Assembly: GCA_027490155.1 (NCBI GenBank)
Contig: JAIXYP010000017.1
Location: 1-64,000, forward strand
DNA from: Cytophagaceae bacterium
GTDB lineage: Bacteria > Bacteroidota > Bacteroidia > Cytophagales > Flexibacteraceae
Length of the DNA stretch: 64,000 nucleotides
Direction of reading: 5' to 3'
The position numbers were made by a program, and so were the translations under genes. The first letter of the stretch is position 1. Each line of letters starts with the position of its first letter. The notes beneath the pieces are model-generated. The model was not told the origin of the DNA. It made no database searches and was given only the letters and a program-made list of their open reading frames with translations. Positions 1 to 64,000 of this stretch are shown one piece after another.

Positions 1-404
1 GACCAATTAGCCTCCAAAATGTCTGAGGCATGGGCCATCGCGCGGCTGATATCCCCGCCCAAAGCCCGTACAGGCGTTATCCAGAGGGCCACCAAGCCAG
101 TGTTTTTATTGGCTGGTTGCCCACCATTCCGATCTAACCAGTCCGACAAAATCGGGATAAACAACCCGTAGGTTTTGCCACTGCCTGTTGGGGCATTGAG
201 TAAGCCACTATGCCCAGCATTGTAGGCAGCGAGAACATCTTGCTGCCAAGGGAAAGCGAACCAATTTTTCCGCCTAAAAAACTGAAAGTAGGGATGGTCT
301 TGATCAACAGCGGTATTTGGTTGCCCTTCAAAATTGAGAGGGTCCGGATCTTTCGCCGATTCAACACCAGATGCTGTCAACGACTCCTCTGTAGGAAGTT
401 GCAT
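1..404 (-). CDS. Ligase-associated DEXH-box helicase (Lhr-like), N-terminal part
   Basis: The gene runs off the left edge, so only about 134 N-terminal residues are present. In the minus frame the protein reads ...NAPTGSGKTYG..., a Walker A motif (motif I) of superfamily 2 helicases, preceded by a Q-motif-like FPWQQDVLAAYNAGHSG and followed by LWITPVRAL (motif Ia). Family knowledge: Lhr-like helicases of this kind sit beside an ATP-dependent DNA ligase and an MBL-fold exonuclease in many Bacteroidota and Proteobacteria, and both of those follow here on the same strand. The probable role is unwinding DNA or DNA-RNA hybrids in repair. I chose the ATG at 404; the frame stays open to a GTG at 455, so a start 17 codons earlier is possible. 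It lies about 100 bases downstream of the ligase stop, so co-transcription is likely. Confidence 0.85.
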   Translation of the reverse strand, partial: MQLPTEESLTASGVESAKDPDPLNFEGQPNTAVDQDHPYFQFFRRKNWFAFPWQQDVLAAYNAGHSGLLNAPTGSGKTYGLFIPILSDWLDRNGGQPANKNTGLVALWITPVRALGGDISRAMAHASDILEANW

Positions 405-501
405 AAGCACATCCTGAGCAGGAAAAGTGGGCGTTTTGGTGGTTATGGCTAACACTACTTAGGTTGAATTGTTGTTGACGATCAGAAGGACTAACCCAAA
501 A

Positions 502-2124
502 TCAGCCAAGTTGGTTATCGGCTATTGCAGGTTCTGATGTCTGGCTTGCCAATAGTTTGAGCATATCTAGGGTATCTGCTTGGGTGGGCAACTTGTCTCG
601 ACGCCAACGCACGATGCGTGGGAACCTGACAGCAACTCCACATTTATGCCTAGTGCTTTTGTTGATCCCCTCGAAAGCCAACTCAAAGACCAACTCCGGA
701 TTGACTGATCGTACAGGCCCGAACTTTTCCTTGGTGTTTTTTTTGACAAAGGCATCCACTTCCACCAACTCCTTATCCGTAAGGCCACTATATGCTTTTG
801 CAAAAGGAACCAACAAATCACCATCCCAAACGGCAAAGGTAAAATCAGTAAAGAGGTTTGCACGGCGGCCGTGACCTGCCTGCGCATAGAGCATGACAGC
901 ATCAATGGTATAGGGATCAACCTTCCACTTGTGCCAACTACCTTTTTTGCGCCCAGTCTCGTATTGGCTATCATGGCGCTTGAGCATAAACCCCTCGGCA
1001 ACGTAATCACGACTTTGGTCACGCAGGGAGCTGAGCATTTCCCAACTTTCAAAAGCCACCACAGGAGATAAATCCATCACGGCATCTACACGGGCTTGGT
1101 CAAGGAGGCTTTCCAATATTTGGCGACGAACCTTCAAGGGTTGATCCCGCAGATCACGACCCTCTTGTTCCAGCACATCGTATGCTAAGATACGGATAGG
1201 GCATTCCTTTTGGTGTTTGGCGCTCACATTTTTGCGCATGATACGGGTCTGGAGAACCTGAAACGGGAGCGGTTTACCATCCTGAAAGCCTAATAGCTCA
1301 CCGTCTATTACAGTGCCATCTGGCAAACTATCCTTTAGCCCCAAAAACTCTGGGAACTTATCCGTCAGCAGCTCCTCGCCTCGGCTCCAGACAAATAGTT
1401 GCCCCTGCCGCACAATGATCTGGCACCTAATGCCATCCCATTTCCACTCGGCCTGCCAGTCTGTGATTGGCCCAAGTGTATCAACGGACTGCTCTAGCGG
1501 GTACGCCAACATAAACGGATAGGGACGACTAAGGGCATCTGCCGCATTTTCGTCCAACAGCAACCGATCAAAAGTTGTCTTGGTCGGCTCCCACTTGCCC
1601 ATCAATCGGTGTGTTAGCAGGTCCGCATCCTTGCCGAGGTATTGGCCCAATGCCTTTACTACTAATTTTTCACTCACCCCAATTCGGAACCCACCTGTAA
1701 TCAATTTATTGAGCACAAACCGCTCGTCTGGCTCAGTTCGTTGCCAAAGACCTACTAATGTTGCCTTTTTAGTGTCTTCATCTGCCTTGTCAAGAATTAT
1801 TAAGGTCATCATGACTTGAGAAAGACCAATAGGCTCAGGCGCAGTAGGAGGCGGCAACAGGATGGCAATCGTCTCGGCAAGGTCTCCAACAGTATGGTAA
1901 CAAGTCTCGAACAACCAAGGCTCAACCATTCCTAGTTCTGCAGCCCATAGCCGCATCAAGGTAGTATTAATGGTGCGCTTGGGCCTTTTGCCTGTCAGCA
2001 GGGCAATGCACCATAATTTATCTTCGTCTGGTACTGACGCAAAATACCGTACCACGGCAGCAACCTTGGCGTTTGTTTTGGATGTGGCATCCAGTTCGTC
2101 AACCAGTTGGGCAAACTGCTTCAT
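502..2124 (-). CDS. ATP-dependent DNA ligase
   Basis: 540 residues. The nucleotidyltransferase motif I is KWDGIR with the AMP-accepting lysine near residue 228, followed by WSRGEE and IDGELLGF (motifs Ia and III), and by MLKRHDSQYETGRKKGSWHK (motifs IV and V) near residue 385. The N-terminal 200 residues are the helical DNA-binding domain of LigB/LigI-like ligases; an OB-fold follows the adenylation domain. It seals nicks using ATP, in addition to the NAD-dependent LigA expected elsewhere in the genome. The ATG overlaps the stop of the exonuclease gene (ATGA, 2121-2124), so the two are translationally coupled. Context with the exonuclease and helicase marks it as the ligase-associated DNA damage response cluster. 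Identification is firm; the exact repair pathway in bacteria is not settled. Confidence 0.93.
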   Translation of the reverse strand: MKQFAQLVDELDATSKTNAKVAAVVRYFASVPDEDKLWCIALLTGKRPKRTINTTLMRLWAAELGMVEPWLFETCYHTVGDLAETIAILLPPPTAPEPIGLSQVMMTLIILDKADEDTKKATLVGLWQRTEPDERFVLNKLITGGFRIGVSEKLVVKALGQYLGKDADLLTHRLMGKWEPTKTTFDRLLLDENAADALSRPYPFMLAYPLEQSVDTLGPITDWQAEWKWDGIRCQIIVRQGQLFVWSRGEELLTDKFPEFLGLKDSLPDGTVIDGELLGFQDGKPLPFQVLQTRIMRKNVSAKHQKECPIRILAYDVLEQEGRDLRDQPLKVRRQILESLLDQARVDAVMDLSPVVAFESWEMLSSLRDQSRDYVAEGFMLKRHDSQYETGRKKGSWHKWKVDPYTIDAVMLYAQAGHGRRANLFTDFTFAVWDGDLLVPFAKAYSGLTDKELVEVDAFVKKNTKEKFGPVRSVNPELVFELAFEGINKSTRHKCGVAVRFPRIVRWRRDKLPTQADTLDMLKLLASQTSEPAIADNQLG

Positions 2125-3263
2125 ACTAGTGCGGTAGTTTGGGATTGCGATTGATCTTCGGTTGCTAATTGATCGCCTAGTTTATTAGGTTGGCCTAGGT
2201 TTGTATGAGTGGCCTCAGCAGGATCTAGTTCTATGGTTTCTTCATCGGCCTTCTGATTCATTGACTCCCCTTCGAACTCCGTCTTGGCAGGATAGGCTTC
2301 AAGACCTTGTTCGTTGAGGAATCGTGCCAAAATCTCCGTACTGCCATGGGTCACAAATACCCTTTCGGCTTCAGTAGCCGCAATGGCAGTAAGCAGACTA
2401 GGCCAGTCGGCATGATCGCTCAGGATAAATCCTTTGTCCATCCCAGCTCTACGCCTAATACCCCTTAGTGCATTCCAACCACTGGCCATTCCAGCTTCTA
2501 GTGGTTCAAGTTTGCGCATCCAGGCGCTACCTAGAGCGGCAGGTGAACATAACACGATGCCACGACGCAAATCTTCTTTGTCCTTGACTTGGCTTACAGG
2601 TATTGTTGCCTTGAGTTTCCAGCCATTGTCCTCCATCACGCGGTTAGTAGCGGCCACCGTGCCATGTGTATAAATAGGGCCAATGTCCGGATCCAGTAGC
2701 TGAAGTAAACGCTGGATCTTGCCTAGGCTATACCCAGCGAGAACCGTCGTGCGGCCATCAGCTTGGTTTTGGGCCCACCAGCTATTAAGCTGCTCAGCAA
2801 TCATGGCTTGGGGTTTCCACCGATAGATGGGCAGGCCAAAGGTGCTCTCCGTGATAAAAGTATGGCATTTGACAGGCTCGAAGGCAGGGGTCAGACCATC
2901 TGCCTCGACCTTGTAGTCACCAGCGGCCACCCAAACTTCCCCTTTGTACTCGACCCTGACTTGGGCCGAACCCGGGATATGACCCGCAGGATGGAATGAG
3001 AGCTTGACCCCATTCAAGAAGAAGGTCTGACCGTAAGGCACACCAGTAATTCCGATTTTGCCACCAAGTCGATGTTGCATCAGCGGCACATTGTCTTGGC
3101 ATACCCAATAGTGCCCCATACCAGGCCTAGCATGGTCGCTATGCGCATGGGTGACAACTGCGCGCTCGACCTTTCGCCATGGGTCAATATAGAAATCCCC
3201 AACGGGGCAGTAGATGCCACGCCCATCAAAAACCAACAACAAAGGCGACTTCGTACTACCCAT
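2121..3263 (-). CDS. Ligase-associated MBL-fold/beta-CASP DNA exonuclease
   Basis: 380 residues. It has the metallo-beta-lactamase motif HAHSDH (residues 39-44), a second metal site in AGDYKVE, a beta-CASP-type GYSLGKIQRLLQLL segment and SDHADW near residue 283. This is the architecture of SNM1/CPSF-73-like nucleases and of the bacterial ligase-associated exonuclease (often annotated as mRNA 3'-end processing factor). It probably trims DNA ends before sealing by the ligase encoded 4 bases into its own stop region. The last 45 or so residues are polar and acidic, look disordered, and lie outside the catalytic fold. It is the first gene of the minus-strand operon exonuclease-ligase-helicase. 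I see no clear TAnnTTTG element upstream. Confidence 0.9.
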   Translation of the reverse strand: MGSTKSPLLLVFDGRGIYCPVGDFYIDPWRKVERAVVTHAHSDHARPGMGHYWVCQDNVPLMQHRLGGKIGITGVPYGQTFFLNGVKLSFHPAGHIPGSAQVRVEYKGEVWVAAGDYKVEADGLTPAFEPVKCHTFITESTFGLPIYRWKPQAMIAEQLNSWWAQNQADGRTTVLAGYSLGKIQRLLQLLDPDIGPIYTHGTVAATNRVMEDNGWKLKATIPVSQVKDKEDLRRGIVLCSPAALGSAWMRKLEPLEAGMASGWNALRGIRRRAGMDKGFILSDHADWPSLLTAIAATEAERVFVTHGSTEILARFLNEQGLEAYPAKTEFEGESMNQKADEETIELDPAEATHTNLGQPNKLGDQLATEDQSQSQTTALV

Positions 3264-3711
3264 AACTTATATCATGGCTAAGAGTTGATGAAGCCATTAT
3301 CCTAGTAACAACCAGGCCGGGACCATGGTTACGGATGGCGCCAATTGCGCCTAAAAACTAATCAACCCAATGGCTACAATTAAGTCACAAGACAATCTAA
3401 AAGCAACTTCCTTTTGCTAAAAAATAGGCTAACTCCATATCTACCCCGCGCCTCAGTCAATCCAGATTTACCTTCTGGAGTAGCAATAGGCACCATCCCG
3501 AAGTTTGATCGGACCAGAAAACGTAACACAATATTGACAGACCTGATGGCTATGCCCATCGAATACGATTGTGCAGTGGAAGAAGCCAAATCTGGGGACC
3601 AAAATGCAAAATCAATAAAATAAATACCTCAACGCTAAAAATAATCACAAAATCAAGACCAATAGTTGGCAATCCTATGGCTAAGATACGCCCATGGTCT
3701 AGGGCGGGTAG

Positions 3712-3743
3712 TTTGGTTTTGCAGACTGTTAAGGTTACCTTTG
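3712..3743 (+). promoter_or_regulatory. Bacteroidota-type promoter of the radical SAM/ABC export operon
   Basis: TTTG at 3712-3715, a 20-base spacer, then TACCTTTG at 3736-3743. Both boxes fit the Bacteroidota primary sigma consensus (-33 TTG, -7 TAnnTTTG), with the -7 box 47 bases before the ATG at 3791. Confidence 0.65.
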
Positions 3744-3746
3744 TAG

Positions 3747-3775
3747 TACGTGTAGATCTACTTTGGCAACACGTA
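3747..3775. promoter_or_regulatory. Nested palindromes in the leader (possible operator or leader hairpin)
   Basis: A perfect 7-base inverted repeat, TACGTGT (3747-3753) and ACACGTA (3769-3775), encloses and overlaps a perfect 10-base palindrome GTAGATCTAC (3752-3761). They begin 4 bases after the -7 box, where a repressor would block transcription, or where an mRNA hairpin would form just before the start codon. Function is inferred from position only. Confidence 0.4.
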
Positions 3776-3790
3776 AGGACCTAATCTACT

Positions 3791-6013
3791 ATGGTAAAGG
3801 AGTTAAGTAAGTTTGCGATTCACTTAGCCAAGCTAAAAACGAAGGACCTCAAGCGGAGGTATTTATACCAATTTTTTCCGAAAAAACCTGTCGTTATCAA
3901 CCTCAATGCCAATGACATCTGTAACTCCAAATGCACGATGTGCAACATTTGGAAACAGAAACAAGGCTTTGAGTTTTCGCCTGATGACCTTGCCAAAATC
4001 CTGAAGGATCCCCTTTATTCCGACATCCAGCATATTGGCATAACTGGTGGGGAGCCTACCCTTCGTGAAGATCTACCTCAACTCTATGAAGCCTGCGCAA
4101 AAAGCCTGCCAAGCCTAAAGGGGCTGTCTATCATCACAAACGCCATTAAGGAGAAAGACGTCATCAAACGGGTGACCGAAGTGATTGAGGTGTGTAAGAA
4201 GCACAACAAATCCTTCTCGATGATGGTCTCTCTGGACGGATTCGGATCCATGCATGACCATATCCGTGGGCGCGAAAACAACTGGCAGACTGCGATTAAT
4301 GTCATCAACCACTTTTCCAAGAATACAGACATTCCTGTTGCCACCGGCAGCACCATTAGCAAGGACAATGTCTATGACATCGATGAGCTGCTAGAGTACA
4401 TGATCGAGAACGGCATATATGGCCGTTTCCGTGTAGCAGAGTACATCAAACGTCTCTATAACGACGATCGCAATGATGTAATCAGGAACTATAGTGATGA
4501 CGAACTCTACGCGCTTCAGTGCTTCTTTCATAAGGTAGAGCACACCTTCGAAACGAACCCTGTTTACAAACGGACGTACAAGTCAATCCAGAGCGTCCTT
4601 GGCGGTGGCAAACGTACCATAGGCTGCCCATATCAGGCAGAGGGTGTCGTACTTGATTCAAAAGCGGATTTGCATTATTGTGCCCCTAAGTCCGAGATCA
4701 TCGGGAACGCAATCCAAACACCTTCAATCAACCTCTACCAAGATAATCTGGACGAGCGAAAAGGCCTCTTGAGCAGCAAGTGTGATGATTGTATCCATGA
4801 CTATCACTATCCAGTCACATACAACGAGGAGGTAACTGCCTTCAAAGAGAAACACTTTAGGTCCCTAATCCACCTCGATACCCGTTATAGCCGGAAGAAG
4901 TATTATCTTCTTCTTGGACACCTTCAACTTGCAAAGCTTCGGAGCAAGAACCAAGCACTACCTATTGGCCTAAAGGTCTTAATAGTCGGTTGGTATGGCA
5001 CCGAAACCGTCGGAGATAAGGCAATCCTAGGTGGCATAATGGCCAACTACCGGAAAGATCATCCCGGCGTCACATTCGTTGTTGGCTCGCTCAATCCGTT
5101 TATCACGGTGCGTACGCGTCAGGAAATGAATGAGGACTTTGAGGTGATTGATGTTTATTCGTCTGCCTTTTTTGATGCCATTGTTTCGTGCCAGCACATC
5201 GTGATGGGTGGCGGCCCATTGATGGATATTGACGAGTTGGCAGTCGCCCTTCTAGGGTTTAGGCTTGCCAAGACTATGGGCAAAGAGCGGGTGATTGCAG
5301 GCTGCGGCATCGGACCATTATTCCATGATCGATATGAGTCTGCCGTCAAAGAAATGCTTGCCCTAGCAACCCAGATTTCAGTCCGGGACACAAAGTCGCA
5401 GCAAAAGGCCATGGACTGGACAGGCCGCAAAGACATCCCGATGACTGGCGATCCTAGTTTGGTCTATCTGCGAAGCCTCAAGTTTGACCAAGATCTGCCT
5501 AAAAAACGCGAAATCGCCTGTTTCCTTCGCGAGTGGCCAACTGAGTACAATATGGATGTCGAGCCAGCGGTTTTCGAAAAAAAACGCCAACAGTTCGAGG
5601 ATCAGTTAGCCAAGTCTATTCTTGATCTAGCCCTCACGAACGACTGTACCATTAAGCTGTACTCCATGCATACTTTTTGGGTAGGCGGTGATGACAGGAT
5701 CTACTATCGTGCCTTCATCAAGAAACACTTTGCTGACTATCCAGATCTAATATCCTACGAAAAAACGCCTTCTTCAGTCGATCAGATCACGAAGGCCATG
5801 AAGCAGAGCTTCCTCAATATCACGATGCGGTTCCACTCGGTTGTCTTTGCGCATACCCTTGATACTCCTTTCATCGCCATCGACTACACTAATGGCGGCA
5901 AGATCTTCCAGTTCCTGAAGGACAATCAAGCCAGTAGTCACTATATCTCGCCGCAACAAATAGCCGAAAGCACCACTGCACTTAGCAATGTCGCTTCAAC
6001 AGTACTTGTCTAA
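3791..6013 (+). CDS. Radical SAM / polysaccharide pyruvyl transferase fusion protein
   Basis: 740 residues with two clear halves. The first (about 35-385) is a radical SAM enzyme: CNSKCTMC (C44, C48, C51) is the CxxxCxxC that binds the 4Fe-4S cluster, followed by the ITGGEPTLR SAM-binding motif. Later cysteines (GCPYQ..., HYCAP, SSKCDDC) resemble a SPASM/twitch auxiliary-cluster region. The second half (about 390-735) is a polysaccharide pyruvyl transferase (CsaB/WcaK type): GTETVGDKAILGG, VMGGGPLMD, and the C-terminal ITMRFHSVVFAHTLDTPFIA. The family attaches ketal pyruvate to surface sugars. The genes 30 and 23 bases downstream encode a Wzm/Wzt exporter, so the product probably modifies the exported glycan. 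The fusion is unusual and the reaction of the radical SAM half is unknown. It is cytoplasmic, with no signal peptide. Confidence 0.9.
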   Translation: MVKELSKFAIHLAKLKTKDLKRRYLYQFFPKKPVVINLNANDICNSKCTMCNIWKQKQGFEFSPDDLAKILKDPLYSDIQHIGITGGEPTLREDLPQLYEACAKSLPSLKGLSIITNAIKEKDVIKRVTEVIEVCKKHNKSFSMMVSLDGFGSMHDHIRGRENNWQTAINVINHFSKNTDIPVATGSTISKDNVYDIDELLEYMIENGIYGRFRVAEYIKRLYNDDRNDVIRNYSDDELYALQCFFHKVEHTFETNPVYKRTYKSIQSVLGGGKRTIGCPYQAEGVVLDSKADLHYCAPKSEIIGNAIQTPSINLYQDNLDERKGLLSSKCDDCIHDYHYPVTYNEEVTAFKEKHFRSLIHLDTRYSRKKYYLLLGHLQLAKLRSKNQALPIGLKVLIVGWYGTETVGDKAILGGIMANYRKDHPGVTFVVGSLNPFITVRTRQEMNEDFEVIDVYSSAFFDAIVSCQHIVMGGGPLMDIDELAVALLGFRLAKTMGKERVIAGCGIGPLFHDRYESAVKEMLALATQISVRDTKSQQKAMDWTGRKDIPMTGDPSLVYLRSLKFDQDLPKKREIACFLREWPTEYNMDVEPAVFEKKRQQFEDQLAKSILDLALTNDCTIKLYSMHTFWVGGDDRIYYRAFIKKHFADYPDLISYEKTPSSVDQITKAMKQSFLNITMRFHSVVFAHTLDTPFIAIDYTNGGKIFQFLKDNQASSHYISPQQIAESTTALSNVASTVLV

Positions 6014-6043
6014 ACCCATCGACAAATAGTTTTTACGTCCCTC

Positions 6044-6904
6044 ATGTCCAATCATATTTCGAGTTCAGCTCCGACCATCATCAGCAATAAGCGTAGCTTT
6101 AGCCTTGCTACCTTGCGCGAATTGTGGCAGTATCGTGACCTGATAAGAGTTTTCGTTTACCGAGATCTGGTCTCGATTTACAAGCAAACCGTACTTGGCC
6201 CATTCTGGTTTGTAATCCAGCCAATCATCACTACCCTGACCTTCACGATCATCTTCGAAAAGGTCGCCAAGCTACCTACCGAAGGCATTCCGTCAATGTT
6301 GTTTTACATGTCTGGGATCATTTTCTGGAGCTACTTTGCCGAGTGTCTGACCAAAATATCGAACACATTTGTCCAGAACGCCAACCTCTTCAGCAAGGTT
6401 TACTTCCCGAGGCTAGTGGTTCCGATATCACAAATCATCTCGAACTTCATCAAATTTAGCATCCAGTTTGGGCTATTCACGATCCTGTACCTATTCATGT
6501 TTCCAGGGTCAGAGCGCGCTAGCAGCTATAATGCGCTCAACCTATTGCTCTTACCTGTGGTTCTGTTTGCATTTGCCTTACTTAGCTTCTCCCTAGGTCT
6601 TATCGTATCCTCTATCACGATCAAGTATCGTGATGTGGCTTTCCTGATCCAGTTCGGGATCCAGCTCCTGATGTATGGCTCGGCAGTGATCTACCCGATT
6701 ACTACAGTGCCAGTTAAGTACCGCATCTTTATCGAGCTCAATCCGTTAACAGGCATTTTTGAGACTGTCCGCTTTACCTTGTTTGGTACGCCGATGCCAG
6801 AATTATGGGTACTATTATACAGCATAGGGTTCACTCTTGTCTCTACCTTGTTTGCGATCTCGTTGTTTTCTAAGGTTGAGAAAAACTCAATGGACATCGT
6901 CTAA
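6044..6904 (+). CDS. ABC-2 type polysaccharide export permease (Wzm-like)
   Basis: 286 residues with six hydrophobic segments. The N-terminal stretch, VYRDLVSIYKQTVLGPFWFV, is characteristic of Wzm/TagG/RfbA permeases; FSKVYFPRLVVPIS and the C-terminal ELNPLTGIFETVR are further family signatures. It forms the membrane channel that moves undecaprenyl-linked glycan (O-antigen, capsule or similar) across the inner membrane. It starts 30 bases after the fusion gene and ends 22 bases before the ATPase gene, so it is the middle gene of a three-gene operon. The length is normal for the family. Its substrate cannot be read from the sequence. Confidence 0.93.
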   Translation: MSNHISSSAPTIISNKRSFSLATLRELWQYRDLIRVFVYRDLVSIYKQTVLGPFWFVIQPIITTLTFTIIFEKVAKLPTEGIPSMLFYMSGIIFWSYFAECLTKISNTFVQNANLFSKVYFPRLVVPISQIISNFIKFSIQFGLFTILYLFMFPGSERASSYNALNLLLLPVVLFAFALLSFSLGLIVSSITIKYRDVAFLIQFGIQLLMYGSAVIYPITTVPVKYRIFIELNPLTGIFETVRFTLFGTPMPELWVLLYSIGFTLVSTLFAISLFSKVEKNSMDIV

Positions 6905-6926
6905 TCCCATCTAGCCCATCAGCACC

Positions 6927-8213
6927 ATGACAAAGCGCGTCCTTGAGGTTAATAACCTAAGCAAATCCTACAAACTTGGCCTCATCAATACAGGGAGCCT
7001 CGTAAATGACCTAGGCGAATACTACCGACGCCTAACTAAAAGGGGGTATAATCCTGGCCAAATAGAGCTCAGCGCCAAAGCCAAGCCAGCTGAGGAAAGT
7101 AAAAAGAAGTATCACCAGGCGTTAAACGACGTCAGCTTCACCCTTAACGAAGGCGATGTTTTGGGTGTCATCGGCAAAAACGGCGCTGGCAAAAGTACCC
7201 TGCTCAAGATATTATCACGCGTCACTACCCCGACCTCGGGCGAGGTCAGGATCTACGGACGCCTAGCATCTTTGCTAGAGGTCGGCACAGGGTTTCACCC
7301 CGAGCTCACTGGGCGTGAAAACGTGTTCATGAACGGAGCCATCCTCGGAATGCGTAAGGCTGAGATCACCAAGAAATTTGACGAGATTATCGCATTCTCT
7401 GGTGTAGGTCAATATATCGACACTCCAGTCAAACGCTACAGCTCTGGCATGTATGTTAGGTTAGCGTTCGCTGTTGCTTCCCACCTAGAGCCCGAAATCC
7501 TGATTGTAGATGAGGTTCTGGCTGTGGGCGACTCAGCCTTCCAAAAAAAGTGTCTTGACAGGATGATGGAAGTCAGCCGGTCTGGCCGAACCGTTTTGTT
7601 TGTATCGCACAACCTAAGTGCTGTCAAGCAGCTATGCAACCGTGGCCTTTTCTTGAGGTCAGGCACTAGCATTTTCGAAGGTGACATCGACAAGGCACTT
7701 TCGCTTTACTATGAAGATGGAGTAGCTACCGATTTCAGCAATCCTGTGCGAGACATCAGGCCATTTGCGCGTAAAGAGTGCTTAGGCAACCTAACTATCT
7801 CGACAATCACGTTCAACAAGGCATCCTTTGTCGTAGGAGACAATTGGGAAATCGAAATCAAACTCGAAAATCACAAACCTGGCAAAGAGTATAAAGATCT
7901 CTTGCTAGACTTCGCCATTCATGATCGGTATGACAACAAACTAATTCACCTAACAAACATATTTTTAGGTGCTGATAGGTTGTCCTTTCAACCAAGTGAC
8001 GTTTACAAATTCTCGATTCCATCGATAGATCTATCGCCTGACCGTTACAATTTATTCATGTCCCTCCGGGCCAATGAGGAGATTGAGGACTGGATAGGCG
8101 AGCCCGTTCAGTTTGATATCATAGAGAGCAATAACTACGGATTCAGCAATTCGTCTCTTATCAGAGGGATGAGCCAGCCTAAAGCCAAGTTTCAGGTTAT
8201 CCAGAATGCTTAA
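6927..8213 (+). CDS. ABC transporter ATP-binding protein with C-terminal glycan-binding-type domain (Wzt-like)
   Basis: 428 residues. Residues 1-260 form the ATPase: Walker A GKNGAGKST (about 83-91), LLEVGTGFHPELTGRENV (typical of Wzt/TagH), the ABC signature YSSGMYVRLAFA, and Walker B ILIVDEVLAVGD. An insertion at about 20-65 between the first strands is usual in this subfamily. Residues 265-428 form an extra beta-rich domain resembling Wzt_C, the immunoglobulin-like domain that in E. coli O9a/O8 systems recognises the terminal modification of the finished chain. Pairing such a domain with a pyruvyl transferase/radical SAM enzyme in one operon suggests that the modification is the export mark; this is inference. 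A hairpin follows 38 bases after the stop. Confidence 0.92.
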   Translation: MTKRVLEVNNLSKSYKLGLINTGSLVNDLGEYYRRLTKRGYNPGQIELSAKAKPAEESKKKYHQALNDVSFTLNEGDVLGVIGKNGAGKSTLLKILSRVTTPTSGEVRIYGRLASLLEVGTGFHPELTGRENVFMNGAILGMRKAEITKKFDEIIAFSGVGQYIDTPVKRYSSGMYVRLAFAVASHLEPEILIVDEVLAVGDSAFQKKCLDRMMEVSRSGRTVLFVSHNLSAVKQLCNRGLFLRSGTSIFEGDIDKALSLYYEDGVATDFSNPVRDIRPFARKECLGNLTISTITFNKASFVVGDNWEIEIKLENHKPGKEYKDLLLDFAIHDRYDNKLIHLTNIFLGADRLSFQPSDVYKFSIPSIDLSPDRYNLFMSLRANEEIEDWIGEPVQFDIIESNNYGFSNSSLIRGMSQPKAKFQVIQNA

Positions 8214-8250
8214 TTAAAGCAAATAGGTCTTCTGCAGTTAAGCAATACAA

Positions 8251-8281
8251 AGAACCTCCGTCACTCCTTGGCGGAGGTTCT
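8251..8281. terminator. Bidirectional hairpin terminator
   Basis: A perfect 10-base stem (AGAACCTCCG at 8251-8260, CGGAGGTTCT at 8272-8281) with an 11-base loop lies between two converging genes: Wzt ends at 8213 (plus) and GNAT ends at 8295 (minus). Flanking T/A tracts are short, so strength is uncertain. Confidence 0.65.
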
Positions 8282-8294
8282 ATACTTATACAGG

Positions 8295-8771
8295 CTACCA
8301 TACTTTATTATAGTCAATGGCTTTGTCGGCTTCCCAGCCCATAAAGACCACGTCGGCCATGGGCTTGAACCCTGCTTTAAGGTAGAGTGATTGCGCATTG
8401 TAATTCTCGATACCTGTCTCGAGCAAGAGCCCGCGGCCGCCAGCATCGAGGCAGTGTTGTTTGGCTACCTCTAGCAATGCAGAACCTACTCCTTTCTTTC
8501 GAAACGCTGGCACCACGAAGACATCATTCAGAATAAAGTAGGCACTCAGCTCGTAAATCGAGAAACTGTGGAAGAGCTGGACAAAACCCATTATGGCGCC
8601 AGATGTCCGGTCTGGAGAAACGAAAAGTGTTGTATCTTGATTCCGAAGTCGAGCAGCCAAAAAATCGGTAACTGCCTTAGTGTCATTAGCCAGATCGTAA
8701 AAGGACCGATATTGTTCGTAAAGCGGGACCAGTTGCTCTAGGTCTGCAATGGTGGCTCGGTAGATCGGCAT
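8295..8771 (-). CDS. GNAT-family N-acetyltransferase
   Basis: 158 residues, one complete GNAT domain. The acetyl-CoA binding motif A is visible as VFVVPAFRKKGVGSALLEVA, followed by the LLLETGIENYNAQSLYLKAGF segment (motif B) that closes the fold. It transfers an acetyl group from acetyl-CoA to an amine; the substrate cannot be deduced, and small-molecule, protein and sugar amines are all possible. It starts 64 bases after the MBOAT gene on the same strand and may be the last gene of the SGNH-MBOAT-GNAT group. The ATG at 8771 gives the usual family N-terminus (MPIYRATIADLEQL), with no signal peptide. Confidence 0.88.
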   Translation of the reverse strand: MPIYRATIADLEQLVPLYEQYRSFYDLANDTKAVTDFLAARLRNQDTTLFVSPDRTSGAIMGFVQLFHSFSIYELSAYFILNDVFVVPAFRKKGVGSALLEVAKQHCLDAGGRGLLLETGIENYNAQSLYLKAGFKPMADVVFMGWEADKAIDYNKVW

Positions 8772-8835
8772 GGTGGCTATTAGGTTGATGTTCTTGCATC
8801 AAGTTAAGACCAAACAGCCAAATGATCAGCAGGTC

Positions 8836-10350
8836 CTAAAACTGAAAGTAGATAAAGGGCTGCACCTCTTGGTCTGCAAACTGCAGGATGACTTGGACCA
8901 CAGCCAGGAAAAACAGCCACTTGACTACCCATGGCGCCTTGGTGAACATAGCTTGGCACCATTTTTTCCAACTAGCAGGCAGGAAATGAAGGCCAAGACC
9001 TAGTCCCAGAACGCCCAGAACCAAAGGACGTGTATCCACAAAAGCAGGCAGCAAGGTCATTACGTCCGTGTCATACCAAATTTGGCTTAGCATCTCATTG
9101 GCAAGGTCTAGATCACTAGCGCGGAAATAGACCCAAAGCACGGCCACAAAGTGCAGGGTCAGCACAACACCAACAACACGCATCAGAGGACTATCAAGCC
9201 AGCGCACATTTTTGGTCAGCCTTGACCAATATTTATGCAGTGTCAGGGCGGTGCCATGGAAGGCCCCCCAAATCACAAATTTCCAGCTGGCACCGTGCCA
9301 AAGGCCGCCCAGCAGCATTGTAACCAATAGGTTTCCTGACTGGCGCGCCTCGCCCTTACGGTTGCCGCCTAATGGGATATATACATAGTCCCGTAGCCAT
9401 GTACTTAGCGAAATATGCCAACGGTGCCAAAACTCGGTGATGTTAACGGCTGTATAGGGTGCATTAAAGTTTTCGGCTAGGGTATAACCCATGATGGCAG
9501 CCAAACCTAGGGCCATATCAGTATAGCCACTGAAATCACAATAAATCTGGATGGTATAGGCATACATCGCCACCAAGTTCTCAAACCCAGAGTAGCCCGC
9601 CGGATGGGTAAAAACCAAATCAGCGTATCGGGCTAGGTAGTCTGCAATGATGGCCTTTTTGATCAAGCCCTTAATCACAAGGAAGGCACCTAAGTTGATC
9701 TCTGCGTTCGACGGAAAGGTAATCTTCTTGATCTGGGGCAGAAAATCACGTGCTCGTACTATAGGCCCCGCCACTAAGTGGGGGAAGAAGGACATATAGA
9801 AGGCATAGTCCAACAGACTTTTGGTCGGCACGATAGTCCCCCGATAACTGTCAACTACGTAGCTTATCGTCTGGAAAGTGTAGAAACTAATGCCAATGGG
9901 AAGGAAAATATCCCAAGCATGAAAGGGCTCTCCATGCAGCCAAAACAGGTTGCCGAGCAGGAAGTTGGAGTACTTAAAATAGCCTAACAAGGCCAAGTTG
10001 AGCACGACCGAAACTACGAGCAATACCTTGGCCCAAGGTGTAGTGCGCCACCGAACAATGCCGAGCGCCACCAACCAATCGATCACGATGCTTGCGATCA
10101 AGATCAGGAGGTAAGACCCGCTAGACTTGTAATAGAAGAATAGGCTAAAAAGCAGGATATAGCTGATCCTGACCACTTTATAGCGATAAACTAAACCATA
10201 AAGTGTGATAAAGATCGTGAACAGCACGAAAAACTGCCCACTGTTAAACAGCATCGGCCTTGCCGGATCATAGGTCCAGAAAGAGGCAATTCGGTCCCAG
10301 TTCAGGTCCTGAAACGGAAGCCATTCGGCCTTGAAGTCTGCTGCTGACAA
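8836..10350 (-). CDS. MBOAT-family membrane O-acyltransferase (AlgI/DltB-like)
   Basis: 504 residues with around ten membrane segments. The MBOAT hallmarks are present: HLVAGPIVRARDFLPQI, YCDFSGYTDMALGLA, EFWHRWHISLSTWLRDYVYIPLGGNR (quoted in part by position, about residues 305-330) and the catalytic histidine in GLWHGASW near residue 350. Family members pass acyl groups (usually acetyl) across the membrane to extracytoplasmic polysaccharide or teichoic acid. The short N-terminal extension before MLFNSGQFF is common in Bacteroidota homologues, so I keep the ATG at 10350. Upstream on the same strand is an SGNH-fold protein, the usual partner that places the acyl group on the sugar. It may have its own promoter (10397-10404). 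Confidence 0.93.
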   Translation of the reverse strand: MSAADFKAEWLPFQDLNWDRIASFWTYDPARPMLFNSGQFFVLFTIFITLYGLVYRYKVVRISYILLFSLFFYYKSSGSYLLILIASIVIDWLVALGIVRWRTTPWAKVLLVVSVVLNLALLGYFKYSNFLLGNLFWLHGEPFHAWDIFLPIGISFYTFQTISYVVDSYRGTIVPTKSLLDYAFYMSFFPHLVAGPIVRARDFLPQIKKITFPSNAEINLGAFLVIKGLIKKAIIADYLARYADLVFTHPAGYSGFENLVAMYAYTIQIYCDFSGYTDMALGLAAIMGYTLAENFNAPYTAVNITEFWHRWHISLSTWLRDYVYIPLGGNRKGEARQSGNLLVTMLLGGLWHGASWKFVIWGAFHGTALTLHKYWSRLTKNVRWLDSPLMRVVGVVLTLHFVAVLWVYFRASDLDLANEMLSQIWYDTDVMTLLPAFVDTRPLVLGVLGLGLGLHFLPASWKKWCQAMFTKAPWVVKWLFFLAVVQVILQFADQEVQPFIYFQF

Positions 10351-10396
10351 GTTGTGTTGCGGAAGTATAGATGTCTCTGTTTGGGTAACAGGGCCG

Positions 10397-10404
10397 CAAA
10401 GATA
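10397..10404 (-). promoter_or_regulatory. -7 box upstream of the MBOAT gene
   Basis: The minus strand reads TATCTTTG, a match to TAnnTTTG, 47 bases before the MBOAT start. The nearest upstream TTG is 25 bases away, longer than ideal. A perfect 7-base inverted repeat (10411-10417 and 10434-10440) lies between and beyond the boxes. Confidence 0.35.
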
Positions 10405-10482
10405 GTGAATATCAGATAGACATATTAGTCAAAATCTGATCCTTAATCCTATGATAGATTGGGGTTTGTGTCTGGGCAGACC

Positions 10483-11325
10483 CTATGCCTTGCGCCCAGC
10501 TTTGGCAACAACTTTAGCAGGCACAGCAGAGGCTGAGCTTATCCCGATAGAAACTTTAGCAGCATCAGGATTACCTACTTTAGTCTTGGGGGCTTTAGCC
10601 AACACAATCGGGAAAGCGGACTCTTCTACAATCCACTTGGCTACTGAGTCTGCCCAGATGCGGGAAGCAGGAATTGTCGGGTGGGCACCATCACGACGAC
10701 GCTCTAGTTTGATGTCCTTACTGATGAAGAGCTGCTCTTGTGGTACGTTGGCGCTGATCATTTCGGTCAGGCCAGTGTCCTCTGTCCAGTTTGGTGGGCT
10801 GACCCATAGGTACTTAAAGGTATCCAGCTTGGCAATTATCGTCTTGAGGTACTTTTCACGGTTCCAGATATTAGGAATCGTAAGCTCGTTGGCACCGAGG
10901 CAGAAGATAACCAAAGTAGGTTTAAAACGTTTGATGGCGACCTCTAGGCTGTCAGACTTAGCCCACTTAATGGTGCTAGACCCAGACCAAGCTGCTTCGC
11001 TAATCTTATGTCCGTTGTTTTTGGCATAATCGCGCAGGCCATAGAGTAGGCACTCGGCCATACTGTCGCCTGCAAGCAAGATGCGCTGTTTGCTACTGTC
11101 AACATCGCGTGGCTCAGGTTTGGCAACGACAAGCACCGTGTCTGGCTTGGCAATGACCACTTTTTTCGGAGCTGGCTTGGTAACAAAAAAGTCCTTCAGG
11201 CTCCATTGGTTGATGGCCAAATCGTCCGATAGCTGGAACGGATTAGCCAAAAATGCGTAGGCTGCGAAGGCCATCACGCTTATCCATAAAAAAACAATTA
11301 GGCCGGTGTAACGGGGCAACTTCAT
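10483..11325 (-). CDS. SGNH-fold hydrolase/acyltransferase (DUF459-like), MBOAT partner
   Basis: About 280 residues from the ATG at 11325, a start chosen because it places the single membrane anchor (GLIVFLWISVMAFAAYAF) at the N-terminus and leaves room for the promoter at 11387-11394. The SGNH blocks are visible: AGDSMAE (Ser about 88), LGANE (block III, Asn) and DGAHP (Asp/His about 212 and 215). In AlgI/AlgX- and OafB-type pairs such a periplasmic domain moves the acyl group received from the MBOAT protein onto the glycan, and the MBOAT gene is 132 bases downstream. The C-terminal 45 or so residues are Ala/Lys/Val-rich and look disordered. The pairing is well supported; the glycan is unknown. 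Confidence 0.85.
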   Translation of the reverse strand: MKLPRYTGLIVFLWISVMAFAAYAFLANPFQLSDDLAINQWSLKDFFVTKPAPKKVVIAKPDTVLVVAKPEPRDVDSSKQRILLAGDSMAECLLYGLRDYAKNNGHKISEAAWSGSSTIKWAKSDSLEVAIKRFKPTLVIFCLGANELTIPNIWNREKYLKTIIAKLDTFKYLWVSPPNWTEDTGLTEMISANVPQEQLFISKDIKLERRRDGAHPTIPASRIWADSVAKWIVEESAFPIVLAKAPKTKVGNPDAAKVSIGISSASAVPAKVVAKAGRKA

Positions 11326-11768
11326 ATCAAGTAGCGCAGGAAACTGAAACGTGCGGGGGTGAACAAAGTGCAACAAATCAGCTACGCAAAGGTACGACGA
11401 AACTACCCGTCCTCAGCCCTAGGATCCACAAATTATCAGACCATACCAGCATGCCATAGCACTAAAATTAGGGTTACCAAACAGCCATATGACCCCGATT
11501 CGATAAGCCCAGATTTCGACAAAATCAGATTCGGGCGAAGAAAAAGAAAGTCAATTTTGGCCCGGTCAACCTAAAATGATCCCGGGTTGATTTTTGGGCA
11601 AATAACAGACCTATACCAAGGCTAAAAGCTGACCATATCATTCGGATTTTTCTTACTTAGTCTTTCTTGCTGATCCTACCACGGATGAGGCCTCAAACCT
11701 AGGATGTGTTGCGTCTTGCGAGGTATGATCAATATCTGTTAGGCCCTTGGCATTATCTTGCAGCTGAA
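11326..11768. other. Divergent intergenic region
   Basis: About 440 bases between the SGNH gene (minus) and the glycosyltransferase gene (plus). It contains the SGNH promoter box. I see no further gene or RNA in it; short frames on the plus strand have no recognisable product. Confidence 0.5.
11387..11394 (-). promoter_or_regulatory. -7 box of the SGNH/MBOAT group
   Basis: The minus strand reads TACCTTTG, a match to TAnnTTTG, 62 bases before the chosen SGNH start at 11325. No TTG is found at the ideal distance. Confidence 0.4.
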
Positions 11769-13520
11769 ATGGCACAGCAAACCACCCTAAAGACCAAGTT
11801 AGACTCTAGCACAGGCCTCGACCTCAATATCCGTAGTAATTGGTATTGGGGCTTTTTGGTCGGGGTAATCGTCCTGACCTATCTTGCTGGCTACCAGATC
11901 ACATTAATGGATGTTGATGCGGCTCAGTATGCCAGTATCAGCCGCGAGATGGCCGAGACCGGCAACTACCTAGAGGTCACCAATCGTTATCATGACTATC
12001 TAGACAAACCACCCTTGTTGTTCTGGCTCGGAGCAGTTTTCATCCAGATCCTGGGGCCGCATGATTGGGCCTACCGACTGCCGACCTTATTGTTTGCCTT
12101 GTTGGCTGCTTACAGTATCTATAAATACTGTCGCTTTTTTTATCCCGAGCTCACGGCCCGTTTAGCTGGTATCATTCTTCTTGGTTGCCAAGCCCTGATC
12201 TTGACCGCTCATGATTGTCGAACGGATACAATCCTGATGGCTGCAGTTACCTTCTGCATCTGGCAGGCCACAAGCTATGTGAAAACCAATCGGTCGCTCA
12301 ACTTCTATGGGGCTTGCCTAGGACTTGGTATGGCCTTACTTACTAAGGGACCGATCGGTGCGGTTGTGCCCGTGGTTGCGCTCGGCGCCGACTGGGCCAT
12401 TAAACGACAGTGGCGCAATATCCTGCGCCTAGAGTGGCTTAGTGCCTTAGTTGTGGTGGCTGCCTTGTTAGCCCCAATGAGCTATGGTTTATACCAACAA
12501 TGGGGGTGGCATGGCGTCAAGTTTTATTACTGGACACAAAGCTTTGGCCGCATCACCGGCGAAAGCGAATGGGATAATGGTGCCGACCTGAGTTTTCTAT
12601 TCACGAATCTGTTATGGTCATTCCTGCCCTGGACTCCATGGTTCTTAGCTGGGATCTACCTTGCCTTTCAGGACCTAGTCAAACGAAAATTACGCCTGAC
12701 AGAACACCAAGAGGCAGCTAGCATTATCGGTTTTCTGATTCCACTTCTGATGTTGTCCACCTCTCGTTACCAGCTACCACATTATAGTTATGTGTTGCTG
12801 GGCCTAGTGGCTGTCTTGGCAGCAAGGGCGATGGTCGTCGGCAACCAAACCCCGTTGGCCTCTATATTGGGATGGTACTTCGCCTACTTGCTGTCGGGCT
12901 TTTGTGCCTTGTTACTCGGCCTTGCGTTCTACGTTACAGATTTCGGCACACTGGCATGGTTAATTTGGGCGACTTTGGTTTTGGGATGGCTTCTAAAAAC
13001 CTATCTAGAGGTTAGGCTAAAGGCAATCCCTTTGGCTCTGTTCACGTCCTTGGTTTTGTCAATCTGCCTAGCAAATATCACCCTTAGCAGCCTTTATTAC
13101 CCCACCATCCTAAGCTACCAAGCGCCAACGACAGCTCTTGCGATTTTGGCTGATAAAAAAATCAACCTCGACCACTACATCACCTATGAGTTCGAGAGCC
13201 ATGCTGCAGACTTCTATGCTGGCACCGCCATCCCAGACTACCGATCTGCAAAAGAATTAGCACAAGAACTTAGCCCTGACCTCAGCTACTTCATACTGAT
13301 CAAAGACAGCAACCTGCCCAAACTAGATAGCATTGGTCTCAAGTACGAAACGGTAGCCCTGTTACAGGACTATCATGTCACGAAGCTCACCTTACCCTTC
13401 CTGAACAAGGCCACCCGTGCAACCAAGACAGAGCCTTGCCAGATTGTCAAGACCACCAAAGTCGGCCTGGCTTATGCCCAGCCCGCAGTACTTGGTTCTC
13501 AATCCAGAGGGCAACATTAA
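11769..13520 (+). CDS. ArnT/PMT-like membrane glycosyltransferase (GT39/GT83 type)
   Basis: 583 residues from the ATG at 11769 (MAQQTTLKTK...); the frame is also open from a GTG at 11706. About eleven to twelve membrane segments follow a cytoplasmic N-terminus. The first periplasmic loop carries MDVDAAQYASISREMAETG (conserved acidic residues) and YLDKPPLLFWLGA, the signature of ArnT-like transferases that use polyprenyl-phosphate sugars. Members add a sugar to lipid A, glycans or proteins on the periplasmic face. Placed next to export and acylation genes, it probably decorates a surface glycan or lipid. The last 74 bases overlap the 3' end of the converging gene on the minus strand. Confidence 0.9.
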   Translation: MAQQTTLKTKLDSSTGLDLNIRSNWYWGFLVGVIVLTYLAGYQITLMDVDAAQYASISREMAETGNYLEVTNRYHDYLDKPPLLFWLGAVFIQILGPHDWAYRLPTLLFALLAAYSIYKYCRFFYPELTARLAGIILLGCQALILTAHDCRTDTILMAAVTFCIWQATSYVKTNRSLNFYGACLGLGMALLTKGPIGAVVPVVALGADWAIKRQWRNILRLEWLSALVVVAALLAPMSYGLYQQWGWHGVKFYYWTQSFGRITGESEWDNGADLSFLFTNLLWSFLPWTPWFLAGIYLAFQDLVKRKLRLTEHQEAASIIGFLIPLLMLSTSRYQLPHYSYVLLGLVAVLAARAMVVGNQTPLASILGWYFAYLLSGFCALLLGLAFYVTDFGTLAWLIWATLVLGWLLKTYLEVRLKAIPLALFTSLVLSICLANITLSSLYYPTILSYQAPTTALAILADKKINLDHYITYEFESHAADFYAGTAIPDYRSAKELAQELSPDLSYFILIKDSNLPKLDSIGLKYETVALLQDYHVTKLTLPFLNKATRATKTEPCQIVKTTKVGLAYAQPAVLGSQSRGQH

Positions 13521-14544
13521 AAGCCTCACACGTTTTCCGGACCTGAAAAAGCCCACCATCCGCGATCTGGTTAATGACAGGGAAGTCCAGCGGGGTTATC
13601 ATACCCATATAATAACAGGTATAGGGCTGGCGCACATTTTCTAATGTCATCGGCACCGTTTGCACAGGCCCAAGTCCTAAGTATCGTGCAGCAGAGTCCA
13701 GGACCAAGCCGTGCATCGGCTCCTCCTGAGTCTTGACGATTGCCTCCCAGTCCCGGACCAACGCCGCTCTTATTTTTGATTTCCAAGGATCAGGTAACAG
13801 ATCGAGGTGACGGGCTAGGTGATAGGCCATGACGGGCACCTTGAGGTAATAACCACAAACTAGGTGCGGAATCTTGAGATACCATTTATCCTGAACCACC
13901 TCCTGAAGGAACTTTAAGCTGGCCTCGTCATATTGGTTAAGGTCACGTTTGGCCGCAAGCATTGGGGGCAAATAATTCGCCAACACACATACATCCACAT
14001 CTACTGCCATGTGATGCCCCATCCAGGTATTATAGGCTGGTAAGGCTGCTAGGTGTTTCGGGATTTTGTGGTTCCGCCTTGTCACTCCTTGGCAGTACGG
14101 GATCACTTTCTTGGTTAGTGCCTCAAAATCGGCAATCGAAGGTCCCCAGATAGCGTAGGCATAGCCCGTGTCATCGATATCGTCTGGCGCTTTGAACCTC
14201 GCCGACCGATGATAAAGGAACCCGTTCGGGAAGTGCCCTGCTGGAAACCTTGGCCAGTAGTTATAGCTCAGCCCATCAAACGGATTAACATAGTATGGCA
14301 ATAGGGCTTTGACCTTTGCATCAATCTCATTGATCACTTTTATATCTGCTTCACCAACAAAAGGCTCAACCCTTTTCAGGATATGCAGGACCGTCAGGGC
14401 AAAAAAGATATTGTTCTCCTCGCGGTGATACTTCCCCCAATAGGGGTTGAATCGCTGCCCTCTAAACACCCCCGGCTGTGTCAATTCGTCCCCCTGGCTC
14501 TGGAGCTGGGACAGAAGGGTCAGGGCTGCTGATACGGTTGACAA
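13447..14544 (-). CDS. Unrecognised 365-residue protein, probably alpha-helical toroid fold
   Basis: I do not recognise the family with certainty. The protein starts with TTG at 14544, 26 bases after a possible -7 box (14571-14578), and has no signal peptide or membrane segment. It is rich in Trp, Tyr and His (YWGKYHREENNIFFALTVL, YAIWGPSIADFEAL, YNTWMGHHMAVDVDVCVLAN), and repeated amphipathic helices recall (alpha/alpha)n barrels such as terpene-cyclase-like or glycosidase-like proteins. The motif DVDVCVLANYL could hold catalytic acids, but this is speculation. It converges with the ArnT-like gene and overlaps it by 74 bases. Its location beside surface-glycan genes hints at sugar processing. 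Confidence 0.7.
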   Translation of the reverse strand: MSTVSAALTLLSQLQSQGDELTQPGVFRGQRFNPYWGKYHREENNIFFALTVLHILKRVEPFVGEADIKVINEIDAKVKALLPYYVNPFDGLSYNYWPRFPAGHFPNGFLYHRSARFKAPDDIDDTGYAYAIWGPSIADFEALTKKVIPYCQGVTRRNHKIPKHLAALPAYNTWMGHHMAVDVDVCVLANYLPPMLAAKRDLNQYDEASLKFLQEVVQDKWYLKIPHLVCGYYLKVPVMAYHLARHLDLLPDPWKSKIRAALVRDWEAIVKTQEEPMHGLVLDSAARYLGLGPVQTVPMTLENVRQPYTCYYMGMITPLDFPVINQIADGGLFQVRKTCEAFNVALWIENQVLRAGHKPGRLWWS

Positions 14545-14570
14545 TTCGAGATCTGAGATGGCTTGGGATG

Positions 14571-14578
14571 CAAAAATA
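14571..14578 (-). promoter_or_regulatory. -7 box upstream of the 365-residue protein gene
   Basis: The minus strand reads TATTTTTG, a match to TAnnTTTG, 26 bases before the TTG start at 14544. No TTG box is seen 19-21 bases further upstream. Confidence 0.35.
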
Positions 14579-15078
14579 GGCCCAGATCAGCAGTTTCACC
14601 CGGGAATTAGTTCCCGTTTGTTGCAAAGACCAATAGACATAGCCACCTCCGCCATGGCCAACCCTACAAAACAATTGCCCAATGCTAAATTTGGCTCAGA
14701 AGAAATGAAACCTGTTTGTGAGGTGACAACATAGGGTCTCGCTATCAGAACAATGCCGAGCGGAATGCCAACTATGACGTAAAATGTAGGCCAAATCCGC
14801 TGGCAAGGCAACATATTTCTGGACCCAACCAAAACAAGAAAAAGCCAGTATTGAGAGACCTAATCAGGCCCTAACACACGCTTTAGGTCAACAACCAAGA
14901 AGTAAACAAAAGCCGAATCTGCAACGCAAAAAGCTCTTGATCGGACAAAAAACAACGGACAGGAGACAGCTGACAACTTTTCAGATGGGTAAGAAATGGA
15001 AAAGTAATGAAAAAGATATGGCAACTATCGCAATGATCGTCCGAGACTGCCCAATCTTTTTCAGGCCTGATAAAACCC

Positions 15079-15086
15079 TATATTTG
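15079..15086 (+). promoter_or_regulatory. -7 box of the T9SS cargo gene
   Basis: TATATTTG, an exact match to TAnnTTTG, 34 bases before the ATG at 15121. The -33 position shows TTTT (15057-15060) rather than TTG. Confidence 0.5.
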
Positions 15087-15120
15087 TCTTGCTTTAGGAC
15101 CACATCAAACCAAAAAAGCT

Positions 15121-18100
15121 ATGACTAACAATACACTTAAGTTAATTAGGCTAACTGCACTAGGTGCCCTCTCGATTTTGGGACTTCAGGCAAAGGCCCA
15201 AAACTACATCGTCGGAGACCGAGGATTTATCCTGAAGACGACCGACCAAGGTAAAACTTGGCAGGCCAACAATGACAGCACAGCAGTCACTAACCTGATC
15301 GGAATAAGGGTAGCTGGTAAAGACACTGTATATACTAGTGGTGTAAGGCAAAACAACAACGGCGACCTATACCGCACAGTAAACGGCAAAACATACCGGG
15401 CAGTCGGAGGCAAAAACAACGTTACCATCCGCGATATTGGTATCTTTAGCAACAGACGTGGAATCGCCATCCACAGTGCCTACTCCACCCACCCTATCAA
15501 CCAATTGCGTTCCACTGACAATGGTGCCACCTGGGGCGATGACGGTAACGCACTAGGCGTCTCGACCGGACTAGACCAGATACCTAACAGTAATCTTGGT
15601 TGGAGCCTATACAACAGTGGACGTGGTATTTACAAAACCACGAATGGAGGCAACAACTGGACCAACCAGTTCAGCGTGCCATCAATCAACTCCGTCGAGC
15701 GGACCTCAACAAGCACAATCTTGGTAGCGGACGCTGGCAGAGCATTTATTGGCAACGCGGGGGGCTCTGGTTTTCAGCCTTTGGTATTGCCTAATGTTGG
15801 CACCACCAAACTGCGCCATGTGCGGGCTTCCTCTAACGACTCAACAGTCATCGCTGTTGGAGACCTAGGCTACTCTGCAATTAGCAACAACGCTGGCCGT
15901 ACCTGGACCAAAATCACGATTGGTATTAACAACCTCAACTTTGTTGAGTGGGCTACGGATAGCATCGTTTTTGTTGGCGGCATTGAAGATGCCGTAGGAC
16001 AGCTACCATTGTTCAAGTCAACAGATGCTGGCAGCACCTGGACAAGAATCCCAATATCAGCATTCGGCACCCGCACCCGTTTTACAAAAGACAACTATAC
16101 CCTAGACATGAACGGCCCACTATTGGGTGTTATGGCAAGTGGTTGGCGCAGTAATGGCAACGAAAATGCTATCTACAAAACCACCAATGGTGGTGTCACA
16201 TGGACTGAATATCAAGGACCTGTTAACAACCGTAATGCCTCCTGTGTCAAAGTCTTTAATGCAGACACCATGTTGGTGTCGCATTTTGGCGTCTTTGGTA
16301 GTGGAGAGATTTACATCAGCACGGACGGCGGAGCAAACTTCAACAATGTTGGTACTGACCGTGCAGGCAAGTATGCCTTCTATTTCACCAGCCGACTTGT
16401 AGGATATGCAGCAGGCGAAATCGGAATCTGGAAAACAACCAATGGAGGCTTTGCCTGGACTCAGGTCACTGATGGCAACGCCCAATCTCCGCTTTATGAC
16501 CTCAATAAAGGCATAGCCGTTGGTGCATTTGGCAAGGCTCTATCCACCACAGACTATAACACCTATACCCCACTCAGCCCATTAGGTTTTGTAGCTGGTA
16601 CCTTCCGTGATGTCCAAGTGTTGGATCAAAATCATGTATTTGTCGCTGGAGACCGTGGTTCAGTTTTCCGCACCACCAACAGTGGCTCTACCTGGAGCTA
16701 CATTGGAGATACCCTCAAGACGGGCAATTTGCGTTCGGTTCACTTCACTTCGGTCAAACAAGGTTGGGCTGTAGGTGATGGTGGAATCGTTTACAGTACC
16801 AAGGACAGCGCCCGTACCTGGACCAGTGCCACCATCACGACCCGTAACCTTAATGATGTTCACTTCCTGAACGATAGCGTTGGCGTCATCGTCGGTGATA
16901 GTGGTTTGGCTTGGACTACAGCAAATGCTGGTGTAACCTGGAGCCGTGTTTTCGTAGGCACCCGCCAAAACCTGAACCGTGCTTGGATGGGAGATACCCT
17001 CAACCAACCTACCACTAAAACATTCGCCTACCGTGCTGACTCTGCCTCAGGCTTTGTTGGGCAAACCGTTGTAGTACCTATTCATGCCCGCGACTTTAAC
17101 AAAATCCGTGGCCTTCAAGGTAGCCTCACTTGGGATACAACAGTAGCACGATATGTAACTGTAACCCGTTTCGGCCTCAATAACCTATCGATCAGGAACT
17201 TCAACAACGCCACTGCCGCCACACAAGGCATGCTGCGCTTTGCTTGGAACGACCAGTCCGCCACCCTTGCTGACGACAGCGTCCTGTTTGCAGTTTCATT
17301 CCGCCTCAAGACAGCGACTAACACCACCTCTTTGGTGTCCTTTAACGGTACTTGGCTACCTGCTGTCATCGATAGCAGCCGGACCACCGTGCCAACCTTT
17401 ACCACTGGTGGCCTGTTGACTGTTATTACCTCACCTACGATCACAACTAATAAAGTTGTCATCGGCAGCTCAACTGCAACGACTGAAGTCTGTGCTGGTG
17501 GCACACTCAAAGTTCCGTTCACAGCCTCAGCAGCCTTCCCAGCAGGCAATACATTTACTGCTCAACTCTCGACTGGTGCTGGTGTATTCACCCCAGCTGT
17601 TACTGTCGGCACCCTAGCTGGCACCAATTCTGATACCATCTTGGTTACCATCCCTGCTAACGCTGTTACCGGAACTGGCTACCGCATCCGTGTCAATGGC
17701 TCATTGCCAATTGTCACTGGCATCGCTACAACTGATACTTTCACCATCACTGCTACTCCAGCCCGTCCTACGATTACTGCTGCTGGCCCACTTGCCATCT
17801 GCCCAACAGATAGCCTTCAGCTATCAGCACCTGCTGGTTTCGGTAGCTATGCTTGGTCAAACGGAGCTACAACTCAATCCATTTGGGTACGTGGTGCTGG
17901 TAGTTATACTGTCCGTGCCATCACCACTGGTGGATGTACAAGTGTTAACTCAACGGCTCTTAATACAACAGCTGCTACACAGCCAAACGCGCCAACCATC
18001 ACTGCCACTGGCAGTACCACTCGTTGCGATGGCGATAGCGTCACCCTAACGGCCCCAGTTAGCAATGCCTACCGTTGGAGCACTGGGGCTACCACCCGTG

Positions 18101-18699
18101 CCATTGTTGTCAAAACCACCGGCAGCTATACCCTCGAGGTACGTGGCACAGCTACTGGTTGCTACAGCCGCACCTCAGCACCAACCGTCGTAACCATCAA
18201 TCCATTGCCTGGCACACCAAACATCACTGTCTATGGTGGCAGCAATGATAGCCTAAGGGCTGACGGTTCTGCTGGTACGACCTACCTATGGTTCCTGAAC
18301 GGTACCCGAGTCGCCTCCCTTGTTGGTCCGGAAGTTAAGTGGGGTACTGCTGGTAGCTATACCGTCCGTGTAGTGGCAGCAGGTTGTACCTCTGCCCTAT
18401 CTGCCCCAGTGGTGGTGACCGCAATCGCTGGCCGTCTAGGTTTGGCCAACACCATTACCTTGTTCCCGAACCCGAACAACGGACAGTTTAACCTCAGCAT
18501 CAAAGGTCATGAGAACGAAATGATGACTATTGCCATTACTGACTTGGCTGGCCGTATCCTCCGCACCGAGCGCATCATGGTCAATCAAGATAACTACACA
18601 CTACCAGTTGACCTTGGCACCCTAGCCAAAGGTACCTACTTGGTACGCGTTGCGGATGCTAAAGGAGCTAGCGCTGTGCTACGCACTAGTATCCAATAA
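15121..18699 (+). CDS. Large T9SS cargo: YCF48/BNR-like repeats, cohesin-like domain, Ig-like repeats, sorting tail
   Basis: 1192 residues. A signal peptide ends at LQAKAQ (about residue 26). About ten repeats of the type KTTNGGxTW (for example FKSTDAGSTWTRI, YKTTNGGVTWTEY, RTTNSGSTWSYI) span residues 30-640 and predict a YCF48/sialidase-like beta-propeller. Residues about 645-765 (GQTVVVPIHARDF...GSLTWDTTV...RFAWNDQS) resemble a cohesin-type domain. Two or more Ig/PKD-like units follow, with the repeated pattern CPTDSLQLSAP...YAWSNGATT...GSYTVR. The last 80 residues (FPNPNNGQFNLSI...LAKGTYLVRV) are a type A T9SS sorting domain, so the protein is exported through the outer membrane and anchored or released there. 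A strong terminator follows. Function is unknown; adhesion or surface scaffolding is possible. Confidence 0.9.
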   Translation: MTNNTLKLIRLTALGALSILGLQAKAQNYIVGDRGFILKTTDQGKTWQANNDSTAVTNLIGIRVAGKDTVYTSGVRQNNNGDLYRTVNGKTYRAVGGKNNVTIRDIGIFSNRRGIAIHSAYSTHPINQLRSTDNGATWGDDGNALGVSTGLDQIPNSNLGWSLYNSGRGIYKTTNGGNNWTNQFSVPSINSVERTSTSTILVADAGRAFIGNAGGSGFQPLVLPNVGTTKLRHVRASSNDSTVIAVGDLGYSAISNNAGRTWTKITIGINNLNFVEWATDSIVFVGGIEDAVGQLPLFKSTDAGSTWTRIPISAFGTRTRFTKDNYTLDMNGPLLGVMASGWRSNGNENAIYKTTNGGVTWTEYQGPVNNRNASCVKVFNADTMLVSHFGVFGSGEIYISTDGGANFNNVGTDRAGKYAFYFTSRLVGYAAGEIGIWKTTNGGFAWTQVTDGNAQSPLYDLNKGIAVGAFGKALSTTDYNTYTPLSPLGFVAGTFRDVQVLDQNHVFVAGDRGSVFRTTNSGSTWSYIGDTLKTGNLRSVHFTSVKQGWAVGDGGIVYSTKDSARTWTSATITTRNLNDVHFLNDSVGVIVGDSGLAWTTANAGVTWSRVFVGTRQNLNRAWMGDTLNQPTTKTFAYRADSASGFVGQTVVVPIHARDFNKIRGLQGSLTWDTTVARYVTVTRFGLNNLSIRNFNNATAATQGMLRFAWNDQSATLADDSVLFAVSFRLKTATNTTSLVSFNGTWLPAVIDSSRTTVPTFTTGGLLTVITSPTITTNKVVIGSSTATTEVCAGGTLKVPFTASAAFPAGNTFTAQLSTGAGVFTPAVTVGTLAGTNSDTILVTIPANAVTGTGYRIRVNGSLPIVTGIATTDTFTITATPARPTITAAGPLAICPTDSLQLSAPAGFGSYAWSNGATTQSIWVRGAGSYTVRAITTGGCTSVNSTALNTTAATQPNAPTITATGSTTRCDGDSVTLTAPVSNAYRWSTGATTRAIVVKTTGSYTLEVRGTATGCYSRTSAPTVVTINPLPGTPNITVYGGSNDSLRADGSAGTTYLWFLNGTRVASLVGPEVKWGTAGSYTVRVVAAGCTSALSAPVVVTAIAGRLGLANTITLFPNPNNGQFNLSIKGHENEMMTIAITDLAGRILRTERIMVNQDNYTLPVDLGTLAKGTYLVRVADAKGASAVLRTSIQ

Positions 18700-18734
18700 C
18701 AGCCCGATAGGTAGTTTACCGACGTTTATCAGCA

Positions 18735-18766
18735 AACACCCTCTGGCAACGGAGGGTGTTTTTTTT
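18735..18766 (+). terminator. Rho-independent terminator of the T9SS cargo gene
   Basis: Stem AACACCCTC (18735-18743) and GAGGGTGTT (18752-18760), 8-base loop, then an uninterrupted T run. It lies 36 bases after the stop codon. Confidence 0.85.
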
Positions 18767-18815
18767 ATATGTTGGCCTAGTAACACCATATTGAACTTAC
18801 TTAATCAGGCATCTC

Positions 18816-19183
18816 ATGTGCACCCTCAAAGTCACCATCGAGATGACCCAAACGGCGGCTATGGCGGTTGAGTAGAAAGGAGGGTTGGTCTCATGACTGC
18901 CATGGAAGATACGTTTGAAGAGCTCCGCAAAAACCTGATCGATGCCGCAGAAGATGTCCTCAATGATGCAAAGCCATTGGGTTATCCCGTCACTTGGAAT
19001 CACTTCGAAGTAACGCTAGACGTCGCCAGCTTTTTCCGCTCCTATCGCATCATCAACGCGACCGAGTTTGGCAAGCGGGTGGGCATCAACAACACCCTCA
19101 TCAGCCAATATGTATCGGGCCTCAAGTCACCTGGCAAAAAACAGACCGCCAAGATCCTGCAAGGTATACGGGAGTTGGGCTAA
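18816..19183 (+). pseudogene. Decayed HicB-family antitoxin gene (frameshift plus in-frame stop)
   Basis: The 3' part (ATG 18893 to 19183, 96 codons) reads DTFEELRKNLIDAAEDVLND..., then SFFRSYRIINATEFGKRVGI..., ISQYVSGLKSPGKKQTAKIL, the C-terminal half of Bacteroidota HicB antitoxins with their helix-turn-helix. The N-terminal half is present but broken: the ATG at 18816 gives MCTLKVTIEMTQ, the usual HicB start. One missing A in the AAA run at about 18850-18852 shifts the frame, and in the restored frame NGGYGG is followed by TGA (18869-18871) and then VERRVGLMTAMEDTFEEL, which continues the fold without a gap. No hicA toxin gene lies on either side. The intact downstream frame could still make a DNA-binding fragment. 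Confidence 0.7.
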
Positions 19184-19237
19184 GAACTTGCCTCGCTGGA
19201 TCTTGTAACCAACTAAATAATCACATCTCCTATAAAC

Positions 19238-19271
19238 GCAAAAGACCTGACAGTGATGCCAGGTCTTTTGC
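19238..19271. terminator. Bidirectional terminator
   Basis: Perfect 12-base stem GCAAAAGACCTG (19238-19249) and CAGGTCTTTTGC (19260-19271) with a 10-base loop, between the hicB remnant (plus) and the beta-barrel gene (minus). The A and T runs inside the stem suit termination in both directions. Confidence 0.8.
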
Positions 19272-19312
19272 CTTACTGAGGGGTATTAAGGTTGGCGCAA
19301 TGGCCGCTATTT

Positions 19313-20113
19313 CTAGAAATGGATGCTTACGCCGAAGTTGACAGATGCGCTTGAGATGGCCATCTTTGAGGTGGCTGTGCTAGTACTCGAGCCGCTTAAT
19401 GTTGATAATTGCCCACCTGGAAGGACAATAACAGAGGACGCGTCGACAGCTGTGGAGTAATTGAAATCTCTATTACCTAGATTCAAGTAGTTCAAGTCAA
19501 GAAAAAAACCTACTGATGCGTTCAGACTTGTTCTTAGACCAAGAGAGGCACCATAAGAAAGGCCTGAGTTGATAGTTGGTGTTTGTGTCGCAGTATAGGA
19601 ATCTTGTTCAGGCGAACCCGTTTTTACTTCCCTTCTAGTCACAACAAAATTGCTAGCTATCATACTCGAGAAGCCAACCATCGGCTGCAAATAGAGTTCG
19701 ATACCGCCAAGCTGAACTGCACCGCGTGGACCAACCATAGCATTAATGCCGCTGTAAATCCCACCTGTTGCCTCGTAGTTGGCTAAACTATAACCAGCTC
19801 TGTTATAGCTGCTTTTTGCCTCCTCTTGAAATTTGCTTGTGTTGGTAAAAAAGGTATTGTAACCGACACGTGCAGCTAGGCCGATATTTGGATGGAAATA
19901 GTAGGCACCATGCACATTTGCAGTGTAGCCATACGAAGCGTATCCATTTTCCTTTCCAGCATCAGTTGACTTTTGAGTCTTGCCAAAATCCCCAAGGCCA
20001 AAAGCCCCACCAACGGTAATACCAAGGGCCCATGGCTTTTCAACCTTCTGAGCAAAACCAGCAACGCCAAGTCCTAGGACCAATGCAGAAGCGGCAAATA
20101 AGCGTTTTAACAT
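19313..20113 (-). CDS. Outer-membrane beta-barrel protein (porin-family-like)
   Basis: 266 residues. The signal peptide MLKRLFAASALVLGLGVAGFAQ is followed by a mature protein of alternating beta strands with aromatic girdles (WALGITVGGAFGLGDFG, GYTANVHGAYYFHPNIGLAARVGYNTFF, YLQPMVGFSSM, FFLDLNYLNLGNRDF). It ends in SVNFGVSIHF, a C-terminal phenylalanine as recognised by the BAM complex. This fits the small eight- to ten-stranded OMP families annotated as porin family or PorT-like in Bacteroidota. The exact role is unknown. It is monocistronic: a -7 box lies just upstream (20141-20148) and a terminator just downstream. Confidence 0.82.
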   Translation of the reverse strand: MLKRLFAASALVLGLGVAGFAQKVEKPWALGITVGGAFGLGDFGKTQKSTDAGKENGYASYGYTANVHGAYYFHPNIGLAARVGYNTFFTNTSKFQEEAKSSYNRAGYSLANYEATGGIYSGINAMVGPRGAVQLGGIELYLQPMVGFSSMIASNFVVTRREVKTGSPEQDSYTATQTPTINSGLSYGASLGLRTSLNASVGFFLDLNYLNLGNRDFNYSTAVDASSVIVLPGGQLSTLSGSSTSTATSKMAISSASVNFGVSIHF

Positions 20114-20546
20114 AAGTTTATGTGTTTGATTGAACTATGGCAAATCTAGTCCCAACTTCTTGAATTATTGTCTATGGACTTAAATTTAATGCAATTTTAA
20201 TTTTTGAATAATGCCGTCCACCTTCCTATCCGAACATTATATCTGGTTAGTCATTGATTATCAACAATTTAATCTATATTATTTTAAAACCACCACCAGT
20301 ATTGAGATTACAACAGAGGAACCCAATACCCTGCATAATACGTGTCCTTCCAGCAAAATTGGCCTGCTGAAACCCAAGCAAAAACCGAGGAATCTACGAA
20401 AATTACCATGTTTTTTGGTTCGGTAATTATGCTAAGTATCGATAAAGGGTAGTCATTAAACCCTCCAATAGGCCTACAAACTGACCTAGGATACTAGCTT
20501 GAAGATAATTTGGGTGCCAAACTGCAAATACGGGTTCCCAACAAGA
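20114..20546. other. AT-rich intergenic region
   Basis: About 430 bases between two minus-strand genes. It is visibly richer in A and T than its surroundings. It holds the beta-barrel gene's -7 box and a 7-base inverted repeat (20401-20407, 20422-20428); I see no gene. Confidence 0.5.
20141..20148 (-). promoter_or_regulatory. -7 box of the beta-barrel protein gene
   Basis: The minus strand reads TAGATTTG, a match to TAnnTTTG, 27 bases before the ATG at 20113. No clear TTG at the -33 position. Confidence 0.4.
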
Positions 20547-21341
20547 CTAGATCATGTCGACCAACAACAGCTCTGCTAGGTCCATCACTTTTACGTTGGC
20601 TTCTTGTTCCTTGTTTTTGATACCGTCTGTCATCATGGTCATGCAGAAAGGGCAGGCCACAGCGATCACATCTGGGTTGGTCTCTAAGGCCTCCTCCGTG
20701 CGTTCAATGTTGACCTCCTTGTTTCCTGGCTCCGCATCTTTGAACATCTGGGCACCACCAGCACCACAGCATAACCCTTTGGCTCGGCTGCGTTTCATTT
20801 CGCTCATCTCGGCGTCTAAGGCTTCGAGGACGGCGCGTGGGGCTTCGTAGATGTCATTGGCACGGCCTAGGTAACAGCTGTCATGATAAGTAATGCGTTT
20901 GCCCTTGAAACTACCACCACCCTGCATCTTGATTTTGCCGCCATCAATCAGTTGCTGTAGTAACTGACTATGGTGCACTACCTCATAATTGCCACCTAGG
21001 GCAGGGTATTCGTTCTTGAGTGTATTGAAGCAGTGTGGGCAAGCCGTCACTATCTTCTTGACCTCATACCCATCCAAGACCTGAATATTAGTTGCGGCCA
21101 TCATCTGGAACAGATACTCGTTCCCAGCACGGCGTGCAGGGTCGCCAGTGCAGGCCTCTTCTGTCCCGAGGACAGCAAAGGAGATACCCACTTTGTTCAG
21201 GATCTTGCATACAGCAACAGTTACCCTTTTGTACCGGTCATCAAAGGAGCCCGCACAGCCCACCCAGAACAGGACATCAGGCGTTTTGCCTTCTGCGACA
21301 AAGTCTGCCATGGTTTTGATCCGGAGTAGTTTCTCTTCCAT
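20547..21341 (-). CDS. CCG-domain (Fe-S)-binding oxidoreductase subunit (HdrB/LldE/GlcF-like)
   Basis: 264 residues made of two cysteine-rich CCG domains. The first has VGCAGSFDD, EEACTGDPARR and TACPHCFNTL; the second has YHDSCYLGR, GLCCGAGGAQMF and VACPFCMTMM. These are the ligands of the non-cubane 4Fe-4S centres found in HdrB, GlcF and LutA/LldE. Bacteroidota carry this protein as a separate subunit next to, or apart from, a ferredoxin-like partner. No partner gene is adjacent here. The protein is soluble and probably acts in electron transfer with an unknown donor. It diverges from metG with 189 bases between the starts. Confidence 0.88.
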   Translation of the reverse strand: MEEKLLRIKTMADFVAEGKTPDVLFWVGCAGSFDDRYKRVTVAVCKILNKVGISFAVLGTEEACTGDPARRAGNEYLFQMMAATNIQVLDGYEVKKIVTACPHCFNTLKNEYPALGGNYEVVHHSQLLQQLIDGGKIKMQGGGSFKGKRITYHDSCYLGRANDIYEAPRAVLEALDAEMSEMKRSRAKGLCCGAGGAQMFKDAEPGNKEVNIERTEEALETNPDVIAVACPFCMTMMTDGIKNKEQEANVKVMDLAELLLVDMI

Positions 21342-21530
21342 CTGTGGGTAGTGTTGAGGTGATGTGTCAGTCAGCAGGAGCGCTGCTGTTTGGTGTGTGG
21401 GCCAAAATAAACCAATTAGTGCTTACCAAGGGGCTAACAATCGGCATAAATTGCGCTTTTATTACTGATGCCCGTGTAAGTGTCCCGAACCGAGCCACTT
21501 GCCAGACTGCCCACAGGCCAACCGACAACC

Positions 21531-23603
21531 ATGGACCAAGCCCCAAAACACTTTAGCCGACATACGCTTACCGCTGCCCTACCCTACGCCAATGGCCCCG
21601 TGCATATTGGCCATTTGGCTGGTGTCTATATTCCTGCGGATATATATGCCCGCTATTTGCGGCTGCAAGGCAAGGATGTGGTACTGATCTGTGGCAGTGA
21701 CGAGCATGGTGTACCAGTTACCCTGCGTGCCCGCAAAGAAGGACTCACGGTGCAAGAGGTGGTGGACAAATATCACAGCCTGATCAAACAATCGTTTCAG
21801 GACTTCGGCATCAGTTTCGATATCTATCACCGGACCTCAGACCCACTCCATCACGAGACATCCTCGGCGATGTTCCGGGACCTCTATGATAAAGGTGAGT
21901 TGACCGAACAAACCAGCCTTCAGTTCTACGACCAGTCTGCCGAGCAGTTTTTGGCCGACAGATACATTCAGGGCACCTGCCCTAGCTGTGGGTTCGAAAA
22001 TGCCTATGGCGACCAATGCGAAAACTGTGGCACCACCCTTAGCCCAGACGAGCTAATCAACCCACGGTCCATGCTCAGCGGTGCCGTGCCGATCAAAAAG
22101 GAAACCAAACACTGGTACCTCCCGCTCAACCAATGGGAGGACCGCCTGCGTCAATACATCCTCGAAGGCCATAAAGACGACTGGAAACCCAATGTATTAG
22201 GCCAATGTCGCAGCTGGATAGACCAAGGCCTACAACCAAGGGCTGTAACCCGTGACCTAGACTGGGGCGTGAAGGTGCCGCTCCCAGATACCGATGGCAA
22301 AGTGCTCTACGTTTGGTTTGATGCGCCTATTGGGTACATCTCGGCAACCAAAGCTTGGGCTGCCGAGACGGGCAAAAACTGGGAGGATTATTGGAAACGT
22401 GAGGACACCCAGCTGATCCATTTCATCGGCAAGGATAACATTGTTTTCCACTGCATCATTTTCCCAACCATGCTCATGGCTTCTGGGGACTATATTTGGG
22501 CGGACCAAGTACCTGCTAACGAGTTCCTGAACCTAGAAGGTAACAAAATCAGCACAAGCCGGAACTGGGCCGTCTGGCTGCACGAGTACCTACAGGACTT
22601 CCAGGGCAAACAAGATGTTTTGCGCTATGTGCTGGCAGCCAATATGCCCGAAACCAAGGACAATGACTTCACTTGGCGTGACTTTCAGGCTCGCAATAAC
22701 AACGAGCTGGTGGCCATCTTAGGCAACTTCGTAAACCGTGTCGTTACCCTGACCCACAAATACTACGGAGGTAAAGTTCCTGCTCCAGGCACCCTGACAG
22801 ACCTAGACTTAACCTTGGTTGCTGACCTTGCTACCTACCCGACCAAAATCAGCACAGCCCTCAACCAATATAGGTTCCGGGAGGCATTGGCCCACTATAT
22901 CGACTTGGCAAGGACAGGCAATAAATACTTGGCCGAGACCGAGCCTTGGAAACTCTGGAAAACGGAACCTGAAAGGGTGACCACGATCCTGAACCTCGGG
23001 CTGCAAATCGTGGCCAACTTAGCTTTGCTAGGTGAGGTCTTCTTGCCAAACGCCGCTGCGGCGATGTTCCGCATGGTGCCTACTGCAGACATTCCGAGCC
23101 TGCTACGTTGGAACAATGCTGGTAGTGCCTTGCTAGTGGAGCCAGGAACAATGTTAGGAGAAGGACACCTACTGTTCGAAAAAATAGAAGACGACGTCAT
23201 TGAGGCCCAAGTAGCCAAGCTAGAGGCCACAAAAGCTGCCAACAATGCAGCTGCCAAAACCCCTGAGTCCGCCAAGCCCGCCATCACCTTCGATCAGTTT
23301 GGCGCAATGGACATCCGTGTTGCAACTATCATTGAGGCCGTATTGGTGCCCAAAACCAAGAAACTCCTCAAGCTCACCCTCCGCACTGGCCTAGACACTA
23401 GGACCGTTGTCAGTGGTATAGCCGAGCACTTCAAACCCGAAGACATCATCGGCCAACAGGTCTGCTTACTGGCCAACCTTGCCCCGCGCGAACTCAAAGG
23501 GATCACCTCCGAAGGAATGATCCTGATGGCCGAAGATACCGATGGTAAACTGGTGTTTGTCCGCCCTAGCCAAACGGTATGGGATGGGGCAACGGTCAAA
23601 TAA
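21531..23603 (+). CDS. metG: Methionyl-tRNA synthetase
   Basis: 690 residues from the ATG at 21531; an upstream GTG (21480) would add 17 residues that do not belong to the family. It charges tRNA-Met. The class I signature is [14 protein letters not shown] (HIGH box at about 25-28), and the second signature is NKISTSRNW (KMSKS equivalent, about 338). A zinc knuckle CPSCG...CENCG lies at about 150-170. The C-terminal 100 residues ([17 protein letters not shown]...) are the EMAP/Trbp111-type tRNA-binding dimerisation domain, so this is the long form. A strong terminator follows. Confidence 0.97.
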
Positions 23604-23674
23604 GGATTCGAGAGGGTAAAAGTAAAACCGCTTAATCCGCCAGAATCCACCCCCTAGTGGTACCATATTAAAAT

Positions 23675-23713
23675 ACAAAAGCCCTGTAGTGATCATCGCT
23701 ACAGGGCTTTTGT
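23675..23713. terminator. Bidirectional terminator after metG
   Basis: Perfect 15-base stem ACAAAAGCCCTGTAG (23675-23689) and CTACAGGGCTTTTGT (23699-23713) with a 9-base loop, between converging metG and the 95-residue protein gene. The T run lies inside the stem's right arm. Confidence 0.85.
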
Positions 23714-23778
23714 TTGATATCTGAATGAACTTTGTATGTATTAGTCACTTTTGGCTTGTATATACAAACCCCATTAAC

Positions 23779-24066
23779 CTAGCTAAAATAGACGTCCTTG
23801 ATCGCACTAATCGGGATCGAAACCCCGCCCTTGAGCGAAATGTGACTGTCCGTAACGGCCCAGATCGTGGTGTCAACCTCAAGGTTTTCGCCGCTTTCGG
23901 CCTCGAAGATGATATGAACCTTCCCGTGGTAGGCATTACCAAGTGCCAAGGCTTTGTTGAGCGACCATTGACGTTGTTTGCGGTCAAAGTCGAGGCTCAG
24001 CACCTCCTTGTGTGCAAAATGGATGTTGCTGATGTCTTCTTTCCTGATTTGGGTGGCAGTTAGCAT
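23779..24066 (-). CDS. Small conserved hypothetical protein (95 residues)
   Basis: No signal peptide or membrane segment. The sequence is compact and mixed alpha/beta (LSLDFDRKQRQWSLNKALALGNAYHGKV...), ending in ISLKGGVSIPISAIKDVYF. I recall short Bacteroidota proteins with such an ending, but no function is known to me. Coding is supported by the protein-like composition, the position facing metG across a bidirectional terminator, and the lack of any competing frame. The start at 24066 is the first ATG. Confidence 0.65.
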   Translation of the reverse strand: MLTATQIRKEDISNIHFAHKEVLSLDFDRKQRQWSLNKALALGNAYHGKVHIIFEAESGENLEVDTTIWAVTDSHISLKGGVSIPISAIKDVYFS

Positions 24067-24609
24067 GAGGTAGCGTTCGGATTATTTGTTCTGGATGGAA
24101 TAGATTTGGTCCTATGGAGGAAGAAGCGAGTTTGCAGACCTTTGACCTCTGCTTGGTTAACAGAACGAAGGTCTTGTTTTTCGCCATATCATGTAGCAAT
24201 AATTTTGCCAACTATCTTACACACAGAATAAATCACCAAAAAATCGTTGATCAGCCAAGTAATTGATGGATAGACTTTGAGCTGATAATTGTATAAAGTG
24301 CCATTATTGAGCTCGCACAGCGTTTCTTACCTCCAACTGCTGCCAAGCCCTCGAGTCGTTTGCCAAACACCCTGACTTAGCCACCCGTGAAATCAATCTG
24401 AAACTAGACAGTTTCATCCTGAACCATACGTCGGCTGCCAAATGGCGTTGTCAATACCTAGCCAAAAAACATGGTCGATCGAAGGGACACAACCCTAAAC
24501 GTGTGGCCTAACGTTACACTCGGCATGAATAACCTGGGGCTGGGTAGGATGCAATGACAAAATTCACCTCCTAGGCAACACCCAAGAGGGCATAGAACAA
24601 GCCTCGAGG
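24067..24609. other. Intergenic region with an orphan coding remnant
   Basis: About 540 bases. From 24311 to 24511 the plus strand is open for 66 codons without an ATG (it contains QALESFAKHPDLATREINLK and KWRCQYLAKKHGRSKGHNPK). The composition looks protein-like, so it may be the 3' end of a lost gene, perhaps mobile-element derived; I cannot identify it. Nothing else is seen. Confidence 0.35.
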
Positions 24610-27117
24610 TTATTCAACCACGGCTCCGTCGATGTTGTCCGGGTGGGTCTCGTCCTGGGTGGGGTCCGTCGGCGTGGTGCTGACGCTATCTTGGCGTACC
24701 TCGGCCCGGGGCAGGATGGTCGTACACTGGTACTTGCGGTTGATCGAGACATCTGCCTTAGGGAAGAAGCCTTCCGTGATGCCCAATTTCCGATCGGCGT
24801 AAAGGCGCTCCATAAACAACCCATAGATCGGCAAAGCGGTTTTGCTACCCTCTCCTTGCCTAAGGGTTCTGAAGTGAATGCTGCGCTCTTCAGCACCAAC
24901 CCATACACCTGTCACTAGATCCTTGCTCATGCCCATGAACCAACCATCGCTTTGGTTGCTGCTGGTGCCTGTTTTGCCAGCAAGCTGATTATTCCGGAAA
25001 ACTTGATAAGACCAAAGGGCTTGGGCCGTACCACCAGGCTCCTGCAGGGTTCCCTGTAGCATATAAACCATCAGCCAAGCTGCCTCTTCACTCAAGGCTT
25101 TGCTTTGTTTAGGCCTAAAATCCTTAATGACGTTACCGTTGTGGTCCTCTATGCGAGAAACAATAATAGGTTCCTGATGCACCCCCTTGTTCAGAAAGGT
25201 AGAATAAGCACCCACCATATCAAATAGCGACACATCGTTACTACCAAGGCCAATAGCAGGACGTGGTTTGAGTTTACCCTTAATGCCCATCTTCTTGGCG
25301 TATTCAGCCACGACAGCCGCACCTTTGACGGGATCTCCGTTACCAAGTAGGGATGTCATTTGGGCAGCAATACTGTTAACCGAACGACCGATGCCAAAAC
25401 GCAAGCTCATGTTGATGCCCGAAAAGTTCCCAGTCGCATTATGCGGAGACCAGCTGGTATCAACCATCCGCCCATCCGCCAAAGTATCACGATAACGCAT
25501 TGTCACCGGGTTGTCCTGGATGCGAAAACATGGGGCATAGCCCTTGTCCATTGCCGCCGCATAGACAAATGCCTTAAACGTTGAGCCCGGCTGTCGTGCC
25601 ATCTGCTTAACGTGGTCGTACTTAAAGTAGTTATAGTTAATCCCGCCGATCCAGGCCTTGATATGGCCAGTGAAGGGATCCATGGTCATCATGCCTGTGT
25701 TGAGCAGCCGCTTATAGTACGCAAGACTATCCATGGTGCTCATCATGACGGTGTCACCACTAGGCTTTTTCCAGTTGAAGACCACAATACGATGTGGCTT
25801 ATTGAGGTAATACTGAATACTATCTGTGCGCTTGCCAAAACGGCGCACCAAAATTTTGTAGGCATCGGTCCGACGAACCATGTTGTCAAGAAAGTTAGGG
25901 ATCTCAACACCCTTTTCGTCAATCCAAGGATTTTCCCCACGCCAATGGCCATCAAAACGTCCTTGCAGGGAGGCCATATGCTTGGCCACTGCTGCCTGGG
26001 CATGCGCCTGTATCCTGCTGTCGATCGTCAGGTAAATCTTGAGGCCAGAGGTGTAGATGTCCAGATCAGTATTGGTTTCCTCTCGGTACTCTTCAGCCCA
26101 ACCTTCCAGGAAATTGGTGAGATACTGGTTGTAATAGTCCAACACGCCATCTGGGTGGCCTTGGCGACCCTCGCCTTTCGGATACGGAATCTTGATCTCC
26201 GAAATGCTATCTACTTGATGGTCTGTCAAGAAACCATACTTAACCATTTGGCGTAAAACAGTATTCCGGCGTTTGATAGCCCTATCGTAGTTCTTTTTAG
26301 GATTGTAGTTCGACGTGGCTTTCAGCATGCCAATCAAGAGTGCACATTCTTCGGCTTTAAGACGTGCAGGTGTCGTGGCGAAATAATAGTCGGCCGCAGT
26401 CTTGATCCCGAAACAGTTGTTCCCGAAGTCCACCGTGTTCAGGTAAAGCGTCAGGATCTCTTCTTTAGTAAAGGCTCGCTCAAGCTTTACAGACGTGATC
26501 CACTCCTTTGTTTTGGTAACGACAGTACTGACCAATGGAATATATGACAGTAAACCTCTCGAACTAAGCGAGCGGGTCTTGTACAGGTTTTTGGCCAGTT
26601 GTTGGGTAAGCGTACTACCACCACGTCCATCTCCTTTAATAGCGGACACTGCTATTCCAACCAAAGCCGCTGGGTCTACCCCACTATGGTCATAGAACCG
26701 GATATCCTCGGTTGCCAACAGGGTTTTGATCAGCAATGGCGATATTTTGTCATATTCGATCGGCGACCTGTTTTTCTTGAAGTACTTGCCAACCAAAACC
26801 CCATCTGCAGTGATGATGCTACTAGCTAATTCCAGCTTCGGGCTCTGGAGTTTCTGGATGCTTGGACTGCTGCCAAACAACCAAAGTAGGTTAAAGTCCA
26901 CTGCCAACAGGTAGAGCGCAATACTGCCGAGCATATACCCTAAGCGTTTCCACCACATGATGGCGGCCCGTTGGGGTATGGTCATAGGATCAGGCACAGG
27001 GTTTACGCCACCATAGCCAAGTTCTGCTGTTGGTCTGCCACCAAACCTTGGCCACAACCTACCTAGTCGGAGCTGCCGCCAAATGACTTGCCAAAAAGAA
27101 CGCAAAAGTTGCCACAT
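24610..27117 (-). CDS. Penicillin-binding protein 1A (bifunctional transglycosylase/transpeptidase)
   Basis: 835 residues. A cytoplasmic N-terminus is followed by one membrane anchor (LGYMLGSIALYLLAVDFNLLWLF, about 59-81; quoted for position). The glycosyltransferase (GT51) domain has EDIRFYDHSGVD (catalytic Glu about 137) and GGSTLTQQLAKN. The transpeptidase domain has QPGSTFKAF (active Ser about 507), GRSVNS (SxN) and GKTGTSSNQSDGW (KTG). It polymerises and cross-links peptidoglycan in the periplasm. The tail is low-complexity and acidic (DPTQDETHPDNIDGAVVE). The length is normal for the family. No promoter box is obvious upstream. Confidence 0.95.
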   Translation of the reverse strand: MWQLLRSFWQVIWRQLRLGRLWPRFGGRPTAELGYGGVNPVPDPMTIPQRAAIMWWKRLGYMLGSIALYLLAVDFNLLWLFGSSPSIQKLQSPKLELASSIITADGVLVGKYFKKNRSPIEYDKISPLLIKTLLATEDIRFYDHSGVDPAALVGIAVSAIKGDGRGGSTLTQQLAKNLYKTRSLSSRGLLSYIPLVSTVVTKTKEWITSVKLERAFTKEEILTLYLNTVDFGNNCFGIKTAADYYFATTPARLKAEECALLIGMLKATSNYNPKKNYDRAIKRRNTVLRQMVKYGFLTDHQVDSISEIKIPYPKGEGRQGHPDGVLDYYNQYLTNFLEGWAEEYREETNTDLDIYTSGLKIYLTIDSRIQAHAQAAVAKHMASLQGRFDGHWRGENPWIDEKGVEIPNFLDNMVRRTDAYKILVRRFGKRTDSIQYYLNKPHRIVVFNWKKPSGDTVMMSTMDSLAYYKRLLNTGMMTMDPFTGHIKAWIGGINYNYFKYDHVKQMARQPGSTFKAFVYAAAMDKGYAPCFRIQDNPVTMRYRDTLADGRMVDTSWSPHNATGNFSGINMSLRFGIGRSVNSIAAQMTSLLGNGDPVKGAAVVAEYAKKMGIKGKLKPRPAIGLGSNDVSLFDMVGAYSTFLNKGVHQEPIIVSRIEDHNGNVIKDFRPKQSKALSEEAAWLMVYMLQGTLQEPGGTAQALWSYQVFRNNQLAGKTGTSSNQSDGWFMGMSKDLVTGVWVGAEERSIHFRTLRQGEGSKTALPIYGLFMERLYADRKLGITEGFFPKADVSINRKYQCTTILPRAEVRQDSVSTTPTDPTQDETHPDNIDGAVVE

Positions 27118-27330
27118 GGGCGCTGCTGAAAATGGAGTAATGATGAGGGTGGACTGATCGAGCCAGAGTGCGGCAGGAATCTCGTGCCAAATACAAATCC
27201 AAGCTTAACCGCTTTCGGTTCTGCATGAAGTTTAAGTAAGCGGAAGTCCGTAGGCAATACTAAGCTATGCTTTGCAGATTTGGTACCACCATAGCAGATC
27301 AGAACCCAAAAAAACTTGGTAAGGATCCAC

Positions 27331-27681
27331 TTAGGCCATCAACTTGTTGTTGTCATCAGGGAAAATGATGGTAGGCTCGTGTTTTTTGGCCTCTTCAAAG
27401 TCCATTGTGGCATAACTCACGATAATGACAACATCACCGACTTGGCAGAGACGAGCAGCTGGTCCGTTGAGGCAAATTGTCCCTGTACCGCGCTCCCCAC
27501 GGATAATATAGGTTTCGAGGCGTTCGCCGTTGTTTACATTGACGACCTGGACCTTCTCGTGTGGGATCATATTAGCTGCATCCAACAGATCTTGGTCAAT
27601 CGTGATGCTGCCGACATAATGTAGCTCGGCTTGGGTGATGGTAGCGCGGTGGATTTTGGACTTGAGAACCTGGATTTGCAT
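27331..27681 (-). CDS. panD: Aspartate 1-decarboxylase
   Basis: 116 residues, the normal length. It makes beta-alanine for pantothenate and CoA. The self-processing site is YVGSIT with cleavage between Gly24 and Ser25, which yields the pyruvoyl cofactor. Further family motifs are Lys9 in [12 protein letters not shown] and [10 protein letters not shown]...CLNGPAARL. It lies about 195 bases downstream of panC on the same strand and supplies that enzyme's substrate. Confidence 0.97.
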
Positions 27682-27875
27682 AAAATTGGCCCCGATTAGG
27701 GCCCAAGGTTAAGAGAGAAGGGGGGGGAAGGGCTATCTAAGCTCTGTGGCCTAATAATGATTGTAAGGGCAGGTGAGGCTAGTACCCCTTCCGATCTTGT
27801 TTCTGATACTGAACTATGGCCTGCAAAGTTTCGCCAAATATTGAGGACTGCCAAACTTGCGCCATAATATCTGAT

Positions 27876-28769
27876 CTATTTGGGCGCAATGATCAGGTTG
27901 TCGATAAGCCTCACACCATCCAGCCAGACAGCAATCAACACAACAGCACCAGCTGAAGGGTCTGGTAGCTGAATCGGAGCTAGATCTTTAGGGTGAACCA
28001 AGGCCAAATAATCAACCTGAAAATCAGCATCGGTTAAGTGTTTGGTGATAGCCTCTTGGCAAGCTTGATCTGCAAATACCCTAGTGGCAAGTTCTGCTAC
28101 TGTTTGTAGGGCCTGATACAGCGCTGGGGCCTTCGCACGAGCTTTGGCAGATAAACGGACATTTCGAGACGACATTGCTAGTCCATCAGGCTCACGCATC
28201 GTAGGTACCCCGACCACGGCAAGGTCAAAATCCAACAAGGACACCAATTGCCGCACAACAGCTAGCTGTTGGTAGTCCTTTTGGCCCATGTAAACATGCG
28301 TCGGGCGCAGGATATGAAACAGTTTGGACAGCACCAAGGCAACGCCGCTAAAGTGCCCAGGTCGACTGCTACCCTCCCAGCGATCATCAAGGCCAGCAAA
28401 GCGAAACTCAATCAGGGTACCTGGTTTCCCACTTCCTCCATGATGGCCATAGATTTCTTCGGCACTTGGCATAAAAGCAACATCACAGCCAGCACCAGCT
28501 AGTAGATTGATGTCTTGCTCAGGCGTCGATGGGTATTTATCAAAATCTGTAACGTCGTTAAACTGAGTCGGATTGACAAAAACACTAGCCACCACCAAGT
28601 CACAGGTTGCTTTGGCAGCAGATACCAAGCTGAGATGCCCGGCATGTAGGGCGCCCATGGTGGGCACGAACCCGATCTGGCTACTCAAATGGCCATGTTG
28701 GACAAAATAGGCCTTCCGGTGTGCATCAAGCAGGTGTTGGAGGTCGGCCTTGGTTCGGACTACTTGCAC
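27876..28769 (-). CDS. panC: Pantothenate synthetase
   Basis: 297 residues from a GTG at 28769. This start is preferred over the more distant one at 28832 because family members begin with a short strand like QVVRTKADLQ. The enzyme joins pantoate and beta-alanine with ATP. Visible motifs: PTMGALHAGHLSLV (HxGH nucleotide site), VFVNPTQFN, GQKDYQQLAVVRQ and MSSRNVRLS (KMSKS-like loop). The panC-panD order, divergent from a glycogen synthase-like gene, is a familiar Bacteroidota arrangement. The 600 bases upstream show no clear promoter for this strand. Confidence 0.96.
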   Translation of the reverse strand: MQVVRTKADLQHLLDAHRKAYFVQHGHLSSQIGFVPTMGALHAGHLSLVSAAKATCDLVVASVFVNPTQFNDVTDFDKYPSTPEQDINLLAGAGCDVAFMPSAEEIYGHHGGSGKPGTLIEFRFAGLDDRWEGSSRPGHFSGVALVLSKLFHILRPTHVYMGQKDYQQLAVVRQLVSLLDFDLAVVGVPTMREPDGLAMSSRNVRLSAKARAKAPALYQALQTVAELATRVFADQACQEAITKHLTDADFQVDYLALVHPKDLAPIQLPDPSAGAVVLIAVWLDGVRLIDNLIIAPK

Positions 28770-29369
28770 TGACAAAAGGATTAGGTCGAGACGTGGCTGG
28801 CAAGTAAGGCATCGTTTACCGATTGACCACAAAAAATCTAAAAATGGGCTTAGTCAATCAGCCAAAGAACTCATCAATTGGCAATGCCTAAAGCAGAGAC
28901 GGACATTTTGCGACTCTCACTGACTTACCCGTAGGACCATCATGCAGATTCGATGGCAACAACCAAGGCTTTAAACCTATCTACCCCATAAGTATCAATC
29001 AATTGGCTGACAGTAAATCAATTAGCAATGCTGTACCTGACAACATTGAGTCAATAGGATGTGAGTAAGGCAAACACAGAGCCTTCCTAGCAAATGTATC
29101 ATTAGGTCATCCGTCGACCTCCATAAACCCAATACGAGACAAGAACTTGGCCATGACAACCAAGGCGGCCTATTTAGGGCTGAAAATTGGATAGTCAACA
29201 TCTTTGCTTACAAAAATTTTATGACATATCAAATGGTTCTGACAAAATAATTTAGACCCCAAAACAAGTCTCGGCAAATAATCTTTGCCCACTTGTTGCC
29301 AGATTAGATAATATTTACTTAATTTTGTGTCGCAATTCCCGTGTGGGAATCTTAACAACCAATACGTCT
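28770..29369. other. Divergent intergenic region between panC and the glycogen synthase-like gene
   Basis: About 600 bases. The right end holds a full Bacteroidota promoter (29296-29327). I see no gene or RNA in the remainder. Confidence 0.5.
29296..29327 (+). promoter_or_regulatory. Promoter of the glycogen synthase-like gene
   Basis: TTG at 29296-29298, a 21-base spacer, then TAATTTTG (29320-29327), matching TTG/TAnnTTTG. The ATG lies 42 bases after the -7 box. Confidence 0.6.
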
Positions 29370-30197
29370 ATGTCTAAGTTACGCATCCTGTATGTTGCAA
29401 GTGAAATAGATCCCTTCCTTTGCACCACCCAAGCTGCAGAATTCTTACGAAAGTTACCCCAGGCCATGCAAGAGCGTGGTATGGAGATCCGGATTCTGGT
29501 CCCGAGGTTTGGTTTGATCAATGAGCGTAAAAACAGATTACACGAAGTCGTCCGCCTTTCGGGCATCAACATCACAGTTGGTGAGGAAGAAAAACCACTC
29601 GTGATCAAAGTTGCCAGTATTCCGAATGCCAAGCTCCAGGTTTACTTCATTGACAACGAAGACTATTTCCACCGGAAGAACGTGTTCCACGACAATGACA
29701 ACATCTTCTTCAGCGACAATGACGAGCGTGCCATCTTCTTTTGCAAAGGCGTACTCGAGACAGTCAAGAAGCTAGGTTGGAGCCCAGACATCGTCCATTG
29801 CAACGACTGGATGACGAGCCTTATCCCGCTCTACCTAAAAACAACCTACAAACTGGACCCTGTTTTTAAGGACACAAAGTCTATCTTTGGCGTTTACAAC
29901 AACAACTTCGACCACAAGTTTGAGGGCAATTTGCTCGAGAAAGTCCGGATGATGGACATCGATGACAGCATGTTGTCAAGCCTAGAGTCGGCTGATTTTG
30001 AAGGCTTTATGCGGATCGGGATGGACTTTGCGGATGTCGTTATCAGGGCCAACGAACAATATAGCGAAAAGCTAGAGCGTTTGTTTAGTGCTGTGGATGG
30101 TGGCAAGCAGGTCGAGAGCATCCTGACCGATAACCAGGGCGAAAACGACAACTATGCGGATACCTATTACAATCTTTACAACACTTTGGCCAACTAG
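29370..30197 (+). CDS. Glycogen/starch synthase N-terminal (GT5) domain protein, half length
   Basis: 275 residues from the ATG at 29370 (MSKLRILYVASEIDPF...), which places the first strand of the Rossmann fold at the start. It resembles the N-terminal domain of GlgA: VASEIDPF in place of the KxGGL-containing loop, IVHCNDWMTSLIPLYLK (the usual HxHDW region) and FSDNDERAIFFCKG. The C-terminal GT1-like domain that binds ADP-glucose is absent. The frame ends cleanly with its own terminator, so this is probably a true short form. Such short versions occur between panC and a DUF4270 lipoprotein in many Bacteroidota. Its enzymatic activity is doubtful, because the lysine of KxGGL is not visible. 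Confidence 0.85.
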   Translation: MSKLRILYVASEIDPFLCTTQAAEFLRKLPQAMQERGMEIRILVPRFGLINERKNRLHEVVRLSGINITVGEEEKPLVIKVASIPNAKLQVYFIDNEDYFHRKNVFHDNDNIFFSDNDERAIFFCKGVLETVKKLGWSPDIVHCNDWMTSLIPLYLKTTYKLDPVFKDTKSIFGVYNNNFDHKFEGNLLEKVRMMDIDDSMLSSLESADFEGFMRIGMDFADVVIRANEQYSEKLERLFSAVDGGKQVESILTDNQGENDNYADTYYNLYNTLAN

Positions 30198-30217
30198 GCT
30201 TACCAACATTTTGACTA

Positions 30218-30254
30218 GGTCAGTGCCCTTGCGGGCATTGGCCTTTTGTTTTTA
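30218..30254 (+). terminator. Hairpin with T-tract directly before the DUF4270 start codon
   Basis: Stem GGTCAGTGCCC (30218-30228) and GGGCATTGGCC (30233-30243), 11 pairs including two G-T wobbles, a TTGC loop, then TTTTGTTTTTA running to base 30254, one base before the ATG at 30256. It is shaped like a terminator for the upstream gene, but its position suggests attenuation or control of the next gene. Confidence 0.65.
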
Positions 30255-30255
30255 T

Positions 30256-31560
30256 ATGCCAGCTCCGAAATTAGTTGCCATTTTAATGGTGGTCGTCATG
30301 GGCCTCCAGGCCTGCCAACAACAACCACCCGAAACGTTCGGTGCCCTCACTGCCACCGAAGCTGACCTCACAAACGCCTCCCTCGACTCACTTGAGGTTC
30401 AGGGCTCAACCATCCAGATCGATAGTGTCACGACGGGTAACATTAGTTACATCCAGTTCGGAAAAGTGAATCACCCTTGGTTTGGTAACCTCGAGACGCG
30501 TAGTGTCGTCGAAATACGCCCCAATAGTGGCGCCAACCTAGAGCCGATCCAAACAGTGGACTCTGTAATGCTCAGCATGACACTCAATAGGCTAAGCGGA
30601 GACACCACCCAACCCCTTGTAATTGATATTTTTCAAGCGGACTCCGTCCCTCAATACACGACCTCTTATCGGTCATTACGCCCAATAAACTATTTGCGCA
30701 ACACCAACCCTATTGCTAGCTTCACTGTCCAAAACACTGGTTACAGGACAGAGGCAACTACCAAAATCAAAGTAAATGTGAGCTACCAGCTCGCTGGGCT
30801 GATCAAACTCAATAGCGACTCCTTAGACTACACCAACCCAGATAAATTCTCCAGACAGTTGCGTGGTTTGGTCTTTGTGCCCCGGACGGGCAATCAAATC
30901 GTCACAGTTGATATGTCAACCTACAGCTTGGTGCTGTACTACAAAAACACTGACGGCCTTTCCAAAGTCTATTTCTTCAATTATGGCCTTGCCTCGGGTC
31001 ATTTCACGCAGGTGATTAGCTCGCGAGCAGGTAGCCCCTTCGAGAGCCTCAACCGGACTGGAGCCATCATGCCAGCCAACAGTGCAAATGATAGCTCTGT
31101 CCTGATTCAAGGTGGGTCTGGCCTACGTGCCCTGCTAAAAATTCCTACGCTCACTAGCTATTACAACCAACTCACAAGTCGCCTTGGCAAGATCATCGTG
31201 TTAAAAGCTGAGTTAGTAATGCCTACACAAATCAGCACCATCGCCAACTTTAATAACAAACCTTACCTGTATTACTTGTTACAAGGAAGTGCCATCGATC
31301 GCCCGTCAGAGTTCATTTACAACGACAACAGACGCGGACTTGCCTCAGGATACTCCCAATTCAACTTTGCTAGCACGGACCAATTGCTGAAGGCAGACAT
31401 CACAACCTATATCCAAAAGGTTTTCAGAGGCAACTACCAGAACCAAGGCATTTTGTTCTACCTAGGCGAAAGTGACATCACGACCAGCTTTGTCAGGCTA
31501 AAGGCAAGCTCTGGAAACAATGGTATCCGGCTCAAGATCTATTATATCAAGCAGCCATAG
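30256..31560 (+). CDS. DUF4270 family outer-membrane lipoprotein
   Basis: 434 residues from the ATG at 30256. This start is chosen because it yields a lipoprotein signal (MPAPKLVAILMVVVMGLQAC, lipid-modified Cys20); the frame is open further upstream, but that would bury the signal. The mature protein is beta-rich with asparagine- and serine-rich loops (DSVMLSMTLNRLSGDTTQP, GNQIVTVDMSTYSLVLYYKN, SGNNGIRLKIYYIKQP). DUF4270 proteins are Bacteroidota lipoproteins of unknown function that regularly precede glmS, as here. It probably sits in the outer membrane. A terminator hairpin ends one base before its start codon. Confidence 0.85.
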   Translation: MPAPKLVAILMVVVMGLQACQQQPPETFGALTATEADLTNASLDSLEVQGSTIQIDSVTTGNISYIQFGKVNHPWFGNLETRSVVEIRPNSGANLEPIQTVDSVMLSMTLNRLSGDTTQPLVIDIFQADSVPQYTTSYRSLRPINYLRNTNPIASFTVQNTGYRTEATTKIKVNVSYQLAGLIKLNSDSLDYTNPDKFSRQLRGLVFVPRTGNQIVTVDMSTYSLVLYYKNTDGLSKVYFFNYGLASGHFTQVISSRAGSPFESLNRTGAIMPANSANDSSVLIQGGSGLRALLKIPTLTSYYNQLTSRLGKIIVLKAELVMPTQISTIANFNNKPYLYYLLQGSAIDRPSEFIYNDNRRGLASGYSQFNFASTDQLLKADITTYIQKVFRGNYQNQGILFYLGESDITTSFVRLKASSGNNGIRLKIYYIKQP

Positions 31561-31645
31561 CAGCCAATCCTTGGCAGTGTGCAAGGTAAGACAGCCAAAT
31601 CCGTAAGGAATATCTGCCCGAAAACTCCGTTATTGCAATCAGCTT

Positions 31646-31653
31646 TAAGTTTG
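31646..31653 (+). promoter_or_regulatory. -7 box upstream of glmS
   Basis: TAAGTTTG, a match to TAnnTTTG, 95 bases before the glmS ATG. No TTG lies at the ideal distance. Confidence 0.35.
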
Positions 31654-31748
31654 CGCCTACCCGAGGTTGGTCTTCTGGACCATTCTCTCAGTCTCGGTAG
31701 GTACATACTAATGGCAGACCCGTCTTTCAAAACTCACTAGCAAAGCCC

Positions 31749-33584
31749 ATGTGCGGAATTGTTGCTTATGTAGGCCATCGTCAGGCCTACCCTATTATTT
31801 TAAAAGGCCTCAAACGGTTAGAGTACCGTGGCTACGATAGTGCTGGCATTGCCCTCCTGAATGGCGGTCTCAATGTCTACAAAAAACGCGGCAAAGTCGC
31901 CGACCTCGAAAATCACTTAGCCGACGAGTCGCTTAACAGCACCATTGGCATAGGCCATACTCGTTGGGCCACCCATGGAGAGCCAAATGACATTAATGCC
32001 CACCCTCACTACAGCAGTGACGAAAAGCTAGCCATTATCCACAATGGTATTATAGAAAACTATGCCTCCCTCAAGAAGGAGCTAGAAGATCGTGGCCATG
32101 TATTCAGGAGCCAAACTGACTCAGAAGTGTTTATCCACTTCATCGAGGACATCTATAACAATAATGACATTGAGCTAGAAGAGGCAGTCCGCATTGCTCT
32201 TAGCAAGGTCATCGGAGCTTATGCCATCGTCATCATGGATAGCTCTGAGCCAGACAAACTCATTGCAGCCCGCAAAGGCAGCCCAATGGTATTTGGTATT
32301 GGCGAAAACGAGTTCTTTATCGCTAGCGACGCTACCCCAATCATCGAGTACACCAACAAGGTTGTTTACCTTAATGACTACGAAATCGTTGTCGTCAAGG
32401 GTGGTGAGTTTAGCATCAAGTCCATCGAGAACGAGGTCATGACCCCGTACATCCATGAGCTTGACCTGAAACTAGAAAGCATCGAGAAAGGTGGTTTTGA
32501 CCACTTTATGCTCAAAGAAATCTATGAGCAACCACGCAGCATCGCCGACTGTCTTCGTGGTCGGTTAGTCAGCAGCCAAGGCCATCTGGTCCTTGGTGGC
32601 CTGATCGAGCACATGAACAAGATCGTGAATGCAGACCGCATCATGATCGTTGCCTGCGGCACTAGCTGGCATGCAGGCCTTGTTGCTGAGTATGTGATCG
32701 AGGAACTGACCCGCATCCCGGTAGAAGTTGAGTATGCGTCTGAGTTCCGGTATCGCAACCCGATCATCCGAGAAAACGATGTGGTCATTGCGATTTCCCA
32801 AAGTGGCGAAACGGCTGATACCTTGGCCGCCATCGAGCTAGCCAAAAGCAAAGGTGCCTTCATCTTTGGTGTCTGCAACGTAGTTGGCAGCAGCATCGCG
32901 CGCGCCACCCACGCTGGTGCCTACACCCACGCTGGTCCTGAAATCGGGGTGGCGAGTACCAAAGCCTTCACCGCTCAGGTTACCGTCCTTACAATGATGG
33001 CCTTGATGATTGCCGAAAAACGTGGCACCATCTCAGCCTCAACATTCCATGCCATCTTGGCTGACCTCGAGTCTATCCCACAAAAAGTAGAGCGAGCCCT
33101 GAAGCTAGATGGTCAGATCAAAGCCATTGCCGAAATGGTCGCAAGCTCGAACAATGCCTTGTACTTAGGCCGTGGCTACAACTTCCCTGTTGCACTTGAG
33201 GGGGCCCTCAAACTCAAGGAAATCAGCTACATTCATGCCGAAGGCTACCCAGCTGCCGAAATGAAACATGGCCCAATCGCCTTGATCGACGAGGAGATGC
33301 CGGTCTTCGTGATCGCAACCCATGATAGTGGCTACGAAAAAATCGTTAGCAACATCCAGGAGGTGAAGGCCCGCAAAGGCAAGGTTATCGCTGTGGTGAC
33401 AGAAGGTGACACCCTTGTTCAATCCATGGCAGACTACACCATTCAGGTTCCTGACACAAACGAGATCCTGATGCCATTGGTGTCAGTGATCCCGCTTCAG
33501 CTCTTGAGCTACCACGTTGCCGTCATCCGTGGCTGCAACGTCGATCAACCTAGGAACTTGGCCAAAAGCGTCACAGTCGAGTAG
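31749..33584 (+). CDS. glmS: Glutamine-fructose-6-phosphate aminotransferase (isomerising)
   Basis: 611 residues, full length. It makes glucosamine-6-phosphate, the entry to peptidoglycan and lipopolysaccharide amino sugars. The N-terminal glutaminase begins MCGIVAYVGHRQAYP with catalytic Cys2 (exposed after Met removal), then LEYRGYDSAGI and GHTRWATHGEPN. Two SIS domains follow (ISQSGETADTLAAI; EGALKLKEISYIHAEGYPAAEMKHGPIALI region, about residues 480-510), and the C-terminus ends ...VDQPRNLAKSVTVE as expected. A bidirectional terminator follows. Confidence 0.98.
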   Translation: MCGIVAYVGHRQAYPIILKGLKRLEYRGYDSAGIALLNGGLNVYKKRGKVADLENHLADESLNSTIGIGHTRWATHGEPNDINAHPHYSSDEKLAIIHNGIIENYASLKKELEDRGHVFRSQTDSEVFIHFIEDIYNNNDIELEEAVRIALSKVIGAYAIVIMDSSEPDKLIAARKGSPMVFGIGENEFFIASDATPIIEYTNKVVYLNDYEIVVVKGGEFSIKSIENEVMTPYIHELDLKLESIEKGGFDHFMLKEIYEQPRSIADCLRGRLVSSQGHLVLGGLIEHMNKIVNADRIMIVACGTSWHAGLVAEYVIEELTRIPVEVEYASEFRYRNPIIRENDVVIAISQSGETADTLAAIELAKSKGAFIFGVCNVVGSSIARATHAGAYTHAGPEIGVASTKAFTAQVTVLTMMALMIAEKRGTISASTFHAILADLESIPQKVERALKLDGQIKAIAEMVASSNNALYLGRGYNFPVALEGALKLKEISYIHAEGYPAAEMKHGPIALIDEEMPVFVIATHDSGYEKIVSNIQEVKARKGKVIAVVTEGDTLVQSMADYTIQVPDTNEILMPLVSVIPLQLLSYHVAVIRGCNVDQPRNLAKSVTVE

Positions 33585-33616
33585 TCAAGGTATCAGCACT
33601 CTTTTTGCATCCAAAC

Positions 33617-33653
33617 ACAAGCCAAGGATAACCTCCTTGGCTTGTTTGTTTTT
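33617..33653. terminator. Terminator after glmS
   Basis: Perfect 12-base stem ACAAGCCAAGGA (33617-33628) and TCCTTGGCTTGT (33634-33645), 5-base loop, then TTGTTTTT. Confidence 0.85.
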
Positions 33654-33750
33654 GAGGGTAATCAAGGCTGTTGGGGAACTGATGTGGCAGGATCAGTCCT
33701 ACTCTTTACCTTATTGCCTTGCTATGGAATAGTTAGTTACAGCCGTTAAG

Positions 33751-34851
33751 CTAGTCCATATTATGGTCTAGGTCGTAGAGCTGATGATAAACCACACAAA
33801 CAGCGATAGACCAATACCATGGGTGGAGCCAAGCACCTGCACCAAGCAACAACCATGTACCGGCATGGAACAGTAGCACCCAAACGGCCCAAATTGGCCA
33901 CCTCCGCTTACTGAACATCAGCCAAGGACTTAGCAGCTGGCCTAGCAGTCCAATCATTGCTAGGACAGTAAACACAGCCGGGAATTGGCCCAATACCTGC
34001 CCAATGGCTGTCCCGTGGTTAACCAAGTAGGGATTGGCCTCAGCAGCCCAAGACAGGCCGGTAGTTAAGAGCTTTTCGACACCAGCTAGTCCATAAGTAG
34101 CTGCAATCAAGACCATTACTAATCTTAAGTATTGTACTGGGTCCTTGGTGCCCAACACGACCAACATCAGCCAGTTGAGGGTAGCGTAGGTGTGGTCAAT
34201 TTTGCCCCAGCTATACAGCCAGGCCTGCCCAATCATCCAAGTCACAAAGACCAGCCTTCCAAGCCAAACCCAGTCCCAAACCAACCAGAGGATGAGGCAA
34301 AGAATACCCAATGCGGCGATTATGATCATATTCGCCGCATTGGGTGCGGTGATTAAGCCCGGAATCCAGCCGACTAGGCGCAAAGGTTGGTGCCAATCAG
34401 CCATCGGTTGCCGCAACCAGAGGTCCGAAATAATGTCATAACCAAACCAGAGGTAGGCAAAGGAAGCCGCCCAACGCAAAAACAGCACATAAAAACTAGC
34501 TACATCCTGTGCAGCAAATAGCCAATCCATAACCAACCGTCTGTTGACAAAAAGCTGTTGTCCGACCAATGCCACTAGGCCTAATCTGATAATCACCTGA
34601 TCAGCCTTGGCAATAAAAAAGTCAGGCCCCAATCTTTGTAGCTCAACTGGGAGACGTGGGTAAAGCTCTAATACCAGGTGCTGCCACCAGCTCAACACTT
34701 GGTCTAATCCGCCAATAGGCCAAAGACCTGCAACAAGCCAGGCCAGCACCGCTGGCCTACCTAGGATAAGCCAAATAGACAATAACCCACCCCAGACTAG
34801 AGCACATACCAGCAAGGACGGCAAGCCTAACTTGTAGGTTGACTTAGTCAT
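33751..34851 (-). CDS. HTTM/VKGC-like multi-pass membrane protein
   Basis: 366 residues from the ATG at 34851, which overlaps the stop of the upstream gene by 8 bases. About nine membrane segments, rich in Trp and Leu. The segments WGKIDHTYATLNWLMLV and YGLAGVEKLLTTGLSW...NPYLVNHG resemble HTTM-type (vitamin K-dependent carboxylase-like) membrane proteins, although the similarity is partial. It pairs with a small membrane-anchored protein encoded just upstream, as HTTM-like genes often do in Bacteroidota. Function is unknown. The coding sequence contains a 40-base near-perfect palindrome (34306-34345) in the codons for the segment ITAPNAANMIIIAALGI. Confidence 0.75.
   Translation of the reverse strand: MTKSTYKLGLPSLLVCALVWGGLLSIWLILGRPAVLAWLVAGLWPIGGLDQVLSWWQHLVLELYPRLPVELQRLGPDFFIAKADQVIIRLGLVALVGQQLFVNRRLVMDWLFAAQDVASFYVLFLRWAASFAYLWFGYDIISDLWLRQPMADWHQPLRLVGWIPGLITAPNAANMIIIAALGILCLILWLVWDWVWLGRLVFVTWMIGQAWLYSWGKIDHTYATLNWLMLVVLGTKDPVQYLRLVMVLIAATYGLAGVEKLLTTGLSWAAEANPYLVNHGTAIGQVLGQFPAVFTVLAMIGLLGQLLSPWLMFSKRRWPIWAVWVLLFHAGTWLLLGAGAWLHPWYWSIAVCVVYHQLYDLDHNMD
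34306..34345. repeat. 40-base near-perfect palindrome inside a coding sequence
   Basis: ACCCAATGCGGCGA (34306-34319) is the exact reverse complement of TCGCCGCATTGGGT (34332-34345). The 12 bases between contain a perfect palindrome TATGATCATA (34321-34330). Only the pair 34320/34331 (T/T) breaks the symmetry over 40 bases. Confidence 0.9.
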
Positions 34852-35245
34852 GGGCAGCAGGGCTAGTGGTGGTTTGGAGCACTTTGTATTCAGCAACGAC
34901 ATGAGTGCTATCGCCTTGGATGCGGAGAAGCTGCCATTGTGCTGGGTTGGCTTGGCTGATATCTGTAGAAGCTAGGTCTTGTAACAATTGTTGAGCCTTG
35001 TGGGTATAATACGCCTTGCGGCATAATGCCTGCATCCCACCCCTACTAAAGCCGATAGTTGTGGGGTCAAGCTCCAGACTACCGTGCAGGATTACCCAAT
35101 TTTCGTCTGCCATCGGCCCCTTAGCTGACTGGGAAAACATACCCATACGGAACATTGGCCAAAGATCCTGTTGCAACACAAAAGGTAGCCCAAACCACAC
35201 CAAAAGCAGTACCACTACCCCTATTTTCGGCCAACCAGCATTCAT
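34844..35245 (-). CDS. Small membrane-anchored protein, partner of the HTTM-like protein
   Basis: 133 residues from the ATG at 35245. One N-terminal membrane segment (IGVVVLLLVWFGLPFVL) is followed by a soluble domain of about 105 residues (MFRMGMFSQSAKGPMADENW, ILHGSLELDPTTIGFSRGGM), probably on the outer face. WPMFRMGMFS resembles small proteins that accompany HTTM-like genes, where the phrase W.MF..... follows the anchor. The frame overlaps the next gene by 8 bases, so the two are coupled. Function is unknown. The paaA promoter lies immediately upstream and on the other strand. Confidence 0.7.
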   Translation of the reverse strand: MNAGWPKIGVVVLLLVWFGLPFVLQQDLWPMFRMGMFSQSAKGPMADENWVILHGSLELDPTTIGFSRGGMQALCRKAYYTHKAQQLLQDLASTDISQANPAQWQLLRIQGDSTHVVAEYKVLQTTTSPAAHD

Positions 35246-35256
35246 TTTTTGAGACC

Positions 35257-35287
35257 TTGAAAACAAAGGGATAAGACAGTATATTTG
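35257..35287 (+). promoter_or_regulatory. Promoter of paaA
   Basis: TTG (35257-35259), 20-base spacer, TATATTTG (35280-35287): a canonical Bacteroidota promoter, 50 bases before the ATG at 35338 and close to the start of the divergent gene. Confidence 0.65.
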
Positions 35288-35337
35288 TAAGGCAAGAAAG
35301 TACACCAACAGCCAATAACCAAAACTTGCCAGAGACT

Positions 35338-36333
35338 ATGTACGGAGGCGGAAATTCATTTGAAGGGCCAGCGAAAAATGAGCTATTGGAGCAGGAAAAC
35401 CCTGCCCTCTTGGCTGCATTTGAGGCCCGCATTGCGGCTAACGAAAAGATCGAACCAACAGACTGGATGCCGGCCTTGTACCGCAACCAGCTGATCCGGA
35501 TGATCGAGCAACATGCCCACTCCGAGATCATTGGGGCCCTACCCGAAGGTACCTGGATCACGCGTGCACCTGGCTTCAAACGCAAACTGGCCCTTATGGC
35601 CAAGGTGCAAGACGAAGTAGGTCATGCACAACTCTTGTACAGTGCCGCCGAAACCCTTGGCAAAAGCCGTGAGGACATGATTGCGGATCTGATCAATGGC
35701 AAAAGCAAGTACAGCAATATTTTCAACTATCCCGCCTTTACTTGGGCAGATAGCACTATCATCAGCTGGTTGGTTGATGCAGGCGCCATCGTTAACCAAC
35801 TAGCCAACTCGCGTGGCAGCTACGGCCCGTACGTCCGCGCGCTTGAGCGTATCTGTGTTGAAGAATCGTTCCACCTCAAGTACGGCCACGATGCTGTCGT
35901 GACCCTTGCAACTGGCTCCCCGATCCAACGTGCGATGGTGCAGGATGCCCTTAATCGTTGGTGGACACCGCTAATGCACTTCTTCGGTCCGCCAGATAAA
36001 ATGAGCGTACATACAGAAATCTTAGTTCGTTGGAAGGTCAAAATGTCCACCAATGACGAGTGCCGTCAGCAGTTCTTGGACATGTATGTGCCTAAGATCT
36101 GGGACCTAGGTCTCACAGTGCCAGATCCTAACCTCCGCAAAGACCCCGAAACAGGTCAGTGGCTTTATACCGAGCCTGATTGGGCCGAGTTCAAACGTGT
36201 CATCAATGGCGATGGCCCTTGCAACAAAGAGCGTTTAGCCGTCCGCCGCAAAGCCGAAACCCGTGGTGCTTGGGTTCGCGAGGCCCTCAAAGCAAGCGAA
36301 ACCGCCCATGTAAGGGTTAGGCCGTTTGCTTGA
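35338..36333 (+). CDS. paaA: Phenylacetyl-CoA epoxidase catalytic subunit A (no partner genes)
   Basis: 331 residues from the ATG at 35338 ([11 protein letters not shown]...). The di-iron ligands of the PaaA ferritin-like fold are visible: Glu in [10 protein letters not shown], ExxH in [10 protein letters not shown], and EESFH in [16 protein letters not shown], followed by [13 protein letters not shown] and the C-terminal [14 protein letters not shown] region. PaaA inserts oxygen into phenylacetyl-CoA, but only as a PaaABCE complex with PaaC as structural partner and PaaE as reductase. None of paaB, paaC, paaD or paaE follows; a terminator and a GH92 gene do. The partners are therefore elsewhere or missing. 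Confidence 0.92.
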
Positions 36334-36361
36334 TCCATCGTTAGATCATACATAACTAACA

Positions 36362-36396
36362 CAACGCCACTCAGAAATGGGTGGCGTTGCTGTTTT
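36362..36396 (+). terminator. Terminator of paaA
   Basis: Perfect 9-base stem CAACGCCAC (36362-36370) and GTGGCGTTG (36381-36389) with a 10-base loop, then CTGTTTTA. It closes paaA as a single-gene unit. Confidence 0.75.
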
Positions 36397-36463
36397 ATAG
36401 GGTCCCCCCATCCCCTCAAAATCCAGCCAAACCACCTATCTTGCAAGCAAAATTGTCCTCAAA

Positions 36464-38737
36464 ATGCGCTTCAGAATAAGGGTAACGTTGTTAGTTGTTG
36501 GGTTAGTAACGTGCTTTTCCATAAGCCTAGCAATTGGCCAAAAGCTAGCCAAACAGGCCTTCAAATCATCTAAGGCCCCAAAAACCACCGCCAACACAAT
36601 CCTTACCATGCGCCCCTCTGCCTTGGTGGACCCGATGATTGGCACCGATGTGGGCAATACTTTTGTGGGCGCTGCCTTGCCATTTAGCCTTGCCAAGCCA
36701 GGGCCTGATGTCTTGCCACCCTATAACACAACAGGCTACTCAGCCAACGGCCAGATAGAAGGCTTTAGCCATACCCACCTTAGCGGAACCGGCGGAGGCG
36801 GTAGGTACGGTAACATCATGCTAACCCCATTGGTTGGCGGGCCTACCCTCAAGGCTCGTGCAGGGGTCCGGACAAGTGAAGTGGCCAAGGCTGGTTACTA
36901 TGCTGTCACCCTCGGGCGCAAACCTGGCGATGTCAGGACCGAACTCACCCTCACCGAAAGGGCGGGCTGGCATCGTTACCGATTCTTTACTTGGGACAAA
37001 AGACCCACCATTGAGGCAACCGTCATGATCGATCCAACACACGTGATCTCCCGCCGTCGTGATAGCCTCGATTCTCGTTGCCTTAAGTCCCACATTCAGG
37101 TAGATGATGATGGTGCAATAGTTGGGCAAGGCAGCTTTGCTGGTGGATGGGGAGGCCAAAATCCGTATACCGTTTACTTCTATATCCTTCCTAACATAAA
37201 GCCTATCGCAACTGGTGCTTGGCAAGAAGATAGCGTCTTCACAGAGGTTTCAACCCAAGCCAAAGGAAGGTCCTGTGGCATTTATCTGAAGTATAACTTC
37301 CGCCAACAACAAGAGCTACTGATTAAGGTCGGCATATCGATGCGGTCAGTGGCGGATGCTAAAGCCAATCTGGAGGCCCAGCCGGGATGGGACTTTGATC
37401 AAACGAGGGCCCTTGCTGCCAGCGCTTGGGATGAGCAACTTGGGAAGATCAAGGTGGCAGGTGGAGTGCCCGAGCAACAAGTGCAGTTCTACACCAACCT
37501 CTACCACACCTTCCTGATGCCGCATAACCATACCGGCCAAAGCCCAGAATACGAAACAACAGAACCTACGTTCTGGGATCATTACTGCCTGTGGGACGTC
37601 CATCGGTCCGTGATGCCGCTACATACCCTGATAGCGCCTAAACTCCAACGAGATATCATCAAAAGTCTGCTGCGGGTAGGCAAATACACAGGGTGGCTGC
37701 CTGATGCTTGGGTCGCTGGTGGGCACGGCCAACAGCAAGGAGGCACCAATGCAGACATCGTGATGACGGATGCGATCATGAAAGGACTGATCCCGACTAC
37801 TGATAAGGCCACCTGTGACAGCATCTGGAAGTATTGTTATCGCAATGCCACCCAACAAACCGATCGGCCTGGCGTATATGGCAGGCACACTGCCTTGCTA
37901 GATAAATATGGCTACCTTCCAGCCGATGTCAAATGCGGCTCCTCGATCACAGCCGAGGTTGCCTACAATGACTTTTGCCTTAGTCTGCTAGCGACTAAGC
38001 TGGGTAAAACCAAAGAAGCCGCAACGTTGCTGACCAACAGCCAACGTGTCTGGAATCTATGGAAAGCCGACACTGGCTACCTCTGGGCCAAGGACCGCAA
38101 TGGCAATTGGGCACCGAACTTCAACCGGGTCAATACCCGCCCCGATAGCTGGAACGGCCCCCATTTTTACGAAGCCTCTTGCTGGGCCTATAGTTTCTAC
38201 ATGCCGCATGACATCCCTGGCCTAATTAGCCGCCGGGGTGGAAATGAGAAATTTATCCAGTGGCTAGATCGGTTTGTGAATGGCGGTGATTTTGAGCTTG
38301 AGAACGAACCAGTCTTCTTGGTACCCTACCTTTATAACTATGCCGGCCGGCCTGATAAAACAGCGGTTAGGGTGCATAATCTGCTGCAACATGAGTTCAC
38401 CGCCTCTCGCAAGGGCCTCCCAGGGCAGGACGATAGCGGCGCCATTAGCAGCTGGTATGTATGGTCCAGCATGGGCCTAATGCCTGTAGCTGGGCAGGAT
38501 CTCTACTTGATCGGTAGCCCATTGTGGCAAACAACAACCATTGAGCTCGAAGGCAAAAAAACGCTTGAGATCCAGACCAGCAATTATGGCCCATCAAACA
38601 TCTACATCCAGTCTGCCAGTCTCAATGGCCAGCCAATCAGCAAACCTTTCATCACCCATACTCAGCTCAGCAAAGGTGGCAAACTCGTTTTCGTGATGGG
38701 TGCCCAACTAAGCAAATGGGGCCAAAAGATCGACTAG
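36464..38737 (+). CDS. GH92 family alpha-mannosidase, secreted
   Basis: 757 residues. Signal peptide MRFRIRVTLLVVGLVTCFSI...IGQ (about 26). GH92 signatures: ALVDPMIGTDVGNTFVGAAL, EGFSHTHLSGTGGGGRYGNI, the (alpha/alpha)6 catalytic part with FWDHYCLWDVHRSVMPLH, and the C-terminal QDDSGAISSWYVWSSMGLMP. Family members are calcium-dependent exo-alpha-1,2-, 1,3- or 1,6-mannosidases, common in Bacteroidota that feed on glycoprotein N-glycans or yeast mannan. The linkage cannot be read from the sequence. It starts a run of glycan- and peptide-degrading genes on this strand. The protein is probably periplasmic or lipid-free; no T9SS tail and no lipobox are seen. Confidence 0.93.
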   Translation: MRFRIRVTLLVVGLVTCFSISLAIGQKLAKQAFKSSKAPKTTANTILTMRPSALVDPMIGTDVGNTFVGAALPFSLAKPGPDVLPPYNTTGYSANGQIEGFSHTHLSGTGGGGRYGNIMLTPLVGGPTLKARAGVRTSEVAKAGYYAVTLGRKPGDVRTELTLTERAGWHRYRFFTWDKRPTIEATVMIDPTHVISRRRDSLDSRCLKSHIQVDDDGAIVGQGSFAGGWGGQNPYTVYFYILPNIKPIATGAWQEDSVFTEVSTQAKGRSCGIYLKYNFRQQQELLIKVGISMRSVADAKANLEAQPGWDFDQTRALAASAWDEQLGKIKVAGGVPEQQVQFYTNLYHTFLMPHNHTGQSPEYETTEPTFWDHYCLWDVHRSVMPLHTLIAPKLQRDIIKSLLRVGKYTGWLPDAWVAGGHGQQQGGTNADIVMTDAIMKGLIPTTDKATCDSIWKYCYRNATQQTDRPGVYGRHTALLDKYGYLPADVKCGSSITAEVAYNDFCLSLLATKLGKTKEAATLLTNSQRVWNLWKADTGYLWAKDRNGNWAPNFNRVNTRPDSWNGPHFYEASCWAYSFYMPHDIPGLISRRGGNEKFIQWLDRFVNGGDFELENEPVFLVPYLYNYAGRPDKTAVRVHNLLQHEFTASRKGLPGQDDSGAISSWYVWSSMGLMPVAGQDLYLIGSPLWQTTTIELEGKKTLEIQTSNYGPSNIYIQSASLNGQPISKPFITHTQLSKGGKLVFVMGAQLSKWGQKID

Positions 38738-38760
38738 GCTAGGTCTGGGTCATGACCTCC

Positions 38761-38788
38761 TTGGTTTGGTCAAACTTACCTATATTTA
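38761..38788 (+). promoter_or_regulatory. Possible promoter of the M1 peptidase gene
   Basis: TTG (38761-38763), 17-base spacer, TATATTTA (38781-38788), one base off TAnnTTTG, 96 bases before the ATG at 38885. Confidence 0.35.
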
Positions 38789-38884
38789 GGGCCATCTCGG
38801 TGAGGATTTCTGAAGCGCCAGCCGAAAAGACAACCAGCATACCAGCCAAGGCATCCACCTTACGCACCACACCGAACAATCACC

Positions 38885-40876
38885 ATGACTACGACCAGAG
38901 CCCCCTATATCGGATTTTGTTTGACCTTACTCACCATTTTTGGCATGTCGTGGTCGGCTCTAGGGCAAGATAAAGCCCCTTGGGAGCCTAAGGACATCCC
39001 GATTATCAACAGGGTGTGTAAAGGCAATGGTGCTGCCTTGATGCACAAAAGGTCTACCGCTGCGGTCAACTACCCACGGGGATACTATAATTATTACGTC
39101 AACCACTATAACCTCTGGATCGAGCCTGATTTTACCACTAGCTCCATCACAGGGCGGACTGATATCCATTTCAGGCCAACTGGTCCACTAGATACTTTGG
39201 TGTTTGACTTGTCAAGTGCATTGCGAATCGATAGCATTAAGTTTCATGGTCAGGTGCTACCATTTAGCCGCACAGCGGATCAGTTGGTACTAATGCCACT
39301 CGGCTCGGCGCCCTTGCCACAAGACACCATATCAATCTGGTATGGTGGTGTCCCGAACGGAACTGGCCTTGGCACCGTAAGCTTTGCTAGTCATAGCACT
39401 GGCATCGTTTTCGCCACCTTATCCGAGCCTTATGGCGCCCGTGATTGGTGGGCCACGAGGCAGGACTACAACCAAAAGATCGATAGTATCGATGTGTTTA
39501 TTACGACACGTCGGGCTGGCTATAAGGGCATTTCGAATGGTGTTTTGCAGGATACATCAACCGTCGGCAATGCCCGTATCTGGCACTGGAAACATAAATA
39601 TCCCATCGTTAACTATCTGGTGGCGGTGGCTGTCAGCAACTATCAAGTCAGGAAAGATACCGTCAACCTACAGGGTGGGCTGATGAATCTGGAGGATTAC
39701 TTTTTTCCCCAAAATCGGCTGTCATGGTTTCGAGATGCGCCAGTTGTCAAGGCACAGCTACGCAACTTTGAGCGCATCTGGACTCCCTACCCATTTCAGC
39801 GTGAAAAGTATGGCCATACCCAATTCACCTTTGGTGGTGGGCAGGAGCACCAAACCAACTCTTTCATGGCAGACCTTGGCTTTGACCTGATGGCCCATGA
39901 GCTGGCCCACCAATGGTTTGGCGACCTAGTGACCTGCAAAGGGATGCGTGAAATCTGGCTTAACGAAGGCTTTGCGAGCTATAACGAATACCTAACTGAT
40001 GAGGGTCTCAACCCAAGTGGCTTGGCCTCCTGGCGGCAACAAGCAGTAGCGGCGGCCATCGGTGCACCAAACGGACGGATCTATAAATTCGACACAGCGA
40101 ACGTCTGGGGCATATTTGACTATGCTACAACATACCAGAAACCAGGCATCCTGCTGCACCAACTGCGCAAAACGATTGGCGACACGGCCTTCTTCAAAGG
40201 GATCCGAAACTATCTGAACGACCCAATCGTTCGCTTTAACCTTGCCCGCACTGGTGATCTGGAGCGCAATATTTCTGCCGCTGCAGGTCAGTCAATGGCA
40301 GCTTTTTTTGATGCCTGGATCTATCAGCCTGGGTTCCCGAACTATACCCTCACAAACGTGGTGCTCGCCGGGGACACCCTCAAGTTTACCATTAACCAAA
40401 GCCCAAGCAGTGCTGCTGCTACAGCCTTTTTCCCTGGTGCTGTGCCCTTTACGTTTGGCAATGGTTTGTCAACTGATACCACGGTCTATATCAATCACCT
40501 TGTCCAAGGCCAACAGGTCAAGATCAGAAGCCGATTTGTGCCGACCACAGTGCGCGTCAATGCCACCAACGAGGCAATCACATCCAGCAGACGATTTAAT
40601 GTCACCCCAGTCACAAGCATAAGCCAGTACAGTTTAGTAGCTGCTAACCTTTCGGTTTGGCCTAACCCTACGGTTGACCGTGTCTATATTGCCATCCCAG
40701 GACAAACTGAGTTTGTCGGCAAGGTACAGGTCCGTGATTTATCTGGACGGACGATATTGCAACGTGACCTAATTGGTGGACAGGCGCTAGACCTAGTCAA
40801 CTTAGCTTCTGGCATGTACCAAGTGCGATTGGTTACTTCTAGCGGTACTTGGCAGACAACCTTGAGCAAACAATAG
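38885..40876 (+). CDS. M1 family metallopeptidase with T9SS sorting domain
   Basis: 663 residues. Signal peptide to about residue 28 (SWSALGQ). The M1 N-terminal beta domain is followed by the catalytic domain with HELAHQWFGDLV (zinc ligands, about 338) and WLNEGFASYNEY (third ligand). The exopeptidase loop, normally GAMEN or GGMEHQ, reads GGGQEHQTNSF, so Gln replaces the Met. The helical C-terminal domain of classical aminopeptidases is absent; instead about 80 residues (LSVWPNPTVDRVYIAI...NLASGMYQVRLV) form a T9SS type A sorting domain. The protein is therefore a secreted or surface aminopeptidase that releases amino acids from peptides. Confidence 0.93.
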   Translation: MTTTRAPYIGFCLTLLTIFGMSWSALGQDKAPWEPKDIPIINRVCKGNGAALMHKRSTAAVNYPRGYYNYYVNHYNLWIEPDFTTSSITGRTDIHFRPTGPLDTLVFDLSSALRIDSIKFHGQVLPFSRTADQLVLMPLGSAPLPQDTISIWYGGVPNGTGLGTVSFASHSTGIVFATLSEPYGARDWWATRQDYNQKIDSIDVFITTRRAGYKGISNGVLQDTSTVGNARIWHWKHKYPIVNYLVAVAVSNYQVRKDTVNLQGGLMNLEDYFFPQNRLSWFRDAPVVKAQLRNFERIWTPYPFQREKYGHTQFTFGGGQEHQTNSFMADLGFDLMAHELAHQWFGDLVTCKGMREIWLNEGFASYNEYLTDEGLNPSGLASWRQQAVAAAIGAPNGRIYKFDTANVWGIFDYATTYQKPGILLHQLRKTIGDTAFFKGIRNYLNDPIVRFNLARTGDLERNISAAAGQSMAAFFDAWIYQPGFPNYTLTNVVLAGDTLKFTINQSPSSAAATAFFPGAVPFTFGNGLSTDTTVYINHLVQGQQVKIRSRFVPTTVRVNATNEAITSSRRFNVTPVTSISQYSLVAANLSVWPNPTVDRVYIAIPGQTEFVGKVQVRDLSGRTILQRDLIGGQALDLVNLASGMYQVRLVTSSGTWQTTLSKQ

Positions 40877-40963
40877 ATCCTTATTGCTGACTTTTGGATT
40901 GCATAGACTAATCACTGGATGTTCAACAAAACACATGGTGAAAGTGCTGTTATAGGCCTAATA

Positions 40964-41965
40964 ATGCGCCATGTGCTGACCACGTTGTTAGCTTGTTGCA
41001 CATCGTTTGGTGTTCTGAGCCAACAAATCGATAGTTCCTACATTCGAGAGACTAAATTTGTTTCTCCAGATTGGGACCATTGGTATCATGGCAACCCATC
41101 TGTCTCGACTGCCAACAGAATTATTAACAGCCACTTCCGCAAGATCCCAGATAGCCTTACCCTACCCCAACTGACGGTCAAGGTGGCTAAGCAGCTATTA
41201 GGCAAACCATACGCTAAAGGCAAACTTATTGGTGTGAATGTCAACACCAAGCCCATTCTTTGCCTTAATCAGCTGGACTGTTACACCTTTGTGGATAACA
41301 CCATAGCCTTGGCCACAGGCCTGATGCGCTGGCAACAGCAGGTTGATAGTTGTGTCAAAAAAGGAGAAGTACCTGAGAATAATTGGGTTAATGGGGTAGG
41401 ATTGCATTTCATATCTGCACTAGAGGACATCAGATACAGGGGAGGCAGCTACACTGATTTTAGCAGCAGGCTACACTATGCCCGTGATTTTGTTGCCGAT
41501 AACGAAAAGCGTGGCACTTGGGTCAATATTACTCGGCTCTGGCCCAATGACACCCTAAGGCATCAGCCTAAATATAGGGTGATTGGTCGGCAAGCAGACA
41601 AGGAAAGCAAAGCAACGATGATCCAGATTGAGGATAGCTTGCGTCAGTTGCCATTTACATATATCCCTTCTCGGTTAGCACAGATGGTCCTGCCAGATCT
41701 GATGGAAGGCGACATCATCGGCATTGTACCTGCCAACAACCCAGAGGTCGAGATCAGCCATGTTGGGTTTGTGGTCCGTCAAAAAGGTGATTGGTACCTC
41801 CTGCATGCTAGTAGCCAATACCAGAAAGTCGTAATCGGACCAAGCACCCTACTTGCCTACCTAAACCGCAAATCAGTTAAGGGCTTTTGTGTGATACGGC
41901 TGCCAGATAGGGTGCCAACCTACACTCCTGATGAACTGATTTACCTCAATAGCATTGAAAAATGA
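40964..41965 (+). CDS. DUF1460 family N-acetylmuramoyl-L-alanine amidase-like protein
   Basis: 333 residues from the ATG at 40964, chosen because it gives a signal peptide (MRHVLTTLLACCTSFGVLSQ). The frame is open from 40919, but that adds a non-signal extension. DUF1460 motifs: LNQLDCYTFVDNTIALA (catalytic Cys about 105 of the NlpC/P60-like fold), GLHFISALEDIRYRGG and ISHVGFVVR (His about 264) before LLHASSQYQKVVI. Known members cleave the bond between MurNAc and L-alanine in peptidoglycan fragments (AmiA-type recycling). It is probably periplasmic. It follows the M1 peptidase on the same strand. Confidence 0.88.
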   Translation: MRHVLTTLLACCTSFGVLSQQIDSSYIRETKFVSPDWDHWYHGNPSVSTANRIINSHFRKIPDSLTLPQLTVKVAKQLLGKPYAKGKLIGVNVNTKPILCLNQLDCYTFVDNTIALATGLMRWQQQVDSCVKKGEVPENNWVNGVGLHFISALEDIRYRGGSYTDFSSRLHYARDFVADNEKRGTWVNITRLWPNDTLRHQPKYRVIGRQADKESKATMIQIEDSLRQLPFTYIPSRLAQMVLPDLMEGDIIGIVPANNPEVEISHVGFVVRQKGDWYLLHASSQYQKVVIGPSTLLAYLNRKSVKGFCVIRLPDRVPTYTPDELIYLNSIEK

Positions 41966-42154
41966 GGCAAAAATGGACTGGCAAAAAACTGGCAAACTAA
42001 CTATTGGCCATTTATATGCATGGTGTGCAAAATAGTTTGTCGGAAATAGTATTTTGCATGCGCTATTGATTGCCTATGCATAACTTCATCCTGCCCAGAT
42101 TGTCCTTAGCACGCAAAAACGCTTTCAGAAACACAGACAATCACCAACATCATC

Positions 42155-43288
42155 ATGTCACAATCACGTCGCAACTTTTTGCGTCAAGGGGCACTTGCAT
42201 CCGCAGGGCTAGCAGGGCTTCCGGTCCTTGCTAATGCCATTGGCGGAAGCCAATCCTTCGTTGGTCAAGACCGTCAGGACTTAATCCTAGGCGAAGAAAA
42301 GCCAGTGATCGCTCCTAATGCCGCTCAACAAGCCTGGATGGATCTTGGCTTCGGGATGTTTATCCACTACGGAATCAATACGTATTATGACAAGGAGTGG
42401 AGTGACGGCACACTTGATAAAATCAAGGTCAACCCCAGCAAACTTGACGCTGAGCAATGGGTTCTGACCGCCAAAGCCGCTGGCATGAAGTACCTCGTGA
42501 TGGTAACAAAACACCATGATGGATTCTGCAATTTTAAGACAGCTCATACCCAGTATTCGATCCAACATACGCCTTACAAAAAGGATATTGTTGAGCAAGT
42601 AGCAAATGCTTGTGCCAAACATGGCCTCAAACTAGGCCTCTATTACAGCCTTTGGGACCGCAACAATCCCCTACACGACAAGGACGAGCAACGCTATGTA
42701 GCCTATATGCAGGCCCAACTAAAGGAGCTACTAACTCGCTACGGAAACATCTGCGAGCTGTGGTTTGACGGCATGTGGAAAAAACAAAAAACCGGCTGGC
42801 AGAACAAGGATACTAACAAGTCCAACTCAGAGGTCTTTATGCAAGCCTGGCGCAACGAAGGTGCCTTCAGGTGGCAGATGGACTACATTTACCAGTACAT
42901 CAAGTCCGTGCAACCCAACTGTTTGGTCATGAACAATAGCACCACTGCCTTCCCTGGTATACCATTATTCCCCTGCGACATCCGTTGTGGCGAGAAAGCA
43001 ACTGGTACAGCAGAAGACGTTAAAGTCTGGAACTGGCTGGGTGAAGACCGATACCTCCCACTCCAGATAGAGACGACGATGAGCCAAAAAGGCCCTAAAG
43101 GGGACTTCGAGAGTGGGTCGTGGTTTTGGCATGATTGGGATCACTCGGTGGCCTCTCATGACCAGATCAATGGCTGGCTCAAGACGGCCAAGAACCTCAA
43201 TGCCAACTTGCTGCTTAACTGCTCACCATCTCCCCTAGGCCAATTGCGCCCTGAGGATGAAAAGACCTTAAAAACACTCCGAGGTTAA
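42155..43288 (+). CDS. GH29 alpha-L-fucosidase, Tat-exported
   Basis: 377 residues. The N-terminus MSQSRRNFLRQGALASAGLA carries a twin-arginine (SRRNFL) motif, so the enzyme is probably exported folded by Tat. GH29 features: FGMFIHYGINTYYDKEW, VTKHHDGFCNFKT (substrate-binding His pair), GLYYSLWDRNNP and the nucleophile Asp in ELWFDGMW (about 204). It removes alpha-linked fucose from glycans. It lacks the C-terminal beta-sandwich of longer members, a shorter type that does occur in Bacteroidota. It sits between the DUF1460 gene and a GH28 gene on the same strand; no terminator with a T-tract follows, only a weak hairpin (43316-43344). Confidence 0.92.
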   Translation: MSQSRRNFLRQGALASAGLAGLPVLANAIGGSQSFVGQDRQDLILGEEKPVIAPNAAQQAWMDLGFGMFIHYGINTYYDKEWSDGTLDKIKVNPSKLDAEQWVLTAKAAGMKYLVMVTKHHDGFCNFKTAHTQYSIQHTPYKKDIVEQVANACAKHGLKLGLYYSLWDRNNPLHDKDEQRYVAYMQAQLKELLTRYGNICELWFDGMWKKQKTGWQNKDTNKSNSEVFMQAWRNEGAFRWQMDYIYQYIKSVQPNCLVMNNSTTAFPGIPLFPCDIRCGEKATGTAEDVKVWNWLGEDRYLPLQIETTMSQKGPKGDFESGSWFWHDWDHSVASHDQINGWLKTAKNLNANLLLNCSPSPLGQLRPEDEKTLKTLRG

Positions 43289-43385
43289 TTATCTTGCACC
43301 CGCTATGACCGAGCACCTCCTAATCTATTTGATTGAGTAGGAGGCAAAGTCTAAGCCTAGTACCTTGACGCTTTAGCACCAGATT

Positions 43386-44927
43386 ATGCCCCTTTCAGTT
43401 CGGACCCTGCGGTCCATAAGCCTGTTGCACATCGGCAATTTGCGGATGTTGGCCATCCTAGCCATTATAACCCTGTTGGCGCCTGTCACAATGGCTGCCG
43501 AGATCTATAATATCGAGCGCTTTGGGGCAAAAGGTGATGGCAAAACGATTTGCACAAAGCAGATTCAGGCGGCCCTCGATGCCTGCACCAAGGCTGGTGG
43601 TGGCACAGTGGTAGTCCCCAAAGGCACCTTTGTGACTGGTACTATCTTTATCAAGGACAATACCACCCTCCAGATTGACCCTAATGGCGTCATCAAAGGA
43701 AGTGGGGATATTAAGGACTATACCTTTATGGCTTGGGGTGGTGATGGTAACATCGACCGCCAGCCTTTTCACTTGGTTGCTGCCAAGGATGCCCACCACA
43801 TAGCAATCACCGGCACCGGAACCATCGACGGGAACGGACCAGCCTTCTTCTTGCCTAATGATGGTAAGACTCCACGATGGACACTAGCTGCTAAAACAAA
43901 GGTCAGCCCGATGGTCGAGCTCTGGAACTGTAAAGACGTACGTATGCGTGACGTGCTCTTGACCAATCCTGCTGGCTGGACCTGCCATATCTTCGACTGT
44001 GACCGTGTTGTGATAGATGGCATCCGGATCGACAATAACCTCTTTACCCCAAACTCAGATGGCATTGACATCACTGGTGGTCAGGATATTATGATCAGCA
44101 ACTGCTACATCTCGACCTGTGATGATGCCATTTGCCTCAAAACTAGCCCCGACAGCCGCGAATGCAAACGTGTAACAGTCACCAACTGCATCATCCGGAC
44201 CATGTGTGTGGCCCTCAAGCTCGGCAACGAAAGCTATAAGGATATGAGCCAAGTGACGTTCAGCAACTGTGTAGTCTATGGCTCTAGCCGAGCGGTCGGC
44301 ATCTACTCCCAAGATGGCGGGGTGCTAGAGGACATCACAATCAACAACATCGTCTGTGATACCAAGGCCCCTTTTATCTTCAACAGGCCAATCCATATCA
44401 GCCTTTTGCAAATGGGCAAAACCAGGGGTGCTGTCCGTAATGTCCTGATATCGAACTTCATCGCTAACACCGATGGACGTATCATGCTCACCTCTGAGGA
44501 CGGTAGCAAACTCGAGAACATTACCCTGAGGGACGTGCAACTGACCTACCCCTTCATCGAAAACCCTGAGCTATATGTCATTGGGGCTCAGAGCAAACAG
44601 TTTTCGCCCCGCAGCCTAGAGGCCCGCAAAGCCAAGGCTGCCATCGTTGCGGATAACATCAACAACTTGGTGGTCGACAACCTGACCATCAATTGGGTGC
44701 ATCCTGATAGTGCCGTCCATAAGGACTATGCCATGAAAGAGCGCATTGAGCATGGAGGCAAACGCGTCTTCACACCAGACTATTCTAAAAGTCATCAGAC
44801 GGACCTTGGGGTTTTCTGGGGTCGCAATGTCAATAGTGGCTATCTTGATATCCCACTTGCAAAACCAAGTGTTGCTGGCATCAAGCCTGTCGAGCTAATC
44901 AACTCTTCCCTCAAGATCAGGGACTAG
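43386..44927 (+). CDS. GH28 family polygalacturonase-like hydrolase
   Basis: 513 residues. A signal peptide ends near LLAPVTMAAE. The right-handed beta-helix begins YNIERFGAKGDGKTICTKQI. GH28 catalytic acids are visible in TPNSDGIDI (about 224) and CDDAICLKTS (about 245). The usual GHG motif after the DD pair is not seen; the equivalent place reads CVALKLGNESYKD, as in some Bacteroidota GH28 proteins that act on rhamnogalacturonan-type or other acidic glycans. The substrate is therefore uncertain: pectin or a related uronide. The enzyme lies between the GH29 gene and xylA, on the same strand. Confidence 0.88.
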   Translation: MPLSVRTLRSISLLHIGNLRMLAILAIITLLAPVTMAAEIYNIERFGAKGDGKTICTKQIQAALDACTKAGGGTVVVPKGTFVTGTIFIKDNTTLQIDPNGVIKGSGDIKDYTFMAWGGDGNIDRQPFHLVAAKDAHHIAITGTGTIDGNGPAFFLPNDGKTPRWTLAAKTKVSPMVELWNCKDVRMRDVLLTNPAGWTCHIFDCDRVVIDGIRIDNNLFTPNSDGIDITGGQDIMISNCYISTCDDAICLKTSPDSRECKRVTVTNCIIRTMCVALKLGNESYKDMSQVTFSNCVVYGSSRAVGIYSQDGGVLEDITINNIVCDTKAPFIFNRPIHISLLQMGKTRGAVRNVLISNFIANTDGRIMLTSEDGSKLENITLRDVQLTYPFIENPELYVIGAQSKQFSPRSLEARKAKAAIVADNINNLVVDNLTINWVHPDSAVHKDYAMKERIEHGGKRVFTPDYSKSHQTDLGVFWGRNVNSGYLDIPLAKPSVAGIKPVELINSSLKIRD

Positions 44928-45088
44928 GCTAAGGATCATTTGCAATCCTGACCCACTTGGTTCATTATTGTGTGTATAGCTAAGGAAATGACTAAAGTTC
45001 CTTTCCAAGCATAGCTCAGGTCCCCCATTATCTAGCACTCCAATCAAACAAGTCATTCACCTTTTTTCATACTGCCTCAACCTCAATC

Positions 45089-46426
45089 ATGGCACTAAAA
45101 GTCACAACAGGCGACAAAGTCTATTTCCCGTTTATTGACCAAGTCAAGTACGAAGGTCGCGAAAGCCGCAACCCGCTCGCATTCAAGTTCTACCAAGCCG
45201 ACAAAGTAGTGGCTGGCAAAACGATGGAAGAGCATTTCCGTTTTGCAGTAGCCTATTGGCACACCCTATGCGGCACAGGTGGCGATCCATTTGGCCCAGG
45301 GACTAAGCTATTCCCATGGTCAACGGCGACTGATCCTATCCAAGCGGCCAAAGACAAAGCAGATGCCGCATTTGAGTTTGCGACCAAACTCAACATCCCG
45401 TTCTACTGCTTCCATGACATCGACTTGGCACCAGAGGGCAACACCTTTGCTGAGTACGAAAAGAACCTAGCTACCATCGTTGAGTATGCCAAAGGCAAAC
45501 AAGCCGCTAGTGGTGTCAAGTTGCTTTGGGGTACAGCCAACGTATTCAGCAACCCTCGCTACATGAACGGAGCCAGCACCAACCCAGACTTCAACGTCGT
45601 GGCGCAAGCTGGTGCACAGGTCAAAAACGCCATCGATGCTACGATCGCCTTGGGTGGTGAGAACTATGTATTCTGGGGTGGTCGCGAAGGGTATCAGTCC
45701 CTGCTGAACACCAACATGAAGCGTGAGCAAGAGCACCTGGCCCGTTTCCTGACCATGGCACGTGACTACGGCCGCAAAAATGGTTTCAATGGTACCTTCC
45801 TGATCGAGCCTAAGCCAATGGAGCCAAGCAAACATCAGTACGACTTTGACTCTGCTACCGTCATCGGGTTCTTACGTCATCATGGGCTGGACAAGGACTT
45901 CAAACTCAACATTGAGGTCAACCATGCCACGCTGGCGCTCCATACATTCCAACACGAGCTCCAGACTGCTGTAGATGCCGGTATGCTCGGCAGCATCGAT
46001 GCGAACCGTGGTGACTACCAAAACGGATGGGATACCGACCAGTTCCCGAACAACATTTACGAAATCACCGAAGCTATGCTTGTCGTGCTCGAAGGTGGTG
46101 GCTTTGGCACAGGTGGTGTCAACTTTGACGCCAAAACCCGCCGGAACAGCACCGACCTGGAGGACATCTTCTACGCCCACATTGGTGCAATGGATGTGTT
46201 TGCTCGTGCATTGCTGATTGCCGACAGGATCCTGACCGAAAGCCCGTATAAAAAACTACGGACCGAGCGATATGCCAGCTTTGACAGTGGCCATGGTGCA
46301 GCATTCGAAAGTGGTAAGCTGACCCTCGAGGACCTGCGCAACCATGCCGCCACCGCTGGAGAACCAAGTGTAACAAGTGGCCGCCAAGAGTATTACGAAA
46401 ACTTGGTTAACGAATACCTGTTCTAG
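45089..46426 (+). CDS. xylA: Xylose isomerase
   Basis: 445 residues, class II length. It converts D-xylose to D-xylulose with divalent metals, in the cytoplasm. Conserved segments: [12 protein letters not shown]-type [12 protein letters not shown] (catalytic His), [33 protein letters not shown] (metal ligand Glu), [17 protein letters not shown] and [20 protein letters not shown]. No xylB kinase, xylose transporter or regulator gene is adjacent. A strong terminator follows, so it forms a unit of its own or the end of the GH28 unit. Confidence 0.97.
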
Positions 46427-46982
46427 TACGGATAGCACATAAATAATGTAATAAACAAACCCACGACATGCGTTGTGGGTTTGTTTGTGTCTAGGGTCTT
46501 GAGTACAAAACTTACCAGCCCAAACCACCCCAAGTCGCTGATTGGGCAATGTTCTGGATAGGTTACGGAATGACAAAAAGGTGGCTGAGGGCCTTAGGAT
46601 TGCGATACGCATTGTTTATTAGGCCCATTTTTGCGAAAATATTAAAAATGAACCAATGCTTACGATGCCCTTGCAATACTTTGGTCCCTAATAACTAGTT
46701 TTGGGACTGTCTGCTTTAGATGATTGCGAAAAAACTAGGCCATAGCATAGCGTATTGCCAATTACTAGCGCAGGCTAGCCTCAGTGCTAGTCTTGTTGTC
46801 TGACAACTTTGCACTTGGTCCGAGCCGTGTAGGTCATCCATCCCGCTCTGCCGACCAAAGCAAGTAATGCCAACCTAACAAGGCCAACGGAGGCAATTGA
46901 CGCTCCACCTTATCAGGACAATACCAGCCTGCTACACCTAATTGGTTTGCAAGGTTTTATCATATTGGTATAGCATTACTGC
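46427..46982. other. Intergenic region before the Sus cluster
   Basis: About 555 bases. The left end holds the xylA terminator. The remainder up to the SusD gene shows no gene; I found no TAnnTTTG box at a good distance from its start, although a promoter must lie here. Confidence 0.5.
46455..46490 (+). terminator. Terminator of xylA
   Basis: Stem ACAAACCCACGAC (46455-46467) paired with GTTGTGGGTTTGT (46472-46484), one G-T wobble, a 4-base loop, then TTGTG. It lies 28 bases after the xylA stop. Confidence 0.85.
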
Positions 46983-48680
46983 ATGAAAACATCAAGTCGC
47001 TTTTTTGTTGGCTTTGGTGACAGGCTTGTCTCTGTCATCACTAAGGTCAGCCGTCCGGGCTTAGCCACTGTGCTGCTGGTATCGATACTTATGGGTTGCG
47101 CCCCAAGGCTCGACATCAACCCATCTCTCGACATTCCTGATGCACAATCCGTCAAAAATGTAGATGACCTCAACCAAGTCCTGACTTCGGCATATGCGAG
47201 CATTGCCTCCAAGTATTTCCTAGGTAGTAGCCTGAAGGTTTGGCCTGACGTGATCTCAGACCAGATTGTGATCAACCCAGCTTCGCCCTATGCCCTGAAG
47301 GAGACAGATATAGCCAACCGCAGGTTTAACGCATCAGACAGCCTGATTATTTTGGCATGGGAGCAAGGTTATCGTGCCGTTAACTTATCCAACCAAGTGA
47401 TTGACAAGGTCCAGAACGGAGGCCTTTCTGGTGAAGCCTTCAGCCGCAACCGTGACCGCATCCTGGGCGAGGCTTACTTCATAAGGGCGGTGGCCTTGTT
47501 CGAGCTAGCGCGCTTCTTCGCCCCAGCCTATAGCAATAGCACTGCCAATCAGCCTGCTATCCCTATGCCACTAAGTCCTGCAACAGTGCGGGAAAATCCA
47601 CCAATTCCATCCCTTGACCAACTATATCAACAGGTCAAGCAAGATTTGAGCACAGCAGCTACCCTCCTACCCTTCCGATATACCACCACCACCGCCAAGT
47701 CAGGTAGTTTTTCGGTTTTCGGGAATGCAACAGGGGCGGCAGCCAAAGCATACCTAGCCAAGGTTTGTTTCCAGCAAGGCGGCAGTAACGAGCAGCAGGC
47801 CCTGCAGGCGATTAACGAAACCATCGGCACAGTTGACTCCTTGGTTGATGGCCAATATTATCCAGAAAACTTCCCGATGGTTGGTAGCAACACTCGTGAT
47901 ATTGGACCTGGTGCTGCCTATTCCAACTATGGTGTAGTAGGCCGTGGATCTTATGCTGCCTTTGCTATTCCAAATAATGAGTTCCCTGAGGTTATCTTCA
48001 ACATCATGAACCGTGGAGATCAGGATTTCAGCCGAGAAATATTCTATCGCTATACCTACGATCTTACCTTGGCTGGCACTAACCCACGTTACCTCCTGTC
48101 TGACACGTTCCGCCTACGAAACTTTACCCTCAGCACAGATGCCCGCTTTGCCTACTATACAGGTGGTGTAACCAAATACAACGGTAGATTTTGCATCCAG
48201 AAGTGGTTTAACTCCTCACCGACTTTTAACGTCATCGTTATCAGGAGCGCCGAGCTGGTACTTTCACGTGCACGTATCCATTTTAACCTTGCCCAGCAAA
48301 CCACGGACCCTACCCTGCGTCAGCAATACCTGACAAAGGCCTTACATGACATGTTCTATGTCAAGAAAAAGTCGCGCAGGTTAACTACTGGTGCCGCTCG
48401 CCCACTTGACAACCTCAACTACTGCTACACCAACGCCAGGATACCGAATAACACCGCCTTTGAGATCTTGCTGGACCAGGAACTGAACCGTGAGCGCCAA
48501 CGTGAGCTTTTTGGTGAAGGTGACCGTCTGCATGACATCCGTCGCCAAGGCCTGACCGTTATCTCAGGCAATGGACAGCGAGGATCCGAGAACATCCCCG
48601 ACTACAACCTGCCGCTCGAAAAGTCCATCTTACCGATTCCGATTAGTGAAACGGCTATAAATGCATCACTCAATCGTTAG
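46983..48680 (+). CDS. SusD/RagB-like outer-membrane glycan-binding lipoprotein (first)
   Basis: 565 residues. Lipoprotein signal with lipobox LMGC (Cys39) after a long N-region; the mature start is APRLDINPSLDIPDAQSVKN, typical of SusD. TPR-like helices (ILGEAYFIRAVALFELARFF) and the C-terminal LDQELNRERQRELFGEGDRLHDIRR are family hallmarks. It caps the SusC channel encoded 24 bases downstream and binds oligosaccharides or peptides at the surface. SusD normally follows SusC; here it comes first, an inverted order. The substrate is unknown. Confidence 0.93.
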   Translation: MKTSSRFFVGFGDRLVSVITKVSRPGLATVLLVSILMGCAPRLDINPSLDIPDAQSVKNVDDLNQVLTSAYASIASKYFLGSSLKVWPDVISDQIVINPASPYALKETDIANRRFNASDSLIILAWEQGYRAVNLSNQVIDKVQNGGLSGEAFSRNRDRILGEAYFIRAVALFELARFFAPAYSNSTANQPAIPMPLSPATVRENPPIPSLDQLYQQVKQDLSTAATLLPFRYTTTTAKSGSFSVFGNATGAAAKAYLAKVCFQQGGSNEQQALQAINETIGTVDSLVDGQYYPENFPMVGSNTRDIGPGAAYSNYGVVGRGSYAAFAIPNNEFPEVIFNIMNRGDQDFSREIFYRYTYDLTLAGTNPRYLLSDTFRLRNFTLSTDARFAYYTGGVTKYNGRFCIQKWFNSSPTFNVIVIRSAELVLSRARIHFNLAQQTTDPTLRQQYLTKALHDMFYVKKKSRRLTTGAARPLDNLNYCYTNARIPNNTAFEILLDQELNRERQRELFGEGDRLHDIRRQGLTVISGNGQRGSENIPDYNLPLEKSILPIPISETAINASLNR

Positions 48681-48704
48681 TCGCACCCACATAACTTCCT
48701 AGTT

Positions 48705-51700
48705 TTGAAGCGTTCCATTCTTTTTCCTGTTTCCAAACCATACCAATACGGGTTGGCGGTTTGTATCCTTGCCTTGCTTTTGGCCATGATGAGCCAGCAG
48801 TCAATGGCCCAGTATTCGCGTCGGGATACAACAAGCATCACTGCTTCGGGTAGGGTTTACCTATTGCCTGACACAACAGTCGGTGTCGCCAATGCCGAGA
48901 TTCAGTTTAAGGGCAAGTCAAAAGGCACCATCAGTGGGGCCGACGGGTCTTTTAGCATCAAAGGATATCAGCAAACAGATACTACCCTATTGGTGACCTT
49001 CGCTGGCTACATCCCACAAGAGGTTAGGCTAGGAGACATCACCGAAGGCCTATCTGTTCGCCTAGTGATTGAGCCTGAATATCAATACTTAGGGATCGGA
49101 CGCATCAGGTCTGATGTAAGTCCTTACAGCATAGGCACATCAGGCGCAGCTACGATCAGACAACATCCTGCCAATAGTTTCGAAGGCGCACTTCAGGGCC
49201 GTATTTCTGGTTTGCAAGTCACCCAAAGCACAGGACTAACATCCGCAGCAGTTACTACCCGTCTCCGTGGCCTAGTCAATGTGATGGGCGATGCACAGCC
49301 CCTATTTGTGCTGGATGGAGTTCCCCTTGTAAGTGGCACGAATGGCGATGGCGGCGGTGGCATCGGCAACAACTATGGTTACAACAACTCGCCTTTGGCC
49401 GAAATCAACGCAGGCGACATCGACAAAATTGAAGTCTTGAAAGATGGTGCAAGCCAAGCAATGTACGGTGCACGTGGTGCCAATGGCGTCATACTGCTTA
49501 CCTCCAAAAAAGGATTGGCCGGCAAAACACGGTTTAACTTCAACTACAATGTTGGTATCATACAGCCTACCAACACTGTCAAACTAGCCAATGGTAGCCA
49601 ATACCGTCAAGCAGTAGATAAAGCCTTTGCCAATAGCTTCGGCGCAGCCCCAGTTGACAATGGCAGCGCTCGTTACCTTGTTGGTGGAGACAGCATCTTT
49701 GGATTCAACACCGGCCTCGCAAATGGCACTAACACCAATTGGCTTGACAAGTCATTACAATCTGGCAGCATCCAGAATGCCAGCCTTAGTATCAGTGGTG
49801 GTAGCAAAAGGGTTAGCTTTTTTACCTCTGTGGACTACCGTAACGAAAAGGGGATCCTGAAAGGCACCAACCAAGACCGCCTATCGGTTCGGTTCAATGC
49901 CGAAAACAAAGCTACCGAATTCCTAACACTTGGCCTCCGGACCCAGCTATCGCTCAGCTTTGGCAACTATGCCCCATCAGGTACCGATACCTCTGCTGGC
50001 TTCGGAATGGCACAAAGTGCAGCCTTGCCGATCTTCCCTACCAATTTGCCCAATGGTGTTACAGACCCGTATAACCTGAGCAATACCTATTTCAACCCAT
50101 ACCGTGGCACCAATGGTGACCTCACGACCAACAATGACTTCTTCCGGAACCAACGTAACGTCTTCCGGAATGTAGGTGTGATCTATGCCTCTTTTGACTT
50201 CCTGAAGCATTTTAACTTCCGCTCAGAGGCAGGGTTGGATTATTACAACAATAACGACCGTACGTTTAGGTCTGGCATGTTGCGCCTACGTAACACCTTA
50301 TTACCACGTGGCACTTTCGCCTTAACACCAACGGCTGTCGGCACTGATGCCCGCCAGCTGACCTACAATGCCCAGCTTAACAACTACCTGAGCTACAACC
50401 AAACCTTTGATAAAACAGAGGTGTCGGCATTGGTAGGTAACCAGTACACCAATAGCTATTCGTCCTACAACTTGGCAGCTAGCGAGCGTATGCCAAACGA
50501 ATATAGCGGCCTGACTTCTGCAGGTGCAATCGGCTTTGGCCTACCAACTGGTGGCGCCACAGGATTTGCCTACAATGCTTGGTTTGGTAAAGCGACTGCT
50601 ATCCACAACAACAAATATGTGCTGACCGTAAGTGGCCGAGCTGAAAGCAGTAGCCGTTTCGGCAAGGACAACCTATGGTCCTTCTACCCTTCCGTCGCTG
50701 CAGCTTGGGTCATCAGCCGTGAGGACTTTATGGTTGGCACCAATAGCTGGTTGTCAGCGCTCAAGCTCCGCACCTCTTATGGCTTGACAGGCAACTCGAT
50801 GTTCGAGAATGATATTTCGGTAGGCTATTGGCGTGGTGGACCATCGTATGTCGATCCTGCAACGTTTGTGCCAGGCCGCTCACAATTCCGACTGTCAAAC
50901 GGGCAACTAACCAGCGACAAAATCACCCACTTCACTGCTGGGTTTGATGCTGCGCTGATTGCTGATCGGGTAATGATTTCAGCTGACTTCTTTGTACGTC
51001 AAAATACGAATGCCCTAACTGCCTTTCCAGTTGCCCCATCGCAGGGTGTGATCAATGGCTATAGCTACGAAAACAAGGGCAAGCTTTCGGCTACAGGTAT
51101 CGAGGTCACCCTTACAAGCCAGAATGTCAAAACGGAAAACTTTGGTTGGTCTACCGCCTTCACCCTTGGCTACACCACAAGCCGAATCAATGATCTATCT
51201 GGCCTCAACACAGCACAGTCACCTGCCTACGGAGACGTTCGGTTGATCGAGGGTAATAACTATGGCACCTACTACCTGGCTCGTTGGGCTGGCACTGCTA
51301 GCAGTGACGATGCGCAAGGACGCTGGAAAGCTGGTGATGAGTTGCTGCTTGACCGCAATGGCAACCAATTCCGCCCAACTTCCGTTAGTCAGATTGACTC
51401 TGCCCGTGTGCTGATCGATGGCAAACAAACGACACCAACCGTCTATGGTGGCCTCAACAACACCGTCACCTTCATGGGCTTTGACCTTGGCGTTTATTTC
51501 ACCTATAGCCTCGGCCAAAGCCTGCTAGACTATGGTGCACATCGTCAAAGCTATGTCACTGGCAATAGCAACCTGCGGGAGTCTGCACTGGAAGAAGCCA
51601 ACCTCTATTATAATGGGAATGGTAAAGCCGATCCACTAGCTTCTCGCATCACGGATCGGTTCTTGACCAATGCTTCATTTATCCGTTTGCGCAACGTTAC

Positions 51701-51932
51701 CTTAGGTTATAACCTATCCACAACTTGGTGCAAGTCCCATGGCCTACAAGGCGGACGGGTGTTTGTCAATGCCGAAAACCTCTGGACCTATGCGCCACAA
51801 TTTAAGGGTTGGGACCCTGAGGTTGTAGGTAACCTAGGCGCTGGGCAAGCGGGCAATGTTGGCTTCGGCACTACCTATTTTGATCTTCCGCAAGCAAGGA
51901 CCTATATGCTGGGTCTATCTGTCACATTCTAA
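48705..51932 (+). CDS. SusC/RagA-like TonB-linked outer-membrane transporter (first)
   Basis: 1075 residues from a TTG start that gives a proper signal peptide (LAVCILALLLAMMSQQSMAQ). A CarboxypepD_reg-like domain (VANAEIQFKGKSKGTISGAD) precedes the plug domain (LQGRISGLQVTQ...PLFVLDGVPL), with an insert GTNGDGGGGIGNN. A 22-stranded TonB-dependent barrel ends in ARTYMLGLSVTF (terminal Phe). It imports glycans or peptides together with SusD, driven by TonB. It starts 24 bases after the first SusD gene and is followed 100 bases later by a second SusC gene of related sequence. Confidence 0.95.
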   Translation: MKRSILFPVSKPYQYGLAVCILALLLAMMSQQSMAQYSRRDTTSITASGRVYLLPDTTVGVANAEIQFKGKSKGTISGADGSFSIKGYQQTDTTLLVTFAGYIPQEVRLGDITEGLSVRLVIEPEYQYLGIGRIRSDVSPYSIGTSGAATIRQHPANSFEGALQGRISGLQVTQSTGLTSAAVTTRLRGLVNVMGDAQPLFVLDGVPLVSGTNGDGGGGIGNNYGYNNSPLAEINAGDIDKIEVLKDGASQAMYGARGANGVILLTSKKGLAGKTRFNFNYNVGIIQPTNTVKLANGSQYRQAVDKAFANSFGAAPVDNGSARYLVGGDSIFGFNTGLANGTNTNWLDKSLQSGSIQNASLSISGGSKRVSFFTSVDYRNEKGILKGTNQDRLSVRFNAENKATEFLTLGLRTQLSLSFGNYAPSGTDTSAGFGMAQSAALPIFPTNLPNGVTDPYNLSNTYFNPYRGTNGDLTTNNDFFRNQRNVFRNVGVIYASFDFLKHFNFRSEAGLDYYNNNDRTFRSGMLRLRNTLLPRGTFALTPTAVGTDARQLTYNAQLNNYLSYNQTFDKTEVSALVGNQYTNSYSSYNLAASERMPNEYSGLTSAGAIGFGLPTGGATGFAYNAWFGKATAIHNNKYVLTVSGRAESSSRFGKDNLWSFYPSVAAAWVISREDFMVGTNSWLSALKLRTSYGLTGNSMFENDISVGYWRGGPSYVDPATFVPGRSQFRLSNGQLTSDKITHFTAGFDAALIADRVMISADFFVRQNTNALTAFPVAPSQGVINGYSYENKGKLSATGIEVTLTSQNVKTENFGWSTAFTLGYTTSRINDLSGLNTAQSPAYGDVRLIEGNNYGTYYLARWAGTASSDDAQGRWKAGDELLLDRNGNQFRPTSVSQIDSARVLIDGKQTTPTVYGGLNNTVTFMGFDLGVYFTYSLGQSLLDYGAHRQSYVTGNSNLRESALEEANLYYNGNGKADPLASRITDRFLTNASFIRLRNVTLGYNLSTTWCKSHGLQGGRVFVNAENLWTYAPQFKGWDPEVVGNLGAGQAGNVGFGTTYFDLPQARTYMLGLSVTF

Positions 51933-52032
51933 TTACCCAGCACGATCCATGACATCTTTGCAAACACCACATTCAGTCAACGCTACAGTACCTGCTGGCA
52001 TCACAACCAGCAATCACACGCTTCAGCAACTC

Positions 52033-55000
52033 ATGACAATGGCCCAAAAACTGCGCACCTGGACTACATTACTAATTCTGGCCATGGTGAGCTACAGCGG
52101 ATTGGTACAAGCTCAGGCCCCAGGCACCCCACGCGATGTAACAGGATACGTCTTTGATGCCAAAACCAAGGAGGACATTGTCGGTGCCACCATCATCATT
52201 AAGGAGCAACCGACTAAGGGCACCGCCACCAACCTCGAAGGTAGGTTCAAACTCAAAGTCGGGCCAGAGGCCAAGACGATAATCGTAGGCTATATCGGTT
52301 ATCGCAAAAAGGAGGTCCTGATCCCTGCCAACGGTGGTGAGGTCAAAGTTGCTCTGCAGGAAGATATCCAAAGTAAGGGGCCAATCGAAGTTGTGGCAAC
52401 AGGTCTTGGCCAGGTCCAGAAGAAAAAGCTTGACATTGGCTCGACAGAAAACATTGAGTTCAGCAAAGTGGCCGTTGGTAGCATCTCAAGCTTTGATGCG
52501 GGTCTCCAAGGCCAGGTAGCAGGGCTTCAGGTAACACAAGCCTCTGGTATGCCTGGCGGTGGTGTCACAATAAGGGTTAGGGGTGTTGGCTCTATGTCTG
52601 CAGGTTCTGACCCACTATATATCGTGGATGGACTCCCGATCACAACAGGTGCTGGCGGTGATGGCGGTGGTGGCATCGGCAATAACGTCGGCTACCAAGT
52701 CAACCCACTAGCTGACTTCAACACCAGCGACATCGAGAATATCACCGTCCTGAAGGATGCCGCTGCTACAGCGCAGTATGGCTCTAGGGGTAGCAATGGT
52801 GTCGTGATCATCACAACCAAACGTGGCAAAAGCGGCAGGACCCAGTTCAACGCCGGCCTAACCTTTGGCGTTTCGAACCCGACCAACCGAGTGGAAACAC
52901 TTAATGGTGAGGAATACCGCCGTGTGGTCAATCAAGCTTTTGACAATAGCTTCAATTTCAGCCAATTTAACAGAGCAAACCCTCCTTCAAATCCAATTCA
53001 AGAACGTCGTTTCATCACGTTCCCATACCTAATTTCACTAGCCCCAAGTAACTACCAGTACACCAACACCAATTGGATGGACGAGCTAATGCGAAAAGAT
53101 GCACCCATGATGGATCTCAACCTAAGTGGTAGTGGCGGAAGCGAAAAAACAACCTTCTACGCAGGCCTTAGCTATCGGGACGAAAACGGCGTGCTCAAAG
53201 GCAACCGTTTCCAACGTCTGGGAGGTCGGTTTACGGTTGATAACATCGTGAACGAACGCCTCAAGGTGGGTGTTTCTACCTCGATTACGTTCACGCTCAA
53301 CAACTTGGTACCTTCTGGTCAGCCAGGGTCAGGCGGGGCGCAAGGTGGGTTTGGCACGGCACAATACCGTAGCCTGCCGATTATGCCGATCAACTACCCC
53401 GATAGCGTGCCAACACGTGACCCCAATAATCCGGATATCATACTAAAAAACGAACCGAATGAGGCCAGCAACCAGTTCCCGTTCAACCCGTTCTATAATG
53501 CCTACGGTCAGTTTGCAGGCACCAACATTGCCCTCACAAGCAACCGTGACTATGCCTATAATAATAGGGCTGTCTTCCGGAACATCAGTAATATCTATGC
53601 CGAGTACAACGTCTATAACACAATCAAGTTCCGGACTGAGAACGGCATAGACTACTACAACCAAGTTGACCAAAGCTACCAAAGCAGGTTCTTGCGTGTA
53701 AGCTCCTTGGGTGGTAACCTATTGCCGACAGCTAGTATCAGTGACTCCCGCACCTACTTCGTGAACTTTAACACGAACAACTTCCTGACGAGCGACAACT
53801 ACATCTTCAACGAAAACCACAACCTGAAATCCAGCATCGGTACCAGCTTCCAACGGTCCGAAAGCTATAACAACAGCGTCAGTGGCGAGGGTCTGCCTAA
53901 CGACGATAGCCGTTCGGTATCTAGTGCACAACGTCTGCTGGACTTCAGCGGTAACGAAAGCCGGTTTGCCTTTATGTCCTTCTATGCCCAGACTAACTAT
54001 CTGTACAAAGAAAAATATGTCGCTCAGGCCAGCTACCGTTACGACGGATCGTCCCGCTTCGGCAGCAACAACAAGTTTGGCGGGTTCTTTGGCCTTGGTG
54101 GTGCCTACATCATTAGCGAGGAAGAGTGGCTCAAGAAATACACTTGGCTCAGCCTCCTCAAGATAAAGGCGAGCTATGGCCAGACAGGAAACGCTAGTGG
54201 CCTAGGCAACTTCCAAAGCTATGGTCTGTACACAAGTGGAGCAGGGTATGCCCTCCAACCGGGTACCAGCCCTTCAAGGTTCCAGAATGCTGACTTGAGC
54301 TGGGAGCGCTCTGAAAAGCTCGATATCGGTATTGACTTCTCGTTTTTTAATGACCGCATCGAAGGTGGCATCACCTATTACAGTAGCATTAGCCGTGATA
54401 TGCTTTTGGGTCTGCCAATTCCTGGCTCGAAAGGTCTTAATGACGGTAACTACATCCAGAACGTAGGCCGTGTATCCAACTCTGGTCTCGAGTTTAACGT
54501 CAGTACCAAAAACATCGTCAAGATGCGTAAGGCCGAAGGCGATGTTATTCCAAAGAACCTTTTCACATGGAGTACCGACTTTAATATTTCTTCCAACGTG
54601 AACAAGATCCTTGACCTTGGTGGCCTCAAACCCAACGAGATCACAGGATCCCTAGACTATGGTAGCTATATCGGCGGCCAAGTGAGCACATTCTACCTCC
54701 CGGTATTTGCCGGTGTTGCTGAGTCCGACGATCCGAATGGGCGTTGGGTCCGTGGTGACGAATTGATCTACCGTGCTGAGCGTGATGCCAATGGCAACCT
54801 CACTGGTCGTGTGACGGACGAGCGAATCCGCCCAGGTATCAACCGTACTGGTCTGATTGACTCGAACAGGGTGCCAGTGTTCAACAAGCCGGTGCAGCCA
54901 CTATTCTATGGCGGCATCACGAACAACTTCAAGGTCTATGATTTTGATATCAGCGTGCTCGTCACATTCACCTATGGCAACTGGATCTTGGATGATGGCG

Positions 55001-55464
55001 AACGTCAGCAGTCTTATTTCAACGGTGCCAATACCTTACGCAGGAGTGCCCTCAATGCTTGGTCGCCTTCCAATACAGGTAGTGACATCCCAAAAATCTA
55101 CTATTCAAATGCGCCTGAAGTTTATGGACCGTCGAACACTGACCTCAGGAGCTATAACGTCAATGACCCTATGGCCTTCCGGAACTCTACTAGGTTCCTG
55201 CATGATGGATCATATGTCAGGCTCAAAACACTAACCATTGGCTATACCCTGCCAGGTGACTATTGCCGAAAAGCAGGTTTGCGCAGTGCGCGTGTATTCT
55301 TCAGTGGGCAAAATCTCTTGACGTTCACCAAGTATCCTGGATGGGACCCCGAAGTAGTGGGAAACCTCCAGAGTAATGCTGAGCGTAACCTCCAGCAGGG
55401 CAGAACTTCATTCGATTTTCCACAAGTGCGTAGTTACACCATTGGTGTCAACGTAGGCTTCTAA
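52033..55464 (+). CDS. SusC/RagA-like TonB-linked outer-membrane transporter (second)
   Basis: 1143 residues from the ATG at 52033, chosen so that the signal peptide (WTTLLILAMVSYSGLVQAQ) is near the N-terminus; the frame is open from 51856 and an ATG at 51949 is possible. CarboxypepD_reg domain (DVTGYVFDAKTKEDIVGATI), plug with LQGQVAGLQVTQASGMPGGG, PLYIVDGLPI and the same GGDGGGGIGNN insert as the first SusC, and a barrel ending in VRSYTIGVNVGF. The closing segments GWDPEVVGNL are identical in the two SusC proteins. The gene precedes its own SusD by 31 bases. Confidence 0.95.
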   Translation: MTMAQKLRTWTTLLILAMVSYSGLVQAQAPGTPRDVTGYVFDAKTKEDIVGATIIIKEQPTKGTATNLEGRFKLKVGPEAKTIIVGYIGYRKKEVLIPANGGEVKVALQEDIQSKGPIEVVATGLGQVQKKKLDIGSTENIEFSKVAVGSISSFDAGLQGQVAGLQVTQASGMPGGGVTIRVRGVGSMSAGSDPLYIVDGLPITTGAGGDGGGGIGNNVGYQVNPLADFNTSDIENITVLKDAAATAQYGSRGSNGVVIITTKRGKSGRTQFNAGLTFGVSNPTNRVETLNGEEYRRVVNQAFDNSFNFSQFNRANPPSNPIQERRFITFPYLISLAPSNYQYTNTNWMDELMRKDAPMMDLNLSGSGGSEKTTFYAGLSYRDENGVLKGNRFQRLGGRFTVDNIVNERLKVGVSTSITFTLNNLVPSGQPGSGGAQGGFGTAQYRSLPIMPINYPDSVPTRDPNNPDIILKNEPNEASNQFPFNPFYNAYGQFAGTNIALTSNRDYAYNNRAVFRNISNIYAEYNVYNTIKFRTENGIDYYNQVDQSYQSRFLRVSSLGGNLLPTASISDSRTYFVNFNTNNFLTSDNYIFNENHNLKSSIGTSFQRSESYNNSVSGEGLPNDDSRSVSSAQRLLDFSGNESRFAFMSFYAQTNYLYKEKYVAQASYRYDGSSRFGSNNKFGGFFGLGGAYIISEEEWLKKYTWLSLLKIKASYGQTGNASGLGNFQSYGLYTSGAGYALQPGTSPSRFQNADLSWERSEKLDIGIDFSFFNDRIEGGITYYSSISRDMLLGLPIPGSKGLNDGNYIQNVGRVSNSGLEFNVSTKNIVKMRKAEGDVIPKNLFTWSTDFNISSNVNKILDLGGLKPNEITGSLDYGSYIGGQVSTFYLPVFAGVAESDDPNGRWVRGDELIYRAERDANGNLTGRVTDERIRPGINRTGLIDSNRVPVFNKPVQPLFYGGITNNFKVYDFDISVLVTFTYGNWILDDGERQQSYFNGANTLRRSALNAWSPSNTGSDIPKIYYSNAPEVYGPSNTDLRSYNVNDPMAFRNSTRFLHDGSYVRLKTLTIGYTLPGDYCRKAGLRSARVFFSGQNLLTFTKYPGWDPEVVGNLQSNAERNLQQGRTSFDFPQVRSYTIGVNVGF

Positions 55465-55495
55465 TTATCGCTATCCTCACAGGACAACAGATCAG

Positions 55496-57271
55496 ATGAA
55501 TCAGACTAGCACAAGAAACCGAACCAACACCCAACCGACCTCAACCATGCGTAGACTCAGGACCTTTTTTGGCAGAACAAGCCTATTGACTGGCCTTGCA
55601 GTCGGGATTGCGGTCTTGTATGCTTGCAAAAGCCCGCTGGATATTGAGCCCCCTTTTGAGGTGCCAACTGAGGAAGCCCTTAGCACAACCGAAAACTTAG
55701 AGTCTGCGCTCAACGGGGCCTACAATGCAGCAGTTAGTGGCGCAGCTTTGGGTGGCGGCCTCCGGCTCTTTCCGGATGTCATCAGTGACCATACTTCATC
55801 AAATATTTTTGCCGTCACCAGAGGTAATCTGCCTGCCAACCTCCAGAACATGTACCGTCGGCTACTTTTTGGTGTGGCAGACCCTACCTGGCGAAGCTGC
55901 TACCAAGCCATCAACCGTGCCAACAACATCTTGGCTGCCATCGACAAGGGCTTTGTCAAGAACCAAGATGGTGTCTATGCTGCCAATGTGGGCCGCATCA
56001 GGGGAGAAGCCTTATTCTTGAGGGCTGTAATGCACTTCGAGCTTTGCCGTATGTATGGTATCCAGTATGGCGAACCGGGGTATGATGACCCGAACGGGCA
56101 GCGAGGAGTCATCATAAGCACTACTGCCAGTGAAAACAGAAATGGCGCCATCAGGAGCTCCACAAAAGAAGTCTATGATCAAGTACTTCAGGATCTACGT
56201 GCAGCTGCTACCCTGATGCCAGAGGAGCGTGGTGGCGTGGCACCTGGCTTTTTGCCTGCTTATGGCGGGATTAAAGGTGGTAGAGCAACCAAAATGGCCG
56301 CATTCGCCTACTTATCACGGGTTTATTTCCAGCAAGGGACCGATTTGGGTAATGACTCGGCCCTTCACTACATCAACTTAGTTTTACCAGCCCCCAATAC
56401 TTTGGCCATCCGTGGTTTATTGGATGATTACATCGCGCCTAACGGTGTTAACCTCGCTGAAAACGATCCCAACTCGTTCAACCTTCGTGGCTTTGAATCT
56501 GCCAAGGAAACCATTTTCCAGGTCGTGAACACTGTGGATGAGGCAACAGGAACGTTTAATACTAGCAACAATCTTATCACCAGTAGCTATGTCTGGTCCA
56601 CAGCCAATGCGCAGTTTCCTTCCTATTTCCTGACCAGCAGGCAGTTCTTTGATGATGCAGGCTATAGTGTCGATGGTGGCGCCGACAAACGCTATTCGTT
56701 TTTCACCAAACCATTGCCTACTGACATATCAGGCGTGACTAGCTGCATTGTGGACCGCACAAACAGCAAAGTGGTTGGCAAATATTTCTTCCGTTCCTTA
56801 CCATCACCATTTGACCCTACGATCGGGGTTGTCAATATTGTCGTCAACCGCCTGAGCGAGCTCATCATCACCCGTGCAGAGATCAATGCTTACAAAGGCA
56901 ACATATCAGCTGCGCTAGAAGATGTCAATGCCTTGCGCCGCCGTGCATTTGGCGTACCTAACACCAGCACTTCGGTGGACATCCCATCTTCATTACCTGT
57001 GGCTGACATCGTCCGCAAGATCAGGCAGGAGCGCATCCGTGAGATGGCCTTCGAAGGAGATCGCCTCTATAACTTGCGCCGGATGGCCCGTTTGTTCGAA
57101 AATGGGGTCCCTACGGGCCTTACCGAAACCCGTAACAACTTCCAGTTAACCAATACCGACCGTACCCAATGTGAACGTGTATTGGTTAATATCCATGTCA
57201 ATGATCCCCAACTCTTGTTCCAGATACCCGACGCAGAACTCAGCAGCAACCCTAATATCCGTCGGAACTAA
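55496..57271 (+). CDS. SusD/RagB-like outer-membrane lipoprotein (second)
   Basis: 591 residues. Lipobox LYAC (Cys44) after an N-terminal extension; an internal ATG at 55547 would give a shorter and more usual signal peptide (MRRLRTFFGRTSLLTGLAVG). The mature start KSPLDIEPPFEVPTEEALST and the motif RPDVISDHTSS-like FPDVISDHTSS, IRGEALFLRAVMHFELCRMY and RQERIREMAFEGDRLYNLRR are SusD signatures. It partners the second SusC. It shares PDVISD with the first SusD, which supports duplication of a SusC/SusD module. Confidence 0.94.
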   Translation: MNQTSTRNRTNTQPTSTMRRLRTFFGRTSLLTGLAVGIAVLYACKSPLDIEPPFEVPTEEALSTTENLESALNGAYNAAVSGAALGGGLRLFPDVISDHTSSNIFAVTRGNLPANLQNMYRRLLFGVADPTWRSCYQAINRANNILAAIDKGFVKNQDGVYAANVGRIRGEALFLRAVMHFELCRMYGIQYGEPGYDDPNGQRGVIISTTASENRNGAIRSSTKEVYDQVLQDLRAAATLMPEERGGVAPGFLPAYGGIKGGRATKMAAFAYLSRVYFQQGTDLGNDSALHYINLVLPAPNTLAIRGLLDDYIAPNGVNLAENDPNSFNLRGFESAKETIFQVVNTVDEATGTFNTSNNLITSSYVWSTANAQFPSYFLTSRQFFDDAGYSVDGGADKRYSFFTKPLPTDISGVTSCIVDRTNSKVVGKYFFRSLPSPFDPTIGVVNIVVNRLSELIITRAEINAYKGNISAALEDVNALRRRAFGVPNTSTSVDIPSSLPVADIVRKIRQERIREMAFEGDRLYNLRRMARLFENGVPTGLTETRNNFQLTNTDRTQCERVLVNIHVNDPQLLFQIPDAELSSNPNIRRN

Positions 57272-57276
57272 ATATT

Positions 57277-57284
57277 TATCTTTG
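57277..57284 (+). promoter_or_regulatory. Possible -7 box of the beta-helix T9SS cargo gene
   Basis: TATCTTTG, a match to TAnnTTTG, starting 5 bases after the SusD stop and 79 bases before the ATG at 57364. No TTG at the ideal distance, so read-through from the Sus genes is also possible. Confidence 0.35.
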
Positions 57285-57363
57285 TGCTAGCAACGCTTTA
57301 GTAAAAATACCTGTCTTACAGGCAGCGCCACCTAACCAAAAACGCTTTCCCCTTACCGAAACC

Positions 57364-59793
57364 ATGACCAAACGCTACTTTTTTCTGATCGCCGCTGTGC
57401 TGATGTTGTTCGCAACCAGCAGCTGGGCCCAGACCCCGCCTACGGATAACGCCTATACTACCTTCCTAGCAGGTCGTAACCTCCCAATCCCTCAACCACA
57501 CTGGACCGACTCGCTTAAGTGGAGCCGTACCTTCAATATCCAGAACTATGCGCCAAAAGACACCTTGTTTAACAACGGTTTGGTGCGTCGCCAGAACTGG
57601 TTGTTTGCCTTCTATCGCGCCCAAGATGATGCTATCGCTGCTGGTGGTGGTGTGATCTACTTCCCCGCCCTTCCTATCCGTCGTGAAGATGGCTACGAAG
57701 GCACCGACTCTAGCTACTACTTTGGTGACGACATGCGCGTTAAAGCCAATATCATAATCCGTGGTGCTACACCAGCCCCAGATAGCTCGGATGCTAGGAA
57801 TGCGAAGTTCAACATGCCGACTTTCTTTGAGTTCCCGTACTTCAACTTCATCGCTGGCGTGTCGCGCCCAGGTGGTACACCAAACAGCACCGCGTTCAAA
57901 AATATTATCAACTGGGATGGCAGCACCAATAACGTAGCCATTGTCAATGTAGATATCAACCGGGGTGGGATCTATTTCCAACCAAATTTTACCCCAGTCA
58001 CAATTGGCGCCCAGTCTACCCAATGGGCTGTGCCTGGTGTTTATAACATCTTGGTGCTCTCCGTCCGGTCTAATAACGTTGTAGAGCCCTCGCCAAACGT
58101 ACCGAGCAACAACATCGATAGCTGGCACCGCTGGCCTTACCGCTTTTCGGCTAACGTCAACTTGTTTGTGGACCGCAACGCCATCGTAACGAACTGCCGG
58201 ATCAATGACCTGAACAACAACCTTAACCTCAGTCGTTTGATTGAGTCTGACAACTTCCAAGAGCCAGGCTACAAACCAAGCAATACCCCTGGCGGTCGCG
58301 TGCTGACAGGCAACGAAGCAGTTTTCAGATATACAGACCACTATGGTGTGATCATCAACAGACTCAAGCGCCCAGTACGTTTTGCCACAGCTACTGGTTT
58401 CCTAGATTATGCCACTGAGGATAAGGAACCATCTTTGTTCGCTAAAGGCAACATGGCCACTGACAACTGGATCTTCAAAACCCAACGTGTCGGTATCCAC
58501 ATTGGTGGTCGTGGTTTGGTGGCTAGTCGCAATACTATCGCTGATGATAGTGCTAAGGTGAGCTATGTGGATCCTACTGGCACCTCCTACATCAACCCGA
58601 ACAACCCTATCGTCACGTTCGAAAACCGTGGTATCGATTTTAACGGGTGGGATGCTCGTGTACAGAATAACGACATTCATGTTTATCGCACCATCCTGCA
58701 ACCACTGAGCAGCACTGCCAGATCAGCGGATGGCGAAGGTTTTTATAGCCAAGGACAAAGTGGCGTCAATCCGCGCAACACCATGATCACGAACAACGTC
58801 ATCCGGACAAGCCTAATTGGCTTACAGAATGCCGTCAGTGGTGCTACTAAAAAAGGTGTCAATGGCCTCACGCTAGTCAATGAAGTCCAGAACCTGACTA
58901 TCAAACATAATGACCTTGGTGGCACCCCGATCGAGCTCAACGCCGGTGCTGGTACACTCAGCAACTGCGTTATCGATAGCAACACCAACGTCTATCAGAT
59001 GACTTCTATTGGTAATAATGGCGGTCTACAGTGCTACATAACCAACAATACTGGGTTTGCCGGCAGCCTACCGCTTGGCCAAACATTAGCCAAAGTCATC
59101 CAACGTAACTGCCACGTTAGCCTCAACCCGAACCTTGCTACACCTACTGTCAATACCAATACCGTACTGACACCTAACCAGTGTATTGCCATTACCAACA
59201 CATTCGCTTGTCTCACACCTGCTCCATCAGCTAATATGGCTGTGCCGCGTCGTGATACGGTTGTCGCTCCTGCTTCCACTACCATCACCTTGGTGGCTGA
59301 TTTTGTAAACAACAACACTGGTGGTGGAACTTGCGACATCGCTAACGTTGAGTTCTTTGCTGATAACCAACTGATTGGTGTAGGAAACTTGGTCACATCA
59401 AGCCGCTACACTTTTGACTATACCCTGCCTGGCAACGGTGCTGTGGTCTATATTAGTGCCAAAGCTGACCTGACAGATGGTGCGCAAACTTTCAAACTTG
59501 AGACCTCCGCAGTTCAGGTTAGCCAACTAGTCTTGAGCATTGACAACAAACTGACCCTGGCGCCAATCAACCTATACCCGAACCCAAGCAATGGGCAGTT
59601 CAGCCTCAAAATGGCTGGTGCTGACCTTGGCTACGACCTTCAGGTAACTGATGCCCTAGGCCGTGTTATCTATACTGGCAAAACGATTGCCGAAGTTACC
59701 GACCTCAATCTGGCAGGCCTAAGCAAAGGCATCTACCGTGTTGTGGTATCAAACAATGGAGCTCGTCAGGTAGCCAAACTCGCGATCCAATAA
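57364..59793 (+). CDS. T9SS cargo with parallel beta-helix and Ig-like domain
   Basis: 809 residues. Signal peptide MTKRYFFLIAAVLMLFATSSWAQ-type (about 23). Residues 70-600 look like a right-handed parallel beta-helix: AIAAGGGVIYFPALPI is the entry turn seen in pectate lyase-like proteins, and the repeated short strands (NNDIHVYRTIL, TNNVIRTSLIGLQNAV, IKHNDLGGTPIELNAG, SNCVIDSNTNVY) follow. An Ig-like domain (VEFFADNQLIGVGN) and a type A sorting tail (NLYPNPSNGQFSLKMA...LSKGIYRVVV) complete it. It could be a surface polysaccharide lyase or binding protein for the ligand of the SusC/SusD genes just upstream; no catalytic residues can be named. A terminator follows. Confidence 0.88.
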   Translation: MTKRYFFLIAAVLMLFATSSWAQTPPTDNAYTTFLAGRNLPIPQPHWTDSLKWSRTFNIQNYAPKDTLFNNGLVRRQNWLFAFYRAQDDAIAAGGGVIYFPALPIRREDGYEGTDSSYYFGDDMRVKANIIIRGATPAPDSSDARNAKFNMPTFFEFPYFNFIAGVSRPGGTPNSTAFKNIINWDGSTNNVAIVNVDINRGGIYFQPNFTPVTIGAQSTQWAVPGVYNILVLSVRSNNVVEPSPNVPSNNIDSWHRWPYRFSANVNLFVDRNAIVTNCRINDLNNNLNLSRLIESDNFQEPGYKPSNTPGGRVLTGNEAVFRYTDHYGVIINRLKRPVRFATATGFLDYATEDKEPSLFAKGNMATDNWIFKTQRVGIHIGGRGLVASRNTIADDSAKVSYVDPTGTSYINPNNPIVTFENRGIDFNGWDARVQNNDIHVYRTILQPLSSTARSADGEGFYSQGQSGVNPRNTMITNNVIRTSLIGLQNAVSGATKKGVNGLTLVNEVQNLTIKHNDLGGTPIELNAGAGTLSNCVIDSNTNVYQMTSIGNNGGLQCYITNNTGFAGSLPLGQTLAKVIQRNCHVSLNPNLATPTVNTNTVLTPNQCIAITNTFACLTPAPSANMAVPRRDTVVAPASTTITLVADFVNNNTGGGTCDIANVEFFADNQLIGVGNLVTSSRYTFDYTLPGNGAVVYISAKADLTDGAQTFKLETSAVQVSQLVLSIDNKLTLAPINLYPNPSNGQFSLKMAGADLGYDLQVTDALGRVIYTGKTIAEVTDLNLAGLSKGIYRVVVSNNGARQVAKLAIQ

Positions 59794-59845
59794 TTGGTGA
59801 TACCATCTGGACCACATTAGGCAAAGCCTAAAGGTCTAAAAATCG

Positions 59846-59881
59846 AAAGCCATGCTTAACTGATGTTAGGCATGGCTTTTT
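59846..59881 (+). terminator. Terminator of the Sus/T9SS cargo group
   Basis: Stem AAAGCCATGCTTAAC (59846-59860) and GTTAGGCATGGCTTT (59865-59879), 15 pairs with one wobble, 4-base loop, then a T run ending near 59881. Confidence 0.85.
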
Positions 59882-60033
59882 GATATGCCTTAGGCCCTTA
59901 AGTATCAATAGTCAGGACTTCCTACTCACCGAAATGGTTTGGTAATAGTTAGTGCAGCCCTAAATCGCTAAATTCCTACCTCAAGGGGTAGGTTCGCCCT
60001 GCCCAAGTTTACTCCGTTGATATGCAGAAGATA

Positions 60034-62010
60034 TTAGCGCATAATACCAAGCAGACAGCCCCAGAAATAGTTAGTCTCGGCCTTAACGAGGCCATCGTCA
60101 CAGGTGCCAGTGATGTTGCTGTAGTTTTCGCCAATGTAGCCCTTGCGCTGGTATTCGTTCAGAAATAGCTGAAAACTAGCCTCGCCTAGCCAGTGGGCAT
60201 CTGCAGCAAGGTTAGGATAGGTCCTGAGGCCTGTCAAGACCAGATAGTTCATTGGTGGCCAAGTGGCCCCACGCCAATATTGCTGCCTGAAATAACTTGG
60301 GTGCTGTTTGTCAACTGATGGCAGCGGATAGGGCCCACCAAAATGTAGGGGATTGCGCATCCAACCATGGGTCATCCTGAGGGCTTTGGCAGGAGATGGT
60401 ACACCAGCCAAAATGGGCAAAAAGTTGAACGGTGTTATGACAGAGGACAAGGTGTCTGTCGCTGGGTTGCCCGTCACATGGCGATTTTTGTAGATGCCAG
60501 CCTTATCATCCCAGAGCTTGGCAAGGTGCGTTTTGATATAGGTATTGCGGGCCAGCAACGTGTCGGCATCGGCTAGAAGTCCTAGGAGTTTAGCGTAGGT
60601 AGCCAGCAGTGCACAGTCATTAGCATAGAGACTATTGAGACCTACATCATGCAACATCAACAGGCCTGATTTAGGGTCAAAGGGGACATCATCGTAGGCA
60701 GGAGAGTCATCAGCCCCAGACTCAAGGGCAGCAGCTAGGCGATTGTTCCATGCGGCATCAGCAAATCGGTTAGGGACTTTACCTTGGCGACTACCCCAGC
60801 TCAGGAGTGCTCCGTTTTTACGGTTGGCCCACCACCAGTTATTCCAAGTGATCAGTTTTTTGATCTCAGGAGCTAAACGCTGGTTTATCAACTCCTTGTC
60901 GAGGTTCATAGCCCTGAGCGCCAACGTCCCAACAGGCGGCTGTGACCGATCCCAGGCAGCCCGACCATTACCTTGGCTGTTATTAGGCACAAAACCATCA
61001 GGGGTGACCTCATCAAGGGTACTTACGAAATTACTGATCGCAGCCTCTCTGCTAAACTTGCTCCAGAGAATCGCCCCAAAAAAGTTATCCCAGCAGAACA
61101 CGACATACCCACCCCGCTCGACACTCCAAATGCGGTTAACCACTGTTAAAAGCCGTTTTTTAGTTGGGTCATAGATTGTGTTCCAAGCTAAGGTTGATAA
61201 AGTTGCCCGGGCCACAGTGGCTGAGTCCTGGTCTATCGGACCGACATACTTGCGGTACATTTCGTCACGAGTACTCATGCCATCTGCTAGTGCGGCGACC
61301 TGCCTCTTGACCGAGCTATCAGCCTGAAAACGAAGGTTGCCTACCATTTTTTGGTCAACAATTGCAGCTTGGATAACCCTAGACTCACCTTGTTTGATCA
61401 ATACCTCAGTTGCGTCGCCCCCGTTCGGATAGTTGTGGGCAAGGCGGCTACCTGAGATAGGATTAAGGACTAGTAGATTTGGCTCCTTAAACAGAGGGTA
61501 AGGTCCTGACCAGAAATTACGGGTTGTAACGGTGAGATAAACCGGCATTGCGGGCTGCTGAAGACAGGTCACGACCGTAGCCCATTGGCTGAATCTGGCA
61601 TAGGTCTCAAGCCGAAAGGTGGCCCCCTGCCAAGCTATGGTGCAGGATGTGTAGGCCCCATCTTTCCCCGAATCGAATGGATTGTTATGCGCCCCTATGG
61701 TCACAACTTCAGCATCCTTCGTTTTGCGACCAATTAGGGCCTCAGTCAGAAATAGCTCGCCATTCTTGGCCGTTTTGTGCAGCCCTATGACGATCCCTTT
61801 GGCCCTTTGCTGCGCATCGATATGGACATGGGTCAGCACACTCCTGACATCATGGGTACCCCAGCCGATTTCTTGTGGCGCAATTTTAACGAGCGATGAC
61901 TTGGTGGTTTGACCATCGCAGATGTAGGGAATGGACCCTAAGCCAAGCAAAAAAAATACGACCAAGGCCCTCAGCCTACGTTGTCCCAAATGATTAAAGA
62001 TGGTCGTCAT
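60034..62010 (-). CDS. GH63/YgjK-like (MGH1-type) glycoside hydrolase
   Basis: 658 residues. N-terminal signal region (LVVFFLLGLGSIPYICDGQ). An N-terminal beta-sandwich is followed by an (alpha/alpha)6 barrel with VFCWDNFFGAILWSKFSREA, DGFVPNNSQGNGRAAWDRSQPP (candidate acid in WDRSQ) and RQQYWRGATWPPMNYLVLTG, the signature block of GH63 and related families (YgjK, mannosylglycerate hydrolase). Members cleave alpha-glucosides or related bonds; the substrate here is not known. It faces the Sus/T9SS group across a terminator and has 36 bases to the CpsB-type gene upstream on the same strand, so they may form one unit. Confidence 0.88.
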   Translation of the reverse strand: MTTIFNHLGQRRLRALVVFFLLGLGSIPYICDGQTTKSSLVKIAPQEIGWGTHDVRSVLTHVHIDAQQRAKGIVIGLHKTAKNGELFLTEALIGRKTKDAEVVTIGAHNNPFDSGKDGAYTSCTIAWQGATFRLETYARFSQWATVVTCLQQPAMPVYLTVTTRNFWSGPYPLFKEPNLLVLNPISGSRLAHNYPNGGDATEVLIKQGESRVIQAAIVDQKMVGNLRFQADSSVKRQVAALADGMSTRDEMYRKYVGPIDQDSATVARATLSTLAWNTIYDPTKKRLLTVVNRIWSVERGGYVVFCWDNFFGAILWSKFSREAAISNFVSTLDEVTPDGFVPNNSQGNGRAAWDRSQPPVGTLALRAMNLDKELINQRLAPEIKKLITWNNWWWANRKNGALLSWGSRQGKVPNRFADAAWNNRLAAALESGADDSPAYDDVPFDPKSGLLMLHDVGLNSLYANDCALLATYAKLLGLLADADTLLARNTYIKTHLAKLWDDKAGIYKNRHVTGNPATDTLSSVITPFNFLPILAGVPSPAKALRMTHGWMRNPLHFGGPYPLPSVDKQHPSYFRQQYWRGATWPPMNYLVLTGLRTYPNLAADAHWLGEASFQLFLNEYQRKGYIGENYSNITGTCDDGLVKAETNYFWGCLLGIMR

Positions 62011-62045
62011 AGGAAGGAACCGTGTTGGTTTATTGTAGAATTGAG

Positions 62046-62780
62046 TTAGAGGGTATTGTTCTGGATATCAAGCTCTAGGGCTTTAGCGAAGTACTTGGAC
62101 TCCCTAGCCTTTTTGTAGAGCTCGGCATGTTTGGGTTTATGACAATCAGAGCCTATGAAACTGACCATTCCCTCGTCAATGAGGCGCTCGGCTAGTTTGC
62201 GTGGGGCATTGTCATAATAGCCTATCAAGGACATGGCGTTGATCTGGAACAGGATGCCAGAGTCATAAATCTTTTTGACCGAATCCCAATTGCTCTGCAA
62301 GTAGGTATAGCGCTCAGGGTGGGCATATATGGGTCGGTAGCCCAAGCTCTGGAGCATCTTTACAACCTCCACCAACATGATGGGGCGGGTCATGAAGGCG
62401 GTCTCTATCAGGACGTGATTACGGGTTCCGAGGGTCAGAATCTCTTGCCCCTCACTGACTAGGCTCATAAAGCGCTCGTCTAGGAAGTACTCAGCCGCTG
62501 CTTCAATCTGGATCGTGAGACCTTCTGCATCTGCTGCACTCCTTACCTCTTCTAGTTTCCCTCGGATGATCTCAGGTGTGTTGTCATAACCTGTCGTGAT
62601 ATGCGGAGTTGTGATCACTTTGCGGTAGCCCATCTCCTGAAAAGCGCGTAGCATCGTTATGCTTTCCTCCACATTGGCCGCCCCATCATCAATGCCTGGC
62701 AACATGTGTGAATGGAGGTCAACAACAGGAAAATCAAGATCGGCGGAAGGTTTCCGCTTTCCGAACAAAGAACCGAACAT
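62046..62780 (-). CDS. PHP-type tyrosine-protein phosphatase (CpsB/CapC family)
   Basis: 244 residues. PHP metal-binding motifs: VDLHSHMLPGIDDGA (residues about 20-34), TTPHIT, EAAAEYFLD, YAHPERYTYL and GSDCHKPKHAEL. Members are manganese-dependent phosphatases that dephosphorylate the BY-kinase controlling capsule or exopolysaccharide assembly (CpsB, YwqE). No kinase or Wza/Wzc gene is in the window. It lies upstream of the GH63-like gene on the same strand, 36 bases apart. Confidence 0.93.
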   Translation of the reverse strand: MFGSLFGKRKPSADLDFPVVDLHSHMLPGIDDGAANVEESITMLRAFQEMGYRKVITTPHITTGYDNTPEIIRGKLEEVRSAADAEGLTIQIEAAAEYFLDERFMSLVSEGQEILTLGTRNHVLIETAFMTRPIMLVEVVKMLQSLGYRPIYAHPERYTYLQSNWDSVKKIYDSGILFQINAMSLIGYYDNAPRKLAERLIDEGMVSFIGSDCHKPKHAELYKKARESKYFAKALELDIQNNTL

Positions 62781-62905
62781 AAGCTATGAGCCAATGCTGC
62801 ATTTGGTGCATGATTGGCTATTGCAAATTAAGCCAAAATCCGCCCATACCATTGAGTTTTGTTGGTTGGCGACTATTGGGCGAACCTTGATCTTCGCCCT
62901 AGAAA

Positions 62906-62940
62906 CAAAAATGCCTAGACCAGTAGGGCTAGGCATTTTG
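62906..62940 (-). terminator. Terminator of the arginine decarboxylase gene
   Basis: On the minus strand a 12-base stem (CAAAATGCCTAG paired with CTAGGCATTTTTG, 62906-62917 and 62929-62940) with a T run. It lies about 45 bases after the decarboxylase stop. Confidence 0.75.
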
Positions 62941-62983
62941 TTGGATTGACGGCACTATTCAGATAATGGACAGGTTAGGGTGA

Positions 62984-64000
62984 CTATGCCTTAACCTCAT
63001 CCTCAGCTGCATAGCCCAATATCTTGAGCATGGAGGCACTGTCTTGTTCTTTGGCAAAGAGCTCAGTCACGATGTTGCCTTGGTCATCTAGGCTGACTAA
63101 CACATGCTGTGGTGCAGGTATTAGGCAGTGTTGGATACCACCATAACCTCCAAGTGACTCTTGATAAGCCCCTGTATGGAAAAATCCGATATAAAGTTTT
63201 TCGGCATTGACATCCACCTTTGGCAAAAACACAACCGAGCTATGGGCCTCGCTATTGTAATAGTCCATACTATCGCAGGTGAGCCCACCGAGGTTGACGT
63301 GGTGGTACCGTTTGTTCCAGTGGTTGATACTGAGCATGATGTACTTCTGGGACAGTCCCCAAGCATCTGGTAGGTTGGTGATGAAACTCCCATCGATCAT
63401 GTACCAAAGCTCTTTGTCGTTCTGCTGCTTTTGGTCTAGGATGTTGTAGATCACGGCACCACTTTCGCCGACGGTATAGCTACCAAACTCGGTGAAGATG
63501 TCAGGGCTTGGCACCCCTTGCTCTTGGCAGATGTACTGGATGTTCTCGACGACTTGATCAATGACGTACTGATAGTCAAAGTCGTAAGACATGCTGGTCT
63601 GGATCGGAAGGCCACCACCGATATCGATGCTGGTCAGGTCCGGACATATCTTCTTGATCTCACAGTACATCTCCACAAACTTGGTAAGCTCGGACCAGTA
63701 ATAGGCTGTGTCCTTGATGCCCGTGTTAATGAAGAAGTGTAGGGTCGTGAGGCGGAACTTGGCCCGTCCTTCGATGCGTTTTTTGTAGAAGTCAACGATC
63801 TCGTTATACCTGATGCCTAGGCGGCTGGTATAAAACTCAAACGATGGCTCCTCGTCAGCTGCTACACGCAAACCTACTTGGCAGTTTACCTTGACATTCT
63901 GCTCAAAGAAGTCGATCTCACCCATGTTATCCAGAATGGGAACACAGTTATGGAAACCGTCATTGATCAGGTCTGCGATATACTGCATATACAGCTCGCG
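62984..64000 (-). CDS. speA: Biosynthetic arginine decarboxylase, C-terminal part
   Basis: The gene enters from the right edge; about 338 codons are present and the frame is open to base 64000 (RELY before MQYIADLINDGFHNC). It converts arginine to agmatine with PLP for polyamine synthesis. Fold type III features visible: SIDIGGGLPIQTSMSYDFDY (glycine-rich PLP phosphate loop), IFTEFGSYTVGESGA and GGLTCDSMDYYN (active-site Cys/Asp), GFFHTGAYQESLGGYGG. The short version (no long N-terminal extension) is usual in Bacteroidota. It ends at 62984 before a terminator. Confidence 0.92.
   Translation of the reverse strand, partial: RELYMQYIADLINDGFHNCVPILDNMGEIDFFEQNVKVNCQVGLRVAADEEPSFEFYTSRLGIRYNEIVDFYKKRIEGRAKFRLTTLHFFINTGIKDTAYYWSELTKFVEMYCEIKKICPDLTSIDIGGGLPIQTSMSYDFDYQYVIDQVVENIQYICQEQGVPSPDIFTEFGSYTVGESGAVIYNILDQKQQNDKELWYMIDGSFITNLPDAWGLSQKYIMLSINHWNKRYHHVNLGGLTCDSMDYYNSEAHSSVVFLPKVDVNAEKLYIGFFHTGAYQESLGGYGGIQHCLIPAPQHVLVSLDDQGNIVTELFAKEQDSASMLKILGYAAEDEVKA

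Follow-up and report, generated by a model that had tools for sequence, protein, structure and literature searches.

The window, a stretch of 64,000 nucleotides from a Cytophagaceae bacterium (contig JAIXYP010000017.1, positions 1 to 64,000), contained three consecutive open reading frames on the forward strand: a protein in which a radical SAM half and a polysaccharide pyruvyl transferase half are joined in one chain, a Wzm-type permease (286 aa), and a Wzt-type ATPase (428 aa) (Table 1). The genes were separated by 30 and 22 bases, respectively, and the layout described in an earlier note on this DNA was recovered in full. The fusion gene was preceded by a match to TTTG-N20-TAnnTTTG, which we take to be a Bacteroidota-type promoter consensus; since this pattern occurred twice in the window against 1.83 matches expected by chance, the position of the match alone is suggestive. 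No RNA element was detected within the window at the gathering threshold. The three-gene cluster contained no glycosyltransferase, as previously stated, and none of the 28 GT2 (PF00535) matches in the genome fell on this contig. A putative transferase of the PMT_2 family was encoded at 11706-13520, near the cluster and separate from it.

Table 1. Features of the locus encoding the fusion protein and the ABC exporter (window positions).
Feature	Position	Strand	Remarks
Candidate Bacteroidota-type promoter, TTTG-N20-TAnnTTTG	3712..3743	+	47 bases 5' of the fusion gene
Radical SAM (twitch-like) and polysaccharide pyruvyl transferase fusion	3791..6013	+	740 aa, intact
Radical SAM half, residues 28-391	3872..4963	+	CxxxCxxC 44/48/51; GGEP 86-89; auxiliary-cluster cysteines 279/297/331/334
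Pyruvyl transferase half, residues 392-740	4964..6010	+	R680, H682, and K704 match Pvg1p PEP contacts
Wzm-type ABC-2 permease	6044..6904	+	Sole such permease detected in the genome
Wzt-type ATPase with Wzt_C-like C-terminal domain (~residues 285-428)	6927..8213	+	Trp389 aligned with A. aeolicus Wzt Trp362

The N-terminal half of the fusion matched Pfam Radical_SAM (PF04055; residues 42-200) with 55.8 bits against a cut-off of 29.5, and the CxxxCxxC motif reported earlier was confirmed: C44, C48, and C51 were kept in all 12 rows of the alignment of homologues (which was without L025, although this locus is counted among the 13 genomes described below), as was the SAM-binding GGE-type motif (G86, G87, E88, and P89). 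The proposed auxiliary-cluster-like region was also borne out, because C279, C297, C331, and C334 were invariant in the 12 aligned homologues, giving seven predicted cluster cysteines in all. SPASM (PF13186) gave no match in the window's protein at E 0.01 and a weak match in one homologue (L026; E 0.022), and the four invariant cysteines suggest an auxiliary region of the shorter twitch type. The best fold match listed was BlsE (Z 22.5, rmsd 3.2, 284 residues), with which the peptide maturase SkfB was tied (Z 22.0, rmsd 5.9, 295 residues), while SkfB was the best match by sequence in a profile comparison with solved structures (E 2.8e-18). The scores were below the cut-off of each of 25 listed NCBIfam families, including those of BlsE (38.4 against 400 bits) and SkfB (38.3 against 300 bits). 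By sequence and predicted fold, this half is equally near to peptide maturases and sugar enzymes.

The C-terminal half matched PS_pyruv_trans (PF04230; residues 408-700) with 90.4 bits against a cut-off of 25.3, and the match covered model positions 3-279 of 280, in agreement with the full pyruvyl transferase domain claimed earlier for the same chain. R532, R580, R680, H682, and K704 were kept in 12 of 12 aligned rows. In a profile alignment to 5ax7, which was weak overall (15.2 bits, E 0.073) and ungapped in the motif region, the last three residues corresponded to R337, H339, and K361 of Pvg1p, the PEP contacts according to excerpts of PMC10435577, while R148 and R207 of CsaB were mapped to R532 and R580 by motif order alone. 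The protein scored below the cut-off of the CsaB equivalog (TIGR03609; 107.6 against 213.1 bits), and was the only PF04230 protein detected in the genome. In the AlphaFold model (mean pLDDT 87.4, pTM 0.87), the pyruvyl transferase half showed a GT-B-like fold, and helices lay between the two halves; the absence of Pvg1p among the 50 fold matches listed was uninformative either way. Degradation of the SAM-binding or pyruvyl transferase site, which the earlier note had named as evidence against its proposal, was ruled out because the SAM and PEP motifs were invariant in 12 of 12 rows.

A search for the same two-domain architecture elsewhere, as had been recommended, identified the pairing in 13 distinct genomes of Bacteroidota, Rhodothermia, and Cyanobacteria. 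The halves were mostly fused: they formed a single chain in 12 genomes (interrupted by an in-frame TGA in L025) and were separate, as two overlapping genes, in one (G1366). This count excludes a near-identical copy from the same genus (G001/L022) and matches confined to the radical SAM part in Micrarchaeota (L028) and Bdellovibrio (L029), and L034, which shares its coordinates with L026, was treated as the same locus. Single-chain fusions persisted in lineages with merely 25-26% identity to the window's protein. Relatives were found in at least 4 of 395 genomes (E 1e-30), at least 4 of 386 (E 1e-40), 2 of 101 (E 1e-40), and at least 2 of 395 (E 1e-60). Each count includes the genome at the search centre, and those for the sets of 395 and 386 are lower bounds, since among the matches listed no genome had more than two scored candidates. 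Identity to L023 was 57% in the radical SAM half and 46% in the pyruvyl transferase half. Trees of the two halves had their main groupings in common and differed in long branches, including those on which the split genes of G1366 were placed. A phage or plasmid origin of the fusion was rejected: the phage search gave no match, none of 36 stretches of viral contigs that fitted a pattern encoded a relative, and the single plasmid match was to the radical SAM part alone (27% of the query).

The complete ABC exporter described 3' of the fusion gene was also recovered. Wzm matched ABC2_membrane (PF01061) with 65.9 bits against a cut-off of 26.9, Wzt matched ABC_tran (PF00005) with 80.3 bits against 25, and Wzt was related to that of A. 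aeolicus (8dku) at E 9.6e-62. Its extra beta-rich C-terminal domain, when scanned alone, matched Wzt_C (PF14524) at E 2.5e-6 with 28.0 bits, just under the cut-off of 30.4, and seven strands were predicted beyond residue 285 in a low-confidence model. The proposed linkage of the fusion to Wzm/Wzt held in part of the loci: the three genes adjoined one another in the window's genus, and in 5 of 13 loci both Wzm and Wzt lay no more than ~7 kb from the fusion, with Wzt alone in one more (Wzt in 6 of 13 altogether), whereas Wzx-type flippases were encoded instead in 5 of 13 loci, with no Wzm/Wzt in the stretch read.

The steadier partner of the fusion is a GT4 glycosyltransferase. In 8 of 13 loci, a GT4 gene of one family stood directly 3' of the radical SAM-pyruvyl transferase gene, beginning 15 bases or less from its stop codon, and a ninth locus (L035) had a GT4 of the same family fused into the chain itself. 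The 3' neighbour in L036 and L054 was a more distant glycosyltransferase (58.6 and 65.1 bits, respectively), and no such gene stood directly 3' of the fusion in L027; conversely, L094 contained the same GT4 with no fusion within the 20 kb read. In the window's genus, the GT4 did not adjoin the fusion, and its homologue in the window's genome (E 6.3e-90) was encoded on a separate contig (C46), where its neighbours were a GT2 gene, a methyltransferase gene, and a conserved gene with no Pfam match. For the GT2 and the gene without a Pfam match, homologues that aligned along most of the sequence were encoded close to the fusion in other loci, while the methyltransferase gave just a short match there. 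The suggestion that the glycan is made elsewhere is consistent with this arrangement, in which the transferases of the candidate glycan are encoded off the window.

Because relatives in distant bacteria are encoded among surface-sugar genes, usually beside one particular sugar transferase, we propose that the fusion probably modifies a surface glycan by unusual chemistry. On balance, we favour a bifunctional tailoring enzyme for one surface-polysaccharide sugar, partnered with the GT4. The N-terminal half would bind SAM and two Fe-S clusters, and its 5'-deoxyadenosyl radical would change the sugar, the presumed substrate; the C-terminal half would add a pyruvate group from PEP to the same sugar; and the GT4 would build or extend the residue on which the fusion works. 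In the window's organism, the GT4 and the products of its three neighbouring genes would be supplied from C46, and the finished lipid-linked glycan may leave through the Wzm/Wzt encoded beside the fusion, both contigs thereby serving one glycan.

According to the proposal in the earlier note, the product of the fusion would be a new terminal cap (a pyruvate ketal plus a radical-installed change), and recognition of this cap by the C-terminal domain of Wzt would license export, restricting it to capped chains. The adjacency of the three genes in this genus, the proximity of Wzt in six loci (of Wzm also in five), the extra domain itself, and the detection of one Wzm alone are all compatible with such a role; however, five loci carry Wzx-type flippases, with no Wzm/Wzt in the stretch read. 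Furthermore, although the ATPase domain of the window's Wzt was 65-68% identical to those of six other fusion-linked Wzts, the identity of its C-terminal domain was 10-18%. This domain class occurred in relatives of the same order, and in five such relatives no full-length match to the fusion protein was found. Trp389 is the counterpart of the residue that lids the methyl cap in A. aeolicus Wzt according to excerpts of PMC9445017. Of the 11 order relatives found by the window's domain, 9 had this tryptophan, as against none of the six fusion-linked Wzts. The methyltransferase on C46 could supply a methyl cap. In Klebsiella O1b, the pyruvate cap is dispensable for export, as described in excerpts of PMC10629545. 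Because of the flippases and the dissimilar Wzt domain, the cap reading, which these sequence comparisons leave weak for the window's locus, is considered unlikely. On the other hand, Wzt may read a cap at L024, L052, and L053: their Wzt C-terminal domains (L052a being one of two in L052) were alike across Bacteroidota and Cyanobacteria (32-62% identity, 66-202 bits), more so than to any comparison domain, although the order relatives used for comparison (10 for domain identities and 11 for Trp389) were picked by similarity to the window's domain, so that their closeness to it and their distance from L024/L052a/L053 are both partly built in.

Alternatively, the target of the radical half might be the pyruvyl group itself or PEP and not the sugar ring, in which case the ketal would be converted to a different linkage, for instance a carboxyethyl ether or a branch joined by a C-C bond. 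Some radical SAM sugar epimerases use a cysteine as a hydrogen donor, and none of the seven invariant cysteines is left over for this function; the persistence of one chain at 25-26% identity also fits consecutive steps on one group. Since the conserved pairing would equally fit any two modifications of one residue, and no sequence feature names the substrate, we regard this alternative as quite unlikely. It appears very improbable that the pyruvyl transferase half alone works on the glycan while the radical half, joined to it by chance, serves otherwise (for example, in peptide maturation). The SkfB match and the separate genes of one genome point in this direction, but Bacteroidota and Cyanobacteria have both retained the pairing, the two halves give trees that agree in their main groupings in spite of the differing long branches, and the radical SAM half is the better conserved. 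As for the bifunctional tailoring enzyme, it is conceivable, though doubtful, that its two catalytic halves and the GT4 constitute one assembly unit that installs a group new to bacterial glycans: a PEP-derived substituent that is remodelled by radical chemistry, or carried on a sugar so remodelled, before export.

Several known systems resemble parts of the locus. The fusion shares PF04230 with CsaB, Pvg1p, and WbbZ, as well as the PEP-contact Arg, His, and Lys of Pvg1p and, in the model, a GT-B-like fold; however, CsaB from P. alvei, with its 396 residues (excerpts of PMC10435577), has no room for an additional radical SAM half, and the excerpts of PMC10629545 mention none for WbbZ. The CxxxCxxC and GGE-type motifs are common to the fusion, BlsE (a cytosylglucuronate decarboxylase acting on a sugar-nucleoside), and SkfB, whereas the fusion is far under the model cut-offs of both and carries a second catalytic domain. 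Like the cap-reading O-antigen exporters of E. coli O8/O9a and A. aeolicus, the window's exporter pairs Wzm with a Wzt that carries a C-terminal domain, but four residues were missing from the alignment in the trap loop, and nothing indicated that the product of the fusion is recognized by this domain. Klebsiella O1b likewise combines a pyruvyl transferase with an ABC-exported glycan and genes that stand apart: the excerpts of PMC10629545 describe a terminal pyruvate added by WbbZ, genes at an unlinked locus, and an exporter with relaxed specificity, and mention no radical half, unlike the window's protein.

No publication joining "polysaccharide pyruvyl transferase" or "pyruvyltransferase" with "radical SAM" was found in a literature search that lay mostly outside subscription journals, nor was there anything on point among the matches listed for radical SAM enzymes tailoring exported polysaccharides. 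Pyruvylation was termed mechanistically unexplored in a 2023 paper (abstract of PMC10435577). The conserved fusion and its recurrent glycosyltransferase partner represent a defined three-activity system for in vitro work. If the fusion is active, a glycan residue that is new would come to light; should the radical half turn out not to act on sugars, fusions of this kind would have an unexpected function. If the assembly unit is real, a radical SAM route to surface-glycan decoration would be common to Bacteroidota and Cyanobacteria. Among the organisms that carry the fusion, one has a strain name: Dysgonomonas macrotermitis DSM 27370 (L023).

At the sequence level, the pairing of a radical SAM (rSAM) half with a polysaccharide pyruvyl transferase (PPT) half is conserved across phyla. 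Both halves were present in 13 distinct genomes (scans and searches), not counting a near-identical same-genus copy (G001/L022): the window's genome, Dysgonomonas macrotermitis (locus L023), Bacteroidia (L024), Winogradskyella (L025) and Rhodothermia (L026) MAGs, a Xenococcaceae cyanobacterium MAG (L027), three further genomes of the latter phylum (L051-L053), and G391 (L036), G354 (L035), G879 (L054) and G1366 (L090). In G1366 they are separate, overlapping neighbour genes, and the Winogradskyella fusion is broken by an in-frame TGA. The fusion is rare: at least 4 of 395 genomes in the window's phylum, at least 4 of 386 in that of L027, and, full-length, only the window's genome and G001 among the 98 of the relatives search. 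The rSAM and PPT trees agreed in their main groupings and disagreed on long branches; the PPT half was less conserved, and the window's position in its tree was poorly supported. Relatives of the N-terminal half with radical SAM only (L028 and L029) each adjoin genes glycan-like by eye.

The cluster of this fusion with a Wzm/Wzt exporter, described in the earlier note, was borne out by the ORF layout and Pfam domains, with intergenic gaps of 30 and 22 bases. ATPase residues 65-397 matched Aquifex aeolicus Wzt (8dku; E 9.6e-62), while Wzt_C on its last part scored 28.0 bits, slightly below the cut-off (30.4). The MBOAT and SGNH-like genes facing Wzt are a possible glycan O-acetylation pair, judging from their domains. 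The row at 6-3263 resembles a helicase-ligase-exonuclease repair cluster.

Features in the window and at related loci (window unless a locus is named)
Position	Strand	Feature
3791-8213	+	Three-gene cluster
3791-6013	+	Gene 1, fusion, 740 residues; Radical_SAM 42-200 and PS_pyruv_trans 408-700, both above Pfam cut-offs
6044-6904	+	Gene 2, Wzm; ABC-2 permease (Pfam)
6927-8213	+	Gene 3, Wzt; ABC ATPase (Pfam)
8836-11376, 8295-8771	-	MBOAT O-acyltransferase adjoining weakly SGNH-like protein, and GNAT
62046-62780	-	CpsB/CapC-type capsule phosphatase, close to contig end
6-3263	-	Consecutive genes: piece of a DEAD-box helicase (contig end), ATP-dependent DNA ligase, protein weakly matching metallo-beta-lactamase
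L035:5267-12139		Single 2290-residue protein: rSAM, PPT, GT4, TPRs, weak B12-binding match, second radical SAM domain
L027:1387-2211		PhyH-type dioxygenase-like
L090:12419-13255		PhyH-type dioxygenase-like
L024:8062-9306		Wzt, shared C-terminal domain type
L052:11677-12948		Wzt, same type
L053:6644-7891		Wzt, same type
L028:2317-3387		rSAM only (Micrarchaeota MAG)
L029:4526-5530		rSAM only (Bdellovibrio MAG)

Both enzyme halves keep intact motifs in the alignments. Seven cysteines (CxxxCxxC, 279, 297, 331 and 334) were invariant in all 12 aligned rSAM rows (L025 excluded), the last four as predicted for one auxiliary cluster. A cysteine is the hydrogen donor in one kind of radical SAM epimerase; this role for the rSAM half is mildly disfavoured, because no further cysteine was invariant in these rows. 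The structure model was confident (pLDDT 87.4, pTM 0.87), with BlsE and SkfB tied as the folds nearest to the rSAM half and UDP-GlcNAc 2-epimerases (6vlb; Z 21.9, rmsd 3.3, 302 residues), which have a GT-B fold, nearest to the PPT half. R532, R580, R680, H682 and K704 of the PPT half were invariant in 12 of 12 rows, and the last three aligned with R337, H339 and K361 of Pvg1p (5ax7). PMC10435577 equates these with CsaB R306, H308 and K328, mutants backing H308 and K328 in PEP binding and docking giving R306.

Judged from gene order, the rSAM-PPT pair is tightly coupled to a GT4 glycosyltransferase, and exporters of both types occur in the polysaccharide clusters concerned. A GT4 of one family starts 15 bases or fewer from the rSAM-PPT stop in 8 of the 13 loci (L023-L026, L051-L053 and L090), overlapping it in four, and lies in the same chain as rSAM-PPT in L035, where the next gene encodes a multi-transferase protein (~1730 residues). 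The downstream glycosyltransferase is a more distant one in L036 and L054; none directly follows the fusion in L027 or the window. The PhyH-type genes near rSAM-PPT in L027 and L090 are 45% identical. Among the papers listed by the literature searches, none joins the radical SAM and pyruvyl transferase enzyme types; a radical SAM half and a GT4 that recurs as its partner set this pyruvyl transferase apart, the kinds of component being already known. We propose that the radical half would change a sugar, the PPT half would pyruvylate it and the GT4 would build with the product, which Wzm/Wzt would export in the window's organism.

The suggestion that the glycan is made elsewhere gained a concrete candidate, though not proof, in contig C46 of the same genome, from its gene set and because the only Wzm and only PF04230 hit detected genome-wide lie in the window. 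C46 carries the best GT4 homologue (E 6.3e-90; a second, on C4, E 1.9e-87) beside genes for a GT2 and a methyltransferase and a conserved gene that matches no Pfam family, by eye a putative transferase. Other genomes encode relatives of the GT2 (28-31%) and of this last gene (39-41%) close to the fusion; the methyltransferase matched over only ~100 residues.

The proposal that the fusion makes a cap licensing export, read by the Wzt C-terminal domain, looks weak for the window's locus. In the ~12-22 kb stretches surveyed around the 13 loci, five have both Wzm and Wzt near the fusion and one has Wzt alone; another five (L026, L036, L051, L054 and L090) have Wzx-type flippases, and neither exporter type was found in those of L027 and L035. 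Against the six other fusion-linked Wzts, the window's is 65-68% identical in the ATPase domain and 10-18% in the C-terminal domain. The latter occurred in 13 of 390 genomes of the order (the window's and G001 included), and the fusion protein had no full-length match in G003, G033, G036, G051 and G067, the five of the 11 other domain-sharing relatives that were searched with it. Trp389, kept in 9 of 11 order relatives and none of the six fusion-linked Wzts, aligns with a tryptophan of A. aeolicus Wzt that forms a lid over a methyl cap (PMC9445017); given the methyltransferase on C46, a methyl cap would be just as good a guess for the window's system. In Klebsiella O1b, terminal pyruvate need not be read (PMC10629545). 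In favour of the licensing cap, the C-terminal domains of L024, L053 and one of two L052 Wzts, which span Bacteroidota and Cyanobacteria, are 32-62% identical to each other. Those of L025 and L023 weakly resemble L024 (26.5 and 20.4 bits), so that the fusion may be accompanied by one type of domain outside the window. The other L052 domain lies closer to those of some order relatives.
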